Source: Nocardia ninae NBRC 108245
Lineage (GTDB): Bacteria > Actinomycetota > Actinomycetes > Mycobacteriales > Mycobacteriaceae
DNA length: 54,294 nt
Assembly (NCBI RefSeq): GCF_007990755.1
Contig: NZ_BJXA01000063.1
Span: 1-54,294, forward strand
Reading direction: 5' to 3'
Positions 1-54,294 of the stretch are shown in pieces. The position numbers and the translations under genes were made by a program. Position 1 is the first letter of the stretch. Each line of letters begins with the position of its first letter. The notes under the pieces were generated by a model. The model worked only from the letters and a program-made list of their open reading frames with translations, was not told where the DNA came from and made no database searches.

Positions 1-164
1 ATCCAGCTTAGCTCAGCCGCTCCCCCAGAACCAAATCGGGGTCTCAGTCAAGCTAGTGTGAGCGTCAGGCGCTCCTCGTACTACCTCGTGTCCCTGGCCT
101 TCGCTCAGCGTTTCCGCTGGCTTCTCGGCTCCGGGTCGGTGTCCGTGTCGCTCTGACTCGAATA
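1..164 (-). other. leader region downstream of an rRNA-type promoter
   Basis: This stretch lies between the promoter at 165-193 and the window edge and holds no gene. In related actinobacteria the 16S rRNA gene follows murA, so on the minus strand this is most likely the 5' leader of an rrn transcript whose 16S gene lies beyond the left edge. I saw no part of mature 16S and no convincing boxA element. Confidence 0.5.
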
Positions 165-193
165 AAGTTACGTGTCTGCGTGCGCGATGTCAA
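165..193 (-). promoter_or_regulatory. probable rrn promoter (TTGACA-17-TAACTT)
   Basis: On the minus strand a -35 TTGACA (193-188) and a -10 TAACTT (170-165) are separated by exactly 17 bases. The pair starts 36 bases past the murA stop and points away from it. Near-consensus hexamers and this position match the rRNA promoters known downstream of murA in mycobacteria. The rRNA itself is outside the window, so the target is inferred. Confidence 0.65.
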
Positions 194-229
194 ATCGCCT
201 GGTCAGGAAGGGTTTTCGGCGCTAACGCC

Positions 230-1489
230 TCATTCCGCAGCGCCGACTCGCTTCACTTCGCCGCCCAACGCCTGCAGTTGCTCCACGAAATTCGGGTAAC
301 CGCGGTCGATGTGGAAGACGTCGTGCACCTCGGTGGTTCCGTCGGCAACCAGACCGGCGAGTACCAAGCCCGCGCCGGCCCGAATGTCGGAGGACCACAC
401 CGGCGCGCTCGACAACCGCGGAATACCGCGCACCACCGCGTGATGACCATCGGTCCGCGCATCGGCGCCGAGCCGGATCATCTCCTCCACGAAACGGAAG
501 CGCGCCTCGAAGACGTTCTCGGTGATCATCGAGGTGCCGTCGGCGATCGCGGCGAGCCCGATGGCCATCGGCTGCAGATCGGTGGGGAACCCGGGGAACG
601 GCAGCGTCGAGAAGTTCACCGCGCGCGGACGCTCGGCCTGCACGACCCGGAAGCCGTCCTGCTCGAACGAGATCCGCGCGCCCGCCGAGCGCAACTTGTC
701 CAGCACCAGCGACAGATGCTTCGGATTCACTCCGGTCACCCGGACATCACCCATGGTCATCGCGGCGGCGATGCCCCAGGTCGCCGCGACGATGCGGTCG
801 CCGATCACGCGATGGGTGGTCGGCGACAACCGCTTGACGCCCTGCACCGTCAACACCGAGGTGCCCGCACCGGTGATCCGCGCACCCATCTGCACGAGCA
901 TGTTGCACAGGTCGACGATGTCGGGTTCGCGCGCGGCGTTGTCGATCACCGTCTCGCCCTCGGCGAGCACGGCCGCCATCAGGATGTTCTCGGTCGCGCC
1001 CACCGAGGGGAAGTCGAGCCGAATCTTGGCGCCCTGCAGCTCGTCGGCCCGCGCGACCACGCAGCCGTGCTCGATCTCGCTGGTCGCGCCGAGCAACCGC
1101 AGGCCGGCCTGGTGCATGTCCAGCGGGCGGGAGCCGATCGCGTCACCGCCGGGCAGCGCGACGACCGCCCGCTTGCAGCGCGCCATCAGCGGCCCGAGCA
1201 CACACACCGACGCACGGAACTGCGTCACCGCGGGAAAGTCCGCGTGGTACTTCGGTTCTGCGGGGGTGTCGATGGTGACCACCCCACCATCGATCGCGAC
1301 GTCGCAGCCGAGGCCGCGCAGCACGTCACCCATCAGCGGCACGTCGAGAATGTCCGGGCAGTTCGTGATCGTGGTGGTGCCCTCGGCCAGCAAGGCAGCG
1401 GCCATCAGCTTGAGGACGCTGTTCTTGGCGCCCCCCACCGCGACTTCACCGACGAGTCTGTTCCCGCCGGTAACCAAAAACCGTTCCAT
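230..1489 (-). CDS. murA: UDP-N-acetylglucosamine 1-carboxyvinyltransferase
   Basis: MurA transfers the enolpyruvyl group of PEP to UDP-GlcNAc, the first committed cytoplasmic step of peptidoglycan synthesis. The 419-residue product is the usual family length. It has the N-terminal GGAKNSVLK motif with the conserved Lys22-Asn23 pair, and the active-site loop [12 protein letters not shown]. In that loop the position that is Cys115 in E. coli is Asp116. This is the known mycobacterial form, active but not alkylated by fosfomycin. The gene is followed by an rRNA-type promoter, as in related genera. The ATG at 1489 begins the conserved MERFLVTGG sequence. Confidence 0.97.
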
Positions 1490-1502
1490 GCCGCCTCTCC
1501 GC

Positions 1503-1600
1503 GTATTCGGCGCACTGTTGGGTGCAAGGATAGTTGCGGCACTGTTCCGCCACTCCGGGTATTCAGCGCACTAGTGGGTGCCACGGTAGTTCGGTTGCGG
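1503..1600. repeat. imperfect tandem direct repeat, about 56-bp period
   Basis: The segment from 1503, which begins GTATTCGGCGCACTGTTGGG, recurs from 1559 as GTATTCAGCGCACTAGTGGG. Similarity continues through GGTGC, the GGTAGTT-like end and a TTGCGG. It lies in the 242-bp gap upstream of murA, whose promoter should also be there. No function is evident. Confidence 0.5.
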
Positions 1601-1626
1601 GCCGGCGGTCGGGTGCCGGGCTGAAT

Positions 1627-1665
1627 TCACCCACCCCGTCGGCTTCGCCTCCTACCGTCCCCTGA
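1627..1665 (+). repeat. dispersed intergenic repeat, copy 1
   Basis: This copy contains the core CACCCACCCCGTCGGCTTCG followed by a CTACCGTCCCCTGAG-like tail. Related copies are at 7627-7662 (opposite strand) and 20558-20596. It is noncoding here, between murA and the adenosyltransferase gene. Confidence 0.55.
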
Positions 1666-1699
1666 GTTCTGGGCCTACCCGGGGTGTAACCCATGAACT

Positions 1700-1717
1700 C
1701 GAGGACATGCGTCCTCG
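1700..1717 (-). terminator. short hairpin after the adenosyltransferase gene
   Basis: CGAGGAC and GTCCTCG form a perfect 7-bp stem with an ATGC loop, 15-32 bases past the stop codon at 1732. There is no T-tract on the minus strand, so it would be a U-less actinobacterial terminator or only an mRNA 3' stabiliser. Confidence 0.35.
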
Positions 1718-1731
1718 CGTCTCGAGCATTA

Positions 1732-2313
1732 TCAGGTGCTCGACCTGGTTCCGCCGGGCTTCCACAGGATATCGCCGCCGGGATTGGCCACGCGGCTCAG
1801 GATGAACAGCAGATCCGACAGCCGGTTCAGGTACTTGGCCGGCAAAACATTCGTGTCGTCCGGGTGTGTCTCGATGGCTGCCCAGGCGGAACGTTCCGCG
1901 CGACGGGCGACGGTGCGCGCCGTGTGCAGCAGCGCCGCCAGCGGGGTGCCGCCCGGCAGAATGAACGAATTCAGTGCCGGCAGTTCAGCATTGAACTCGT
2001 CGCACCAGCCTTCGAGTCGGTCGATGTAGTCCTGGGTGATGCGCAGCGGCGGATACTTCGGCTCCGCGACAACGGGGGTAGACAGATCGGCGCCCGCATC
2101 GAACAGATCGTTCTGTATCTGGAGCAGCACCGCACGCAACTGCTCCTCGGGCTGCCCGAGCGCGATCGCCACCCCGATTGCGGCGTTCGTCTCATCGCAA
2201 TCGGCGTACGCGACCAGCCGAGGATCGGTCTTCGCCACCCGCGAGAAGTCGCTGAGACCAGTGGTCCCGTCATCGCCGGTGCGCGTATAGATCCGCGTCA
2301 GATGAACACTCAC
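1732..2313 (-). CDS. PduO-type ATP:cob(I)alamin adenosyltransferase
   Basis: This enzyme adenosylates cob(I)alamin (or cobyrinate a,c-diamide) with ATP to make coenzyme B12. The N-terminus has TRIYTRTGDDGTTGL, the ATP-binding signature of the PduO/MMAB family. A DETNAAIG motif follows, then a C-terminal RTVARRAER helix with the conserved basic residues. I chose the GTG at 2313, giving 193 residues, because the family begins with xVHLTRIYTRTGD; upstream codons in the same frame lack the family signature. Its M. tuberculosis counterpart (annotated cobO) holds the same place between the ATP synthase operon and murA. Confidence 0.9.
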   Translation of the reverse strand: MSVHLTRIYTRTGDDGTTGLSDFSRVAKTDPRLVAYADCDETNAAIGVAIALGQPEEQLRAVLLQIQNDLFDAGADLSTPVVAEPKYPPLRITQDYIDRLEGWCDEFNAELPALNSFILPGGTPLAALLHTARTVARRAERSAWAAIETHPDDTNVLPAKYLNRLSDLLFILSRVANPGGDILWKPGGTRSST

Positions 2314-2378
2314 AGGACCAACCCTAGCTCCCCTACCGTCCGGAGTCCTTTGCCGCACAGCGATGCGCGCGGGCGGGA

Positions 2379-2795
2379 TCAACGCATTCGGCGGGTGCGA
2401 TCCGAGGGGCGAGACTCCACCCAGGACAGAAACGCGGTCCGCGAGGCCCGATCCAGGGCGAGTTCGAAGCTGCCCTCCCGATCGGCCACGGCGATCACCG
2501 CGATGTCGTCGCTCATGATGTCGAATTCGTCGCCGACGGGTCCGCGGCGGTCGCCGATCTCGATGCCCTGGCGGTGAATTGTGCAGTCGGGGCCGAGTTT
2601 CAGGCTGGTCAACTTGAAAAAGACCATTCGGTCTTCGTCATATCGGAGCAGACCGTGCCGCCAACCCTGACCACCGCGGGCGGGCAATACTCGCAACAGT
2701 GCGGCGGTTCCGCCGCGCCGCAACATGATCAGGCGATAGGTCGAGGCCAGGGCCAAGAACACGAGCGTGAGCACCAGAATGATCAGGAGAACCAT
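2379..2795 (-). CDS. DUF2550 membrane-anchored protein
   Basis: A 138-residue protein with one N-terminal transmembrane segment (about residues 2-20, VLLIILVLTLVFLALAS) and a cytoplasmic basic and hydrophobic domain. The latter has the family features GWRHGLLRYDED, GDEFDIMSDDIAVI and a C-terminal SWVESRPS. The gene sits just after atpC, as Rv1312 does in M. tuberculosis. Function is unknown. An in-frame ATG at 2858 would add 21 polar residues. I preferred 2795 because the membrane segment then starts at once, but neither start has a clear Shine-Dalgarno sequence. Confidence 0.8.
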   Translation of the reverse strand: MVLLIILVLTLVFLALASTYRLIMLRRGGTAALLRVLPARGGQGWRHGLLRYDEDRMVFFKLTSLKLGPDCTIHRQGIEIGDRRGPVGDEFDIMSDDIAVIAVADREGSFELALDRASRTAFLSWVESRPSDRTRRMR

Positions 2796-2926
2796 CCCGG
2801 TCTGCAATGCAGTTCGTCCCTTCGCTCTGTCGCCGTGTCGTCGACACCCCGCGGTCATTCAACCACGACACCAAGTTTACAAACTGGGGGGCCGTGTATT
2901 AAGACGACCGCAAGAGGTGTGAAGAC

Positions 2927-2964
2927 GACTGTCGGCGGCGAAGGTCTCTTCGCCGCCGACAGTC
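2927..2964 (-). terminator. long hairpin terminator after atpC
   Basis: A perfect 17-bp inverted repeat (2927-2943 with 2948-2964, loop GTCT) begins 26 bases past the atpC stop. On the minus strand it is followed by GTCTTCAC rather than a long T-run. It most likely ends the ATP synthase operon transcript or protects its 3' end, separating it from the DUF2550 gene. Confidence 0.7.
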
Positions 2965-2989
2965 TCGTGCTCGAATATCCGGTTGTCGC

Positions 2990-3367
2990 TTACGCGTTCG
3001 CAGCCTGCTCCGCCGCGCGGACCTGGGCCTGCGCCGCGAGCTGATCCTCTTCGCTGGCCGCCGAGTCGGCCAGCACGCGCCGCGCCGCCTCGACATCCAC
3101 CTCGTCCGCGAACTCCGCGGACTCGGCCAGGATCCGGACCGTGCTGGCGGTCACGGAGAAGAAGCCGCCGTGCACCGCCGCGACGATGCGCTCACCCTCG
3201 GTGGAGACGATGGCCACCGTGCCGCCCTCGACCAACTGGCCGAGCAGCGGCTCGTGACCCGGCATGATGCCGATCTGGCCCTCGGTGGTCTGCGCACTGA
3301 CGAACGTCGCTTGCCCGGCCCAGAGCCGTCGTTCGACGGCGACCAGGTCAACTGACATTTCCGACAT
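2990..3367 (-). CDS. atpC: F1Fo ATP synthase epsilon subunit
   Basis: Subunit of the central stalk on the cytoplasmic side, coupling gamma rotation and regulating hydrolysis. The 125 residues show the N-terminal beta-sandwich ([41 protein letters not shown]) followed by a short Ala-rich C-terminal helical part. This matches the short actinobacterial epsilon. It starts 6 bases downstream of atpD and is the last gene of the operon, closed by the hairpin at 2927-2964. A second in-frame Met (residue 4) is possible as start. Confidence 0.95.
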
Positions 3368-3373
3368 CGGTGA

Positions 3374-5810
<2,437 letters not shown>

Positions 5811-5951
5811 CAGCGGTTCACACTCCCTTCATGCTGTGTCGGATGGGCGGCATTCACGGGCACTGCATGGTTACGCAAGCTGCCTCCTCCGTGCCTGACG
5901 CTCATGCCGCGCTCGGTACCACGAATAACTCGCATCAGTCCCGAACCTGGG

Positions 5952-7589
5952 TCACTTCTCGACGTGCTTGCGGGTGACCGACAGCGTCTCGACCTCTTCG
6001 TGCTCGAGATCGGCCGCCTCGGCCTCGTTCACCACACGGCTGCCATCGGAGGCGAGGAAGCCCTGCTTGAACTTGTCGGTCTCCGACTTGATCTGGTCGG
6101 CCGCCTCGTCCTTGAGGACCTTGCCGCCCTCGATCGACTTGAACGCGTCGCCCGCGACCCGGTGCAGGTGCTCGAGCAGCTCGTTGTTGAAGCGACGGAT
6201 GTCGGCGACCGGAACAGAGTCGTAGTAGCCGGCGTCGACCAGGAAGATCGAGACGATCTGGTTCTCGACCGGAACCGGCGAGTACTGGTCCTGCTTGAGC
6301 AGCTCGACCCAGCGGGCGCCACGCTCGAGCTGCGCCAGCGACGCGGCATCGAGGTCGGAGGCGAAGGCGGAGAACGCCTCCAGCTCGCGGAACTGCGCCA
6401 TTTCCAGACGCAGCGAACCGGCGACCTTCTTCATGCCCTTGGTCTGGGCCGCGCCACCGACACGGGAGACCGAGGTACCGACGTTGATCGCCGGGCGGAC
6501 GCCCTTGTTGAACAGGTCGGACTCGAGGAACACCTGGCCGTCGGTGATCGAGATCACGTTGGTCGGGATGAACGCCGAGATGTCGTTGGCCTTGGTCTCG
6601 ATGATCGGCAGACCGGTCATCGAGCCGGCGCCCATCTCGTCGGAGAGCTTGGCGCAACGCTCCAGCAGACGCGAGTGCAGGTAGAAGACGTCACCCGGGT
6701 ACGCCTCGCGGCCCGGCGGGCGACGCAGCAGCAGCGAGATGGCGCGGTACGCCTCGGCCTGCTTGGTCAGGTCGTCGAACACGATGAGGACGTGCTTACC
6801 CTGGTACATCCAGTGCTGGCCGAGGGCCGAACCGGTGTACGGCGCAAGCCATTTGAAGCCGGCCGAGTCCGACGCGGGGGCCGCGACGATAGTGGTGTAC
6901 TCCAGCGCGCCACGGGCCTCCAGCGCGGTCTTGACGCCCGCGATGGTGGAACCCTTCTGGCCGATGGCCACGTAGATGCAGCGCACCTGCTTGGCCGGGT
7001 CGCCCGAGTCCCAGTTCGCCTTCTGCGCCAGGATCGCGTCGATGCAGACCGCGGTCTTGCCGGTCTTGCGGTCGCCGATGATCAGCTGACGCTGGCCACG
7101 GCCGATCGCGGTCAGCGCGTCGATGGCGGTGATGCCGGTGGCCAGCGGCTCCTCGACCGGCTGACGCTCCAGCACGGTCGCGGCCTGCAGCTCGAGCACG
7201 CGGCGCTCTTCGGCCTCGATCTCGCCCAGGCCGTCGATCGGGTGGCCGAGCGGGTCGATCACGCGGCCGAGGAAGTTGTCGCCCACCGGGACGGAGAGCA
7301 CGTCGCCGGTCCGACGGACCTGCTGGCCCTCTTCGAGCTCGGCGTACTCGCCGAGGATGACCGCACCGATCGAGCGGTCCTCGAGGTTCAGCGCCACGCC
7401 GAGCACGCCACCCGGGAACTCGAGCAGTTCGTTGGCCATCGCCGAGGGCAGGCCGCTGACATGCGCGATGCCGTCGCTGGTGTCGGTGACAACACCGACT
7501 TCTTCGATGGAGGTCTCGGGGGTGTAGCTCTGCGTGTAGCTCTCGATCGCGCTACGGATCTCGTCGGAGGAGATCGTCAGCTCCGCCAT
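5952..7589 (-). CDS. atpA: F1Fo ATP synthase alpha subunit
   Basis: Non-catalytic nucleotide-binding subunit of the F1 head, 545 residues. The P-loop GDRKTGKT is at 172-179. [16 protein letters not shown] gives the second nucleotide-binding strand. The last roughly 35 residues (ending SVTRKHVEK) extend past the usual bacterial end. This resembles the mycobacterial alpha C-terminal extension known to suppress ATPase activity. The gene lies between atpH and atpG. Confidence 0.98.
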
Positions 7590-7626
7590 GTTCTTCCTGC
7601 TCTCGCTGTGTCGAATGTCGGGGGTG

Positions 7627-7662
7627 GGGGTCGGCAGCCGGCGAAGCCGGCGGGGTGGGTGG
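7627..7662 (-). repeat. dispersed intergenic repeat, copy 2
   Basis: Read on the minus strand this is CACCCACCCCGCCGGCTTCG followed by a CTGCCG-CCCC tail, the same family as 1627-1665 and 20558-20596. It lies in the 85-bp gap between atpH and atpA, inside the ATP synthase transcript. Confidence 0.55.
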
Positions 7663-7674
7663 ACCCTGCGGACG

Positions 7675-8484
7675 TCAGGTCAGGGACCGACGCAGCCGTT
7701 CCAGTCGGCCGATGGCGCTGCCGTCGATGACGTCGTCGCCGACGTGTACGACGAGCCCGCTCAGCAGACTCGGGTCGACCTGGACGTGCACCTGGACCGG
7801 CTTGCCGTAGATGCGATGCAGCGAGGCGGCGAGCCGCTCGCGCTGCTGCGCCGACAGTTCGATCGCCGCGCGCACGTGCGCCACGATCTGGTCGCGGCGG
7901 GCCGCGGCCAGGTCGGACAGTTCGTCGAATGCCACCCCGACTGCCGTCTTCTGCCTGGTCACCACTTGCTCAGCCAGGGTTAGGGTGATGGATTCGGTCT
8001 TGCCGGTGAGCAGGCGATCGACCAGTTCCCGCTTGGCCTCGGCCGGCTTCGTCCGGTCGGAAAGGGCCTGCTCCAGCTCGGGGTTGTCGCTGATGATCCG
8101 GCCGAGCCGGAACAGCTCGTCCTCGACCGCGTCGAGACGACCACTGTCGGCCGCCGACTCCAGCAACGCCTCTTGCCCGAGCAACACCAGGGTGTCGACC
8201 AGGTCGGCGGTCCTGGACCAGTCCTGGGCCACCGCGGTGGTCAGCACGGCCAGGGTGGCCGGGCTGACCTTTCCGCTGAAGACCCGCTCACTGAGCTCGG
8301 CCCTGGCCGAGCCGGGCACCGACACGTCCGCGAGCGCAACACGCAGCGAACGCTGGTCGTCCAGCACGGCGACAACGGCGAACAGTTCGGACCCCGTCGT
8401 TGCCGCGACACTGTCGCTTCCGGTCAGAGCGGCCCTGAGCGCCTCCCGAGACCGGGCGCAGGCCTCGCGGCTCGCTGCGTACAT
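7675..8484 (-). CDS. atpH: F1Fo ATP synthase delta subunit (free-standing)
   Basis: Peripheral-stalk subunit that caps F1 and joins it to the b dimer. The 269-residue product begins [20 protein letters not shown] and ends with the delta signature segment around [27 protein letters not shown]. It is longer than the E. coli subunit, like corynebacterial delta. Unlike Mycobacterium, it is not fused to a second b domain. I chose the ATG at 8484 because corynebacterial delta begins M-x-AASRE. A GTG three codons earlier is also possible. Confidence 0.93.
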
Positions 8485-8503
8485 GCTTCTCACTTTCGCG
8501 TCG

Positions 8504-9067
8504 CTACCTTCCGACCCCGATGCCGGCTTTCGACTCGTCGTCGAGTTCGGTCAGGAACCGCTCGATCGACGCCGCCTGCTTAGCTTCGTCCGAAACCGAC
8601 TGCCCGATAATCTTTTCGGCCAAATCTACGGCCGTGTGGCCGAGTTCGGTGCGCAGTTCGGTCAGGATCTGCTGGCGCTGTGCTTCCAGCTGGCTGTGAC
8701 CCGCGGCGACGATGCGGTCACTTTCGGCCTGTGCGTCCGCGCGCATCTGCGCGAGGATCTGCTGGCCCTGGGTGCGCGCTTCCTCACGGATGCGTGCGGC
8801 CTCGAGCCGGGCTTCGGCCAGCTGCTGCTGGTACTGCTGCAGCGTGAGCTGGGCCTCTTCTTGGGCGATCTCGGCGCGCTTGATGCCGCCTTCGATCTTG
8901 TCGGTGCGCTCGTCGAGCGTCTTCATCAGACGCGGGATCACGTACTTGTAGAAGAGGACCGCGATAATCGCGACGCAGACGATCGACCACACGATGTCGT
9001 ACGTCTCGGGGATAAGAGGATTCACATCCTCTCCGCTTTCCGCTGCGAGAACAGAGAACTCGTTCAT
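8504..9067 (-). CDS. atpF: F1Fo ATP synthase b subunit
   Basis: Peripheral-stalk subunit, 187 residues. A single N-terminal membrane helix (about 24-45, [22 protein letters not shown]) follows a short periplasmic segment. A long charged coiled coil rich in Glu, Gln, Arg and Ala then runs to about residue 165. The gene is 19 bp upstream of atpH and 5 bp downstream of atpE. Only one b gene is present, so the stalk is expected to be a b2-delta type. Confidence 0.95.
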
Positions 9068-9072
9068 CGGAA

Positions 9073-9387
<315 letters not shown>

Positions 9388-9396
9388 TCAGGCAGG

Positions 9397-10245
9397 TCAG
9401 TGTGAATCCGCGTTTTGCGCGAGTCCGATGTAAACGGCGGTCAGCAGCGCAAACACATAGGCCTGCAGGAAGATGACCAACATCTCGAAGAGCGTGAACC
9501 CCAGGCCTGCCGCGAGCGAGAACGGCGAGAACACCTTCATCCAGGCAGCGGCGTCGAACAGGAAGAACCAGGTAGCGCTGAAGAACAACACCAACATGAT
9601 ATGTCCGGCCAGCATGTTGGCCATGAGTCGGACCATCAGGGTGAACGGACGCAGGATGAACGTCGAGAGGAACTCGATGGGAATCAGCAGCAGATGCAGG
9701 GCAGGCGGCACATTCGGCACCACGATGCTGCTGCGCATGTACTTGACGAATCCGTACTTCTTGATACCCACGTAGTTGAACGCGATGTACGCCACAGCGG
9801 CCAGCACCAGCGGCATGCCGATTCGGGCGTTCGAGGAGATGTTCAACCCGGGAATGATGCCGGAGAAGTTCAGAAACAGGACCGTGAAGAAGACCGTCGC
9901 GATGAGCGGGAAGAACTTGCGGCCGGATTCCTTACCCAGAACTTCGTCGGAAATCTGTTCCTTGACGAAGACGAGACCGGTTTCGGCGACGTTCTGCAGC
10001 CCGCGCGGGATGATGCGGGGATTCCGGAATGCGAGGACCATCACGATGACCAGCACCGCGGTCATCAGGAGCCGGATACCCATCAAACGATCGATTTCGA
10101 ACGGCGTACCCTCGAACAGCAGCGCTGGAGGGAAGAAGTCGGACAGCGATGGCGCGTGGAACTCGCCCGCCAAAGTGGTGACGCTCAGCGTTCTCTCCCG
10201 TGTTCGGGCCGTAGGTTCGGTTGATCCCACGGTTCGATCGGACAT
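9397..10245 (-). CDS. atpB: F1Fo ATP synthase a subunit
   Basis: Membrane stator subunit forming the two proton half-channels. The 282 residues include at least five membrane segments. Helix 4-5 features are present: RPFTLMVRLMANMLAGH with the essential Arg at 206, and a C-terminal FEMLVIFLQAYVFALLTAVYIG. The first 25 residues are polar and Thr/Arg-rich and may not all be translated, but I found no better start codon before the conserved EFHAPSLSDFFPP segment. The gene opens the structural ATP synthase series. Confidence 0.95.
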   Translation of the reverse strand: MSDRTVGSTEPTARTRERTLSVTTLAGEFHAPSLSDFFPPALLFEGTPFEIDRLMGIRLLMTAVLVIVMVLAFRNPRIIPRGLQNVAETGLVFVKEQISDEVLGKESGRKFFPLIATVFFTVLFLNFSGIIPGLNISSNARIGMPLVLAAVAYIAFNYVGIKKYGFVKYMRSSIVVPNVPPALHLLLIPIEFLSTFILRPFTLMVRLMANMLAGHIMLVLFFSATWFFLFDAAAWMKVFSPFSLAAGLGFTLFEMLVIFLQAYVFALLTAVYIGLAQNADSH

Positions 10246-10494
10246 TGACGATCAATTTGGGTCGACTCAGGTCGGCTCGAAGTTCGTCAGCAGCTGTGCG
10301 GCGGGTTTTGATTCCACCTGGCGTCTGTACGTGTGTCGGCGACATCGTCGACATGCAGAACCGGAACCCTCAGAGCCCGGCACGGCAGTAAGCATAGCGG
10401 CACTCGGAGGGATCTTGGCGATCCCCCCTCGCTTGGTTGCTTGCTTACCAACACTTTACCAAGTTATCTACGACAGCGTGTAGGTGGGTGGGGA
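10246..10494 (-). other. atpI-atpB intergenic region with AT-rich inverted repeat
   Basis: The 249-bp gap has no gene. A locally AT-rich patch holds CTTGGT (10432-10437) opposed by ACCAAG (10458-10463), with further TTGGTAA and TTACCAA pieces between them. It is a reasonable place for an extra ATP synthase promoter or an mRNA processing site, but I could not assign convincing -35 and -10 elements. Confidence 0.3.
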
Positions 10495-10953
10495 TCAATC
10501 TTCCCGAGGGGGCGAATCCGGCGCCGCATCGGGCACCGTCACGTACGGAACGCGCTGCCGGACAACGCCATACGTCTCGGCCCCGAGCACGATGACCAGC
10601 GCACCGATCACGGTAAGAAAAAGGACCATTCGGTCATAAAAATCGAATTGATTCAGTATTGCTATGACCAAAAGGGCCACCAGCATTTTGCCGACCCAGC
10701 TGCCGAGCATCACCATGCCCGCCGTGGTCGGCGGCAATTTCGCGCCGAACAGCACCACCGCGGCGGTGGTCAGGATGAAGCCGCCGCCGATGGCCGAGCC
10801 GATCAGCGCACCCCACAGGCCGGGCAATCCGGCGGCCGCGGCACCGATCGCGACGGACAGCACGACCAGCACGCCGAGCCCGATCAAGCCGTAGCGCAGG
10901 GCCGCCTTCAGCGGGGCGTCGGGACCGGGAACGGGGGTGGGAGTGAAGCTCAC
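10495..10953 (-). CDS. AtpI-like membrane protein
   Basis: A 152-residue protein with about four membrane helices (from LKAALRYGLIGLGVLVVLSVAIG through VLFLTVIGALVIVLG) and short charged ends. The glycine-rich helix pair GLWGALIGSAIGGGFILTT resembles AtpI/UncI-like proteins. It occupies the place of Rv1303 before atpB, and AtpI family members assist c-ring assembly. Sequence conservation is low, so that role is inferred mainly from position. I chose the GTG at 10953, preceded by AAGG, which leaves 11 bp after wecA. Confidence 0.8.
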   Translation of the reverse strand: MSFTPTPVPGPDAPLKAALRYGLIGLGVLVVLSVAIGAAAAGLPGLWGALIGSAIGGGFILTTAAVVLFGAKLPPTTAGMVMLGSWVGKMLVALLVIAILNQFDFYDRMVLFLTVIGALVIVLGAETYGVVRQRVPYVTVPDAAPDSPPRED

Positions 10954-10964
10954 ATTTGCGAACC

Positions 10965-12131
10965 TTACCCGGCAGGTGGTCCGTCCTCTGCGGCCTCCCC
11001 GCGGCGCAGGCCCGGAATGGCCGTCACGACGAGGGCGAAGACCAGTCCGCCTGCCACCAGCAGGACGACCAGGGTGAGGTTCATCAGCGCCGTGCCGACC
11101 GCGCCGAACGCGAGGATCCCGACCCACAAGTAGATAAGCAGCACCACGCGCCGATGCGAGTGCCCGATCTGCAGCAATCGATGGTGCAGGTGCATCTTGT
11201 CCGGAGTGGAGAAGCTCACACCAGCCCGTACCCGCCGGACGATGGCCAGCACCAGATCCAGCACCGGAATGAACATGACCGCGCCGACCAGCAGCAGCGG
11301 CGACAGCAGGCCGACGATGTCGCGGGTGCCGAAGCCCTGCAGCGGGATGCGGCCCGACGCGCTGGTGGAGACCGCGGCCAGCACCAGGCCGATCAGCATC
11401 GAGCCGGAATCGCCCATGAAGATTCGCGCGGGCTGGAAATTGTGCGGCAGGAAGCCGAGGCAGGCACCGGCCAACGCGGCGGCGAGCAAGGCGGGCGGGT
11501 AGGTGTCGACCGAGCCGCCCTGGTCGTTCATCAAGCCGAGCGCGAACACGAACACCGCGACCGCCGCGATGAGCCCCAAACCGGCCGCGAGGCCGTCGAG
11601 TCCGTCGACGAAGTTCATCGCGTTCACCAGGGTCACGGTGACCCCCACGGTGATCAGACCACCTTGCAGCGCGTCCAGAAAGACCGTGGTGTTGTTGAAC
11701 GGGTTGTAGATGCTGTACCAGCTCAAACCCATGACAGCCATCACACCCGCCGCGGTCACCTGTCCGGCGAACTTCGTCAGCGCGTCGAGGCCCCAGCGGT
11801 CGTCGACGATGCCGACCGCGACAATGATCGTGCTTCCGACCAGCACCGCGAGCGGAATATTCGGGCTGTAGTCGAAACCGTTGCGCAGCGCGGGGAGTTG
11901 GTGGGCGAACAACATCGCCGCCACCACCCCGACATAGATGCCGACACCGCCCATCCGGGGAATCGGCTTGACGTGCACGTCACGTTCGCGCGGCACCGCG
12001 ACGGCGCCGAAGCCGATGGCGAGCACCCGGATCCCGCCGGTGGCCAGGAAGGTCACGACCGCGGAGATGAGCAGTACGAGCAGTAGCTCCCGCAGGGGAA
12101 CGACGGCACCCGAACCGGTCATCCGCGGCAC
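10965..12131 (-). CDS. wecA: polyprenyl-phosphate GlcNAc-1-phosphate transferase
   Basis: Integral membrane enzyme that loads GlcNAc-1-phosphate from UDP-GlcNAc onto decaprenyl phosphate. In this order it starts the rhamnosyl-GlcNAc linker joining arabinogalactan to peptidoglycan. The 388 residues contain about 11 membrane segments. The family catalytic motifs are present: the Asp-Asp pair at 110-111 (VDDRWGL), NFVDGLDGLAAG, ARIFMGDSGSM and the cytoplasmic HLHHRL. It matches M. tuberculosis rfe in position. The reading starts at a GTG; the ATG at 12122 is an equally good start, preceded by a GGTGGGTG sequence. Confidence 0.93.
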   Translation of the reverse strand: MPRMTGSGAVVPLRELLLVLLISAVVTFLATGGIRVLAIGFGAVAVPRERDVHVKPIPRMGGVGIYVGVVAAMLFAHQLPALRNGFDYSPNIPLAVLVGSTIIVAVGIVDDRWGLDALTKFAGQVTAAGVMAVMGLSWYSIYNPFNNTTVFLDALQGGLITVGVTVTLVNAMNFVDGLDGLAAGLGLIAAVAVFVFALGLMNDQGGSVDTYPPALLAAALAGACLGFLPHNFQPARIFMGDSGSMLIGLVLAAVSTSASGRIPLQGFGTRDIVGLLSPLLLVGAVMFIPVLDLVLAIVRRVRAGVSFSTPDKMHLHHRLLQIGHSHRRVVLLIYLWVGILAFGAVGTALMNLTLVVLLVAGGLVFALVVTAIPGLRRGEAAEDGPPAG

Positions 12132-12138
12132 CCACCGC

Positions 12139-12813
12139 TCATCGGGTGGAGGCGCTGGTCAGCGCCTCCGGCGACATACCGAGCACGTCGGCGATGTCGC
12201 CGATGGGGACCGCGCCCTCGCGCAGGATGCGCGGCTGGTCGGCGGTGAGGTCGATGATGGTGGAGGCGACGGCATGGTCCGCGGGGCCACCGTCGAGGTA
12301 GACGCCGACCAGCTCACCCAGCTGGTCGCGGGCTTCGGCGGCGGTCTTGGCGGGCGGCTGGCCGGAGACGTTGGCGCTGGAGACCGCGAGCGGGCCGACC
12401 TCGCGCAGCAGCTCCAGCGCGACCGGGTGCAGCGGCATCCGCAGCATCACCGTGCCGCGGGTATCGCCGAGGTCCCAGGCGAGCGAAGGGGCTTGCTGCA
12501 CAACGAGACTCAGGCCGCCGGGCCAGAATGCCCGGATCAGCTCGCGCGCCTGCGGGCGCACCGAGAAAACCAGGCCGTCGATGGTGTGCCAGGAGCCGAC
12601 CAGGACCGGCACCGGCATGTCCCGGCCACGGCGCTTGGCCGCGAGCAGCTCGCTCACCGCGGTGGCATCGAAAGCGTCGGCCGCCAGGCCGTAGAGCGTG
12701 TCGGTGGGCAGCACGACGAGTCGCCCGGACTTCAGGGCGCTGGTGGCTGCGGTCAGTCCGGCGGCGCGCGTGTCGGGATCCGCGCAGTCGTAGACGGTAC
12801 TCACGACGATCAT
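12139..12813 (-). CDS. tsaC: L-threonylcarbamoyladenylate synthase (Sua5/YrdC)
   Basis: Makes threonylcarbamoyl-AMP from threonine, bicarbonate and ATP for the t6A37 modification of ANN-decoding tRNAs. The 224-residue product is a single YrdC domain: GRLVVLPTDTLYGLAADAF, AKRRGRDMPVPVLV, FWPGGLSLVV, RMPLHP and SSANVSG are all present. There is no C-terminal Sua5 domain. The ATG at 12813 has GACAGG just upstream; a GTG shortly after is another candidate. It stands directly after prmC, as in mycobacteria (Rv1300-Rv1301). Confidence 0.92.
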   Translation of the reverse strand: MIVVSTVYDCADPDTRAAGLTAATSALKSGRLVVLPTDTLYGLAADAFDATAVSELLAAKRRGRDMPVPVLVGSWHTIDGLVFSVRPQARELIRAFWPGGLSLVVQQAPSLAWDLGDTRGTVMLRMPLHPVALELLREVGPLAVSSANVSGQPPAKTAAEARDQLGELVGVYLDGGPADHAVASTIIDLTADQPRILREGAVPIGDIADVLGMSPEALTSASTR

Positions 12814-12884
12814 CCTGTCACGGCGACCAGTAGGAGCCACCATCCGCTCCCCCGCCACTCCGCGACTTCAGGATTTGGACCGTG

Positions 12885-13757
12885 TCACGTTCTGGTCGCG
12901 ACGACGAAGCGCGGCTTTCCCGCGAGGTCCGGGTGTTCGACGATGTCGGTGAACTCGCCTTGTTTGCCCAGCAGCGCCGCGAGGTCCGAGCCGTTGGCGT
13001 CGTCGTGCTCGATCGCGGTGGCGCCGCCGCTGCGCAGCAGACGGGTGATGGTGGGGATCATGCCGCGGATGACGTCCAGGCCATCGGGGCCGCCGAAGAG
13101 GGCCAGGTGCGGATCATGGTCGGCGACTTCGGGATCCAGCGTCGCGCCGTCCGGAATGTAGGGCGGGTTGGCCACCACGAGGTCGACACGGCCGTTGAAT
13201 TCGGCCAGCAGGTTCGGATCGGTGACGTCGTCGGCGTACAGGGTGATCGCGGTGTCGCCGTTGCCGAGGCACTGGTCGGCGTTGCGGCGGGCCCAATGCA
13301 GTGCGCCCGGATCGAGTTCCACCGCACGGACATCGGCGTCGGGGCGCGCGTGCGCGATGGCCAACGCCAGCGCGCCGGAGCCGGTGCACAGGTCGACGAC
13401 GATCGGCGTGTGATCGTGCGGCAGTGCCTCGAGTTGCGCCAGCGCCCAGGCGAACAGCAGCTCCGTCTCCGGACGCGGCACGAAGACGCCGGGTCCGACC
13501 GCGAGCTCGATCTCGCCCATCGCCACGGTTCCGGTCAAGTGCTGCAACGGAATTCGCCGGGCGCGCTGGTCGACCAGCGCGCGATACTCGGTCAGCTGGT
13601 CCGGCCCGATGAGCGGTGTCATCATCAGCCTGCTGCGCTCGACCCCGAGCACATGCGCGGCCAGGTGCTCGGCGTCGGCGCGCGGACTGGGCACCCCCGC
13701 CGCCCGCAGCAGCTCGATGGCGTCGTTGACGGCGGGGCGCAGCGCTACACGGGTCAT
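12885..13757 (-). CDS. prmC: peptide chain release factor N5-glutamine methyltransferase
   Basis: Methylates the Gln of the GGQ motif in release factors, here the product of the neighbouring prfA. The 290 residues show an N-terminal helical domain, then a class I SAM fold with VVDLCTGSGALALAIA (about 120-135) and the diagnostic NPPY at 197-200. The ATG at 13757 is placed 8 bases after GAGG; another ATG two codons upstream is too close to it. The 31-bp gap to prfA suggests co-transcription of enzyme and substrate. Confidence 0.95.
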   Translation of the reverse strand: MTRVALRPAVNDAIELLRAAGVPSPRADAEHLAAHVLGVERSRLMMTPLIGPDQLTEYRALVDQRARRIPLQHLTGTVAMGEIELAVGPGVFVPRPETELLFAWALAQLEALPHDHTPIVVDLCTGSGALALAIAHARPDADVRAVELDPGALHWARRNADQCLGNGDTAITLYADDVTDPNLLAEFNGRVDLVVANPPYIPDGATLDPEVADHDPHLALFGGPDGLDVIRGMIPTITRLLRSGGATAIEHDDANGSDLAALLGKQGEFTDIVEHPDLAGKPRFVVATRT

Positions 13758-13788
13758 GGACATGTCCTCGACTCTGCCCGAAAGGCCT

Positions 13789-14859
13789 TTACTCCGCTGC
13801 CATTCGGGCTTCACGATCCGCCTTGCCGAGCGCGTCGAGCAAGGCGTCCATGTCGCCGTCCAGCACGGCATCCAGGTTGTGCGCCTTGAAACCGATGCGG
13901 TGGTCGGCGATCCGGTTCTCCGGGAAGTTGTAGGTGCGGATGCGCTCGGAGCGGTCCACCGTGCGGATCTGGCTGGCCCGGCCGGCCGCCGCTTCCTGAT
14001 CGGCCTGCTCCTCGGCCAGCGCCTGCAGCCGCGCGGCGAGCACCTGCATGGCACGGGCCTTGTTCTGCAGCTGGGACCGCTCGTTCTGGCAGGTCACCAC
14101 GATGCCGGAGGGCAGGTGGGTGATGCGGACGGCGGAGTCGGTGGTGTTGACGCCCTGGCCGCCCTTGCCCGAGGACCGGTACACGTCGATGCGCAGGTCG
14201 GTCTCGTCGATCTGCACCGCTTCCACCTCGTCGGGCTCCGGATAAATCAGGACACCGGCGGCCGAGGTATGGATCCGGCCTTGCGATTCGGTCACCGGCA
14301 CGCGCTGGACCCGATGCACGCCACCCTCGAACTTGAAGCGCGACCAGACGCCGTCGCGTGCGGCGTCGCGGCTCTTGATCGACAGCGTCGCGTCCTTGTA
14401 CCCACCCAGGTCGGACACGGTGACGCCGAGGATCTCGACCTTCCAGCCGTGCCGTTCGGCATAGCGGACGTACATGCGGGCCAGGTCGGCGGCGAACAGC
14501 GCCGATTCCTCGCCGCCCTCACCGGATTTCACCTCGAGCACCACATCGTCGCCGTCGTGCGGGTCGCGCGGCGCGAGCAGATCCGCGAGGGTCTGCTCCA
14601 GCTCGGCGACCTGACGCTCGAGGTCGGGCACCTCGGCGGCGAAGGACGCGTCGTCGGCGGCGAGTTCCTGCGCGGCGGCGAGATCGTCGCGCGCGGACTT
14701 CAGCTTGGTATAGGTGGCCATGATCGGCGCGAGCTCGGCGAATCGCTTACCCACCCGGCGGGCGGCGCCGGGATCGTCGTGCAGCGCCGGATCGGACAGC
14801 TGCGTCTCCAGCCCGGCGTGCTCGGCCAGAATGTCGTCGATCGCGGACGGTTGCGTCAC
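13789..14859 (-). CDS. prfA: peptide chain release factor 1
   Basis: RF1 reads UAA and UAG in the ribosomal A site and triggers peptide release. The 356-residue product carries the stop-codon reading tripeptide P-V-T at 188-190 ([10 protein letters not shown]) and GGQ at 233-235 ([10 protein letters not shown]), the Gln being the PrmC target. The GTG at 14859 is preceded by a strong GAGGAAG sequence. A terminator lies between rpmE and prfA, so prfA may have its own promoter or depend on read-through. Confidence 0.97.
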
Positions 14860-14899
14860 GATGCTTCCTCTTTCTGATTTCCTTCGAAGGACGCCATAC

Positions 14900-14942
14900 A
14901 AAAACACCGACGCCCGGCCTGCTGAGCAGGACCGGGCGTCGG
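14900..14942 (-). terminator. intrinsic terminator after rpmE
   Basis: An 11-bp perfect stem (14907-14917 with 14932-14942) encloses a smaller CCTGC/GCAGG hairpin. On the minus strand it is followed by TGTTTTTG, a true T-tract. It lies 9 bases past the rpmE stop and is the clearest rho-independent terminator in the window. Confidence 0.85.
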
Positions 14943-14950
14943 CGAGGAAG

Positions 14951-15196
14951 CTACTTGGCTGCGGCGTCGTCCGCGTCGGCCTTCTTGCCCGCACGCTTGC
15001 CGTAGCGAGCCTCGAAGCGGGCCACGCGACCGCCGGTGTCGAGGATCTTCTGCTTGCCCGTGTAGAACGGGTGGCACTGCGAGCAGACCTCGACGTTGAT
15101 GTGTCCGGACTCCTTGGTGCTGCGAGTCTGGAAGGTATTGCCGCAACCACAGACGACCGTGGTGTCGACATACGTCGGGTGGATTCCTGCCTTCAT
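14951..15196 (-). CDS. rpmE: 50S ribosomal protein L31
   Basis: Ribosomal protein L31, 81 residues, bridging the 50S central protuberance and the 30S head. It is the zinc-containing form, with Cys pairs in VVCGCGNTF and [13 protein letters not shown]. The C-terminus is a Lys/Ala/Asp-rich tail. The ATG at 15196 begins the conserved MKAGIHPTY. Zinc-type L31 is often paired elsewhere with a Cys-free paralogue under Zur control; none is in this window. Confidence 0.97.
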
Positions 15197-15275
15197 GGGT
15201 GTCCTCTCGATATTGGTCGCCGGGTCGCTCGCGCGGGAATCGCGGGAACGTGAACCGGAACCGACTAGGCGGGAG

Positions 15276-15297
15276 GTCTGCTCGAAACAGAGCAGAC
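15276..15297 (-). promoter_or_regulatory. perfect 8-bp dyad in the rpmE leader
   Basis: GTCTGCTC and GAGCAGAC flank six bases, about 80 bases upstream of the rpmE start and just downstream of the promoter proposed at 15311-15340. It could be an mRNA hairpin used for L31 autoregulation or an operator. No known consensus was recognised. Confidence 0.4.
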
Positions 15298-15310
15298 GCA
15301 ACGACCGTTC

Positions 15311-15340
15311 AGTATGCCAGAACAGTCCTTACGCTCCCAA
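15311..15340 (-). promoter_or_regulatory. candidate rpmE promoter (TTGGGA-18-CATACT)
   Basis: On the minus strand TTGGGA (15340-15335) and CATACT (15316-15311) are 18 bases apart, about 115 bases upstream of rpmE. It is the best sigma-70-like pair in this gap, though the match is moderate. Confidence 0.4.
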
Positions 15341-15528
15341 AACGCCCCCGGCAAGTGGTTTGTTCCCGCCCTAGGTACTCCCCCTGACGCCACCGCCCAA
15401 GGAAGTCCGGGCACGCGCTTTGCCGCTGTCTCAGGAAGCCTGAAGACGGGTAGTCGGCTACTCAGGAATGCGAACAGTTTCGTTCATAGAGTTTGAGACC
15501 TCAGCACAGGGCGCTCGTGACAGCGAAC

Positions 15529-15710
15529 GTTCGAGGCCGCAGGAGCGCTCGCGGGAGCGGCGCTCGAAGGCGTAAGGAGCGTGTAGCAACGCTCGAGGCC
15601 GCTGGGGAGCGCTTGCGAGAGCGAACGCTCGAGGCCGCTGGGGAGCGCTTGCGAGAGCGAACGCTCGAGGCCGCTGGGGAGCGCTTGCGAGAGCGAACGC
15701 TCGAGGCCGC
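15529..15710. repeat. 36-bp tandem repeat array
   Basis: Three identical 36-bp units lie at 15591-15626, 15627-15662 and 15663-15698. A 12-base partial unit follows at 15699-15710, and a degenerate unit precedes the array at 15529-15561. Each unit begins GCTCGAGG and contains GCGCTTGC-GAGA-GCGAACGC, whose arms pair at 7 of 8 positions around a GAGA tetraloop. Since 36 is a multiple of three the array is open in several frames, but no start signal or recognisable protein supports coding. It fills the gap between rpmE and the small membrane gene at 15744. I see nothing else in 15341-15528. Confidence 0.9.
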
Positions 15711-15743
15711 ACAGTGGCGTGCCGTGACCCGAAGGGAGAACTT

Positions 15744-16199
15744 GTGAGCATCCGAGTCGCGTCGGCGATTTTCGGTCTGTTGATTCTCGCTGTCGTGGTC
15801 GGCTGGTGTGCCCTTCCGGACACCACGACCACGGCCGCACCGGGAATCGCCGTCTATTACGAGGCTCCGAACACCGCTCCGGAGGGGAGTGCGGTGGGCA
15901 CCTCGGCGATCATTCTCGGTTTCATGATCAGCGGCGCGGCGATCATCGGTCTCATGTTCTTCTGCCCGCAAACGCCGAAAGGGCCCCGCGGTAGCGAGGC
16001 CCTTTCGGCAGTACAACTGGCGAACCTACTCGTCCAGAGCGCCCGGCGCGGTCTTGCTGACCTGCATCAGGAACTCCAGGTTGTTCTTGGACTTCTTCAG
16101 GCGGTCGATCAGCAAATCGATCGCCTGGTGCGAGTCCAGGCCGGACAGTACGCGGCGCAGCTTGTGCAGCACCGCGGCCTCGTCAGGGTTGAGCAGTAG
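15744..16199 (+). CDS. small two-helix membrane protein, unknown function
   Basis: A GTG at 15744 follows AAGGGAGAA by four bases, an excellent ribosome site. The first 77 or so residues look like a genuine protein: helix 1 (about 5-22, VASAIFGLLILAVVVGWC), an extracytoplasmic loop (DTTTTAAPGIAVYYEAPN), and helix 2 (about 53-72, TSAIILGFMISGAAIIGLMFF). The frame then continues through the rho hairpin at 15974-16009 and about 170 bases antisense to rho before a stop. That tail looks like shadow sequence. The gene is convergent with rho. I do not recognise a family. Confidence 0.5.
   Translation: MSIRVASAIFGLLILAVVVGWCALPDTTTTAAPGIAVYYEAPNTAPEGSAVGTSAIILGFMISGAAIIGLMFFCPQTPKGPRGSEALSAVQLANLLVQSARRGLADLHQELQVVLGLLQAVDQQIDRLVRVQAGQYAAQLVQHRGLVRVEQ
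15974..16009 (-). terminator. hairpin after rho
   Basis: A perfect 12-bp stem (15974-15985 with 15998-16009) with a CGC/GCG extension inside the loop starts 17 bases past the rho stop. On the minus strand GTTTGCGG follows, so the T-tract is weak. It probably ends the rho transcript and may also stop the convergent small gene. Confidence 0.75.
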
Positions 16200-18167
16200 C
16201 TCATCCTTACGAGTACCGGACGGGTTGACGTCCACCGCGGGGAACACGCGCCGTTCCGCGATCTTGCGGTCCAGCTTGAGCTCCGCGTTACCGGTGCCCT
16301 TGAATTCCTCGAAGATGACGGTGTCACCGGTCGAACCGGTCTCCACCATCGCGGTCGCGATAATGGTGAGCGAGCCACCGTTCTCGATATTGCGCGCCGC
16401 GCCGAGGAACCGCTTGGGCGGGTACAGCGCGGTGGAATCGACACCACCGGACAGGATTCGGCCCGAGGCGGGCGAGGAGTTGTTGTACGCGCGGCCCAAT
16501 CGAGTGATCGAGTCGAGCAGCACCACAACGTCTTTGCCCATTTCCACCAGTCGCTTGGCCCGCTCGATGGCGAGCTCGGCGACCGAGGTGTGGTCCGACG
16601 GCGGCCGGTCGAAGGTGGAGGCGATGACCTCACCCTTCACCGAACGCTGCATGTCGGTGACCTCTTCCGGACGCTCGTCGACCAGCACGACCATGAGGTA
16701 GACCTCGGGGTTGTTGATGGCGATGGCGTTGGCGATGTCCTGCATGATCGTCGTCTTACCGGCCTTCGGCGGCGAGACGATCAGGGCGCGCTGGCCCTTA
16801 CCGATCGGCATGATCAGGTCGATGACGCGAGTGGTCAGCTTGTTGGGCTGAGTCTCCAGCCGCAGCCGCTGATTCGGGTACAGCGGGGTGAGCTTGCTGA
16901 ACTCGGGGCGCCGCTTGGCCGCCTCGACCTCACCACCGTTGACCGTGTCCAGCCGCACCAGCGGATCGAACTTCTGGCGCTGGTTGCTCTGCTCACCGTC
17001 GCGCGGAGCCCGCACCGCACCGGTGATCGCGTCACCGCGGCGCAGGCCGTTCTTGCGGACCAGGTTCATCGAGACGTAGACGTCGTTCGGGCCGGCCAGG
17101 TAGCCGGAGGTCCGGACGAAGGCGTAGTTGTCCAGCACGTCGAGGATGCCCGCGACCGGCTGCAACACATCGTCTTCGCGGATCTCGAGCTCACGTGCCT
17201 CGCCGCCACCGGTGCCCGGCTCGCGGTCGCGACCACGACGCCGCTCGCGGAATCGGCGTCCCCGCCTGCCGCGACCGCCTTCTTCGTCGTCGTCGTTGTT
17301 GCGCGCGTTGTTGCGGTCGTTGTTCCGGCCGCCGGCGTTGCTGCCGCCGTTGCCGTTCTGGTTGTTGCGCTCACCGGACTGGCCGCGCTCACCCTGACCA
17401 CGCTCGCCCGACTGGCCGCGCTCGCCCTGATTACGCTCGCCCGCCTGACCGCGCTCCTGATTACGCTCACCGGACTGATTACGCTCGCCCTGATTGCGCT
17501 CACCCGACTGGTTGCGCTCACGGCGCCGCTCGCCCTGTTCGGCATCCTGCTTCGGCTCGTCACCACGCGCATCGGCCGTCGCGGTCTCGCCGCCGCCGGA
17601 TCGCGCCTGGTCACGGCCGCGCCGCTGCCGACCACGACCACGCTGACCAGCCTCGCGGCCGGAGTCCTCGGTGGACTCGGCCGTGCCGGCCGCGGGGGCC
17701 TCGGCCGGAGCCGAGTTCGCGGGAGCGGATTCCTTGACCGGGGCAGCTGCCTCGGCGACCGGAGTTTCCTTCGCCGGGGCGGTCGCCACGTCGAGGGTGC
17801 CCTGCTCTGCCCGGGCGGACGCAGGCCGACTGGCCGGCGCTTCCGAATTATCGGGTGTATCGGCCTTGGCGGAAACCGCGGACTTGGCCTGTCCCCCTTC
17901 GGGCTTTTCACCCTTTACCGGTTTTCCGGCCTGATTTTCCTTGATGGCGGCGATCAAATCGCCTTTGCGCATTCCGGAGGTGCCTCGGATACCGAGCTCC
18001 CCCGCGAGCGCGCGCAACTGCGGCAACAACATTCCAGTCAGCCCCGATCGTGCGACGTCGGTTTGTTCGCTCATCTTCGAAATCTGTCCGGAGTCACTTT
18101 CGCGGTCCCCCGGAGATGTTGGGTTGGATTCCACCCCGGGTGTCGCGAGCAGGTCCGTATCTGTCAC
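16026..18167 (-). CDS. rho: transcription termination factor Rho
   Basis: Hexameric RNA helicase that ends transcription at Rho-dependent sites. The 713-residue product has a short helical Rho-N domain (about 40-80), then a roughly 245-residue disordered insertion (81-325) rich in Ala/Pro/Glu and later Arg/Asn/Gly. The cold-shock RNA-binding domain is at 330-410. The ATPase core has Walker A PPKAGKT (466-472), VVLVDERPEEV, and the R-loop around NPSGTRKDELL (648-659). Such long basic insertions are known in actinobacterial Rho and add RNA affinity. Core residues look intact. The 245-nt leader downstream of the proposed promoter would suit autoregulation. Confidence 0.97.
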   Translation of the reverse strand: MTDTDLLATPGVESNPTSPGDRESDSGQISKMSEQTDVARSGLTGMLLPQLRALAGELGIRGTSGMRKGDLIAAIKENQAGKPVKGEKPEGGQAKSAVSAKADTPDNSEAPASRPASARAEQGTLDVATAPAKETPVAEAAAPVKESAPANSAPAEAPAAGTAESTEDSGREAGQRGRGRQRRGRDQARSGGGETATADARGDEPKQDAEQGERRRERNQSGERNQGERNQSGERNQERGQAGERNQGERGQSGERGQGERGQSGERNNQNGNGGSNAGGRNNDRNNARNNDDDEEGGRGRRGRRFRERRRGRDREPGTGGGEARELEIREDDVLQPVAGILDVLDNYAFVRTSGYLAGPNDVYVSMNLVRKNGLRRGDAITGAVRAPRDGEQSNQRQKFDPLVRLDTVNGGEVEAAKRRPEFSKLTPLYPNQRLRLETQPNKLTTRVIDLIMPIGKGQRALIVSPPKAGKTTIMQDIANAIAINNPEVYLMVVLVDERPEEVTDMQRSVKGEVIASTFDRPPSDHTSVAELAIERAKRLVEMGKDVVVLLDSITRLGRAYNNSSPASGRILSGGVDSTALYPPKRFLGAARNIENGGSLTIIATAMVETGSTGDTVIFEEFKGTGNAELKLDRKIAERRVFPAVDVNPSGTRKDELLLNPDEAAVLHKLRRVLSGLDSHQAIDLLIDRLKKSKNNLEFLMQVSKTAPGALDE
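17364..17516 (-). repeat. GER(N/G)Q repeat tract inside rho
   Basis: Residues about 218-268 of Rho are built from the five-to-seven-residue unit (S)GER(N/G)Q(GERNQ), repeated about nine times with small changes, and the DNA shows matching near-repeats. It lies in the disordered RNA-binding insertion and could vary in copy number between strains. Confidence 0.75.
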
Positions 18168-18411
18168 GGAAATCCTTTCCTTCCCCCGATTGCCGTGTGC
18201 TGTTTCGAGGGTTCGTCCCGCAGTCCGGGCATTCTGCCGGACTCGGATGCGTCCGTCCGCTTCGCCACCGGTGGTGTGAGGTGGGAGAGATCATTCCAGT
18301 TGCGCAGCTACGCAGCACCCCCATGGCCTGGAGGCTCGAGCCTGGAGCCTGCTGGAGCGATTGCCCTGATGAAGCACCGGCGTCTGATGCGCACGATGTA
18401 CGGACTCGCTC

Positions 18412-18441
18412 AGGATAGCTGCCCATTGGGAATCTCGGCAA
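18412..18441 (-). promoter_or_regulatory. candidate rho promoter (TTGCCG-18-TATCCT)
   Basis: On the minus strand TTGCCG (18441-18436) and TATCCT (18417-18412) are 18 bases apart, just past the thrB stop, and point to rho. They would give a 5' leader of about 240 bases. That leader contains a 12-bp palindrome (AGGCTCGAGCCT, 18332-18343). Confidence 0.4.
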
Positions 18442-18454
18442 GCCAGACGCGCCG

Positions 18455-20602
<2,148 letters not shown>

Positions 20603-20606
<4 letters not shown>

Positions 20607-21955
20607 TCTTCGGTGCCTTCCAATCTAAGAACACTGGTGATCGAGGTGACGGAATCCATTTCCGCAAGAGCGGCAACGGTGTCCGCGAGCGCTGATTCCA
20701 CGGCGTGGTGGGTAACCACGACCAAGCGAGCACCCGTGCCGTGCCCCTCTTGGCGGACGGTCGAAATGCTCACCCCGTGCTTGGCGAATTCACCCGCCAC
20801 CGCGGCCAGGACCCCGGGACGGTCCGCTACCTGCAGGTTCACGTGGTAGCGGGTGGGCGTATCGCCGATCGGCGCAATCGGTAGCTCAGCATAAACCGAT
20901 TCGCCGGGTGCGCGGCCACCGTAGAACTTGTTGCGCGCGGCCATCACCAGATCGCCGAGCACCGCGGAGGCTGTCGGTGCGCCGCCGGCGCCCTGCCCGT
21001 AGAACATCAGCCTGCCCGCGTTCTCCGCCTCGACGACGACCGCGTTGAAGGCGCCGCTCACGGCGGCCAGCGGGTGCTTGCGCGGCACGAGCGCCGGGTA
21101 GACGCGCACCGAGACGCGCTCCTTGCCGCCCTCGGCCACGGTCGGCTCGCCCGGTCCCGCGGCGACCCGCTCGCAGATGGCGAGCAACTTGACCGTGCAG
21201 TTCAGCGCGGACGCGGTCTCCAGATCTTCCGCGCTGATCTTGGAGATGCCCTCGCGGAAGACGTCGGCGGCGGTCACCCGGGTGTGGAACGCGAGCGAGG
21301 CCAGGATGGCGGCCTTGGCGGCGGCGTCGTAGCCCTCCACGTCGGCGGTCGGGTCGGCCTCCGCGTAACCGAGGCGGGTGGCCTCCTTCAAGGTGACCTC
21401 GTAGTCGGCGCCCGTCTCGTCCATCGCGGAGAGGATGAAGTTGGTGGTGCCGTTGACGATGCCGACGACCCGGTTGACGCGGTCACCGGCCAGCGACTGG
21501 ATGAGCGGGCGGACCACCGGGATGGCACCCGCGACCGCGGCCTCGAAGTACAGATCGGCGCGGTTACGTTCGGCGGCCGCGGCGAGCTCGCCGGTGTAGT
21601 CGGCCAGCAGCGCCTTGTTCGCGGTCACCACGGATTTGCCCGCGTTCAGCGCGGCCAGGATGAGCCGGCGCGGCGGGTCGATGCCGCCGATCACCTCGAC
21701 CACGATGTCGACGTCGTCGCGGGCGACCAGGGCGTCGGCGTCGGTGGTCAGCAGGTGTGCGGGCAGGCCGCGATCGTTGTCCGGGTTGCGGACGGCAACG
21801 CCGCGCAGCACCACCGGTGCACCGACGCGCGAGCGCAGGTCTTCGGAGTGGTCACGCAGAATCCGCACGACCTCGGTGCCGACATTGCCCATGCCGAGGA
21901 CCGCGACGCCGATCGGCTGATCTCTCCCCCAGGTATTCCGAGCGGGATCAGTCAT
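20603..21955 (-). CDS. hom: homoserine dehydrogenase
   Basis: Reduces aspartate semialdehyde to homoserine with NAD(P)H, the branch point to threonine and methionine. The 450 residues comprise a Rossmann domain ([18 protein letters not shown], about 16-33), the catalytic domain ([34 protein letters not shown]) and a C-terminal ACT domain (about 365-450, [21 protein letters not shown]) that normally binds threonine as feedback inhibitor. Both ends overlap neighbours by ATGA, with lysA upstream and thrC downstream. Confidence 0.97.
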
Positions 21956-23373
21956 GATTCAACCTCCAAGCTGAGCAGGTCCGCCACCGTTTCCCGGCGC
22001 AGAATGAGTCGCGGTTGTCCGTCACGCACCGCGACGACCGCAGGGCGGGTCAGCTGGTTGTATCGGCTGGACATCGAGTAGCAGTACGCGCCGGTCGCGG
22101 CGACGGCGACCAGATCGCCGGGGCCGACATCGGCGGGCATCCAGGTATCGCGGATGACGATATCGCCACTCTCGCAATGCTTTCCGACGACGCGCGCGAC
22201 CACGGGGGCGGCCTCGGAGGAGCGGGAGACCAGGCGGCAGTCGTAGTCGGCCTGGTACAGCGCCGGGCGGATGTTGTCGCTCATGCCGCCGTCGACGCTG
22301 ATGTAGCGCCTGCGCAGGCCGCCGTCGAGGGAGACATCCTTGATGGTGCCGACCTCGTACAGGGTGACCGTGCCGGGCCCGGCGATGGCGCGACCGGGCT
22401 CCACCGCGATCTTCGGTTGCGGCAGGCCGATGGCGACCGCCTCGGCGGCGACCAGATCGAGCACCTTCGCGGCGAAGTCGTCCAGCGGCGGCGGATCATC
22501 GCTCGGCAAGTACGAAATACCAAGCCCGCCACCGAGATCCAGCGTCGAGATCTGCGAGGTGCGGTCGACGCCGAACTTCTCCACGGCGTCGTGCAGCAAC
22601 CGCAGCATGCGGCGCGCGGCGATCTCGAAGCCGTCGATCTCGAAGATCTGCGAACCGATGTGGCTGTGCAGGCCGACCAGGCGCAGGTTGTCCGCGTCGA
22701 AGACGCGAGCGAGCGCCTCCATGGCATCGCCGCCGGCGATCGAGAAGCCGAACTTCTGATCTTCGTGCGCGGTCGAAATGTATTCGTGTGTATGGGCTTC
22801 CACGCCGACGGTGACGCGGACCAGCACGTCCTGCACCACTCCGGCGCGGCCCGCGATGGCTTCGAGACGTTCGATCTCGATCAGCGAATCGACGACCACG
22901 TGACCGACGCCGGCGGCCACCGCCGCCTCGAGTTCGGTCGCGGATTTGTTGTTGCCGTGCAAGGCAATTCGCTCGGCAGGGAAGCCTGCGTGCAGGGCTA
23001 CCGCGAGCTCGCCGCCGGAGCAGACATCCAGCGACAGGCCCTCGTCGCGGATCCAGCGGGCGATCTCGCCACACAGGAAAGCCTTGGACGCGTAATGAAC
23101 TCGCGCGTTGGTGCCGAACGCGCGCACCATGTCGCGGCAGCGCGAACGGAAGTCGTCCTCGTCGACCACGAACAGCGGGGTGCCGAATTCGGCGGCCAGC
23201 TCGTGCACCGGCACGCCGGCCAGCCGCACCACGCCGTCGTCGTCGCGGGCGGCGTTGCGCGGCCAGACGTTCGCGGGCAGATCGATCATCTGCTGCGGAT
23301 CGCGGGGGCGCTCCGGCAGATTGGGGGCGTGCGGGATCTCGGCATGGCGAGGCCCGGCGGGGTGCGCGCTCAC
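21952..23373 (-). CDS. lysA: diaminopimelate decarboxylase
   Basis: Decarboxylates meso-diaminopimelate to lysine. The 473-residue fold-type III PLP enzyme has PLP Lys97 ([10 protein letters not shown]), the glycine-rich phosphate loop [11 protein letters not shown], the EPGRAI motif and a C-terminal [12 protein letters not shown]. The GTG at 23373 is preceded by AGGGAGGA six bases away, which settles the start. The stop overlaps the hom start (ATGA), so lysine and homoserine branches share one transcript. Confidence 0.97.
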
Positions 23374-23416
23374 GATAATTCCTCCCTGGCGCTCGTCTGA
23401 AAGTCCTTGTGCCCGT

Positions 23417-25075
23417 TCACATGCGCTCCGGTGCGCTGACACCGAGCAGGGCAAGGCCGTTCGCGAGGACCTGACGGGTCGCGTTGACCAGCACCAGCCG
23501 GGCGGCGTTGGTGGGGCTGACGGGCTCGTCCCCCAGGGGCAGCACGCGCAGGTTCTTGTTGGTCTGGAAGCGGTGGTAGGTACCGGCCAGCTCCTCCAGG
23601 TACCGCGCGACCCGATGCGGCTCACGCAGGCTCGCGGCGCTGGTCACCACGCGCGGGTACTCGCCGAGGGTGCGGATGAGTTCGCCCTCCTCGTCCGAGG
23701 TCAGCAGCGCGAGATCCGGTGTGACCTTGTCGTATTCGAACTCGGCGGCATTGCGCGCGATCGACGCGGTCCGCGCGTGCGCGTATTGCACGTAGTAGAC
23801 CGGGTTCTCGCTGCTCTGGCTGGTCCACAGGTCCAGGTCGATATCGATGCTGGAGTTCACCGAGGAGCGCACCAGCACGTACCGACCGGCATCGACGCCG
23901 ATCGCCTCGACCAAATCCTCGAGGGTAACCACGGTGCCCGCGCGCTTGCTCATTTTCACGGCGACACCGTCTTTGAGCAGATTCACCATCTGCCCGATCA
24001 ACACCTCGACGGTCGCCGGATCTTCGCCGGAGACCGAGGCGATCGCCTTCAACCGACCGATATAGCCGTGATGGTCGGCACCGAGCATGTAAATGCAGAG
24101 ATCGAAACCGCGGGCCCGCTTGTTCTGGAAGTAGGCGATATCGCCGGCAACATATGCGGGCTTGCCGTCGCTTTTGATGACAACGCGATCCTGATCGTCG
24201 CCGTATTCGGAACTGGCGATCCACCAGGCGCCGTCTTTTTCATAGAGATCACCGGATTCGGTCAGCTTCGCCACGGCCTGCTCGACCGCGCCCGACTCGA
24301 ACAGCGAGCTCTCGTTGAAGAAGACATCGAAATCCGTGCCGAACTCGTGCAGCGACTGCCGAATCTGCGCGAACATCAGCTCGACGCCCTCGGCGCGGAA
24401 CAGTTCCTGCCGCTCGTCCTCCGGCAGCGACAGCGCCTCCGGGTGCGCGGCCACGATCGTGCTCGCGATCTCGCCGATGTAGGCGCCCGCGTAGCCGTCG
24501 TCCGGGGTCGGCGCACCGGTGGCCGCCGCGACCAGCGACCTGGCGAACCGCTCGATCTGCGCGCCGTGGTCGTTGAAGTAGTACTCGCGGACCACCTCGG
24601 CGCCCTGGGTGGCCAGAATTCGGCCGAGCGCGTCGCCGACCGCGGCCCACCGGGTGCCACCGAGATGCACCGGACCGGTCGGATTGGCCGAGACGAACTC
24701 GAGGTTGATCCGGCTGCCCTTCAGCAGCTCCGAGCTGCCGTAGGCGGTCCCGGCGGCGAGCACCTGCTCGATGATCGCGCCCTGCGCGGACGCGGCGAGC
24801 CGGATGTTCAGGAAGCCGGGCCCCGCCACCTCGGCGGAGGCCACCTCGTCGGTGGAGCTCAGCGCGTCGGCGAGCCAGGCCGCCAGATCTCGCGGATTCG
24901 TACCTGCCTTTTTCGCGACCTTCATCGCCACATTCGTGGCATAGTCACCATGTTCAGGGTTGCGGGGGCGCTCGACAGTGACCTCGTCGGGGAGTACCGC
25001 GGGGTCCAGTCCGCGTTCGACAAGCACCTTCGCCGCAGTAGCGCGAAGGAGATCTGCAAGGTCAGCTGGAGTCAC
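23417..25075 (-). CDS. argS: arginyl-tRNA synthetase
   Basis: Class I synthetase charging tRNA-Arg, 552 residues. An N-terminal Add1 domain is followed by the HIGH-type motif HLGG at 137-140 ([14 protein letters not shown]), the KMSK motif ([14 protein letters not shown]) and an alpha-helical anticodon-binding domain ending at GVSAPERM. The GTG at 25075 lies only 8 bases after a TAGGAT hexamer, so the mRNA may be leaderless or nearly so. It sits 43 bp upstream of lysA, a conserved actinobacterial pairing. Confidence 0.97.
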
Positions 25076-25083
25076 GAGTCTCT

Positions 25084-25089
25084 ATCCTA
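25084..25089 (-). promoter_or_regulatory. -10 hexamer TAGGAT directly before argS
   Basis: TAGGAT on the minus strand ends 8 bases before the argS GTG. The spacing fits transcription starting within one or two bases of the start codon, as in leaderless actinobacterial mRNAs. I found no good -35 element. Confidence 0.35.
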
Positions 25090-25189
25090 TGGTCTTGGCG
25101 GGTGTACACCTCGAGTGGGCACTGCGCCGGAACCGTCCGCAACCCACAGCAGCCCGCGGATCCATCACGTCGAGAGAGCACAACGAGCG

Positions 25190-26119
25190 ATGCCGAGCAG
25201 TCCCAGCGCCAAATCGGCCAAAGCCGCCGCCAAGTTGTCCGGCTCCCATAAAGGGGGCGGCCGAGGACAACTTCCCAAGAAGAATCGTCAGATTCCCTGG
25301 TTGGCCATCGGCGCGGCCGTAGTCATCATCGCACTCATCGGTGCGCTCGCCTACAGCCTGGTACCCAAGTACCAGGAGAAGGCCAGCCTGGAGAAGTACA
25401 CACCCAGCGCGGAGCGCAAAGACCCCTCGGACTCGATCGAAGGCGTGGTCAAGAAGGAATACCCGGCCGGGCTGCACATCGGCCCCAACCAGCGGGTCGC
25501 CTACGACCAGAGCCCCGCGTTCGGCGGACCGCACGACGCCTCCTGGGCCACCTGCACCGGCGTCGTCTACGACAAGCCGATCCGGATGGAGAACGCGGTG
25601 CACTCGCTCGAGCACGGCGCGGTGTGGATCACCTACAACCCGGACAAGGTGGACGCCGCCGGTCTGGACTCGCTGAAGAGCAAGGTGCAGGGCAAGCCGT
25701 ACTCGCTGATGTCGCCGTATCCCGGTTTGGACACCCCGGTGTCGCTGCAGTCCTGGGGACATCAGCTCAAGCTGGACAGCGCGCAGGACAAGCGCGTCGG
25801 CCAGTTCATCACGGCATTGCGCCTGAACAACTACACGTACCCGGAGGTCGGCGCGGATTGCTCGACCATCGCGTTCGACACCGACAACCCGCCGCCGTTC
25901 GACCCGACGCCGCCCGGACCGGACGCGGTGCCGATGGATGGCAAGGGACTGCAGCCGGATCCGTCGGAGATGCCCGGTGGGTTGCCGGGCGTGCCCGGCG
26001 TTCCCGGGCTGCCGGGTCTGCCCGGCGCACCGGTGCCCGGACAGCCGCGGCCGGGGCAGCCCGTGCCGGGTCAACCTGCGCCCGGTCAGCCCGCTCCCGC
26101 GCCGGGGGCAGGGAGCTAG
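25190..26119 (+). CDS. DUF3105 membrane-anchored protein with Pro/Gly-rich tail
   Basis: A 309-residue protein: a basic N-terminus (1-34), one membrane helix (36-57, PWLAIGAAVVIIALIGALAYSL), then an extracytoplasmic DUF3105 domain with the family motif HSLEHGAVWITYNP and Trp/Cys-containing ATCTGVVY. The last 45 or so residues are collagen-like: GLPGVPGVPG and then VPGQPxPGQP repeats. Function is unknown. It is coupled to the DUF305 gene by overlap of TAG with GTG, and its start is divergent from argS across 114 bp. The start is the first ATG before the basic segment. Confidence 0.9.
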   Translation: MPSSPSAKSAKAAAKLSGSHKGGGRGQLPKKNRQIPWLAIGAAVVIIALIGALAYSLVPKYQEKASLEKYTPSAERKDPSDSIEGVVKKEYPAGLHIGPNQRVAYDQSPAFGGPHDASWATCTGVVYDKPIRMENAVHSLEHGAVWITYNPDKVDAAGLDSLKSKVQGKPYSLMSPYPGLDTPVSLQSWGHQLKLDSAQDKRVGQFITALRLNNYTYPEVGADCSTIAFDTDNPPPFDPTPPGPDAVPMDGKGLQPDPSEMPGGLPGVPGVPGLPGLPGAPVPGQPRPGQPVPGQPAPGQPAPAPGAGS

Positions 26120-26829
26120 TGGCCGCCGATGTCGAGCCGGACTCCACCGAGTCCGGCCTCGGTGCGCAGGTTCGTCGCCAGCGCACCGCATTGCTCGTCC
26201 TCGGCCTGATCGGCGCCATCCTGATCGGTGTCGCGCTCGGCACATTGATTCGACTGCCGCTCGACGGCTCGTCCGAACCGGACCCCGGCACCGTCGACGT
26301 CGGCTTCAACCAGGACATGTCGGCCCACCACGCGCAGGCCGTCGAGATGGCCGGCGTCGTGCTGGTCCGCTCCACCGACACCGACGTGCGCCGCCTCGCC
26401 TACGACATCATGACCACCCAGCAGAACCAGGTCGGTCGCATGCAGGGCTGGCTCCAGCTGTGGGGCGAACCCGCGCAGAGCATCGACGGCTACATGGGCT
26501 GGATGCACGACCAGCCGACCGGCCACGGCCACAACGGTGGCACCGAGACCGCGACCGGCCCCATGCCGACCATGCCCGGCATGGCTACCCCCGCCGACCT
26601 CGCCGCACTCCGCCAAGCCACCGGCCCCGAGCTCGACACCCTCTTCCTGCAACTCATGCTGCGCCACCACCAGGGCGGTCTGCCGATGATCCAGTACGCC
26701 GCCGAGCACGCCGAAACCACCGCCGTGCGCACCCTCGCCGAGACCATGGACAAAACCCAGCGCGGCGAAGCCCAACTCATCACCACCATGCTCACCGCCC
26801 GCGGCGCCACTCCCCTCCCGCAAAGCTGA
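26119..26829 (+). CDS. DUF305 family protein, membrane-anchored
   Basis: A 236-residue protein with an N-terminal membrane helix (about 23-44) and an extracytoplasmic DUF305 domain. This is a ferritin-like four-helix bundle with two His-rich motifs, MSAHHAQAVEMA (about 67-78) and MLRHHQGGLPMI. A Met/His-rich stretch between them (GHGHNGG, MPTMPGMA) could bind copper. DUF305 proteins often occur with copper-handling genes, so a periplasmic metal role is inferred. Its GTG shares one base with the preceding stop codon, so the pair is translationally coupled and probably acts together. Confidence 0.9.
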   Translation: MAADVEPDSTESGLGAQVRRQRTALLVLGLIGAILIGVALGTLIRLPLDGSSEPDPGTVDVGFNQDMSAHHAQAVEMAGVVLVRSTDTDVRRLAYDIMTTQQNQVGRMQGWLQLWGEPAQSIDGYMGWMHDQPTGHGHNGGTETATGPMPTMPGMATPADLAALRQATGPELDTLFLQLMLRHHQGGLPMIQYAAEHAETTAVRTLAETMDKTQRGEAQLITTMLTARGATPLPQS

Positions 26830-26849
26830 CCCGCCCCCGAACACCCTTT

Positions 26850-26878
26850 TTGGCCAACAGCACCCGATGCGATACGCT
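26850..26878 (+). promoter_or_regulatory. tRNA-Arg promoter (TTGGCC-17-TACGCT)
   Basis: TTGGCC (26850-26855) and TACGCT (26873-26878) are exactly 17 bases apart and 47 bases upstream of the tRNA 5' end. Confidence 0.5.
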
Positions 26879-26925
26879 TTCCCCGCCCGATCGGCGGCCC
26901 CCCGCCACCGACCGAGACCTATCCC

Positions 26926-26998
26926 GCCCTCGTAGCTCAGGGGATAGAGCGTCTGCCTCCGGAGCAGAAGGCCGCAGGTTCGAATCCTGCCGAGGGCA
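26926..26998 (+). tRNA. tRNA-Arg (anticodon CCG)
   Basis: A 73-nt cloverleaf folds fully. The acceptor stem is GCCCTCG with CGAGGGC, the D arm GCTC/GAGC, the anticodon stem TCTGC/GCAGA around CTCCGGA (anticodon CCG at 26959-26961, reading CGG), and the T arm GCAGG-TTCGAAT-CCTGC. The discriminator is A. CC but not CCA follows (CCG), so the final A must be added. The 3' half is repeated at 28023-28051. Confidence 0.95.
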
Positions 26999-27006
26999 CC
27001 GCATGA

Positions 27007-27043
27007 AAAGGCCCCGACCAGTGCGAATCCGGTCGGGGCCTTT
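27007..27043 (+). terminator. tRNA-Arg terminator
   Basis: AAAGGCCCCGACC and GGTCGGGGCCTTT form a perfect 13-bp stem with an 11-base loop, starting 9 bases after the tRNA. Its A/T edges give a modest T-tract in either direction, so it may also stop the convergent methyltransferase transcript. Confidence 0.8.
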
Positions 27044-27115
27044 CTCGTTCCACGGCGTCAGCTCGCGTCGATGACACGCGATGGCACAACCTCACCCGGA
27101 GGATGCGGTCGATCC

Positions 27116-27946
27116 TCAGGCCCGAACGTAGCCTTGTGCTACATCGGCAAGATTCCACCACGAGACATGGTGGGTATCAGAGGATTCCAGCGACCACCGT
27201 TCGGACAGCCGATCGAAGAACGCGTCGTCGCCGGTCTTGCCACCCTTCGGCTCACCGATGTAGATCAACCGCCGACCTCCCCGCGCCTCGAACGCAGCCA
27301 AGGCCCGAGACGACATCGGATCTCCCCAGCCGGGCGGCCAGCACAGGAACAACACGCAGTCCCCGTTCAGCTCTGCCTCGAACTCGCCCAACCCGCCGAC
27401 CGGATGCCACACGTCCAGCTGACCCGCAGCGCCCGGGAACGACACATTCTCAGTGCTGTTCGGCGGCTCCACATCGAACGCGGCCGCATCCGCACCCCGC
27501 GCGGCAAGCTGACCGGCCCAGTACCCGCGCCCGGCACCCAGCTCGAGTACCCGTCGTCCGCCGCTGAACTCCGCCAGCCACCCGATCGATTCCGGCGACG
27601 GCACCGCGTACGCGTATGCCGCTTGCAGAATCGTCTGAGCGAAGGCCAGTCGTGCACTGCCGTTCTGCCTGCCGCCATTGATAACTCGACGCCCACCATC
27701 CTCGCCAACCGACGGCGCAACGATGTCCCAATACGGATTCCCCGACTCCGACACACCGCCGGTCATGAAGTGCACCAACCGCAGATCGAACGCGGCATCA
27801 GCCGCAGCATCGCCGGTCCCCAGCAACATCGGCGCCGTGTCCAGGTACTCCGCAACCTTCGGATACTCCAGCCGGAGCCGCTGCTCGTCCTCCAGCAGTG
27901 CCGCCAGTTCTGTGCGTCGCTCATTCGTCAGCATGAGCCCAGTCAT
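27116..27946 (-). CDS. class I SAM-dependent methyltransferase, substrate unknown
   Basis: A 276-residue protein with the SAM-binding motif RVLELGAGRGYWAGQLAARG in the middle, an acidic strand after it (AAFDVEPPN) and the downstream strand CVLFLCWPPGW. The NPPY-like position is replaced by CWPPGW, so an amine-type active site cannot be assumed. The N-terminal 110 residues (LTNERRTELAALLEDEQRLRLEYPKV) are helical and unfamiliar. It is the only gene between tRNA-Arg and the copy of its 3' end, so it looks like cargo of an inserted element. The ATG at 27946 was chosen; one at 27934 is possible. Confidence 0.8.
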   Translation of the reverse strand: MTGLMLTNERRTELAALLEDEQRLRLEYPKVAEYLDTAPMLLGTGDAAADAAFDLRLVHFMTGGVSESGNPYWDIVAPSVGEDGGRRVINGGRQNGSARLAFAQTILQAAYAYAVPSPESIGWLAEFSGGRRVLELGAGRGYWAGQLAARGADAAAFDVEPPNSTENVSFPGAAGQLDVWHPVGGLGEFEAELNGDCVLFLCWPPGWGDPMSSRALAAFEARGGRRLIYIGEPKGGKTGDDAFFDRLSERWSLESSDTHHVSWWNLADVAQGYVRA

Positions 27947-28022
27947 GTACTCGATTCTCGCTGGCACACACCACTTATGCGTGCTGTTGCCGAATTCCGC
28001 TATCGAGAATCAAGATCGACGT

Positions 28023-28051
28023 CCGCAGGCTCAAATCCTGCCGAGGGCACC
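28023..28051 (+). repeat. degenerate copy of the tRNA-Arg 3' end (att-like)
   Basis: These 29 bases match tRNA-Arg positions 26972-27000 at 27 of 29 places, with the last 18 (AATCCTGCCGAGGGCACC) identical. Upstream bases do not resemble the rest of the tRNA, so it is not a second gene. A terminator like the one behind the real tRNA follows at once. This is the pattern left by site-specific integration at a tRNA 3' end. Confidence 0.8.
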
Positions 28052-28054
28052 GGG

Positions 28055-28091
28055 AAATGGTCCCGAGCAGTTGTATTGGTCGGGGCCATTT
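28055..28091. terminator. terminator-like hairpin behind the tRNA remnant
   Basis: AAATGGTCCCGA pairs with TCGGGGCCATTT (12 bp with one G-U pair) across a 13-base loop and is followed on the plus strand by TTAAG. It parallels the tRNA-Arg terminator at 27007-27043 in place and sequence. It lies downstream of the minus-strand reductase gene and can end that transcript. Confidence 0.65.
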
Positions 28092-28158
28092 TAAGTCCGG
28101 GAGGGGATCCGGCAGTTGGTGTGCAGGTTTCTGTTCGTCGGCGGCACAGCAACTCTGG

Positions 28159-29253
28159 TTATGGGTGACTGATTGCGGAGGTGAGGTAGTTCAGGTTGAT
28201 TTCGGGGGCGGGTGGGGGTGTGCCGAGGGCGGCGCGGACTCGGGAGGTGTCGTAGCGGCGGTGGTGGCGGGTGTAGCCGGCGAAGGCGGTTTGGGCTTCG
28301 AGGGCGGCTTCTATCGGGGATTGGTCGGCGGGGGGTCGGGAGACCAGGTGGAGGTCGAACGGGTAGGTGCGTTCGAAGGTGGTCAGCAGGTCGGTGACCA
28401 AGGTATTTCGTTGGTGGACAATGTGGTACGTGTCGACCCCGCCGGACGGCTCCCGCTGGGCGAGGCGGGCCATCGTGGCGGCGGCGTAGTCGACGGGGAC
28501 GAGGTTCAATGATGCGGTGGTGGCGCCCGGGAACCGGACCGGGAGTCGCTGCGCGGGTGGGTGATCGGACATGCCGAACCTGGACATGCCGCTCTCCAAG
28601 GCCTCGGCGACGAGACTGAGGGTGTGCAGCGGGAGTTCGGCGTGGCGGGGCACATCGGTGACCAGGATGCTCGGACGGAACACCACGACCGGCCTGGCCT
28701 GCTGTGCCGCCCAGGCGCGGACCATGGCTTCGGCCTCGTATTTGGTTCGCTCGTAATGGTTTTCGAAGCCGCAGGTGTCGTCGAGCAGTTCTTCCGGCAT
28801 CGTCCCGTGCCGTCTGGCTCCCGCGACGGCGATGCTGCTGACGTGATAGAGCAGGGGGGATCGCACGCCTGCCGCCGCCAATTCCAGGACGTGGCGGGTG
28901 CCGGTGACATTGGTCCGGCGTAATTGGTCGAGCGCTGCGCCGATCGTGGTGTCCCCTGCACAGTGCCAGATCACGTCCAGCTCGTCGGCCAGCTCCTGGA
29001 AACGCTGCTCCGGCAACCCGAATCGGGGTTCGACCAGGTCCGCTCGCACCACCCGGATTCGCTCGGCGAGGTGGTCGAGGAGGTCGCGACCGGCACCGGT
29101 CAACCGCAGGAACCCGCCGATCCGGTTCAGCACGGATTCCGGTTCGGCGCGCGCGAGCACGGTCAGTGCGGCGTGGTCCCGCAACAACTCCCGCATGAGG
29201 TGCACACCGAGAAACCCGGTGGCACCGGTGACGGCGATCGTCGGTGTGCCCAT
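28159..29253 (-). CDS. thioester reductase-type SDR (NAD_binding_4-like)
   Basis: A 364-residue extended short-chain dehydrogenase. The nucleotide motif GATGFLG is at 10-16, followed by VIWHCAGDT, the catalytic SS at 139-140 and YERTK (Tyr167, Lys171). It resembles the reductase domains that release acyl chains from carrier proteins as aldehydes or alcohols in NRPS/PKS enzymes and carboxylate reductases. There is no adenylation or carrier domain. It begins 4 bases after the PKS stop, with GGGAG in its upstream region, so it very likely releases the PKS product. The ATG at 29253 begins the conserved TIAVTGATGFLG. Confidence 0.88.
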   Translation of the reverse strand: MGTPTIAVTGATGFLGVHLMRELLRDHAALTVLARAEPESVLNRIGGFLRLTGAGRDLLDHLAERIRVVRADLVEPRFGLPEQRFQELADELDVIWHCAGDTTIGAALDQLRRTNVTGTRHVLELAAAGVRSPLLYHVSSIAVAGARRHGTMPEELLDDTCGFENHYERTKYEAEAMVRAWAAQQARPVVVFRPSILVTDVPRHAELPLHTLSLVAEALESGMSRFGMSDHPPAQRLPVRFPGATTASLNLVPVDYAAATMARLAQREPSGGVDTYHIVHQRNTLVTDLLTTFERTYPFDLHLVSRPPADQSPIEAALEAQTAFAGYTRHHRRYDTSRVRAALGTPPPAPEINLNYLTSAISHP

Positions 29254-29257
29254 CTGC

Positions 29258-32200
29258 TCAGCTCCCGGTCCGGCTCGGTTTCGCCGCGGCGAGTACGACG
29301 CGGCTGAGTTGGGCGAGCGAACCGCCCCGTGCGACATCCATGACCGACAGCTCGCACCCCAGTTGGTGCCGGATCGCCGCAAGCAGCTCGGCGGCCATCA
29401 GTGAGTCCAGCCCGAGCTGATCCAGCTGCCGGTGCGGATCGACCCGGTCCGGCGTGGTCTGCATGACGTGCGCGACCAGCCCGATCATGGCCTGCTGGAC
29501 CAGCTCCTGAGCTTCCTCCGGCGTGGCAGCCGCCAGCTGGCGGAGGAATTCGCTCTTGCCCTGTCCCATCCCGTGGATGGCCGGCGGTCGCACGCGCGCG
29601 AATCGAGGCGTCAACAGGCTGGGCAGCATGGTCGTCATCCGATCCCAGTCGATTCTGGCGACGGACACGCCGTTGCGTTCGGAACCGAGCAGTTGCTCGA
29701 GACCCGTCATCGCCTCCTCGGCGGAGATCGCCAAAATCCCGAATCCCGACAACCGGTCGGCGAGACCGGTGCGAGCGACATGGCCGACATCACCGATGGC
29801 GCCCCACGCAACGGCTTGCCCGGTCAGACCCTTGCTCAGCCGATGCCTCGCGAAGGCCTCCACAAACAGGTTGCCCGCAACGTAATTCGCCTGCCCGAGC
29901 TGCCCGGCCATGGCAGCGACGGACGAGAACAGTACGAAGAAGTCGAGCGAGCGTTCCGCGACGAGTTCGGCCAAGGTCAGCGCACCTTGCATCTTGGGAG
30001 CCAACGCGGTGTCGAATCGGGTGTCGTCGAGTTCGGCGAGCGGCGCGTCGTCGAGCCGCATCGCGGCATGCACCACCCCACGTACCGGGTGTCCCGTCGC
30101 ATCGATGGTCGCGAATACCGCGCGCATGGCGTCCAGGTCGGTGACATCGGCGGCGTAGGCGGTGACTGTGACCCCGCCGGTGGCGAGCTCGTCGATGAGC
30201 TTCGCCGCTTCCGGCGCCGCCGACCCGCTGCGACTCGTCAGCACCACCTGCCGCGCACCGCGCCCGGCCAGCCAGCGGGCCGTCGCCGCACCGAGGCCAC
30301 TCGTTCCGCCGGTGACCAGATAGGTCGCGTCCGGATCGAGCCGGACCGGCACCGGCATGCGTTCGACGGGGACCTCAGCATCGAATGTCACGACCACCTT
30401 GCCGATGTGCCGCGAATGCTGCAGCAGCCGGAAGGCTTCGCCGATCCGCGCCGCGGGGTACACCGTGTGCGGCAGCGGCGGGTATGCCTGCGACGAGATC
30501 TGTTCGGCAACGGTCCGGAACTGGACCTGGCCGAGAACCGGGTGGTCGCTGTCCATGGTGCTCAGGTCGGCGCAGAAGACGCTGATGTTGCGCTGCAAGG
30601 CTCGCAGCAACAGCGGACTGTTCTCGATGACGTCCCGCTTGCCCAGTTCCACGAACCGGCCGTGCGGGCGCAACAGTTCGAGGCTGCGGTGCAGGGCCTC
30701 TCCCGCAAGGGAATTGAGCACTACATCCACCCCACGCCCGCCGGTGGCAGCCTCGACCTCGGCGACGAAAGCCATACTGCGGGAATCGAAGACGTGCTGG
30801 ACGCCCAGCGACCGCAGGAACTCACGTTTGATCGCCGACCCGGCGGTGGCGATGACCGTCACGCCGAGTTGCTCGGCGTACCGGACGGCGGCCAACCCGA
30901 CGCCACCCGCCCCGCCGTGCACCAGCAGCACCTCACCCGGCACCAGCCTGGCCAGCGTCTCCAAGGCGTAGTACACGGTGGACGCGGCCACCGGGAGCGT
31001 GGCGGCCCCGGTGAAGGACAGGCCGTCAGGGATCCGGCCGACGTTCTCGGCCGCAGTCACCACCTGGGCCGCCAGCGCGGCGGGTGCGAGACCGTACACC
31101 CGGTCCCCCGGCCGCAGGTCGCGCACCTGCGCACCGACCTCGGTAATCACACCGGCGCACTCGAATCCGAGTCCTTGCTCGGCGAAGGTGCCATCGATCA
31201 CCTCGGGCGGCAGCATGCCGACCGCCTGTAGCACGTCGCGGTAGTTGAGTGCCGCGGCCCGGACCGCAATGACCACCTCCTGAGGTCCGGCCTGCTTCGG
31301 AACTGAGGGCTGCCAAGAGAATTCACACGACAGGCCGGGATTGTGCAGTGCGAGCCGATAGGGCTGCGGGTTGTCCGCGGCAACCAAAATCAGCTCGGGT
31401 GCGGCCGCGACCACCCGAGGCACGAATCTGCCCGCGGGGGTGAGCACTACCTCGTCCTCGTCGGTGGGGGTGAGCAGTTCGCGGGCCAGCCGGTCGGCGG
31501 TATCGATGAGCTGCGGGCCGCGCGCGAGGGACACTCGGGTGAGGCCGAGCGCGGGCTGCTCGTTGGCCAGGGACCGGGCGGCGCCCCACAGTGCCGCATC
31601 TTCGGGAACCTCTGCCCGCTCCGGCGCGGGCATCGCGCCGGTCGGCCGGGTGACCAGGCAGCACCGGGTCTGCACGGTGGATGGCAGGTCCCCGAGCCCC
31701 GCGGCGACGGCGCGCAGAACAGCGACGCGCCGCAGCGTCCGATGGGTCGTCGCGGCCGGGCCGGGTTGCGCGTCCGAAGTCGCGGCGGAAAGCAGGAAAA
31801 CCACCCGCACCGAATCGTTCTCGGCGACGGCAGGCAACCATCCATCGATCAGCTCGCTCGCCACGATCGCGCGCACCGAGCTGCCGCCCGCCTCGTGCAA
31901 CCGCTCGGCCAGCGATGCGGCGAACCCGAGCTCCGTGTCGTCCTCGGCGAGCAGGATCCACCGGCTACCCAGCGGCGCCGGTGGCAGCGCCGCGCCGAGC
32001 GCTGTCTCGGCAGCCCTGGTGGCGAGGATGACCGAGGACGAGCTGCGCAGCGGTTCCTGTTCGCTGCCCAGCTGCCGCACGTCGGCGAAGCCGCAGCGAC
32101 GCAGCAACACTGGCCACTGCTCGCGCGACAGCAGCGGCGAATGCGTCCGCAATGTGGTGTCGGTGAAACTCCAGAAACTGTCCAGCACGCCGAACGGCAG

Positions 32201-35200
32201 CGCCAAGGGCTGTGGGTCGTGCCGTTCGCTGGCCAGCAGCAGCCCACCCGCCGCGAGCAGGCGGCCGAGCGACCGCATCGAGCACGCCAGGTCGGCGGCC
32301 GTGTGCAGCGCGTTCGACGCGACGATGAGGTCGAAAGCGCAGTCCGAGAAGCCGTGCGCGGCCAGCTCCTCGTCGAGATCGAGTTGCTGGTACTCGACGA
32401 AGTCATAGGCCGCGAAGCGCTTCTGTGCCTTGGTGAAGAAGGACGTGCTCGCGTCGGTGAACAGGTAGTGCGTTCGCTCCGGTGGCAGCAACGGCAGCAG
32501 AGCCGCGGTGGTGGCGCCGGTCCCGGCGCCGACCTCGAGTACCCGCAGCGGACGATCCTCGGGCCAGCCCAGCACGATCTCGCTCAGCACCGCCCGCAGT
32601 ATCTCGTTGTGGTACCGAGTATCCGGGTTGACGTCGTAGTACTGCTCCAGCAACGACCCGCCGTCGAGGACGATTTCTTGCATCGGGTCCGCGCGACCGC
32701 ACAAGAATTCCGGAAGTCGCCGCGCGGCATAGGTACCGAGTGCCGCCGCGGGCGCGCACTCCGGGACCTCCGCCAGCCAACAGCGCAGCAGCGGCTCCGG
32801 TGCGGCGGCACCCGTCCAGCGCCAGCGCTTTTCGCCCATCGGCTCCGCCAGACCGTACGCACAGGCCATCGACAGCAGCAGGTCGAACAGCCCCGCGTAT
32901 TTCGGCAGCATCCCCGCTGCCAGCGCGTCTTCTTCAGCGAATATCGCAGGCGCGGGCAGTAACTGGGTCAGCGCGGCGACGGCGTGATGAGTGAGGGTTT
33001 CGGTTGTCCTCATCAGGTTCGTGGGTGTATCCAGCAGCGTCTCACCGGATTGCAGCCGTTGCACTGTGGCCACCGCGAGCTCGCCTGCCGCCGGCATCGG
33101 CGTACTCGTCATGGGTGCTTCTTCGTACGGCGCTGCCCGCAGCACACACACGTTCTGGTCCACCGGATCGCCGAGCGCCGCATCGAACCGGCGCAGCCAC
33201 ACGTCCCGCAGCTCCATCGCGACGGCGCCGTCCACGTCGGTGATCGTGATGTCCCAGCGGACATAGTCCTGGTGCCTGGCGCGCGAGCGGACCAGGATGC
33301 ACCCGGTGGCCGGCGGCTGGAACCAGCGATGGGTGGTACCCACGGCGTGCGGCAGGAAGACGTGGCGAGCGTCGGCGAGCAGCGGCGCGCCCGCTTGCAG
33401 CGCACCATCCAGCAGTGCCGGGTGCACCTCGTAGCCGGACTGCGCCGCGTCGAGGCGGTAAGCGGCCAGCACGTGGTCTCGGCCGACTGTCAGCTCTTCC
33501 AGCACTTGGAACGCCGGACCGTAATCGAGACCGACGGCTGCGGTAGCGGCGTAATGCTCTGCGCCACTGACCTTTTCGTTCAGGGACGCGCGCTCGCCGG
33601 CGATGTCGATCGGTGCGGGTTGCGGATGCCACAGGCGCCGGACCCGGCCGGTGGCATTGGCCTGCCAGTCCGACATGCCCTCGACTCGGCTGGCGATCCG
33701 GACGGCGCCACTGGTTTCCGACAGCGACACCTGCAGGCTGACCGGCGGGCCATCGTCGTCCTGGGCGAGCACCAATGCGTGGGTGATCTGCAGATCGGTG
33801 ACCTCGACCGCCGCGTCGTGCACGCGGCGGCCCGCGGCCAGGGCCATCTCCAGGAAGGCGCTCGCGGGCATGACGATGGCGCCACCGACCCGATGGTCGG
33901 TCAGCCAGGGCACCCTGACGGGTTCGACGACATCGCGCCAGGTCGGTTCGAGCACGGTGAGACGTTCGCCGAGCAGCGGATGGTCGATCGTGCCGTCGCC
34001 GCCGTTGCGGAAACTCGATTCCGGGCTGCCCTGCCAATGTCGTTCGCGCTGCCAGGGATAGCGCGGCAGGTCCACCACCAGGCCGGTATCGGGGAAGTAG
34101 CGCGCCGCGTCGAGCGCAGCGCCGGCCTCCAGCAACCGCTCTACGGTGGCGTCGACCGACCGCGCACCCTCGGCGGATCGAAGCAGGGTGGGCACCACGG
34201 CGGTGGGTGTCTCGGCGGCCGCGGTCAGCCGCCGCAGATAGCCGCGCAGTACCGGATGCGGGCCGATCTCGACGAAAATGTCGAATCCCCGCGTGATCAG
34301 ATCCTCGATGGCCGGGGCGAACAGCACGGGTTCGCGTACGTTGCGCCACCAGTATTCGGCGCCGAGTTCGGTGCCGGGAATTTCGGTTCCCGTCACCGTG
34401 GAGATCAGCGGGATCCGCGTTGCGCCGGGGGCGAGGTCGGCCAGTCCGGCGCGCACCGTGTCCTGCAGGTCGTCCATGGCCTTGCTGTGGAACGGGTAAT
34501 CCAATTCGAGTTCGCGGAAGAAGATCTCGCGGGCGGCAAGGCGTGTGCCCAGTTCGGCGACCGCAGCACTGTCACCGCTGACCGTGACGTCCTTGCGAGA
34601 GTTGATGCCGGCGAGCTCCACGCCAGGCAGCCCGTCCAACTCGTGCGTGATCTCCGCCGCCGACATGCCGACCGCGGCCATCCGCCCGCGCCCCGCCGTC
34701 CTGGACTGGGCGGCACTGCGTTCGGCGATGACCAGGCACGCTGCGTCCAGATCGAGCGCGCCCGCCAGATAAGCCGCCGCGACCTCACCCACACTGTGAC
34801 CCACCACGGCCCCGGGCTCGACGCCCTTGTCGCGCAGCATTTCGGCGAGGCCGAGCTGCACGGCGAACAACGCGGGCTGAGCGACCTCGGTCGCGGACAT
34901 CCTGGACCGGTCGAGCGGCGCGGACAGTTCGTCGGCGACGGACCAGCCGAGGCGCGGCCGCAGCCGGGCGTCCACCGCCGCGATGACCGCACCGAACACC
35001 GGGTCGGCCAGCAGGTCGGCCGCCATGCCTGCCCACTGGGAACCATTGCCGGAGAAGACGAAAGCGACCTGGCCACGCGCGGTCTCGGACGCACACTGGT
35101 TGATGTCCACCGTGCCCTCGGCGATCGCGCGCAGCCGCGCCGCGGCGGACGGGCCGTCGGCAGCGAGCACCGCTACCCGATCCCAATGGCGGGTGCGCCG

Positions 35201-36670
35201 CCGGGTGAGGGTGTAGCAGGCGTCGTAGAACTGTTCCGCCGTCGTGTCGGCCAGTTGCGCGCCGAGCAGCCGGGCCGCTTCGGTGACCGCGTCCGCCGAG
35301 CGCGCCGAGACCACGATGGGCAGCGGCCGATCCGTCGGCCGCGCGGTCGGCGGGCGCTGCGGCGCTTCGGCGAGCACCGCGTGCGCGTTCGCGCCACCGA
35401 AGCCGAAGGAGTTGACGCCGACCACGGCGGGTCGGGCACCGTCCAGCGGCGTGTTCTCGCGGACCGGAGCCAGGCGCAGTCCGTCGAAATCGATCGCCGG
35501 ATTGAGCGGCGTGGCATGCAGCGACGCCGGGATCACTCGATGGCGCAGCACCAGAATGGCTTTCAGCAGTCCGGCCATGCCCGAGGCCGCTTCCAGGTGT
35601 CCGAGGTTGGTCTTCACCGAACCGATCGGCAGAGCAGGCCCGGCAGACCTGGGCATGCCGAGCGCCCGACCGAGCGCGGCGCACTCGACCGGATCGCCCG
35701 CCGGTGTGCCGGTGCCGTGCGCCTCGACGTAGCCGACCTGGTGTGGCTCGACCCCGGCCATGGCGTACACCTTGCGCAGCAAGGCTTCCTGCGCGGTGGC
35801 GCTGGGCAGCGCGAGGCCCGGGGTGCGACCGTCGCAGTTGACCCCGGTACCCCGAATCACCGCGTGCACTCGGTCGCCGTCGGCGAGGGCGTCGGCCAAC
35901 CGTTTCAAGACCACGAGGCCGCCGCCCTCGGCGCGCACATACCCGTCGGCATCGGCCGAGAACGCCCGGCACCGGCCGGTCGGCGACAGCATCGAGGCCT
36001 GCGCGAAGCCGACGGTGGTGAACGGGCTGAGCAGGATGCTCATGCCGCCCGCGAGCATGACCCGCCCCTCACCGAACCGAAGGGCTTGGCAGGCCTGGTG
36101 CAGCGCCACCATCGCCGAGGAACACGCCGTGTCGATGGCCATGCTCGGCCCACGGAAGTCGAAGAAGTGCGAGATACGGTTCGCCGCGATCGACAGCGCG
36201 AGCCCGGAATTGGTGTAGGCGTCGATGTTTCGCCAGTCGTTCTGCTGGGTGGCGTAGCCGATCTCCGAAATACCTATGAAGACACCGGTATCCGAGCCGG
36301 ACAGCTCGCGCATATCGACAGCGGCGTCGTCGAGCGCCTCCATCGCCAGCTCCAGCAGGATCCGCTGCTGCGGGTCCATCCGGCCGGCTTCGCGCGGTGA
36401 GATGCCGAAGAACCGCGCGTCGAACGCCGCGATATCCACCCCGGTCAGCATGCCCGCCGCAGCGGTGTAGCTCTTGCCCGGCCTGCGACCACCGGGCGTG
36501 ACGATCCGGCCTGCGTCGAACCGATCTGCCGGTATCTCGGTGACGACATCGCGTCCGTCGGACAACATTGCCCACAATCCGTCCAGGTCGGCGATGCCGC
36601 CCGGCAGTCGCAGACCCACGCCGACGACCGCGATGTCCGCACCGTGCTGGGACGCGCCGAACCCCGACAT
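29258..36670 (-). CDS. highly reducing type I polyketide synthase with C-methyltransferase
   Basis: A single 2470-residue module. KS (about 10-435) has Cys183 in DTACSSA, His318 in EAHGTGT and His358 in NLGHLE. AT (535-850) has Ser626 in GHSVGE and a YPFH motif at 725-728, suggesting malonyl-CoA. DH (890-1165) has His926 in HxxxGxxxxP and Asp1088. The C-methyltransferase (1220-1555) has SAM motif VLEVGAGTGATT at 1377. A structural pseudo-KR spans about 1560-1760. ER (1780-2095) has HGGAGGVGLAAV at 1918. KR (2115-2300) has GGTSGLG, Lys2226 and Tyr2263. ACP carries Ser2423 in LGLDSL. Every domain looks active. There is no loading module or thioesterase, so iterative use and release by the adjoining reductase are inferred. 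GGAGAAGGAG precedes the ATG. Confidence 0.95.
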   Translation of the reverse strand: MSGFGASQHGADIAVVGVGLRLPGGIADLDGLWAMLSDGRDVVTEIPADRFDAGRIVTPGGRRPGKSYTAAAGMLTGVDIAAFDARFFGISPREAGRMDPQQRILLELAMEALDDAAVDMRELSGSDTGVFIGISEIGYATQQNDWRNIDAYTNSGLALSIAANRISHFFDFRGPSMAIDTACSSAMVALHQACQALRFGEGRVMLAGGMSILLSPFTTVGFAQASMLSPTGRCRAFSADADGYVRAEGGGLVVLKRLADALADGDRVHAVIRGTGVNCDGRTPGLALPSATAQEALLRKVYAMAGVEPHQVGYVEAHGTGTPAGDPVECAALGRALGMPRSAGPALPIGSVKTNLGHLEAASGMAGLLKAILVLRHRVIPASLHATPLNPAIDFDGLRLAPVRENTPLDGARPAVVGVNSFGFGGANAHAVLAEAPQRPPTARPTDRPLPIVVSARSADAVTEAARLLGAQLADTTAEQFYDACYTLTRRRTRHWDRVAVLAADGPSAAARLRAIAEGTVDINQCASETARGQVAFVFSGNGSQWAGMAADLLADPVFGAVIAAVDARLRPRLGWSVADELSAPLDRSRMSATEVAQPALFAVQLGLAEMLRDKGVEPGAVVGHSVGEVAAAYLAGALDLDAACLVIAERSAAQSRTAGRGRMAAVGMSAAEITHELDGLPGVELAGINSRKDVTVSGDSAAVAELGTRLAAREIFFRELELDYPFHSKAMDDLQDTVRAGLADLAPGATRIPLISTVTGTEIPGTELGAEYWWRNVREPVLFAPAIEDLITRGFDIFVEIGPHPVLRGYLRRLTAAAETPTAVVPTLLRSAEGARSVDATVERLLEAGAALDAARYFPDTGLVVDLPRYPWQRERHWQGSPESSFRNGGDGTIDHPLLGERLTVLEPTWRDVVEPVRVPWLTDHRVGGAIVMPASAFLEMALAAGRRVHDAAVEVTDLQITHALVLAQDDDGPPVSLQVSLSETSGAVRIASRVEGMSDWQANATGRVRRLWHPQPAPIDIAGERASLNEKVSGAEHYAATAAVGLDYGPAFQVLEELTVGRDHVLAAYRLDAAQSGYEVHPALLDGALQAGAPLLADARHVFLPHAVGTTHRWFQPPATGCILVRSRARHQDYVRWDITITDVDGAVAMELRDVWLRRFDAALGDPVDQNVCVLRAAPYEEAPMTSTPMPAAGELAVATVQRLQSGETLLDTPTNLMRTTETLTHHAVAALTQLLPAPAIFAEEDALAAGMLPKYAGLFDLLLSMACAYGLAEPMGEKRWRWTGAAAPEPLLRCWLAEVPECAPAAALGTYAARRLPEFLCGRADPMQEIVLDGGSLLEQYYDVNPDTRYHNEILRAVLSEIVLGWPEDRPLRVLEVGAGTGATTAALLPLLPPERTHYLFTDASTSFFTKAQKRFAAYDFVEYQQLDLDEELAAHGFSDCAFDLIVASNALHTAADLACSMRSLGRLLAAGGLLLASERHDPQPLALPFGVLDSFWSFTDTTLRTHSPLLSREQWPVLLRRCGFADVRQLGSEQEPLRSSSSVILATRAAETALGAALPPAPLGSRWILLAEDDTELGFAASLAERLHEAGGSSVRAIVASELIDGWLPAVAENDSVRVVFLLSAATSDAQPGPAATTHRTLRRVAVLRAVAAGLGDLPSTVQTRCCLVTRPTGAMPAPERAEVPEDAALWGAARSLANEQPALGLTRVSLARGPQLIDTADRLARELLTPTDEDEVVLTPAGRFVPRVVAAAPELILVAADNPQPYRLALHNPGLSCEFSWQPSVPKQAGPQEVVIAVRAAALNYRDVLQAVGMLPPEVIDGTFAEQGLGFECAGVITEVGAQVRDLRPGDRVYGLAPAALAAQVVTAAENVGRIPDGLSFTGAATLPVAASTVYYALETLARLVPGEVLLVHGGAGGVGLAAVRYAEQLGVTVIATAGSAIKREFLRSLGVQHVFDSRSMAFVAEVEAATGGRGVDVVLNSLAGEALHRSLELLRPHGRFVELGKRDVIENSPLLLRALQRNISVFCADLSTMDSDHPVLGQVQFRTVAEQISSQAYPPLPHTVYPAARIGEAFRLLQHSRHIGKVVVTFDAEVPVERMPVPVRLDPDATYLVTGGTSGLGAATARWLAGRGARQVVLTSRSGSAAPEAAKLIDELATGGVTVTAYAADVTDLDAMRAVFATIDATGHPVRGVVHAAMRLDDAPLAELDDTRFDTALAPKMQGALTLAELVAERSLDFFVLFSSVAAMAGQLGQANYVAGNLFVEAFARHRLSKGLTGQAVAWGAIGDVGHVARTGLADRLSGFGILAISAEEAMTGLEQLLGSERNGVSVARIDWDRMTTMLPSLLTPRFARVRPPAIHGMGQGKSEFLRQLAAATPEEAQELVQQAMIGLVAHVMQTTPDRVDPHRQLDQLGLDSLMAAELLAAIRHQLGCELSVMDVARGGSLAQLSRVVLAAAKPSRTGS

Positions 36671-37200
36671 ACGTTCTCCTTCTCCGGCCCCCGAAAGGCG
36701 GGGCAGTGGTCATCTCGACGATCGGTGGCGATCCCTGAACCGCCGGCACATGGACAGCGACGGGTTCAACGGGTCGAATCTGCATCTGACAACAAGCCGG
36801 GCACGGTGGCAGCCACGATCGGCGCCACTGCGCGGGCGAATCCGAATACCGCGAGGCCGTTGATCTGTGTCATCGATTGCTGCCGACACCTCGGCAGCAG
36901 TCGTCACGTGCGATATCGAACGAACGGAGCGGTGCGGGATCGATGGCGATCGAGCCGCGTTGCCCCCGGTGGCCTCGCTTCAGCTCTGGACGAGCTCGAC
37001 CGCGAATCTACCGATCGGAATCATCGGGCGCAAGCCCCCGGATTCGGCAATTACCCAGTGCTGCAACCCATTTCGTCGCACGTCAGATAAGGCACCCGCA
37101 TACTGCTATTCGTTGCCGAAGCACGCTCGGATGGGAACCGATAACGGCCCGAAGCTGAGCAATCGACCGACTCACCGGGTAGCCGGTTACGCCGCGGCGA
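36671..37200 (-). promoter_or_regulatory. 530-bp noncoding region upstream of the PKS
   Basis: No frame here has a ribosome site or a recognisable protein, so this should hold the PKS promoter and any operators. The one strong element is a 9-bp perfect hairpin or palindrome, TGCTGCCGA (36878-36886) and TCGGCAGCA (36891-36899), about 210 bases before the PKS start. It could be a regulator site or the terminator of the upstream protease gene. No clear -35/-10 pair was found. Confidence 0.4.
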
Positions 37201-38013
37201 TCAGCTCTGCCGCTGCTGCCGCGCATACCACCACAGCAGGATTGCCGTGCTGGTGAACGGGATGACGCCGAATGCCAAGCCGATGACTGCCATGTCGGGG
37301 TCGTGAAGGTCTATGTAGTCCCATTTGCCGGCGAGGAACTGTGTGGTCACTTGGAATATGGTGTGAAATCCTATGCAGGCCCAGAGGTTTCCGGTGGTGG
37401 CGCGCAGTGCGCCCTGCACAGCGGAGAATGCGAAGAAGAACAGGGCTCGGTCGAGGGAGCCTGCCGCGCCGATCAAAACTCCCCATGCGGTGAACAGTGC
37501 TGCTTGGCCGAGGACGGTGGCGGCGGTGGGCCAGCGTTCGCGGAGGTTGGCGAAGAAATATCCGCGGAAGATGAGTTCCTCGGGAAAAGCCTCGTACAGC
37601 AGTACCAGTGCGAGCAGTGCGAGGATCGCCGACAAGGTCTGCGGTACCGGCGCACGCACGGTGAGTTCGGCCCAGCCGAGCCAGATCATCACGGCCGCAG
37701 ACAAAAGGGCGGGAATACCCCAGCATGCGGCACCGAAAAGGAAAGGGCGCCAACCTTGTCCGATCGACGACAAGCCCAGCCCGGACCACGGCCGACGATC
37801 GAGGAACCGGCGCGCCGCATAGACCAACGGCACCGTACCCAGCGTCGCACCGACCGCAGCCGCCACATGACGACCTCGGCTGTATTCCTCGCCGAACACC
37901 ATGTCCGCCCCGCGATACAGCACCAGCCACCAGACCGTCACCGCGACGAAAACTACGATCGACCTGACCACAAACGCAGGCCGCCCGTCCTCGGAGCTCG
38001 CGAAAAACGCCAC
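37201..38013 (-). CDS. CPBP family intramembrane metalloprotease
   Basis: A 270-residue protein with about eight membrane helices. It carries the CPBP (Abi/Rce1-like) motifs: FPEELIFRGY with Glu145-Glu146 and Arg150, the FTAWGVLIG-type second motif and the metal-ligand His217 in GFHTIF. Family members cleave C-terminal segments of membrane or prenylated substrates or act in bacteriocin self-protection. It lies upstream of the PKS on the same strand across 530 bp, so a link to the product is possible but unsupported. Confidence 0.88.
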   Translation of the reverse strand: MAFFASSEDGRPAFVVRSIVVFVAVTVWWLVLYRGADMVFGEEYSRGRHVAAAVGATLGTVPLVYAARRFLDRRPWSGLGLSSIGQGWRPFLFGAACWGIPALLSAAVMIWLGWAELTVRAPVPQTLSAILALLALVLLYEAFPEELIFRGYFFANLRERWPTAATVLGQAALFTAWGVLIGAAGSLDRALFFFAFSAVQGALRATTGNLWACIGFHTIFQVTTQFLAGKWDYIDLHDPDMAVIGLAFGVIPFTSTAILLWWYARQQRQS

Positions 38014-38120
38014 GCCACGACCGTATCCCGCACTTCAGGCGGTGCACATCCTACGAAATGGTGACTCCCGAACTCGCAATTCCATTACCACTGTGGACGC
38101 GCGGTAAAGCCGTGCGTCGT

Positions 38121-38492
38121 TCAGGCGCAGCTGAATTGGAAGGCAGCGGTCTGCGTGGCGTCAGGAATAACGTCCACCTTGACCGAGGTCGTGCTCTTCG
38201 GTTCGCAACCGGAAACCGAGGTGAACTGGGCCAGATAGCAACCGGGTGCGAGGTTGGTGGCGGCGGTACCGTCGGGCCCGGTGGTCAGGGTGGCGAGGAT
38301 CGGCCCCGCGGCGCAGGTGGTGACACCGATTTGCACGCCGGCGACGGCGGCCGGTTCAGCCCCGGTGGTTGCCGCCTGCACCCGCAACACGCCATGCCCG
38401 GCCGGCACCGGGTCGGCTCCGGCGATTCCCGCGCCCTGCGCGATCGCCAGCAAACCCACGCCGAAAACGGACATGCCGATCAATCTGCGCAT
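38121..38492 (-). CDS. small secreted protein with four cysteines
   Basis: A 123-residue protein. A typical signal peptide (MRRLIGMSVFGVGLLAIAQG, cleavage near AGA-DP) is followed by a beta-rich domain with four Cys (VTTCAAG, PGCYLAQ, SGCEPK and the penultimate residue in FSCA), likely two disulfides. The pattern TLTTGPDGTAATNLAPGCYLAQF resembles prealbumin-like (SpaA/Cna-B-type) folds. Function is unknown. AGGGAG stands before the ATG. The start is divergent from the gene at 38754 over 261 bp in which I saw nothing else. Confidence 0.75.
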   Translation of the reverse strand: MRRLIGMSVFGVGLLAIAQGAGIAGADPVPAGHGVLRVQAATTGAEPAAVAGVQIGVTTCAAGPILATLTTGPDGTAATNLAPGCYLAQFTSVSGCEPKSTTSVKVDVIPDATQTAAFQFSCA

Positions 38493-38753
38493 TCGAATCT
38501 CCCTCTGCACGAACAAATATGGGCGGTCATCCGCTCTCGGCAAATATAGGTCGGCCGACCGCCCGCCCGGTACCAGGACACGCAATGCCCCGCGACCTTC
38601 GATACTTCTCGGATCCAGCCGGCATTCCGCACGCCCGCGAACGACATGCCGAGACACCGGCTGAGGCCACGGTCAGCGCGTTATTCCACTCGACCGGGCG
38701 CAGGCTTGCCGTAACCTTCGAGGAAGCCGAAGGGGGCTGACGGAGGCGAGACG

Positions 38754-39347
38754 ATGACTTATCCGCCGGGCGGGCAACCGCCGCAGGAACCGCAGTATCC
38801 GCAGCAGCCCGAGGAGCCCACCTCCTATCCGCCACCGCCGGGTGACCAACAGGCCGGAAATGCACCGGCGGCCGGCGCTCAGCCGTCCCGGAAGAGCAAG
38901 ATCGGCCTGATTGTCGGACTGGTGGCGGTGGTACTGCTCGCACTCGGCGGCGCGGTGGTGCTCGGCGCCGTGCTGACGGCGCAGGGCAAGGGCCCGCTCG
39001 CCTCCGACGACAGGCGGATCGAGGTGGCCATCCACGACTTCTACGACACGCTGGAGTCCGAGGGCTTCCGGGCAGCCGCGGCCAAGGCGTGCGCGGCGGA
39101 CCGAGCCGAGTTCGACGCGCTGCCCGAGGAGCAGAAGCAGGAGTTCGAGTCGGCGACGGTCGCGGTGACCATCGATAAGATCGAAGATGTCGCGATCGAC
39201 GGTGCGGTCGCGACCGCACACATTCTCGGCACACTCACCCTGGAAGTGCCGGGTCAGGCCCCCGACACCGACACGAGCACCACCGAACACTTGAAGAAGG
39301 AAGACGGAAAGTGGAAGGTCTGCTCCGCGAGCTCGCCCAAGAATTGA
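38754..39347 (+). CDS. Pro-rich membrane-anchored DUF4878-like protein
   Basis: A 197-residue protein. The N-terminal cytoplasmic segment is Pro/Gln/Tyr-rich (PPGGQPPQEPQYPQQPEE), a membrane helix follows at about 49-74, then an extracytoplasmic domain of about 115 residues. This has the NTF2/lumazine-binding-like layout of DUF4878: VAIHDFYDTLESEGF, two Cys (KACAADR and WKVCSASS) and a final GKWKVC strand. Such proteins are common in mycobacteria and nocardiae and have no known activity. It is 15 bp upstream of the metallophosphoesterase gene. Confidence 0.8.
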   Translation: MTYPPGGQPPQEPQYPQQPEEPTSYPPPPGDQQAGNAPAAGAQPSRKSKIGLIVGLVAVVLLALGGAVVLGAVLTAQGKGPLASDDRRIEVAIHDFYDTLESEGFRAAAAKACAADRAEFDALPEEQKQEFESATVAVTIDKIEDVAIDGAVATAHILGTLTLEVPGQAPDTDTSTTEHLKKEDGKWKVCSASSPKN

Positions 39348-39362
39348 CCCCGTGCCTCGCCG

Positions 39363-40799
39363 ATGAGTGACGGCGTCATGAGCAAGCGGACCGCAGGCAC
39401 CTCGTGCTGCGGCCCGTCCAGGCGAACCATTCTCGGCGCCATGGGACTTGCCACCCTGCTGCCCTTCACTCGTCTGGGTTCGGCTCGGGCCCAACCACAT
39501 CCGCTGATCGCCACCGATCTCGAGGTCGTCACGATCACCGACCGCTCGGTGATCATCACCTGGACGACGGTGACGCCTGATGCCGCCGGACGACTGACAC
39601 CGGTGGATACCGACGCGGAAGTTCGGCTGGCCCCGGCCGATTCGGCCCGTGCCCCGGTTCCCGTGCACGCCGACCCGCGGCCGACACCGTTCCACTACGC
39701 CGAAATCGACGGCCTCGAACCCGGCCGCCCCTATCGCTTCGAGGCGTGGTCCAACGGCGTGCGCGCGATCCCCGCGCTCTCGCTGACCACCCTCAGCCCG
39801 GGAACTCCCGAATCCACCGGCGAATTCACCACGTTGGTGCCGCCGCCGGGCCGCCCACTGCAAACCCTCGCCCTCGCCAACGACGTGCACTACGGCGAGG
39901 AGGTCAGTGGCCTGCTGGTCGCCAACGTGCCGCCCGGCGTCCGCCAGGACATCCCGCCGTACCCGGAGGTGATGCTGGGTGCCCTGCTCGACGATCTGCG
40001 CCGACCTGACCGCGGCGCCGAGCGACTGCTGATCGCGGGCGACCTCACCAATGAGGCGTCTCTGAAAGACGCGACCGCCGTGCGTGCCCACCTCGACACC
40101 TGGGGCGCGCTCGGTACCGACTACTTCGTCGTGCGCGGCAACCACGACCGCCCCCACGTCGGCCCGGACTACGCGAGCTGCCTGCCCGCTCCGGCCGACC
40201 ACCACGACTGCTGGGCCGAGGCGTTCATCCCGCGCCAGCAGCTGATCGAGCACGAAACCGGCGGCCTGCGCCTGCTCGGCCTGGACACCAGCGAACTAGA
40301 CGGCTCCGGCGGCACCATCGACCGACCACAACTCGATCTGCTGGCCGAGCGACTGCGCGCCGACCCCGACCGCCCGACTCTGGTCTTCGGCCACCACCCG
40401 GTCACCGTCGAATCCGGTTTCACCAATCTCGCGGGACCGGGATTCGTCCTCAATGGCCGCGACAGCGCCGAACTCCAAGCCCTGTACACCCGCTCCCCCG
40501 GCGTTTTCCTGCACCACAGCGGACATACCCACCGAAATCGCCGCACCCGCCCCGACGCCGCCTGCGCCGTCGAATTCCTGGAAGTGGCGGCGGTGAAGGA
40601 ATATCCGGGCGGTTACAGCCTGCTCCGGCTGTACGAGGGCGGTTACATGCTCAACTTCTACAAAACCCGCACCGACGCGGCTCGCCGCTGGAGCGCGACC
40701 ACCAGGTCCGAATACTTCGGCCTACTCCCGGATTACACGCTGGGCACCACCGCCGACCGTAATCACGTTGTCCTACGGGATTTCTCGGGTCTGCGCTGA
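39363..40799 (+). CDS. Tat-exported metallophosphoesterase (purple acid phosphatase-like)
   Basis: A 478-residue protein with a twin-arginine signal (SRRTILGAMGLA, Arg20-Arg21, cleavage near ARA-QP at 43). An N-terminal beta-sandwich is typical of purple-acid-phosphatase-like enzymes. The calcineurin-like domain has all metal-binding motifs: NDVH, AGDLTNE, RGNHDRP, FGHHPVT and HSGHTHRN. It should fold with a dinuclear metal centre in the cytoplasm and act outside the membrane on phosphate esters. An internal ATG at residue 6 is an alternative start that keeps the signal. Confidence 0.9.
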   Translation: MSDGVMSKRTAGTSCCGPSRRTILGAMGLATLLPFTRLGSARAQPHPLIATDLEVVTITDRSVIITWTTVTPDAAGRLTPVDTDAEVRLAPADSARAPVPVHADPRPTPFHYAEIDGLEPGRPYRFEAWSNGVRAIPALSLTTLSPGTPESTGEFTTLVPPPGRPLQTLALANDVHYGEEVSGLLVANVPPGVRQDIPPYPEVMLGALLDDLRRPDRGAERLLIAGDLTNEASLKDATAVRAHLDTWGALGTDYFVVRGNHDRPHVGPDYASCLPAPADHHDCWAEAFIPRQQLIEHETGGLRLLGLDTSELDGSGGTIDRPQLDLLAERLRADPDRPTLVFGHHPVTVESGFTNLAGPGFVLNGRDSAELQALYTRSPGVFLHHSGHTHRNRRTRPDAACAVEFLEVAAVKEYPGGYSLLRLYEGGYMLNFYKTRTDAARRWSATTRSEYFGLLPDYTLGTTADRNHVVLRDFSGLR

Positions 40800-40869
40800 C
40801 CGGCCGGGAATTCCGGAAACGCCGCTGCCGGACCGATATCATCCGCGCACGTCGGACGCGGTATGTTGC

Positions 40870-40888
40870 TTAGGTAAGCCTCATCAAC
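40870..40888. promoter_or_regulatory. DtxR/IdeR-type iron box
   Basis: TTAGGTAAGCCTCATCAAC matches 14 of 19 positions of the DtxR-family consensus TTAGGTTAGCCTAACCTAA, with the left half nearly perfect. It lies 30 bases before the start of the iron-binding protein gene, so iron-replete repression of the whole operon is expected. Confidence 0.65.
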
Positions 40889-40918
40889 ATGAGGAATTCC
40901 AGCGGAAGGACCGAACCG

Positions 40919-41938
40919 ATGCCTGTCGGATGGAAAACGATCTCCGGAGTACTGGCCGTCACGGTAGCGGCGCTCGGTCTACAGGCATGCTCGAATTCGT
41001 CGGATGATGCGCAAGAGATCACGGTCTACAACGCACAGCACGAATCGCTCACCAAGGAATGGGTGGCGGCATTCACCAAAGAGACCGGTATCAAGGTCAC
41101 GCTCCGGCAGGGCGGTGACACCGCGCTGGGCAACCAACTCGTCGCCGAAGGCGCCGCCTCGCCCGCCGACGTATTCCTCACCGAGAATTCCCCCGCCATG
41201 GCACTGGTCGAGAACGCGGGCCTGTTCGCCGATGTGGACAAGCCGACGCTGGATCAGGTGCCCGCGCAGTTCCGCCCGTCCACCGGCAAGTGGACCGGAG
41301 TCGCCGCGCGCTCAACGGTTTTCGTTTACAACAAGGACAAGGTGGCGGCCGACCAGCTGCCCGCCTCGCTGCTCGACCTCGCGCAGCCGCAGTGGAAGGG
41401 CCGCTGGGGCGCGGGCGTCTCGGGCGCCGACTTCCAGGCCATCGTGGCCGCCCTGCTCGCGCTGAAGGGTGAGGACGCGACCCGTGCCTGGCTGAAGGGC
41501 ATGAAGGAGAACGCGACGCCGTTCCCGAACAACGTGGCCACCATGAAGGCGGTCGACGCGGGCAGCCCGGACGGCGGCGTGATCTACCACTACTACTGGT
41601 ACCGCGACCAGGCCAAGACCAAAGAGAGCAGCAGCCATACCGCGCTGCACTACTTCAAGAAGCAGGACCCGGGCGCCTTCGTCAGCATCTCCGGTGGCGG
41701 CGTGCTGAAGTCGAGCAAGAAGCAGGAGTCGGCGCAGAAGTTCCTGGCGTTCATCACCGGTAAGGCGGGCCAGGAGGTGCTGCGCGACGGCGACTCGATG
41801 GAGTACCCGGTGGCCAGCAATGTGGCCGCCAATCCGGCGCTGCCGCCGCTGGCCGACCTGCAGGCGCCCCCGGTGGATCCGTCCGAGCTGGACGCCAAGA
41901 AGGTCACCGCGCTGATGACCGAGGCGGGCCTGCTCTAA
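40919..41938 (+). CDS. ferric iron ABC transporter, substrate-binding lipoprotein
   Basis: A 339-residue lipoprotein with lipobox LQAC (Cys24). The periplasmic-binding fold starts [25 protein letters not shown], typical of the FbpA/SfuA class. The C-terminal lobe carries the Tyr-rich metal-binding stretch YHYYWYRD. The ATG at 40919 has GGAAGGA nine bases upstream; the ATG at 40889, abutting the iron box, lacks one. First gene of a three-gene importer behind the IdeR-type box. Confidence 0.9.
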
Positions 41939-41940
41939 CC

Positions 41941-43494
41941 GTGGCCGTCCGGACCGCTGTCGCCTCGTCCCGGGTCGGTCGACCCGGGCCCTTCGTCACG
42001 ACCGTCGCCCTGCTGCTGGTGGCCGCGACGTTCGTGCCGCTGGGCTACATCGTGTCCGAGATCTTCGCCACCGGGCCGGGCCCGGCAGCAGACCTGGTGT
42101 TTCGGCCCAGAGTCGGTCAGCTGCTGCGTAATACGGTCGGCCTGGTGGTGTGCACCGTGCCGATCTGCGTGGTGCTCGGGGTCGGCCTCGCCTGGGTGGT
42201 CGAACGCACCGATGTGCCGGGAAAGGCATGGTGGGGGCCGATATTCGCGGCGCCACTGGCGGTTCCCGCGTTCGTCAACAGCTACGCCTGGGTCAGCGCC
42301 TTCCCCACCATGCACGGCCTCTCGGCCGGGGTGGTCATCTCCACCATGTCGTACTTCCCGCTGGTGTACCTGCCCGCCGCGGCCACGCTGCGCCGCCTCG
42401 ATCCCGCGGTGGAGGAGTCCGCGCGGGCGCTCGGGTCGGGGCCGGTGGCGGTGTTCGCGCGAATCGTGTTGCCGCAGTTGCGGTTGGCCGTTCTCGGCGG
42501 CGCACTGCTCATCGCCTTGCACCTGCTGGCCGAGTACGGCGCGTTCGTCATGGTCCGCTTCGACACCTTCACCACCGCGATCTTCGAGCAGTACCAGTCC
42601 AGCTTCGCCGGCCCCGCGGGCAGCATGCTCGCGGGGGTACTGGTGTTGTGCTGCCTGGTGCTGCTGGGGAGTGAGGCGGCGGTGCGTGGCCGCAGCCGCT
42701 ACGCCAGGATCGGCAGCGGCGCACCGCGCGCAGCGGCACGAATCCGCCTGGGCGCGAGCACTATTCCGGTGCTGGCCGCGCTCGCCGCGGTGACCGCCGG
42801 TGCGCTGGGCGTTCCGCTGTGGACCATCGGGCGCTGGCTGCGCATCGGTGGCGCGCAGGTATGGGACTTCGCCGAGCTCGGCGAGGCGCTCGGGCAGACC
42901 ATCGCGCTGGCCGCGGTGGCCGCGCTGCTCACCACGCTGTGCGCCTTCCCGGTCGCCTGGATCGCGGTGCGCTCCACCTCGGTGTTCGCCCGAATGGTGG
43001 AGGGCGCCAACTACATCACCAGTTCACTGCCCGGCATCGTCGTCGCGCTGGCCATGGTGACGGTGACCATCCGCTGGGCTCCCCCGCTCTACCAGACGGC
43101 GACCATGGTGGTCGCCGCCTACGTGCTGCTGTTCCTGCCCCGCGCACTGGTGAGCGTGCGGGCCGGGCTCGCGCAGGTGCCGATCGGGCTGGAGGAGGTG
43201 TCCCGGTCGCTCGGCAAGTCGGGTCCGGTCACCTTCGCCCGAATCACCTTGCGGCTCACCGCCCCTGCCGCGGCCGCCGCCGGTGCGCTGGTCTTCGTCG
43301 CCGTCGCGACCGAGCTGACCGCGACACTGCTGCTGGCGCCCAACGGAACTCGCACGCTGGCCATGCGATTCTGGTCGCTGTCCGGCGAATTGGATTACGC
43401 GGCCGCCGCGCCCTACGCCCTGATCATGATCGTCGCGGCGGTGCCGGTGACTTATCTGCTGTTCACGCAATCGCGGAAGGCGGCCGGAATATGA
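41941..43494 (+). CDS. ferric iron ABC transporter, permease
   Basis: A 517-residue membrane protein with two permease halves in one chain, about twelve helices in all. Each half has an EAA-type loop: [23 protein letters not shown] in the first and [22 protein letters not shown] in the second. This double layout is typical of FbpB/SfuB permeases. The GTG start lies two bases after the binding-protein stop, and the end overlaps the ATPase start by ATGA. Confidence 0.93.
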
Positions 43495-44552
43495 GTGAGC
43501 TCGTCGTTGCCGATGTGTCGAAGACGTTCGGCCGCCATCGGGTGCTCGGTGGGATCACCCTCGAGGTGCCGGACCGGACCTCGACCGCGGTGGTCGGCTC
43601 CTCCGGCTGCGGCAAGACCACGCTGCTGCGGGTGATCGCCGGGTTCGAGGCGCCGGACGCGGGGTCGGTCGCGATCGGCTCGGAAACCGTTGCCCGCGAT
43701 CGGTTCTCGGTGCCGCCCCAGCGGCGCAACATCGGTTATGTCGCACAGGACGGTGCGCTGTTCCCGCATCTGACCGTCGGCCAGAACATCGCCTACGGAC
43801 TGCGCCGCGGATTCTACGGCCGGCGCAACGGCACAAACCGCGTCGACGAACTGCTCGACATGGTCTCGCTGGATCCGTCCTACGCCGAGCGCCGCCCGCA
43901 TCAACTCTCCGGCGGGCAGCAGCAGCGCGTCGCCCTCGCTCGCGCCCTGGCCCGCAAGCCCGACGTGATGCTGCTGGACGAACCGTTCAGCGCACTCGAT
44001 GCCGGCCTGCGCGCGACCACCAGGCAGGCCGTCGCCGACACCCTGCGCGCGGCGGGCATGACCAGCATCCTGGTCACCCACGATCAGGAGGAGGCGCTGT
44101 GCTTCGCCGAGCAGGTCGCGGTGATGCGCGACGGCCGGTTCACCCAGGTCGGCGCGCCGGAAGAGGTCTACGCCGCGCCGAAGGACCTGTTCACCGCGCG
44201 TTTCCTCGGTGACTGCGTGCTGCTCGACGCGGTGGTGGACGGCGACGTGGCGAAGTGCGTGCTCGGCCGGATTCCTGTGCAGAAGGGTGCGCCGACCGGT
44301 GCGGTCACCATCATGGTTCGCCCGGAACAACTTGTCGCCCATGAAGTTTCGGCAGGCGAACCGGACAGCGGGGTAGTGCGCGATGTCGAATTCCGCGGTG
44401 CCGACGTGATGCTCACCATCGCACTGGACGGCCGCAGTGACGCCGTACGGGTGCGCCGGGCCAGTGTGGCGGCGCCTGCCGCTGGCCGGCGCGTACGGCT
44501 CGAGGTGCTCGGTTCGGCTGTGGCGTATGCCGAACCGAGCGTTGCCGCCTGA
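43491..44552 (+). CDS. ferric iron ABC transporter, ATP-binding protein
   Basis: A 353-residue ABC ATPase powering the importer. Walker A GSSGCGKT is at 36-43, followed by the Q-loop [12 protein letters not shown], signature LSGGQQQR, Walker [13 protein letters not shown] and switch His in VTHDQEEA. The C-terminal 110 or so residues form a TOBE-like regulatory domain (VMVRPEQL-type [27 protein letters not shown]). It closes the operon and ends 20 bases before the convergent tRNA-Cys. Confidence 0.95.
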
Positions 44553-44571
44553 GGCGACCCTCGAACCCCGA

Positions 44572-44646
44572 TGGAGCGAGCGGCGGGAATTGAACCCGCG
44601 TAAACGGCTTTGCAGACCGTTGCCTCAACCACTCAGCCACGCCCGC
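44572..44646 (-). tRNA. tRNA-Cys (anticodon GCA)
   Basis: Read on the minus strand from 44646, the acceptor GCGGGCG pairs with CGCTCGC (one G-U), the D arm is GCT-GAGTGGTTGA-GGC, the anticodon stem ACGGT/GCCGT type encloses CTGCAAA (anticodon GCA at 44613-44611), and the T arm is GCGGG-TTCAATT-CCCGC. The discriminator is T, as normal for Cys, and CCA is encoded. Confidence 0.95.
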
Positions 44647-44697
44647 CTCACGATTGATAGTGCCGTGCGCGGACTCCCGGACACACCGTTGCGCTCA

Positions 44698-44865
44698 GCC
44701 TGATTCAAAGCACGGGCCTGATTCAAAGCACTGGGCCCATTCCAAGCACCGGCTCGATTCAAAGCCACTGGGCCCGACTCGAAGCCGCTGAGCCGGAGGG
44801 CGGGTGGGCTCGATCAGCAGCATGGCCCTGATTCCGAGCATGCGGCCCGATTCCGAGCCCGCATG
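44698..44865. repeat. degenerate direct-repeat array, about 18-22-bp units
   Basis: Seven related units carry the core (T/C)GATTC(A/C)(A/G)AGC, at about 44698, 44716, 44735, 44752, 44772, 44824 and 44844. The first two are nearly identical (GCCTGATTCAAAGCAC); the others drift. The array fills the space between tRNA-Cys and the MarR gene, with the last unit 14 bases before the MarR start. A minus-strand frame through it gives a repetitive FESGPC-like peptide that I do not take as a gene. Confidence 0.7.
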
Positions 44866-44878
44866 GAATGATCGGACC

Positions 44879-45430
44879 ATGTCTCGGCCACGCCCGCTCC
44901 CGCTCGACCCGATCGAGGAGGCCCATCGCCAGTGGGTCGACCACGGCTGGGGGGACGTGGCCGACGGCATGGCCGCGGTGACCTCGCTGGTACGTGCCCA
45001 GCAAATCGTGATGGCCAGGGTGGACGAGGCACTGAAACCAACCGGTTTGACCTTCTCCCGGTACGAACTGCTCATGCTGCTGAGCTTCAGCAAGACCGGC
45101 GCGCTGCCGATGGCCAAGGCCAGTGCCCGGCTGCAGGTGCACCCGACCAGCGTGACCAACACGGTGGACCGGCTCGAGGCGGCGAAGCTGGTCGAGCGGG
45201 TGCCGCACCCCACCGACCGGCGCGCGACCTTGATCGAGATCACCGCCGCCGGAAGGGAATTGGTCGCGCAGGCGACCGAGGAACTCAACACGAAAGTCTT
45301 CGCACTGCCCGGCCTGGCACCGGATCGGCTGCACACGCTGCTGCAGCTACTGGCGGAATTCCGACACGCCGCAGGCGACTTCGACACCGGCGGCGAGCAA
45401 GCCCGCTGGTCCACGACCCGGCCCGAATGA
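44879..45430 (+). CDS. MarR family transcriptional regulator
   Basis: A 183-residue winged-helix protein. The recognition region is LPMAKASARLQVHPTSVTNTVDRLEAAKLVERVPHP and the wing DRRATLIEITAAGREL. The N-terminal dimerisation helix includes VTSLVRAQQIVMARVD. Such proteins bind short inverted repeats near their own gene and respond to small ligands. The ATG at 44879 was chosen because residues after it fit the family; the degenerate repeat array ends just upstream and is a candidate target. Confidence 0.9.
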   Translation: MSRPRPLPLDPIEEAHRQWVDHGWGDVADGMAAVTSLVRAQQIVMARVDEALKPTGLTFSRYELLMLLSFSKTGALPMAKASARLQVHPTSVTNTVDRLEAAKLVERVPHPTDRRATLIEITAAGRELVAQATEELNTKVFALPGLAPDRLHTLLQLLAEFRHAAGDFDTGGEQARWSTTRPE

Positions 45431-45556
45431 GACAGACGTACTGGACGGTTCAATACACCCGCTGATCGACCAGGGGGTAACGGTCCGGCATCCAACTAGC
45501 GAATTTCCCGCCCCGTCGTCTTGGCAGCGGGCCCAAAAGGGTTCACCATGTAAACC

Positions 45557-46615
45557 ATGGTGCTGGTCTTGGGGGTATCGGCGGGCGCTGGTGGCGCACG
45601 CGCGATGCTGACACATTCCGATCAGCCGCACCTCCCGCCGATCGACCGCTGCGAGGTGCCGCGACGCGCCGGTGGCGGCGTCGAAGAACCCGTTTTCGAG
45701 GCCATCCGGCAGATGCGCGGCGCCGCCGACCGGCGCGACGAATTGGTCACCGGAACTGCGGTGACCTGCCGCTGCACCCTGCATGCCGACGCCATCCGGA
45801 CCAGCGCGGGCCGCAATCGCCTCACCATCGTCGACGAACCGCTTGCCCAACTGCGCTACCTGCGCTTCACCGGCCAGTTGCCGGACGAGGGCACGGTGCT
45901 GCTCTACGACCTCGGCACGTCCGGCCTGACCATCACGCACGCCGACTGCCGCAACGACACCATCCTGGCCGGTAAACGCAGCACGGTGCTCGGCGGCGAC
46001 GGCTACGACGCGCTGCTGCGCTGGCAGCTCGCCCGCGGCGGCGTGCTCACCGACAAGCTGACCAGTCGCAGGCATCGGGAGGCGCTGAGCAGCGAGCGGG
46101 TGGTCACCGCGATCGACCCGATCTCCGGCGACCGCGAGGTGGTCACCCGCAGTGACCTGGCCGAATTGTGCGCGGCGAGCATCCATCACTCGGCCTCGTT
46201 CGTGCGTCAGCTCATCGAGGAGAGCGGCGTGCAGCCCGACGCGATGGTGCTGCTCGGCGGCTGCACGCGCAGCCCGAGCATCCGCGAGGAGCTCGCGGAG
46301 CTGATCGACCTGCCGATCATCTACGACCCGGAACCCGACTACGTCTCGGCTCGCGGCGCGGTGTTGCTCGCCGCGGAGCGGCACAGCGGCGACGTGCGGA
46401 TGCCGCGGGTGCGGGCGGGTGCGGCGTTGTCCGCGTCGCTGGCGCACGGCACGGTGGACCGCCGCAAGCTGATCGCCGCGGTTGCGGTGACTGCGGCACT
46501 CGGCGCGACGATCGCGGGAATCCTTGCCATGGACAACTCTTCGGCCGAACCCACCCACGGTGTCCCGCCGACGCCGATGGACATCGTCGGACCGTCGTCG
46601 TCCAGCTTCGGCTAG
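45557..46615 (+). CDS. Hsp70-like ATPase-domain protein with C-terminal membrane anchor
   Basis: A 352-residue protein with actin/Hsp70-type nucleotide-binding motifs in order: LLYDLGTSGLTIT (phosphate loop), VLGGDGYDALL (connect/phosphate 2 type) and MVLLGGCTRSPSIREELAEL (adenosine loop, normally GGxSRxP). No substrate-binding domain follows; instead there is a membrane helix at about 303-325 and a short Pro/Ser tail. The N-terminus is shorter than DnaK and opens MVLVLGVSAGAGG, similar to VGIDLGT loops. It may be a divergent, membrane-tethered chaperone-like regulator. It is convergent with the enoyl-CoA hydratase gene. Confidence 0.75.
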   Translation: MVLVLGVSAGAGGARAMLTHSDQPHLPPIDRCEVPRRAGGGVEEPVFEAIRQMRGAADRRDELVTGTAVTCRCTLHADAIRTSAGRNRLTIVDEPLAQLRYLRFTGQLPDEGTVLLYDLGTSGLTITHADCRNDTILAGKRSTVLGGDGYDALLRWQLARGGVLTDKLTSRRHREALSSERVVTAIDPISGDREVVTRSDLAELCAASIHHSASFVRQLIEESGVQPDAMVLLGGCTRSPSIREELAELIDLPIIYDPEPDYVSARGAVLLAAERHSGDVRMPRVRAGAALSASLAHGTVDRRKLIAAVAVTAALGATIAGILAMDNSSAEPTHGVPPTPMDIVGPSSSSFG

Positions 46616-46636
46616 GCCCTTCGACATCGGGCCTAG
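46612..46636. terminator. bidirectional hairpin between convergent genes
   Basis: CTAGGCCC and GGGCCTAG form a perfect 8-bp stem with a 9-base loop, overlapping the stop codon of the Hsp70-like gene and 55 bases past the enoyl-CoA hydratase stop on the other strand. There is no T-tract on either side. Confidence 0.5.
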
Positions 46637-46690
46637 GGGCGTCGAATTCTGCCGGTTAAGTGGACAACTATTCTGCCGGGCGCACGCGGA

Positions 46691-47467
46691 TCAGCGGTTG
46701 GTGAACTTCGCGGGCCGCTTCTCGACGAAGGCGGTCATGCCTTCCTTCTGATCCTCGATGGCGAAGAGCGAGTGGAACACTCGCCGTTCGAAGCGCAGGC
46801 CCTCGGCGAGGGTGGTTTCGAAGGAACGGTTGACCGACTCCTTGGCGATCATGGTGACCGGCAAGGACATCGAGGCGATCGTCTCGGCCACCTCGAGTGC
46901 GGTGTCGAGCAGGTCGGCGGCGGGCACGATGCGTGACACCAGTCCGGCGCGCTCGGCCTCCTCCGCGTCCATATTGCGACCGGTGAGCACCAGATCCATC
47001 GCCTTGGCCTTGCCGACCGCGCGGGTGAGCCGCTGCGAGCCGCCGATGCCGGGGATGACGCCGAGCTTGATCTCCGGCTGCCCGAACTTCGCGGTGTCCG
47101 CCGCGATCAGGATGTCGCAGATCATCGCCAGCTCACAGCCGCCGCCGAGGGCGTACCCGGCCACTGCGGCGATGGTCGGCTTGCGGAACTGGGCGAGCCG
47201 GTCCCAGCGCGCGAAGTAGTCGTTGAGGAACATGTCCATATACGACTTGGGCTGCATTTCCTTGATGTCGGCGCCGGCCGCGAACGCGCGCTCGGACCCG
47301 GTGATGACCACGGCCCCAACCTCGTCGTCGCGCTCCAGTTCGTCGAGCGCGGCGATGACGTCGTCGAGGACCTGGGCATTGAGTGCGTTGAGCGCCTTCG
47401 GGCGGTTCAGCGTGACCCAGCCGACCCGGCCTTTACGCTCCAGCAGAATCGTCTCGAACTCGGTCAC
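46691..47467 (-). CDS. enoyl-CoA hydratase (EchA8-like)
   Basis: Adds water to trans-2-enoyl-CoA in beta-oxidation, 258 residues. The crotonase fold has the oxyanion-hole segment [11 protein letters not shown] and both catalytic glutamates: Glu112 ([11 protein letters not shown]) and Glu132 ([12 protein letters not shown]). The sequence follows M. tuberculosis EchA8 closely from memory. A possible role as the methacrylyl-CoA hydratase of the neighbouring valine pathway is attractive but unproven. AAGGTG lies before the ATG. Confidence 0.95.
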
Positions 47468-47587
47468 TCGGCACCTTCTAGGTCGGGGGTGGTCAGGAAT
47501 ATCGGTGACGATACAGGAAGCAGGTATCTCACCCCTTCCACAACGTCCCGATCAATCTTCAAATGTGTTGCACTACAACGTAATTGG

Positions 47588-47773
47588 CTATCCGGGCCCA
47601 TTCCGGTCGCTCGTCAGTTCCTGGAAGACGCGCAGCCCCTCGGCGATCTTCCCGGCCGCGTGCTCGAGCTGCTCGGGCGGCAGGTACTTGCCGAACGCGG
47701 CCGCGTCGAGCAGCTGGTCACGGACCTGTTCGAGGTTCATCCTGGCCCAGTCCTGGCGGGAAAGTGGAGACAC
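47588..47773 (-). CDS. small hypothetical protein
   Basis: The gap from 47468 to 47849 holds one plausible short gene: 61 residues from a GTG at 47773 (an ATG at 47803 is possible). Its second half, QVRDQLLDAAAFGKYLPPEQ and on to RVFQELTSDRNGPG, reads as amphipathic helices of ordinary composition. There is no clear ribosome site, signal or known family. The rest of the gap shows only a probable promoter zone for the enoyl-CoA hydratase with no clear hexamers. Confidence 0.4.
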   Translation of the reverse strand: MSPLSRQDWARMNLEQVRDQLLDAAAFGKYLPPEQLEHAAGKIAEGLRVFQELTSDRNGPG

Positions 47774-47849
47774 GGCCCGAACAATACCTCGAGTCGAACG
47801 CATGTTCGAGACGTGTCAACCTTCGCGTCGGACTCGGCTCGCCGCGGCC

Positions 47850-48749
47850 TCAGGCGTCCCCGTTCTGGCCGACGCTTCGTTCCCGGATCTCGGTGACGAT
47901 GGCCGAGAAGTCGCGGCCGCCGGACGACTCGTTGAACCGGTTGTAGATCTCCGCGGCCAGCAGACCGAGCTGACCGTCGATGCCGTTCTCACGCAACGCG
48001 TTCGCGGCCAGACCGAGATCCTTGTTCATCAGAGCAGTCGCGAAACCCGGCTGGTAGTCGTTGTTGGCCGGGCTGGTCGGCACCGGGCCGGGGACCGGAC
48101 AATAGCTGGTCAGCGCCCAGCTCTGGCCCGATGCGGTGGAGACGACATCGAAGAACGACTGGTGCGTCAGGCCGAGCTTCTCACCGAGGACCAAGGCTTC
48201 GGAAAGGCCGATCATCGAGATGCCGAGCAGCATGTTGTTGCAGATCTTGGCGGCTTGGCCGACGCCGGAGCCGCCGCAGTGCACCACCTTGCCGCCCATC
48301 ACCTCGAGCACCGGCAATGCGTCGGCGAAGTCCTCGGCCCCGCCGCCGACCATGAAGGTCAGCGTACCCGCCGCCGCGCCCGCAACCCCGCCGGACACCG
48401 GTGCGTCCAGCGCGCGATGCCCCGCGCCGATGGCGAGCACCGCGGCCGACTTGGCATCGGCGACGTCGATGGTGGAGCAGTCGATGAACAGGGTGCCGGG
48501 CTTGGCGGCAGGCAGCAGTTCGGCGTACACGTCGAGGACGAGTTTTCCGTTGGGCAGCATGGTGATCACCACACCGGCGTCCGCCGCTTCCGCCGCCGTA
48601 CCCACCACGGTGGCGCCGTCCTTGACGGCCTGCTCCCGCGCGGCGGGCACCGGATCGTAGGCCAGCACTTCATATCCGGCCTTGACGAGGTTCGCCGCCA
48701 TCGGCGCACCCATGTGGCCGAGTCCGAGGAATCCGATCTTTTCAGTCAT
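47850..48749 (-). CDS. mmsB: 3-hydroxyisobutyrate dehydrogenase
   Basis: Oxidises 3-hydroxyisobutyrate to methylmalonate semialdehyde with NAD+ in valine breakdown. The 299 residues show the Rossmann motif GFLGLGHMGAPMAANL (6-21), the substrate loop DAPVSGGVAGAAAGTL and catalytic Lys168 in GVGQAAKICNNML. It overlaps the upstream hydrolase gene by 8 bases and is last in the operon. The next step's enzyme, MmsA, is encoded by the first gene. Confidence 0.95.
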   Translation of the reverse strand: MTEKIGFLGLGHMGAPMAANLVKAGYEVLAYDPVPAAREQAVKDGATVVGTAAEAADAGVVITMLPNGKLVLDVYAELLPAAKPGTLFIDCSTIDVADAKSAAVLAIGAGHRALDAPVSGGVAGAAAGTLTFMVGGGAEDFADALPVLEVMGGKVVHCGGSGVGQAAKICNNMLLGISMIGLSEALVLGEKLGLTHQSFFDVVSTASGQSWALTSYCPVPGPVPTSPANNDYQPGFATALMNKDLGLAANALRENGIDGQLGLLAAEIYNRFNESSGGRDFSAIVTEIRERSVGQNGDA

Positions 48750-49803
48750 TGCTCACCAAACCCAGTTCCTGATCGCCCAATTCGGCGAAGTATGCGTCGA
48801 CCTGTGCGGTGGTGACGTCGGCGAGCGTCGCCGGCGACCACTGCGGGTTGCGGTCCTTGTCGATCACCTGCGCGCGGATGCCCTCCACCAGGTCGGCCGA
48901 GGCCAGCGCCGCGATGGAGACCCGGTACTCCTCGTTCAGCACCGCCTCCAGGTTCGGCGCGGACCGCGCCGAACGCAACGAACGCAAGGTGACCTTGAGC
49001 GCGACAGGCGATTTCGTGAGAATGTCGGCGGCGGCCTTGGCCGCTTCCGGTGCCTCGTGCGCCTGCAGGCGGGCGACGATCTCCTCGACGGTGTCGGCGC
49101 CGTAGCAGGCGTCGATCCAGTCCTGCTGGGCGAGCAGGCCGGAAGCCGGTGCGGCCGAGGCGAACTTGGCGATCGCGATCTCTGCCGTCTCGGTGCGCAG
49201 CGTATCCAGCAGCGCCGGAAGGTGTTCGGAGGCGATGTAGTAGTCGGCGAAGCCGGCCGCGATGGCGTCGCCCGCGTTCATCCGGGCCGTGGTGAGCGCG
49301 ACGTGCGTGCCGAGCTCGCCCGGCGTGCGCGAAAGCAGATAGGTGCCACCGACATCCGGGATGAAGCCGATACCGACCTCCGGCATGCCGATCTTGGACC
49401 GCTCGGTGACGATCCGGTGACTGCCGTGGCCGGACAAGCCGACGCCGCCGCCCATCACGATGCCGTCCATCACCACCACATAGGGCTTCGGGTAGCGGCC
49501 GATCAGCGCGTTGAGCACGTACTCGTCGCGCCAGAAGCGCCCGGTCGGCGAATCCGCGCCCGCCGCACCGCCGGTCGCGTCGGTGTGGATGGCGACGATG
49601 TCGCCGCCCGCGCACAGGCCGCGCTCCCCCGCACCGGTGACGACCACGGTGCGGACCTCGTCGTCATCGGTCCAGGCGTGCAGCGCCTCGCTGATGGCCA
49701 GCGCCATCGAATGATTCAGCGCGTTGATGGCCTTGGGCCGGTTCAGGGTGATGAGCCCGAGCCCATCCTGCTTTTCGATCAGAACTTCCGGTTCACTGGT
49801 CAT
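48742..49803 (-). CDS. 3-hydroxyisobutyryl-CoA hydrolase
   Basis: Frees 3-hydroxyisobutyrate from CoA, providing the substrate of MmsB. This 353-residue crotonase-superfamily protein has the hydrolase-type motifs AGGDIVAIH, GIVMGGGVGLSGHGSHRIVTE and MPEVGIGFIPDVGGTYLLSR. The longer C-terminal domain (ADILTKSPVALKVTLRSLR and on) separates HIBYL-CoA hydrolases from simple hydratases. It corresponds to M. tuberculosis echA9. The ATG overlaps the acyl-CoA dehydrogenase stop (ATGA), and position supports the function. Confidence 0.92.
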   Translation of the reverse strand: MTSEPEVLIEKQDGLGLITLNRPKAINALNHSMALAISEALHAWTDDDEVRTVVVTGAGERGLCAGGDIVAIHTDATGGAAGADSPTGRFWRDEYVLNALIGRYPKPYVVVMDGIVMGGGVGLSGHGSHRIVTERSKIGMPEVGIGFIPDVGGTYLLSRTPGELGTHVALTTARMNAGDAIAAGFADYYIASEHLPALLDTLRTETAEIAIAKFASAAPASGLLAQQDWIDACYGADTVEEIVARLQAHEAPEAAKAAADILTKSPVALKVTLRSLRSARSAPNLEAVLNEEYRVSIAALASADLVEGIRAQVIDKDRNPQWSPATLADVTTAQVDAYFAELGDQELGLVSND

Positions 49804-50939
49804 GCCGCTCCTACCACCGCACGGGCGACGACCACCCGCATGATTTCATTGGTGCCTTCGAGGATCTGGTGTACCCGCAGATCCCGGACGATCTTCTCCA
49901 GACCGTATTCGGCCAGGTAACCGTAGCCGCCGTGCAGTTGCAGCGCCTTGTTCGCGACCTCGAAGCCTGCGTCGGTGGCGAATCGCTTTGCCATGGCGCA
50001 CAACTCGACCTTGTCCGGCGCGTCGGCGTCGAGCGCCGCCGCGGCCCGCCACAGCAGGGTGCGGGCGGCCTCCAACTCCGTTCGCATGTCGGCGAGCTGA
50101 AACCGCAATGCATCGTTCTTCAGCAGCGGTGCGCCGAACGCGTTGCGCTGCGCCAGGTACGGCACCGTCTTGTCCAGCGCCGCCTGCGCGCCGCCGACCG
50201 AGCAGGCGGCGATATTCAGCCGTCCGCCGTTGAGTCCGTTCATCGCGATGCGGAAGCCGTCGCCCTCCGCGCCGAGCAGGTTGACCGCCGGAACCCTGGC
50301 GTCTTCGAAGATCACCTGCCGGGTGGGCTGGGCGTGCCAGCCCATCTTTCGCTCGTTGGCGCCGAAGGAGAGGCCCGGCGTATCGGCGGGCACGATGAAC
50401 GCCGAAATACCGCGCGCGCCTGGGCTTCCGGTGCGGGCCATGACCACGTACACGTCGGTGGCGCCCGCGCCGGAGATGAATTGCTTTACGCCGTTGAAGA
50501 TGTAGTCGTCGCCGTCGCGGACGGCCTTGGTGCTCAAGGCCGCCGCGTCCGAGCCGACACCGGGCTCGGTCAGCGCGTAACTCGCCAGCAGTTCCATCGA
50601 GGTCAGCCGCGGCAGCCAGCGATGGCGCTGGGCGTCGTCGCCGTAGCTGTCGATCATCCAGGTCGCCATGTTGTGGATGGAGATGTAGGCCGCGATGGCC
50701 GGGCACCCCGTGGCGAGTTGCTCGAAGATGCGCACGGCGTCGAGCCTGCGCAGACCCGAGCCGCCTACGTCCTCTTGGACGTAGATGCCGCCGAGGCCCA
50801 GCGGGCCGGCCTTGCGCAGCACATCGACCGGAAAGTGTTTCTGCTCATCCCATTCCAGCGCGTTCGGCGCGAGGAACTCGTCGGCGAAGCCGCGGGCGGT
50901 GTCGCTGATCGCTTTCTCGTCGTCGTCGAGGATGAACAT
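49800..50939 (-). CDS. acyl-CoA dehydrogenase (probable isobutyryl-CoA dehydrogenase)
   Basis: FAD enzyme introducing the alpha-beta double bond into a short branched acyl-CoA. The 379 residues carry ALTEPGVGSDAAALSTKAVRDGD (FAD site), the FGAPLLKNDALRFQLADM helix, QLHGGYGYLAEYGLEKIVRDLRVHQILEGTNEIMR, and a Glu at 361 in the catalytic-base position of short-chain enzymes. It lies between mmsA and the hydrolase gene, which argues for isobutyryl-CoA as substrate. It corresponds to fadE9 in M. tuberculosis. Confidence 0.93.
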   Translation of the reverse strand: MFILDDDEKAISDTARGFADEFLAPNALEWDEQKHFPVDVLRKAGPLGLGGIYVQEDVGGSGLRRLDAVRIFEQLATGCPAIAAYISIHNMATWMIDSYGDDAQRHRWLPRLTSMELLASYALTEPGVGSDAAALSTKAVRDGDDYIFNGVKQFISGAGATDVYVVMARTGSPGARGISAFIVPADTPGLSFGANERKMGWHAQPTRQVIFEDARVPAVNLLGAEGDGFRIAMNGLNGGRLNIAACSVGGAQAALDKTVPYLAQRNAFGAPLLKNDALRFQLADMRTELEAARTLLWRAAAALDADAPDKVELCAMAKRFATDAGFEVANKALQLHGGYGYLAEYGLEKIVRDLRVHQILEGTNEIMRVVVARAVVGAA

Positions 50940-50942
50940 TCG

Positions 50943-52442
<1,500 letters not shown>

Positions 52443-52536
52443 GCCAGTCCTGTTCTGGTAGCCGACCGTGACACCGCAGCGCGGTATGCGGTCATCCTAT
52501 AGTTGGACGTCCATGTATCTAGTGAGTGTGATTCAT

Positions 52537-52551
52537 CCCACGTCGCGTGGG
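52537..52551. promoter_or_regulatory. CCCACG-TCG-CGTGGG palindrome upstream of mmsA
   Basis: A perfect 6-bp dyad with a 3-base centre lies about 95 bases upstream of mmsA, and a GGACGTCC palindrome (52505-52512) lies nearer. Either could be an operator for the valine operon. I did not identify a regulator or firm promoter hexamers. Confidence 0.35.
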
Positions 52552-52633
52552 AGCGCCCGGACTCTGCGGAATAATACTCCTACCAGGGGTTTCACCGCGT
52601 TATGCGGGGAGACTTCGAAGGCAGTCGACCGGC

Positions 52634-53578
52634 CTAGTCCGACGGCTTCGGCGACCTGGTGAGTACGTACGAGCCGACCCCGAGAGCCACTGCCCCGATC
52701 ACCAGCACAGCGACCGCTACGGCGAGGACGCTGTCGGTCCACTGCGTCACCGCCTGACCGGTCGCCAGGGCAACCGCGAGACCGCCGCCGATCACGAGCA
52801 CCGTCGAACGCTGCTGCGCGAACAGAACGAAGCAGACGGCCGCCACCAGCGCGCTGAGCAAGAACGCCCACGGCCGATGGTCCGAATCGGTGACGATCGC
52901 ACCGACCAGTGCGATCCCGATCGCGATCGCGTATCCCAGCCAGGTCTCGACAAACGCGCCGATCCTGCTGAGCGCGAACCATATTCCGCCGACCACGAGC
53001 ATGCCGAGGCCCACCCAGAGGTCGCTGACGCCGAACATTTCGTCGAGCGCCACCGGGATGGCCGACGCACTGAAGATGCCGCAGGCCAGCATGCCGATGA
53101 CCGAAGGAACGGCGATGTAGCCGAGCACGGCGGCGACCAGTCCGGCGAGCGCCGACCACGACGCCGCGTCGGCGGAGCCGTTTTCGAGCGCGGTACCCAC
53201 CGTCCCGGTCACCGAACCGGCGGCGAGCGCCAGCAAAGCCCCGGCAAGCCGAACCCGGGAGCCATGCGGATCCCGGTCGAACAATTTGGACGGTCCGCCG
53301 ACCACGGCGATCGCGCCGAGGACGAGCCCGACCGATACCGCGATCAGCAGGGTCACTTGCGCACCGCGCGCGAGATCGTCCCACGACGCCCCGATGACCA
53401 GCGCGATGCCGCAGAACACCAGCCCGGCACCGATGTACGCCGCGATCTCGGCGAGGATCTTCCCGCGCGGCCGCGGCTCGTGCGCGGCCAGCGCGCCCAT
53501 CACTGCCTCGAACTGCGCTTCGGTCAGCACACCCTGCTCGACCAGCTTCCGCACAGCCAACCTCTGGTGTGTCGCCAT
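52634..53578 (-). CDS. multi-spanning membrane protein (DUF2157-like)
   Basis: A 314-residue protein. A short cytoplasmic N-terminal helix-turn region (MATHQRLAVRKLVEQGVLTEAQFEAVM) precedes about nine or ten hydrophobic segments, from ILAEIAAYIGAGLVFCGIAL to the C-terminal VLVIGAVALGVGSYVLTRS. This layout resembles DUF2157 proteins, in which a soluble sensor-like segment leads a membrane bundle. No catalytic motif is visible. The ATG at 53578 starts this recognisable unit; an open frame upstream of it is rich in Arg and Pro and looks spurious. Confidence 0.8.
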   Translation of the reverse strand: MATHQRLAVRKLVEQGVLTEAQFEAVMGALAAHEPRPRGKILAEIAAYIGAGLVFCGIALVIGASWDDLARGAQVTLLIAVSVGLVLGAIAVVGGPSKLFDRDPHGSRVRLAGALLALAAGSVTGTVGTALENGSADAASWSALAGLVAAVLGYIAVPSVIGMLACGIFSASAIPVALDEMFGVSDLWVGLGMLVVGGIWFALSRIGAFVETWLGYAIAIGIALVGAIVTDSDHRPWAFLLSALVAAVCFVLFAQQRSTVLVIGGGLAVALATGQAVTQWTDSVLAVAVAVLVIGAVALGVGSYVLTRSPKPSD

Positions 53579-53730
53579 CGCCCCATTATGTCCGGGCCAA
53601 CACCCCACCCGCCGGAGATCGTCGATTCGACGCGCCACCCGCACACCCTCGGTAGCCCGACCTGTCACCGAACTCGTGCGCGGGTCAGCACGATGCGCCC
53701 CAGGCAACGGACACCGTGGCGACGACCCCC

Positions 53731-53814
53731 CTACCGTGCGACAGCGGGCCGCGCTCGACACGGTGCCGGGTCGGCGAGCGAAGCCACGGCGATCTGGCCG
53801 CCCGTACTCGGCGG
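53731..53814 (-). pseudogene. duplicated tail of the neighbouring secreted-protein gene
   Basis: Directly after the stop of the next gene, the same strand encodes GGQIAVASLADP and a stop at 53733-53731. This parallels GGHITVASLAHP near the end of the intact gene. The DNA of 53759-53802 aligns with 53840-53885 at roughly three quarters of positions. No start codon or body belongs to this copy, so it is a remnant of a tandem paralogue or a partial duplication. Confidence 0.6.
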
Positions 53815-53816
53815 GT

Positions 53817-54293
53817 TCAGGATTCGGGGCCGAGCTCCACCACGGTTCCCGGGTGCGCCAGCGAGGCCACGGTGATGTGGCCGCCCTTTGCCTGGTCGAT
53901 GATCTGACCTTGCCAGGCCACGAAGCAGGAGGCGATCTCGCTGTTGTAGGCGCGGGTGAGGATGGGGGCCAAGACCTTGGCGAGTTCACCCTCGGCGGCG
54001 ATCAGCTGATCGCGGTAAGGGCCGTAGTACGGCAGGATAGCCTGCAGGACAACGGCTTCCACGCCTTGCACCTGGGTGATGAACGGGTCGATCGCCGGCT
54101 GGTACCGCGCGAGCACCGGGGCGACCTCGGCGAGCACCGGGCCTGCCAGCTGCAGGATGGGTTGGTAGACCGAGCCGAGCGCGAAAGCTTCCGAGGAGAA
54201 CGGGCCCGCCAGCGGAGCCAGTCCGATCAGCGAGGCGAGACCGCCCTGCTGCTTCGGCGCGGGCCAGCCGAGCGGGCAGGCGGGCTGCGCCGG
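53817..54293 (-). CDS. secreted protein, N-terminus cut by the window edge
   Basis: The frame is open to the right edge, so at least 158 residues are present without a start. The visible part begins PAQPACPLGWPAPKQQGG, like the mature end of an exported protein. It continues with helical Ala/Leu/Pro-rich sequence (FALGSVYQPILQLAGPVLAE) and has one further Cys near the end (EIASCFVAWQGQII). I do not recognise a family. The internal GTG at 54137 is not needed as a start. Its 3' end is partly duplicated just downstream. Confidence 0.6.
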   Translation of the reverse strand, partial: PAQPACPLGWPAPKQQGGLASLIGLAPLAGPFSSEAFALGSVYQPILQLAGPVLAEVAPVLARYQPAIDPFITQVQGVEAVVLQAILPYYGPYRDQLIAAEGELAKVLAPILTRAYNSEIASCFVAWQGQIIDQAKGGHITVASLAHPGTVVELGPES

Positions 54294-54294
54294 G

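Follow-up and report, generated by a model that had tools for sequence, protein, structure and literature searches.

The question raised by this locus of Nocardia ninae NBRC 108245 is whether one large polyketide synthase (PKS) and the small reductase gene that follows it can be regarded as a complete pathway, and of what kind. Throughout the text the window refers to the whole stretch of DNA that was analysed (54,294 nucleotides, contig NZ_BJXA01000063.1), and handles in G and L designate the genomes and loci with which it was compared; the features of the locus are collected in Table 1. Judging from sequence, the reading that we favor, with a probability of about 0.65, is that of a self-contained iterative synthase, SAM-methylating and highly reducing, whose chain would be off-loaded reductively as a methyl-branched aldehyde or alcohol.

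Table 1. Features of the locus in window coordinates, with the evidence for each assignment (residue numbers are those of the PKS).
Feature	Position	Strand	Evidence
tRNA-Arg(CCG) bordering the variable stretch	26926..27000	+	
Stretch absent from Nocardia G041 and G129: phage-like ORF, reductase, PKS and intergenic DNA	27050..37190	.	Genome comparison
Phage-like ORF between tRNA and repeat, of unknown function	27116..27967	-	phrog_19090, E 4.3e-24
Repeat of the tRNA-Arg 3' end	28018..28052	+	89% match with 26967-27001 over 35 nt
Stand-alone NAD_binding_4 / thioester-reductase-type protein, 364 aa	28159..29253	-	ORF, profile match
Highly reducing type I PKS with a single module, 2470 aa, KS-AT-DH-cMT-psiKR-ER-KR-ACP	29258..36670	-	Pfam, residue checks
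Acyl carrier protein (ACP), residues 2395-2458; S2423	29297..29488	-	Pfam, residues
Ketoreductase (KR), residues 2115-2293; LDD, S2250/Y2263	29792..30328	-	Pfam, motif, residues
Enoyl reductase (ER), residues 1795-2094	30389..31288	-	Pfam
Probable structural (pseudo) KR half (psiKR), residues about 1600-1780	31331..31873	-	Domain order/position only; no Pfam assignment
C-methyltransferase (cMT), residues 1245-1539 aligning with CurJ cMT	32054..32938	-	Pfam, structure comparison, residues
Dehydratase (DH), residues 897-1164; H926, D1088	33179..33982	-	Pfam, residues
Acyltransferase (AT), residues 537-838; S626/H728, GHSVGE, motif YPFHS	34157..35062	-	Pfam, motif alignment, residues
Ketosynthase (KS) region, residues 9-440; C183, H318, H358	35351..36646	-	Pfam, structures, KS tree, residues

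The preliminary description had proposed both the length and the domain order of the PKS, and had seen every active-site residue that it checked in place. Pfam bears out this layout, with the psiKR placed by position only, and the catalytic residues checked in the KS, AT, DH, cMT, KR and ACP are all present. The Pfam matches coincide with the residue ranges of Table 1 for the AT, DH, ER, KR and ACP, and cover residues 12-386 for the KS and 1378-1478 for the methyltransferase, in which the H1456/E1482 pair and the SAM motif (at 1378) are intact; the AT motif YPFHS is presumably malonyl-like at its third position. Since there are 11 residues ahead of the KS and 12 past the ACP, the PKS has no room for docking domains: it is a lone module, as had been claimed, and docking partner modules were set aside on this ground. 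In the family alignment all 18 actinobacterial rows have the cMT His/Glu pair intact, and all 4 other rows have it incomplete; the losses in these four are less sure than the intact pairs because the alignment is weak there. CACHS, in place of F at the third position of the AT motif, occurs in 4 of the 18 actinobacterial cMT rows; among synthases that sit beside such a reductase and have no cMT, L078 carries the methylmalonyl-like YASHS but L073 HAFHS, so that the AT motif does not strictly track the presence of the cMT.

The reductase gene starts, as was first noted, 4 bases past the PKS stop (ATG at 29253, final base at 28159). A search of other genomes for the same pair, which had been recommended, found it in N. 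suismassiliense and in Nocardia G067, and dN/dS values of 0.13-0.40 against these two (over 331 codons for the N. suismassiliense reductase, because of an N-join in the assembly at its 3' end) indicate that both genes are under purifying selection; on this recurrence and these values the pair is beyond chance. Nocardia G041 and G129 are without the pair; at this site the difference is confined to the two genes, one phage-like gene and intergenic sequence, the counterpart of the variable stretch being about 1.06 kb in G041 and about 2.1 kb in G129. The inserted content beside the tRNA-Arg is the pair and one phage-like gene, a result that locally supports the two-gene pathway originally suggested; the phage-like ORF is not thought to be part of it. 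The tRNA repeat is missing from G067, although G067 has the pair, and therefore need not explain the arrival of the latter; base composition gives no sign of recent transfer (0.63-0.73 GC in the stretch, 0.66-0.71 in the flanks). A CAAX-protease-like gene upstream (37201-37971) was set aside as a pathway member because a relative with 55-68% identity also occurs in G041 and G129. Profile searches of the neighbours revealed no acyl-CoA ligase or acyl-ACP supplier and no PLP enzyme next to the pair. The absence of an adjoining ligase and of an adjoining PPTase had both been stated correctly, with the amendment that five ACPS-family matches above cut-off, the weakest barely over it, lie elsewhere in the genome. 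Scans for promoters and terminators yielded nothing above chance.

The same description regarded this layout as unusual for nocardial PKSs, which proved wrong: of 148 Nocardia genomes, 89 contain cMT matches and 29 have them on frames about as long as a single module (our own count of the match table), and all seven domains are present at the scanned loci of 13 out of 15 Nocardia genomes; the N. ninae genome itself has two further such single-module synthases, each with a fused thioesterase. A strict cMT search (E 1e-45) of 396 genomes across the phylum retrieved this genome and only one other, so at this threshold the family is sparse outside Nocardia. The PKS family is scattered and little studied among bacteria; among the matches listed from the open-licence literature (subscription papers lie outside it) there is no characterised cMT synthase of the single-module type that comes from an actinobacterium and has a reductase next to it. 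Release partners vary across the family: some members have thioesterases or hydrolases, and a member from Streptomyces BHT-5-2 has no release enzyme among the neighbours scanned. It is conceivable, if doubtful, that the pair carries out one stage of a larger pathway, in which enzymes encoded elsewhere (acyltransferase, glycosyltransferase, aminotransferase) would take up the reductase product as an intermediate. Relatives do sit beside MMPL transporters (L050, L061, L094), at L061 with a PapA-type acyltransferase, a glycosyltransferase and a DegT aminotransferase nearby, and in Deinococcus (L081) with a reductase and an aminotransferase nearby; however, the inserted stretch described above holds nothing of the kind, and the immediate neighbours of the pair occur also in genomes without it.

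The family placement of the PKS was derived from quick trees with SH-aLRT support, in which SgaA is represented by stand-ins and fungal sequences are absent. The KS tree omits the near-duplicates L022, L023, L025-L028, L067, L075-L077 and L079, and takes the KSs of this genome, which has 61 PF00109 matches, from sampled stretches only; the full-length tree has 23 rows, two split Streptomyces genes and near-duplicates having been left out. Gene calls in the compared loci come from a codon-usage script, and gene starts there are consequently approximate. The window KS belongs to a clade of 12 single-module synthases (support 98, and also 98 for 15 rows), outside which fall all the modular KSs that the tree includes from this genome. 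The KS phylogeny, suggested earlier as a check, thus places the protein in a stand-alone clade; as docking parts are also absent, a modular assembly-line PKS was rejected, partners in trans elsewhere being possible. In the full-length tree the window synthase is part of an 11-row actinobacterial clade (support 100), sister to synthases from Pseudomonas, Caballeronia and Paraburkholderia (14 rows jointly, support 100) that have a class I/II aminotransferase adjoining or one gene further. According to the published account (PMC12134224), SgaAB of Pseudomonas fluorescens MYb115 is a two-gene cluster of an iterative PKS and a serine palmitoyltransferase (SPT)-type AOS, which releases the chain by condensation with serine to give C24-C28 sphinganines. 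The two systems share a monomodular PKS and a two-gene cluster, and the Pseudomonas and Burkholderiaceae synthases with such gene content are the sister clade; they differ in that an AOS/SPT-type PLP enzyme is found there and an NAD_binding_4 reductase here, and in that the cMT pair is incomplete in the SgaA stand-ins, picked by gene content only, but intact in the window. The gene arrangement that the sister synthases share with SgaAB, characterised as iterative, speaks for the iterative reading, and the window PKS is best read as a Nocardia variant within the bacterial monomodular highly reducing synthases (SgaA-like). We consider it improbable that the protein is instead a non-iterative extender, with an acyl starter lengthened once or twice, methylated and then released by the reductase: a single module that has the full reductive loop would suffice for this, and one Pks12 module makes 2-methyl lipids in an engineered setting (PMC11574752), but the arrangement of the sister synthases is that of an iterative pathway, and a supplier of the starter is absent among the neighbours.

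The profile matches indicate that the neighbour protein belongs to the thioester-reductase superfamily (Pfam: 163.5 bits to NAD_binding_4 versus 72.3 bits to the epimerase family, with 3beta-HSD also matched more weakly than NAD_binding_4). Its TGxTGFxG and YxxxK motifs are invariant in a 10-row alignment, and its closest solved relative, at 97.9 bits, is the MxaA-type terminal thioester reductase (PDB 4u7w), from which it differs in being stand-alone and not fused. Across 150 genomes, each of the 11 Nocardia matches of the reductase has a type I synthase within 5 kb, as have 9 of the 10 named reductase loci, and an NAD_binding_4 reductase adjoins family synthases in G067, G108, G119, Nonomuraea and G341. 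In the reductase tree (20 rows; one Streptomyces-type locus, L027, was missed by the filter) a single clade of six synthase-adjacent reductases was rejected (AU p = 1e-6, Granulicella row dropped), and the separateness of four reductases (window, G067, G108, G341) was not supported (AU p 0.145). The Streptomyces synthases of L021-L028, which we take to be PUFA-like from the presence of KS-AT-KR and a further KS, also have a neighbouring reductase, 46-49% identical to that of the window over about 358 residues, but their KSs are 33-36% identical and outside the window KS group. There is little chance that the protein is another SDR-type reductase that modifies the carbon skeleton, with release by hydrolysis: the TIGR01746 score (148.6 bits) is under the 213.35 cut-off, the epimerase and 3beta-HSD families are matched too, and other family members use thioesterases, yet the stronger NAD_binding_4 match, the MxaA reductase as top solved relative and the recurrent adjacency to synthases all argue for a release function.

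Mas-type synthases are not known to carry a cMT and derive their methyl groups from methylmalonyl-CoA. The window PKS resembles the Mas/Pks2 type in being single-module and fully reducing, and MAS is its top whole-protein match among solved structures (950.9 bits), but the presence of the cMT and a score of 1107.4 against NF041183 (Pks2), whose cut-off is 2400, rule out membership of the Mas/Pks5 group. As to the "fungal-like" character initially ascribed to the PKS, the domain order is indeed that of LovB (psiKR by position), but among solved structures the domains themselves score closer to bacterial ones (KS: CurL 405, PikA1 404, Pks13 385, MAS 377, LovB 356 bits; cMT: CurJ 163, DisA 115, LovB 83 bits). 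A true fungal-type synthase gained from a eukaryote, for which the identical domain order would speak, is thus most improbable, considering that the KS, by a modest margin, the cMT and the whole protein (MAS 951, LovB 665 bits) score higher against bacterial structures, and that the relatives found are all bacterial.

In the self-contained iterative pathway that we favor, the AT would load malonyl units, as its motif suggests, the single KS would extend the chain repeatedly, and the KR, DH and ER would reduce every unit, either completely or to an extent set by the programme; the cMT, whose active sites are seen in the protein, would add SAM-derived methyls at chosen rounds. The neighbour reductase, to judge from its fold family, would use NADPH to cut the acyl thioester from the ACP as an aldehyde. 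A second reduction may lead to the alcohol. MxaA-type reductases release an alcohol from a synthase. The predicted product is lipid-like: an aldehyde or alcohol with methyl branches and a mostly saturated chain.

More tentatively, these synthases may form a bacterial plug-in family, in which a one-protein C-methylating highly reducing synthase has had its release enzyme swapped repeatedly, the reductive form of Nocardia leading to SAM-methylated branched aldehydes or alcohols. The release enzymes in such a scheme are a reductase (drawn from at least two branches), a thioesterase, a hydrolase and a PLP enzyme. If this is true, a methyl-branched aldehyde or alcohol would need no more than two genes, and nature would provide, in this family, matched examples of one synthase scaffold at work with different release enzymes. 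The intact cMT pair of the actinobacterial members versus the incomplete pair of the others would predict branched versus straight chains, a difference readable by mass spectrometry. Alongside the Mas route, which uses methylmalonyl-CoA, the Mycobacteriales would then have another way to methyl-branched lipids, with SAM as the methyl donor.

The KS, AT, DH, methyltransferase, ER, KR and ACP domains that the preliminary description had assigned to the PKS were matched, and the catalytic residues are present in an alignment of family members, so that the domain set is complete and its active sites are intact; the close spacing of the two genes (see table) is likewise as it had been described. 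The reductase scores 163.5 bits against NAD_binding_4 versus 72.3 against Epimerase, and 148.6 bits against TIGR01746, which is below the cut-off of 213.35. Its closest solved structure is the MxaA reductase (97.9 bits).

Coordinates of the gene pair and of two paralogous synthases in the same genome
Feature	Position	Strand	Description
PKS ORF	29258-36670	-	2470 aa; domains in order KS, AT, DH, methyltransferase, ER, KR, ACP
Reductase gene	28159-29253	-	364 aa; start at 29253, 4 bases past the PKS stop; top Pfam family NAD_binding_4
L071 (own genome, contig 22)	5850-14315		KS-AT-DH-cMT-ER-KR-ACP-TE synthase
L072 (own genome, contig 2)	4978-13506		KS-AT-DH-cMT-ER-KR-ACP-TE synthase

The epithet "fungal-like" holds for the domain order of the synthase but not for its sequence, as both KS and C-methyltransferase (cMT) score higher against bacterial solved structures. 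The KS values are 405 bits for CurL, 404 for PikA1, 385 for Pks13, 377 for MAS and 356 for LovB, a modest margin, with no fungal KS among the rows of the trees; the total of 604 for 7zma comes from two stretches, read as two KS domains added together. For the cMT they are 163 (CurJ), 115 (DisA) and 83 (LovB).

The layout had also been thought unusual for Nocardia, a view that the genomes contradict. The cMT query finds matches in 89 of 148 Nocardia genomes (E 1e-15), and in 29 of them, counted from the same table, an open frame that carries a match has 2200-2950 codons. All seven domains occur in 13 of the 15 genomes whose best loci were scanned, which were picked as good matches rather than at random; in the other two, one domain is missing in the gene call or at the threshold used. 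The genome itself (9.7 Mb, with the window as contig 63) carries the paralogues L071 and L072, which are about 2820-2840 aa long and end in a fused thioesterase. Each is followed by a halogenase-like flavoprotein (Trp_halogenase/FAD-type), one also by an AMP-binding enzyme, and frames of this size are common across Nocardia. A separate group of single-module cMT synthases (L064, L066 and L100, from Nocardia G115, G070 and G088) is preceded by a small squalene-hopene-cyclase-like protein; a hydrolase lies downstream of the synthase in L064 and in L097 (G146). Beyond Nocardia, members of the family turn up sporadically: one further genome besides the window's was found among 396 of the phylum (E 1e-45), and 12 plasmid records, including Streptomyces, Nonomuraea, Caballeronia, Paraburkholderia and Deinococcus, have one place spanning at least 80% of the PKS. 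On the plasmids of Streptomyces NBC_01334 (L050, 11965-19514) and KN37 (L052, 11965-19555) the annotation divides the synthase into two overlapping frames, and the position of the break differs between the two plasmids (AT-DH linker; within the cMT).

In a 51-row KS tree, an analysis proposed in the preliminary description, the window KS falls in a set of 12 single-module synthases (SH-aLRT 98), which with Pseudomonas, Caballeronia and Paraburkholderia form a set of 15 (98); the modular KSs of its own genome that the tree included lie outside the single-module sets. In a 23-row full-length tree the actinobacterial clade (11 rows, 100) is sister to the synthases of the same three genera (100), in whose loci a class I/II aminotransferase adjoins the synthase or lies one gene off. 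By gene content, these sister loci resemble SgaAB from P. fluorescens MYb115, a pathway in which an iterative PKS of one module works with an AOS of the SPT type to make C24-C28 sphinganines (PMC12134224). On plasmids of Caballeronia, Pseudomonas and Paraburkholderia (L056, L058, L080) the SgaAB-like synthase and aminotransferase accompany LTA-synthase-type and capsule genes, in two cases also a UDP-3-O-acyl-GlcNAc deacetylase; these read as plasmid-borne sphingolipid-like loci.

The same two genes were found, as the preliminary description had suggested seeking, in Nocardia suismassiliense and Nocardia G067, and their pairing is conserved. The flanks match N. suismassiliense NZ_LT985361 at 95-97% of bases (one 641-base end piece, 90%), which places the contig in Nocardia. 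Amino-acid identity to N. suismassiliense is 95% for the PKS and 94% for the reductase, the latter over 331 residues; past these the reductase appears divergent because an N-join falls within the 3' part of its gene (L068, 18726-19883), an assembly matter. In G067 the pair occupies the same site (PKS 75%, reductase 69%). Both genes are under purifying selection, with dN/dS of 0.13 (PKS) and 0.22 (reductase) against N. suismassiliense, and 0.27 and 0.40 against G067 (0.12 to 0.53 by domain).

Alignment to Nocardia G041 ends at 27045 and restarts at 37190 (about 1.06 kb in between there), and that to G129 ends at 27050 and restarts at 37230 (about 2.1 kb); G142 shows a wider break and also lacks the CAAX-protease-like gene. 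From the G041 and G129 breakpoints, the window-specific content is the pair, one ORF that matches a phage family (phrog_19090) and intergenic DNA. This stretch starts directly beyond tRNA-Arg(CCG), whose 3' end is repeated at 28018-28052 (89% over 35 nt; two matches in the real sequence, 0/100 shuffles); the copies, within 26926-28052, are 1.05 kb apart with the phage-like ORF in between. Since the 3' end is duplicated here and G129 has its own second copy, with a different phage-like gene, the tRNA gene looks like an integration site or hotspot. However, the repeat is absent from G067, although G067 carries the pair, and the GC of the stretch is ordinary.

The release partner varies within the clade. 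An adjacent NAD_binding_4 reductase follows the synthase in the window, N. suismassiliense, G067, Nonomuraea and G119; in G108 and G341 it precedes the synthase. Other partners are a hydrolase (G132), a thioesterase (second copy of G108, S. cattleyicolor) and, in G103, a protein of 419 aa whose acyltransferase match falls below the threshold. Among the neighbours scanned in Streptomyces BHT-5-2 there is no reductase, hydrolase, thioesterase or acyltransferase-like protein. With partners scored as reductase or other, at least four changes are required on the PKS tree. A single clade of the six adjacent reductases is rejected (AU test, p = 1.3e-6), as is one of their synthases (p = 1.4e-8); for the window, G067, G108 and G341, one clade is not rejected for the reductases (p = 0.145) but is for the synthases (p = 0.006).

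A role of the reductase in release from iterative synthases is supported by its other kin, which lie within 5 kb of a type I synthase in 11 of 11 Nocardia matches (among 150 genomes), in nine of ten named loci (the exception is Bdellovibrionaceae) and in two of three plasmid organisms (in Granulicella an adenylating enzyme adjoins instead). The Streptomyces loci encode a KS-AT-KR synthase with an additional KS, an arrangement that reads as PUFA-like. A Deinococcus sp. KNUC1210 plasmid (L081, 5086-19317) encodes a single-module synthase, PPTase, condensation protein, SagB-type protein, thioester reductase and class III aminotransferase; this set looks as if an iterative synthase there released its chain as an aldehyde for conversion to an amine. 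In Nocardia loci L073-L077 the synthase, about 2230 aa long, lacks the cMT; it is accompanied by a reductase that shares 45% identity with that of the window, and by AMP-binding-like, aldehyde-dehydrogenase-like, aldo-keto reductase and P450 genes (families scanned for the L073 synthase and the L074 neighbours).

All 18 actinobacterial rows compared keep both the His and the Glu of the cMT catalytic pair. The rows of Caballeronia, Paraburkholderia, Pseudomonas and Deinococcus have a substitution at one or both of these residues, together with a changed SAM motif. The third place of the AT motif is F in 14 of these 18 rows and C in 4, and the cMT-less synthases differ (YASHS in L078, HAFHS in L073). 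Such motifs (F in third place, YASHS, HAFHS) presumably bear on extender choice, and they give only a hint of malonyl use because cMT-less L073 has HAFHS.

We infer that the module is used iteratively, since the sister pathway is iterative and docking parts are lacking. Malonyl would be the extender unit, the cMT would add a methyl from SAM and the reductase would reduce the acyl thioester; the product may be lipid-like, as relatives adjoin MMPL transporters and a PapA-type acyltransferase. The observation of a two-gene pathway is sound; its kind is known from bacteria, and within the literature searched the variant with a reductase is uncharacterised. Given how common the layout is in Nocardia, the finding is less strange than it first seemed; it is also more informative, because the synthase family shows repeated exchange of its release enzyme.
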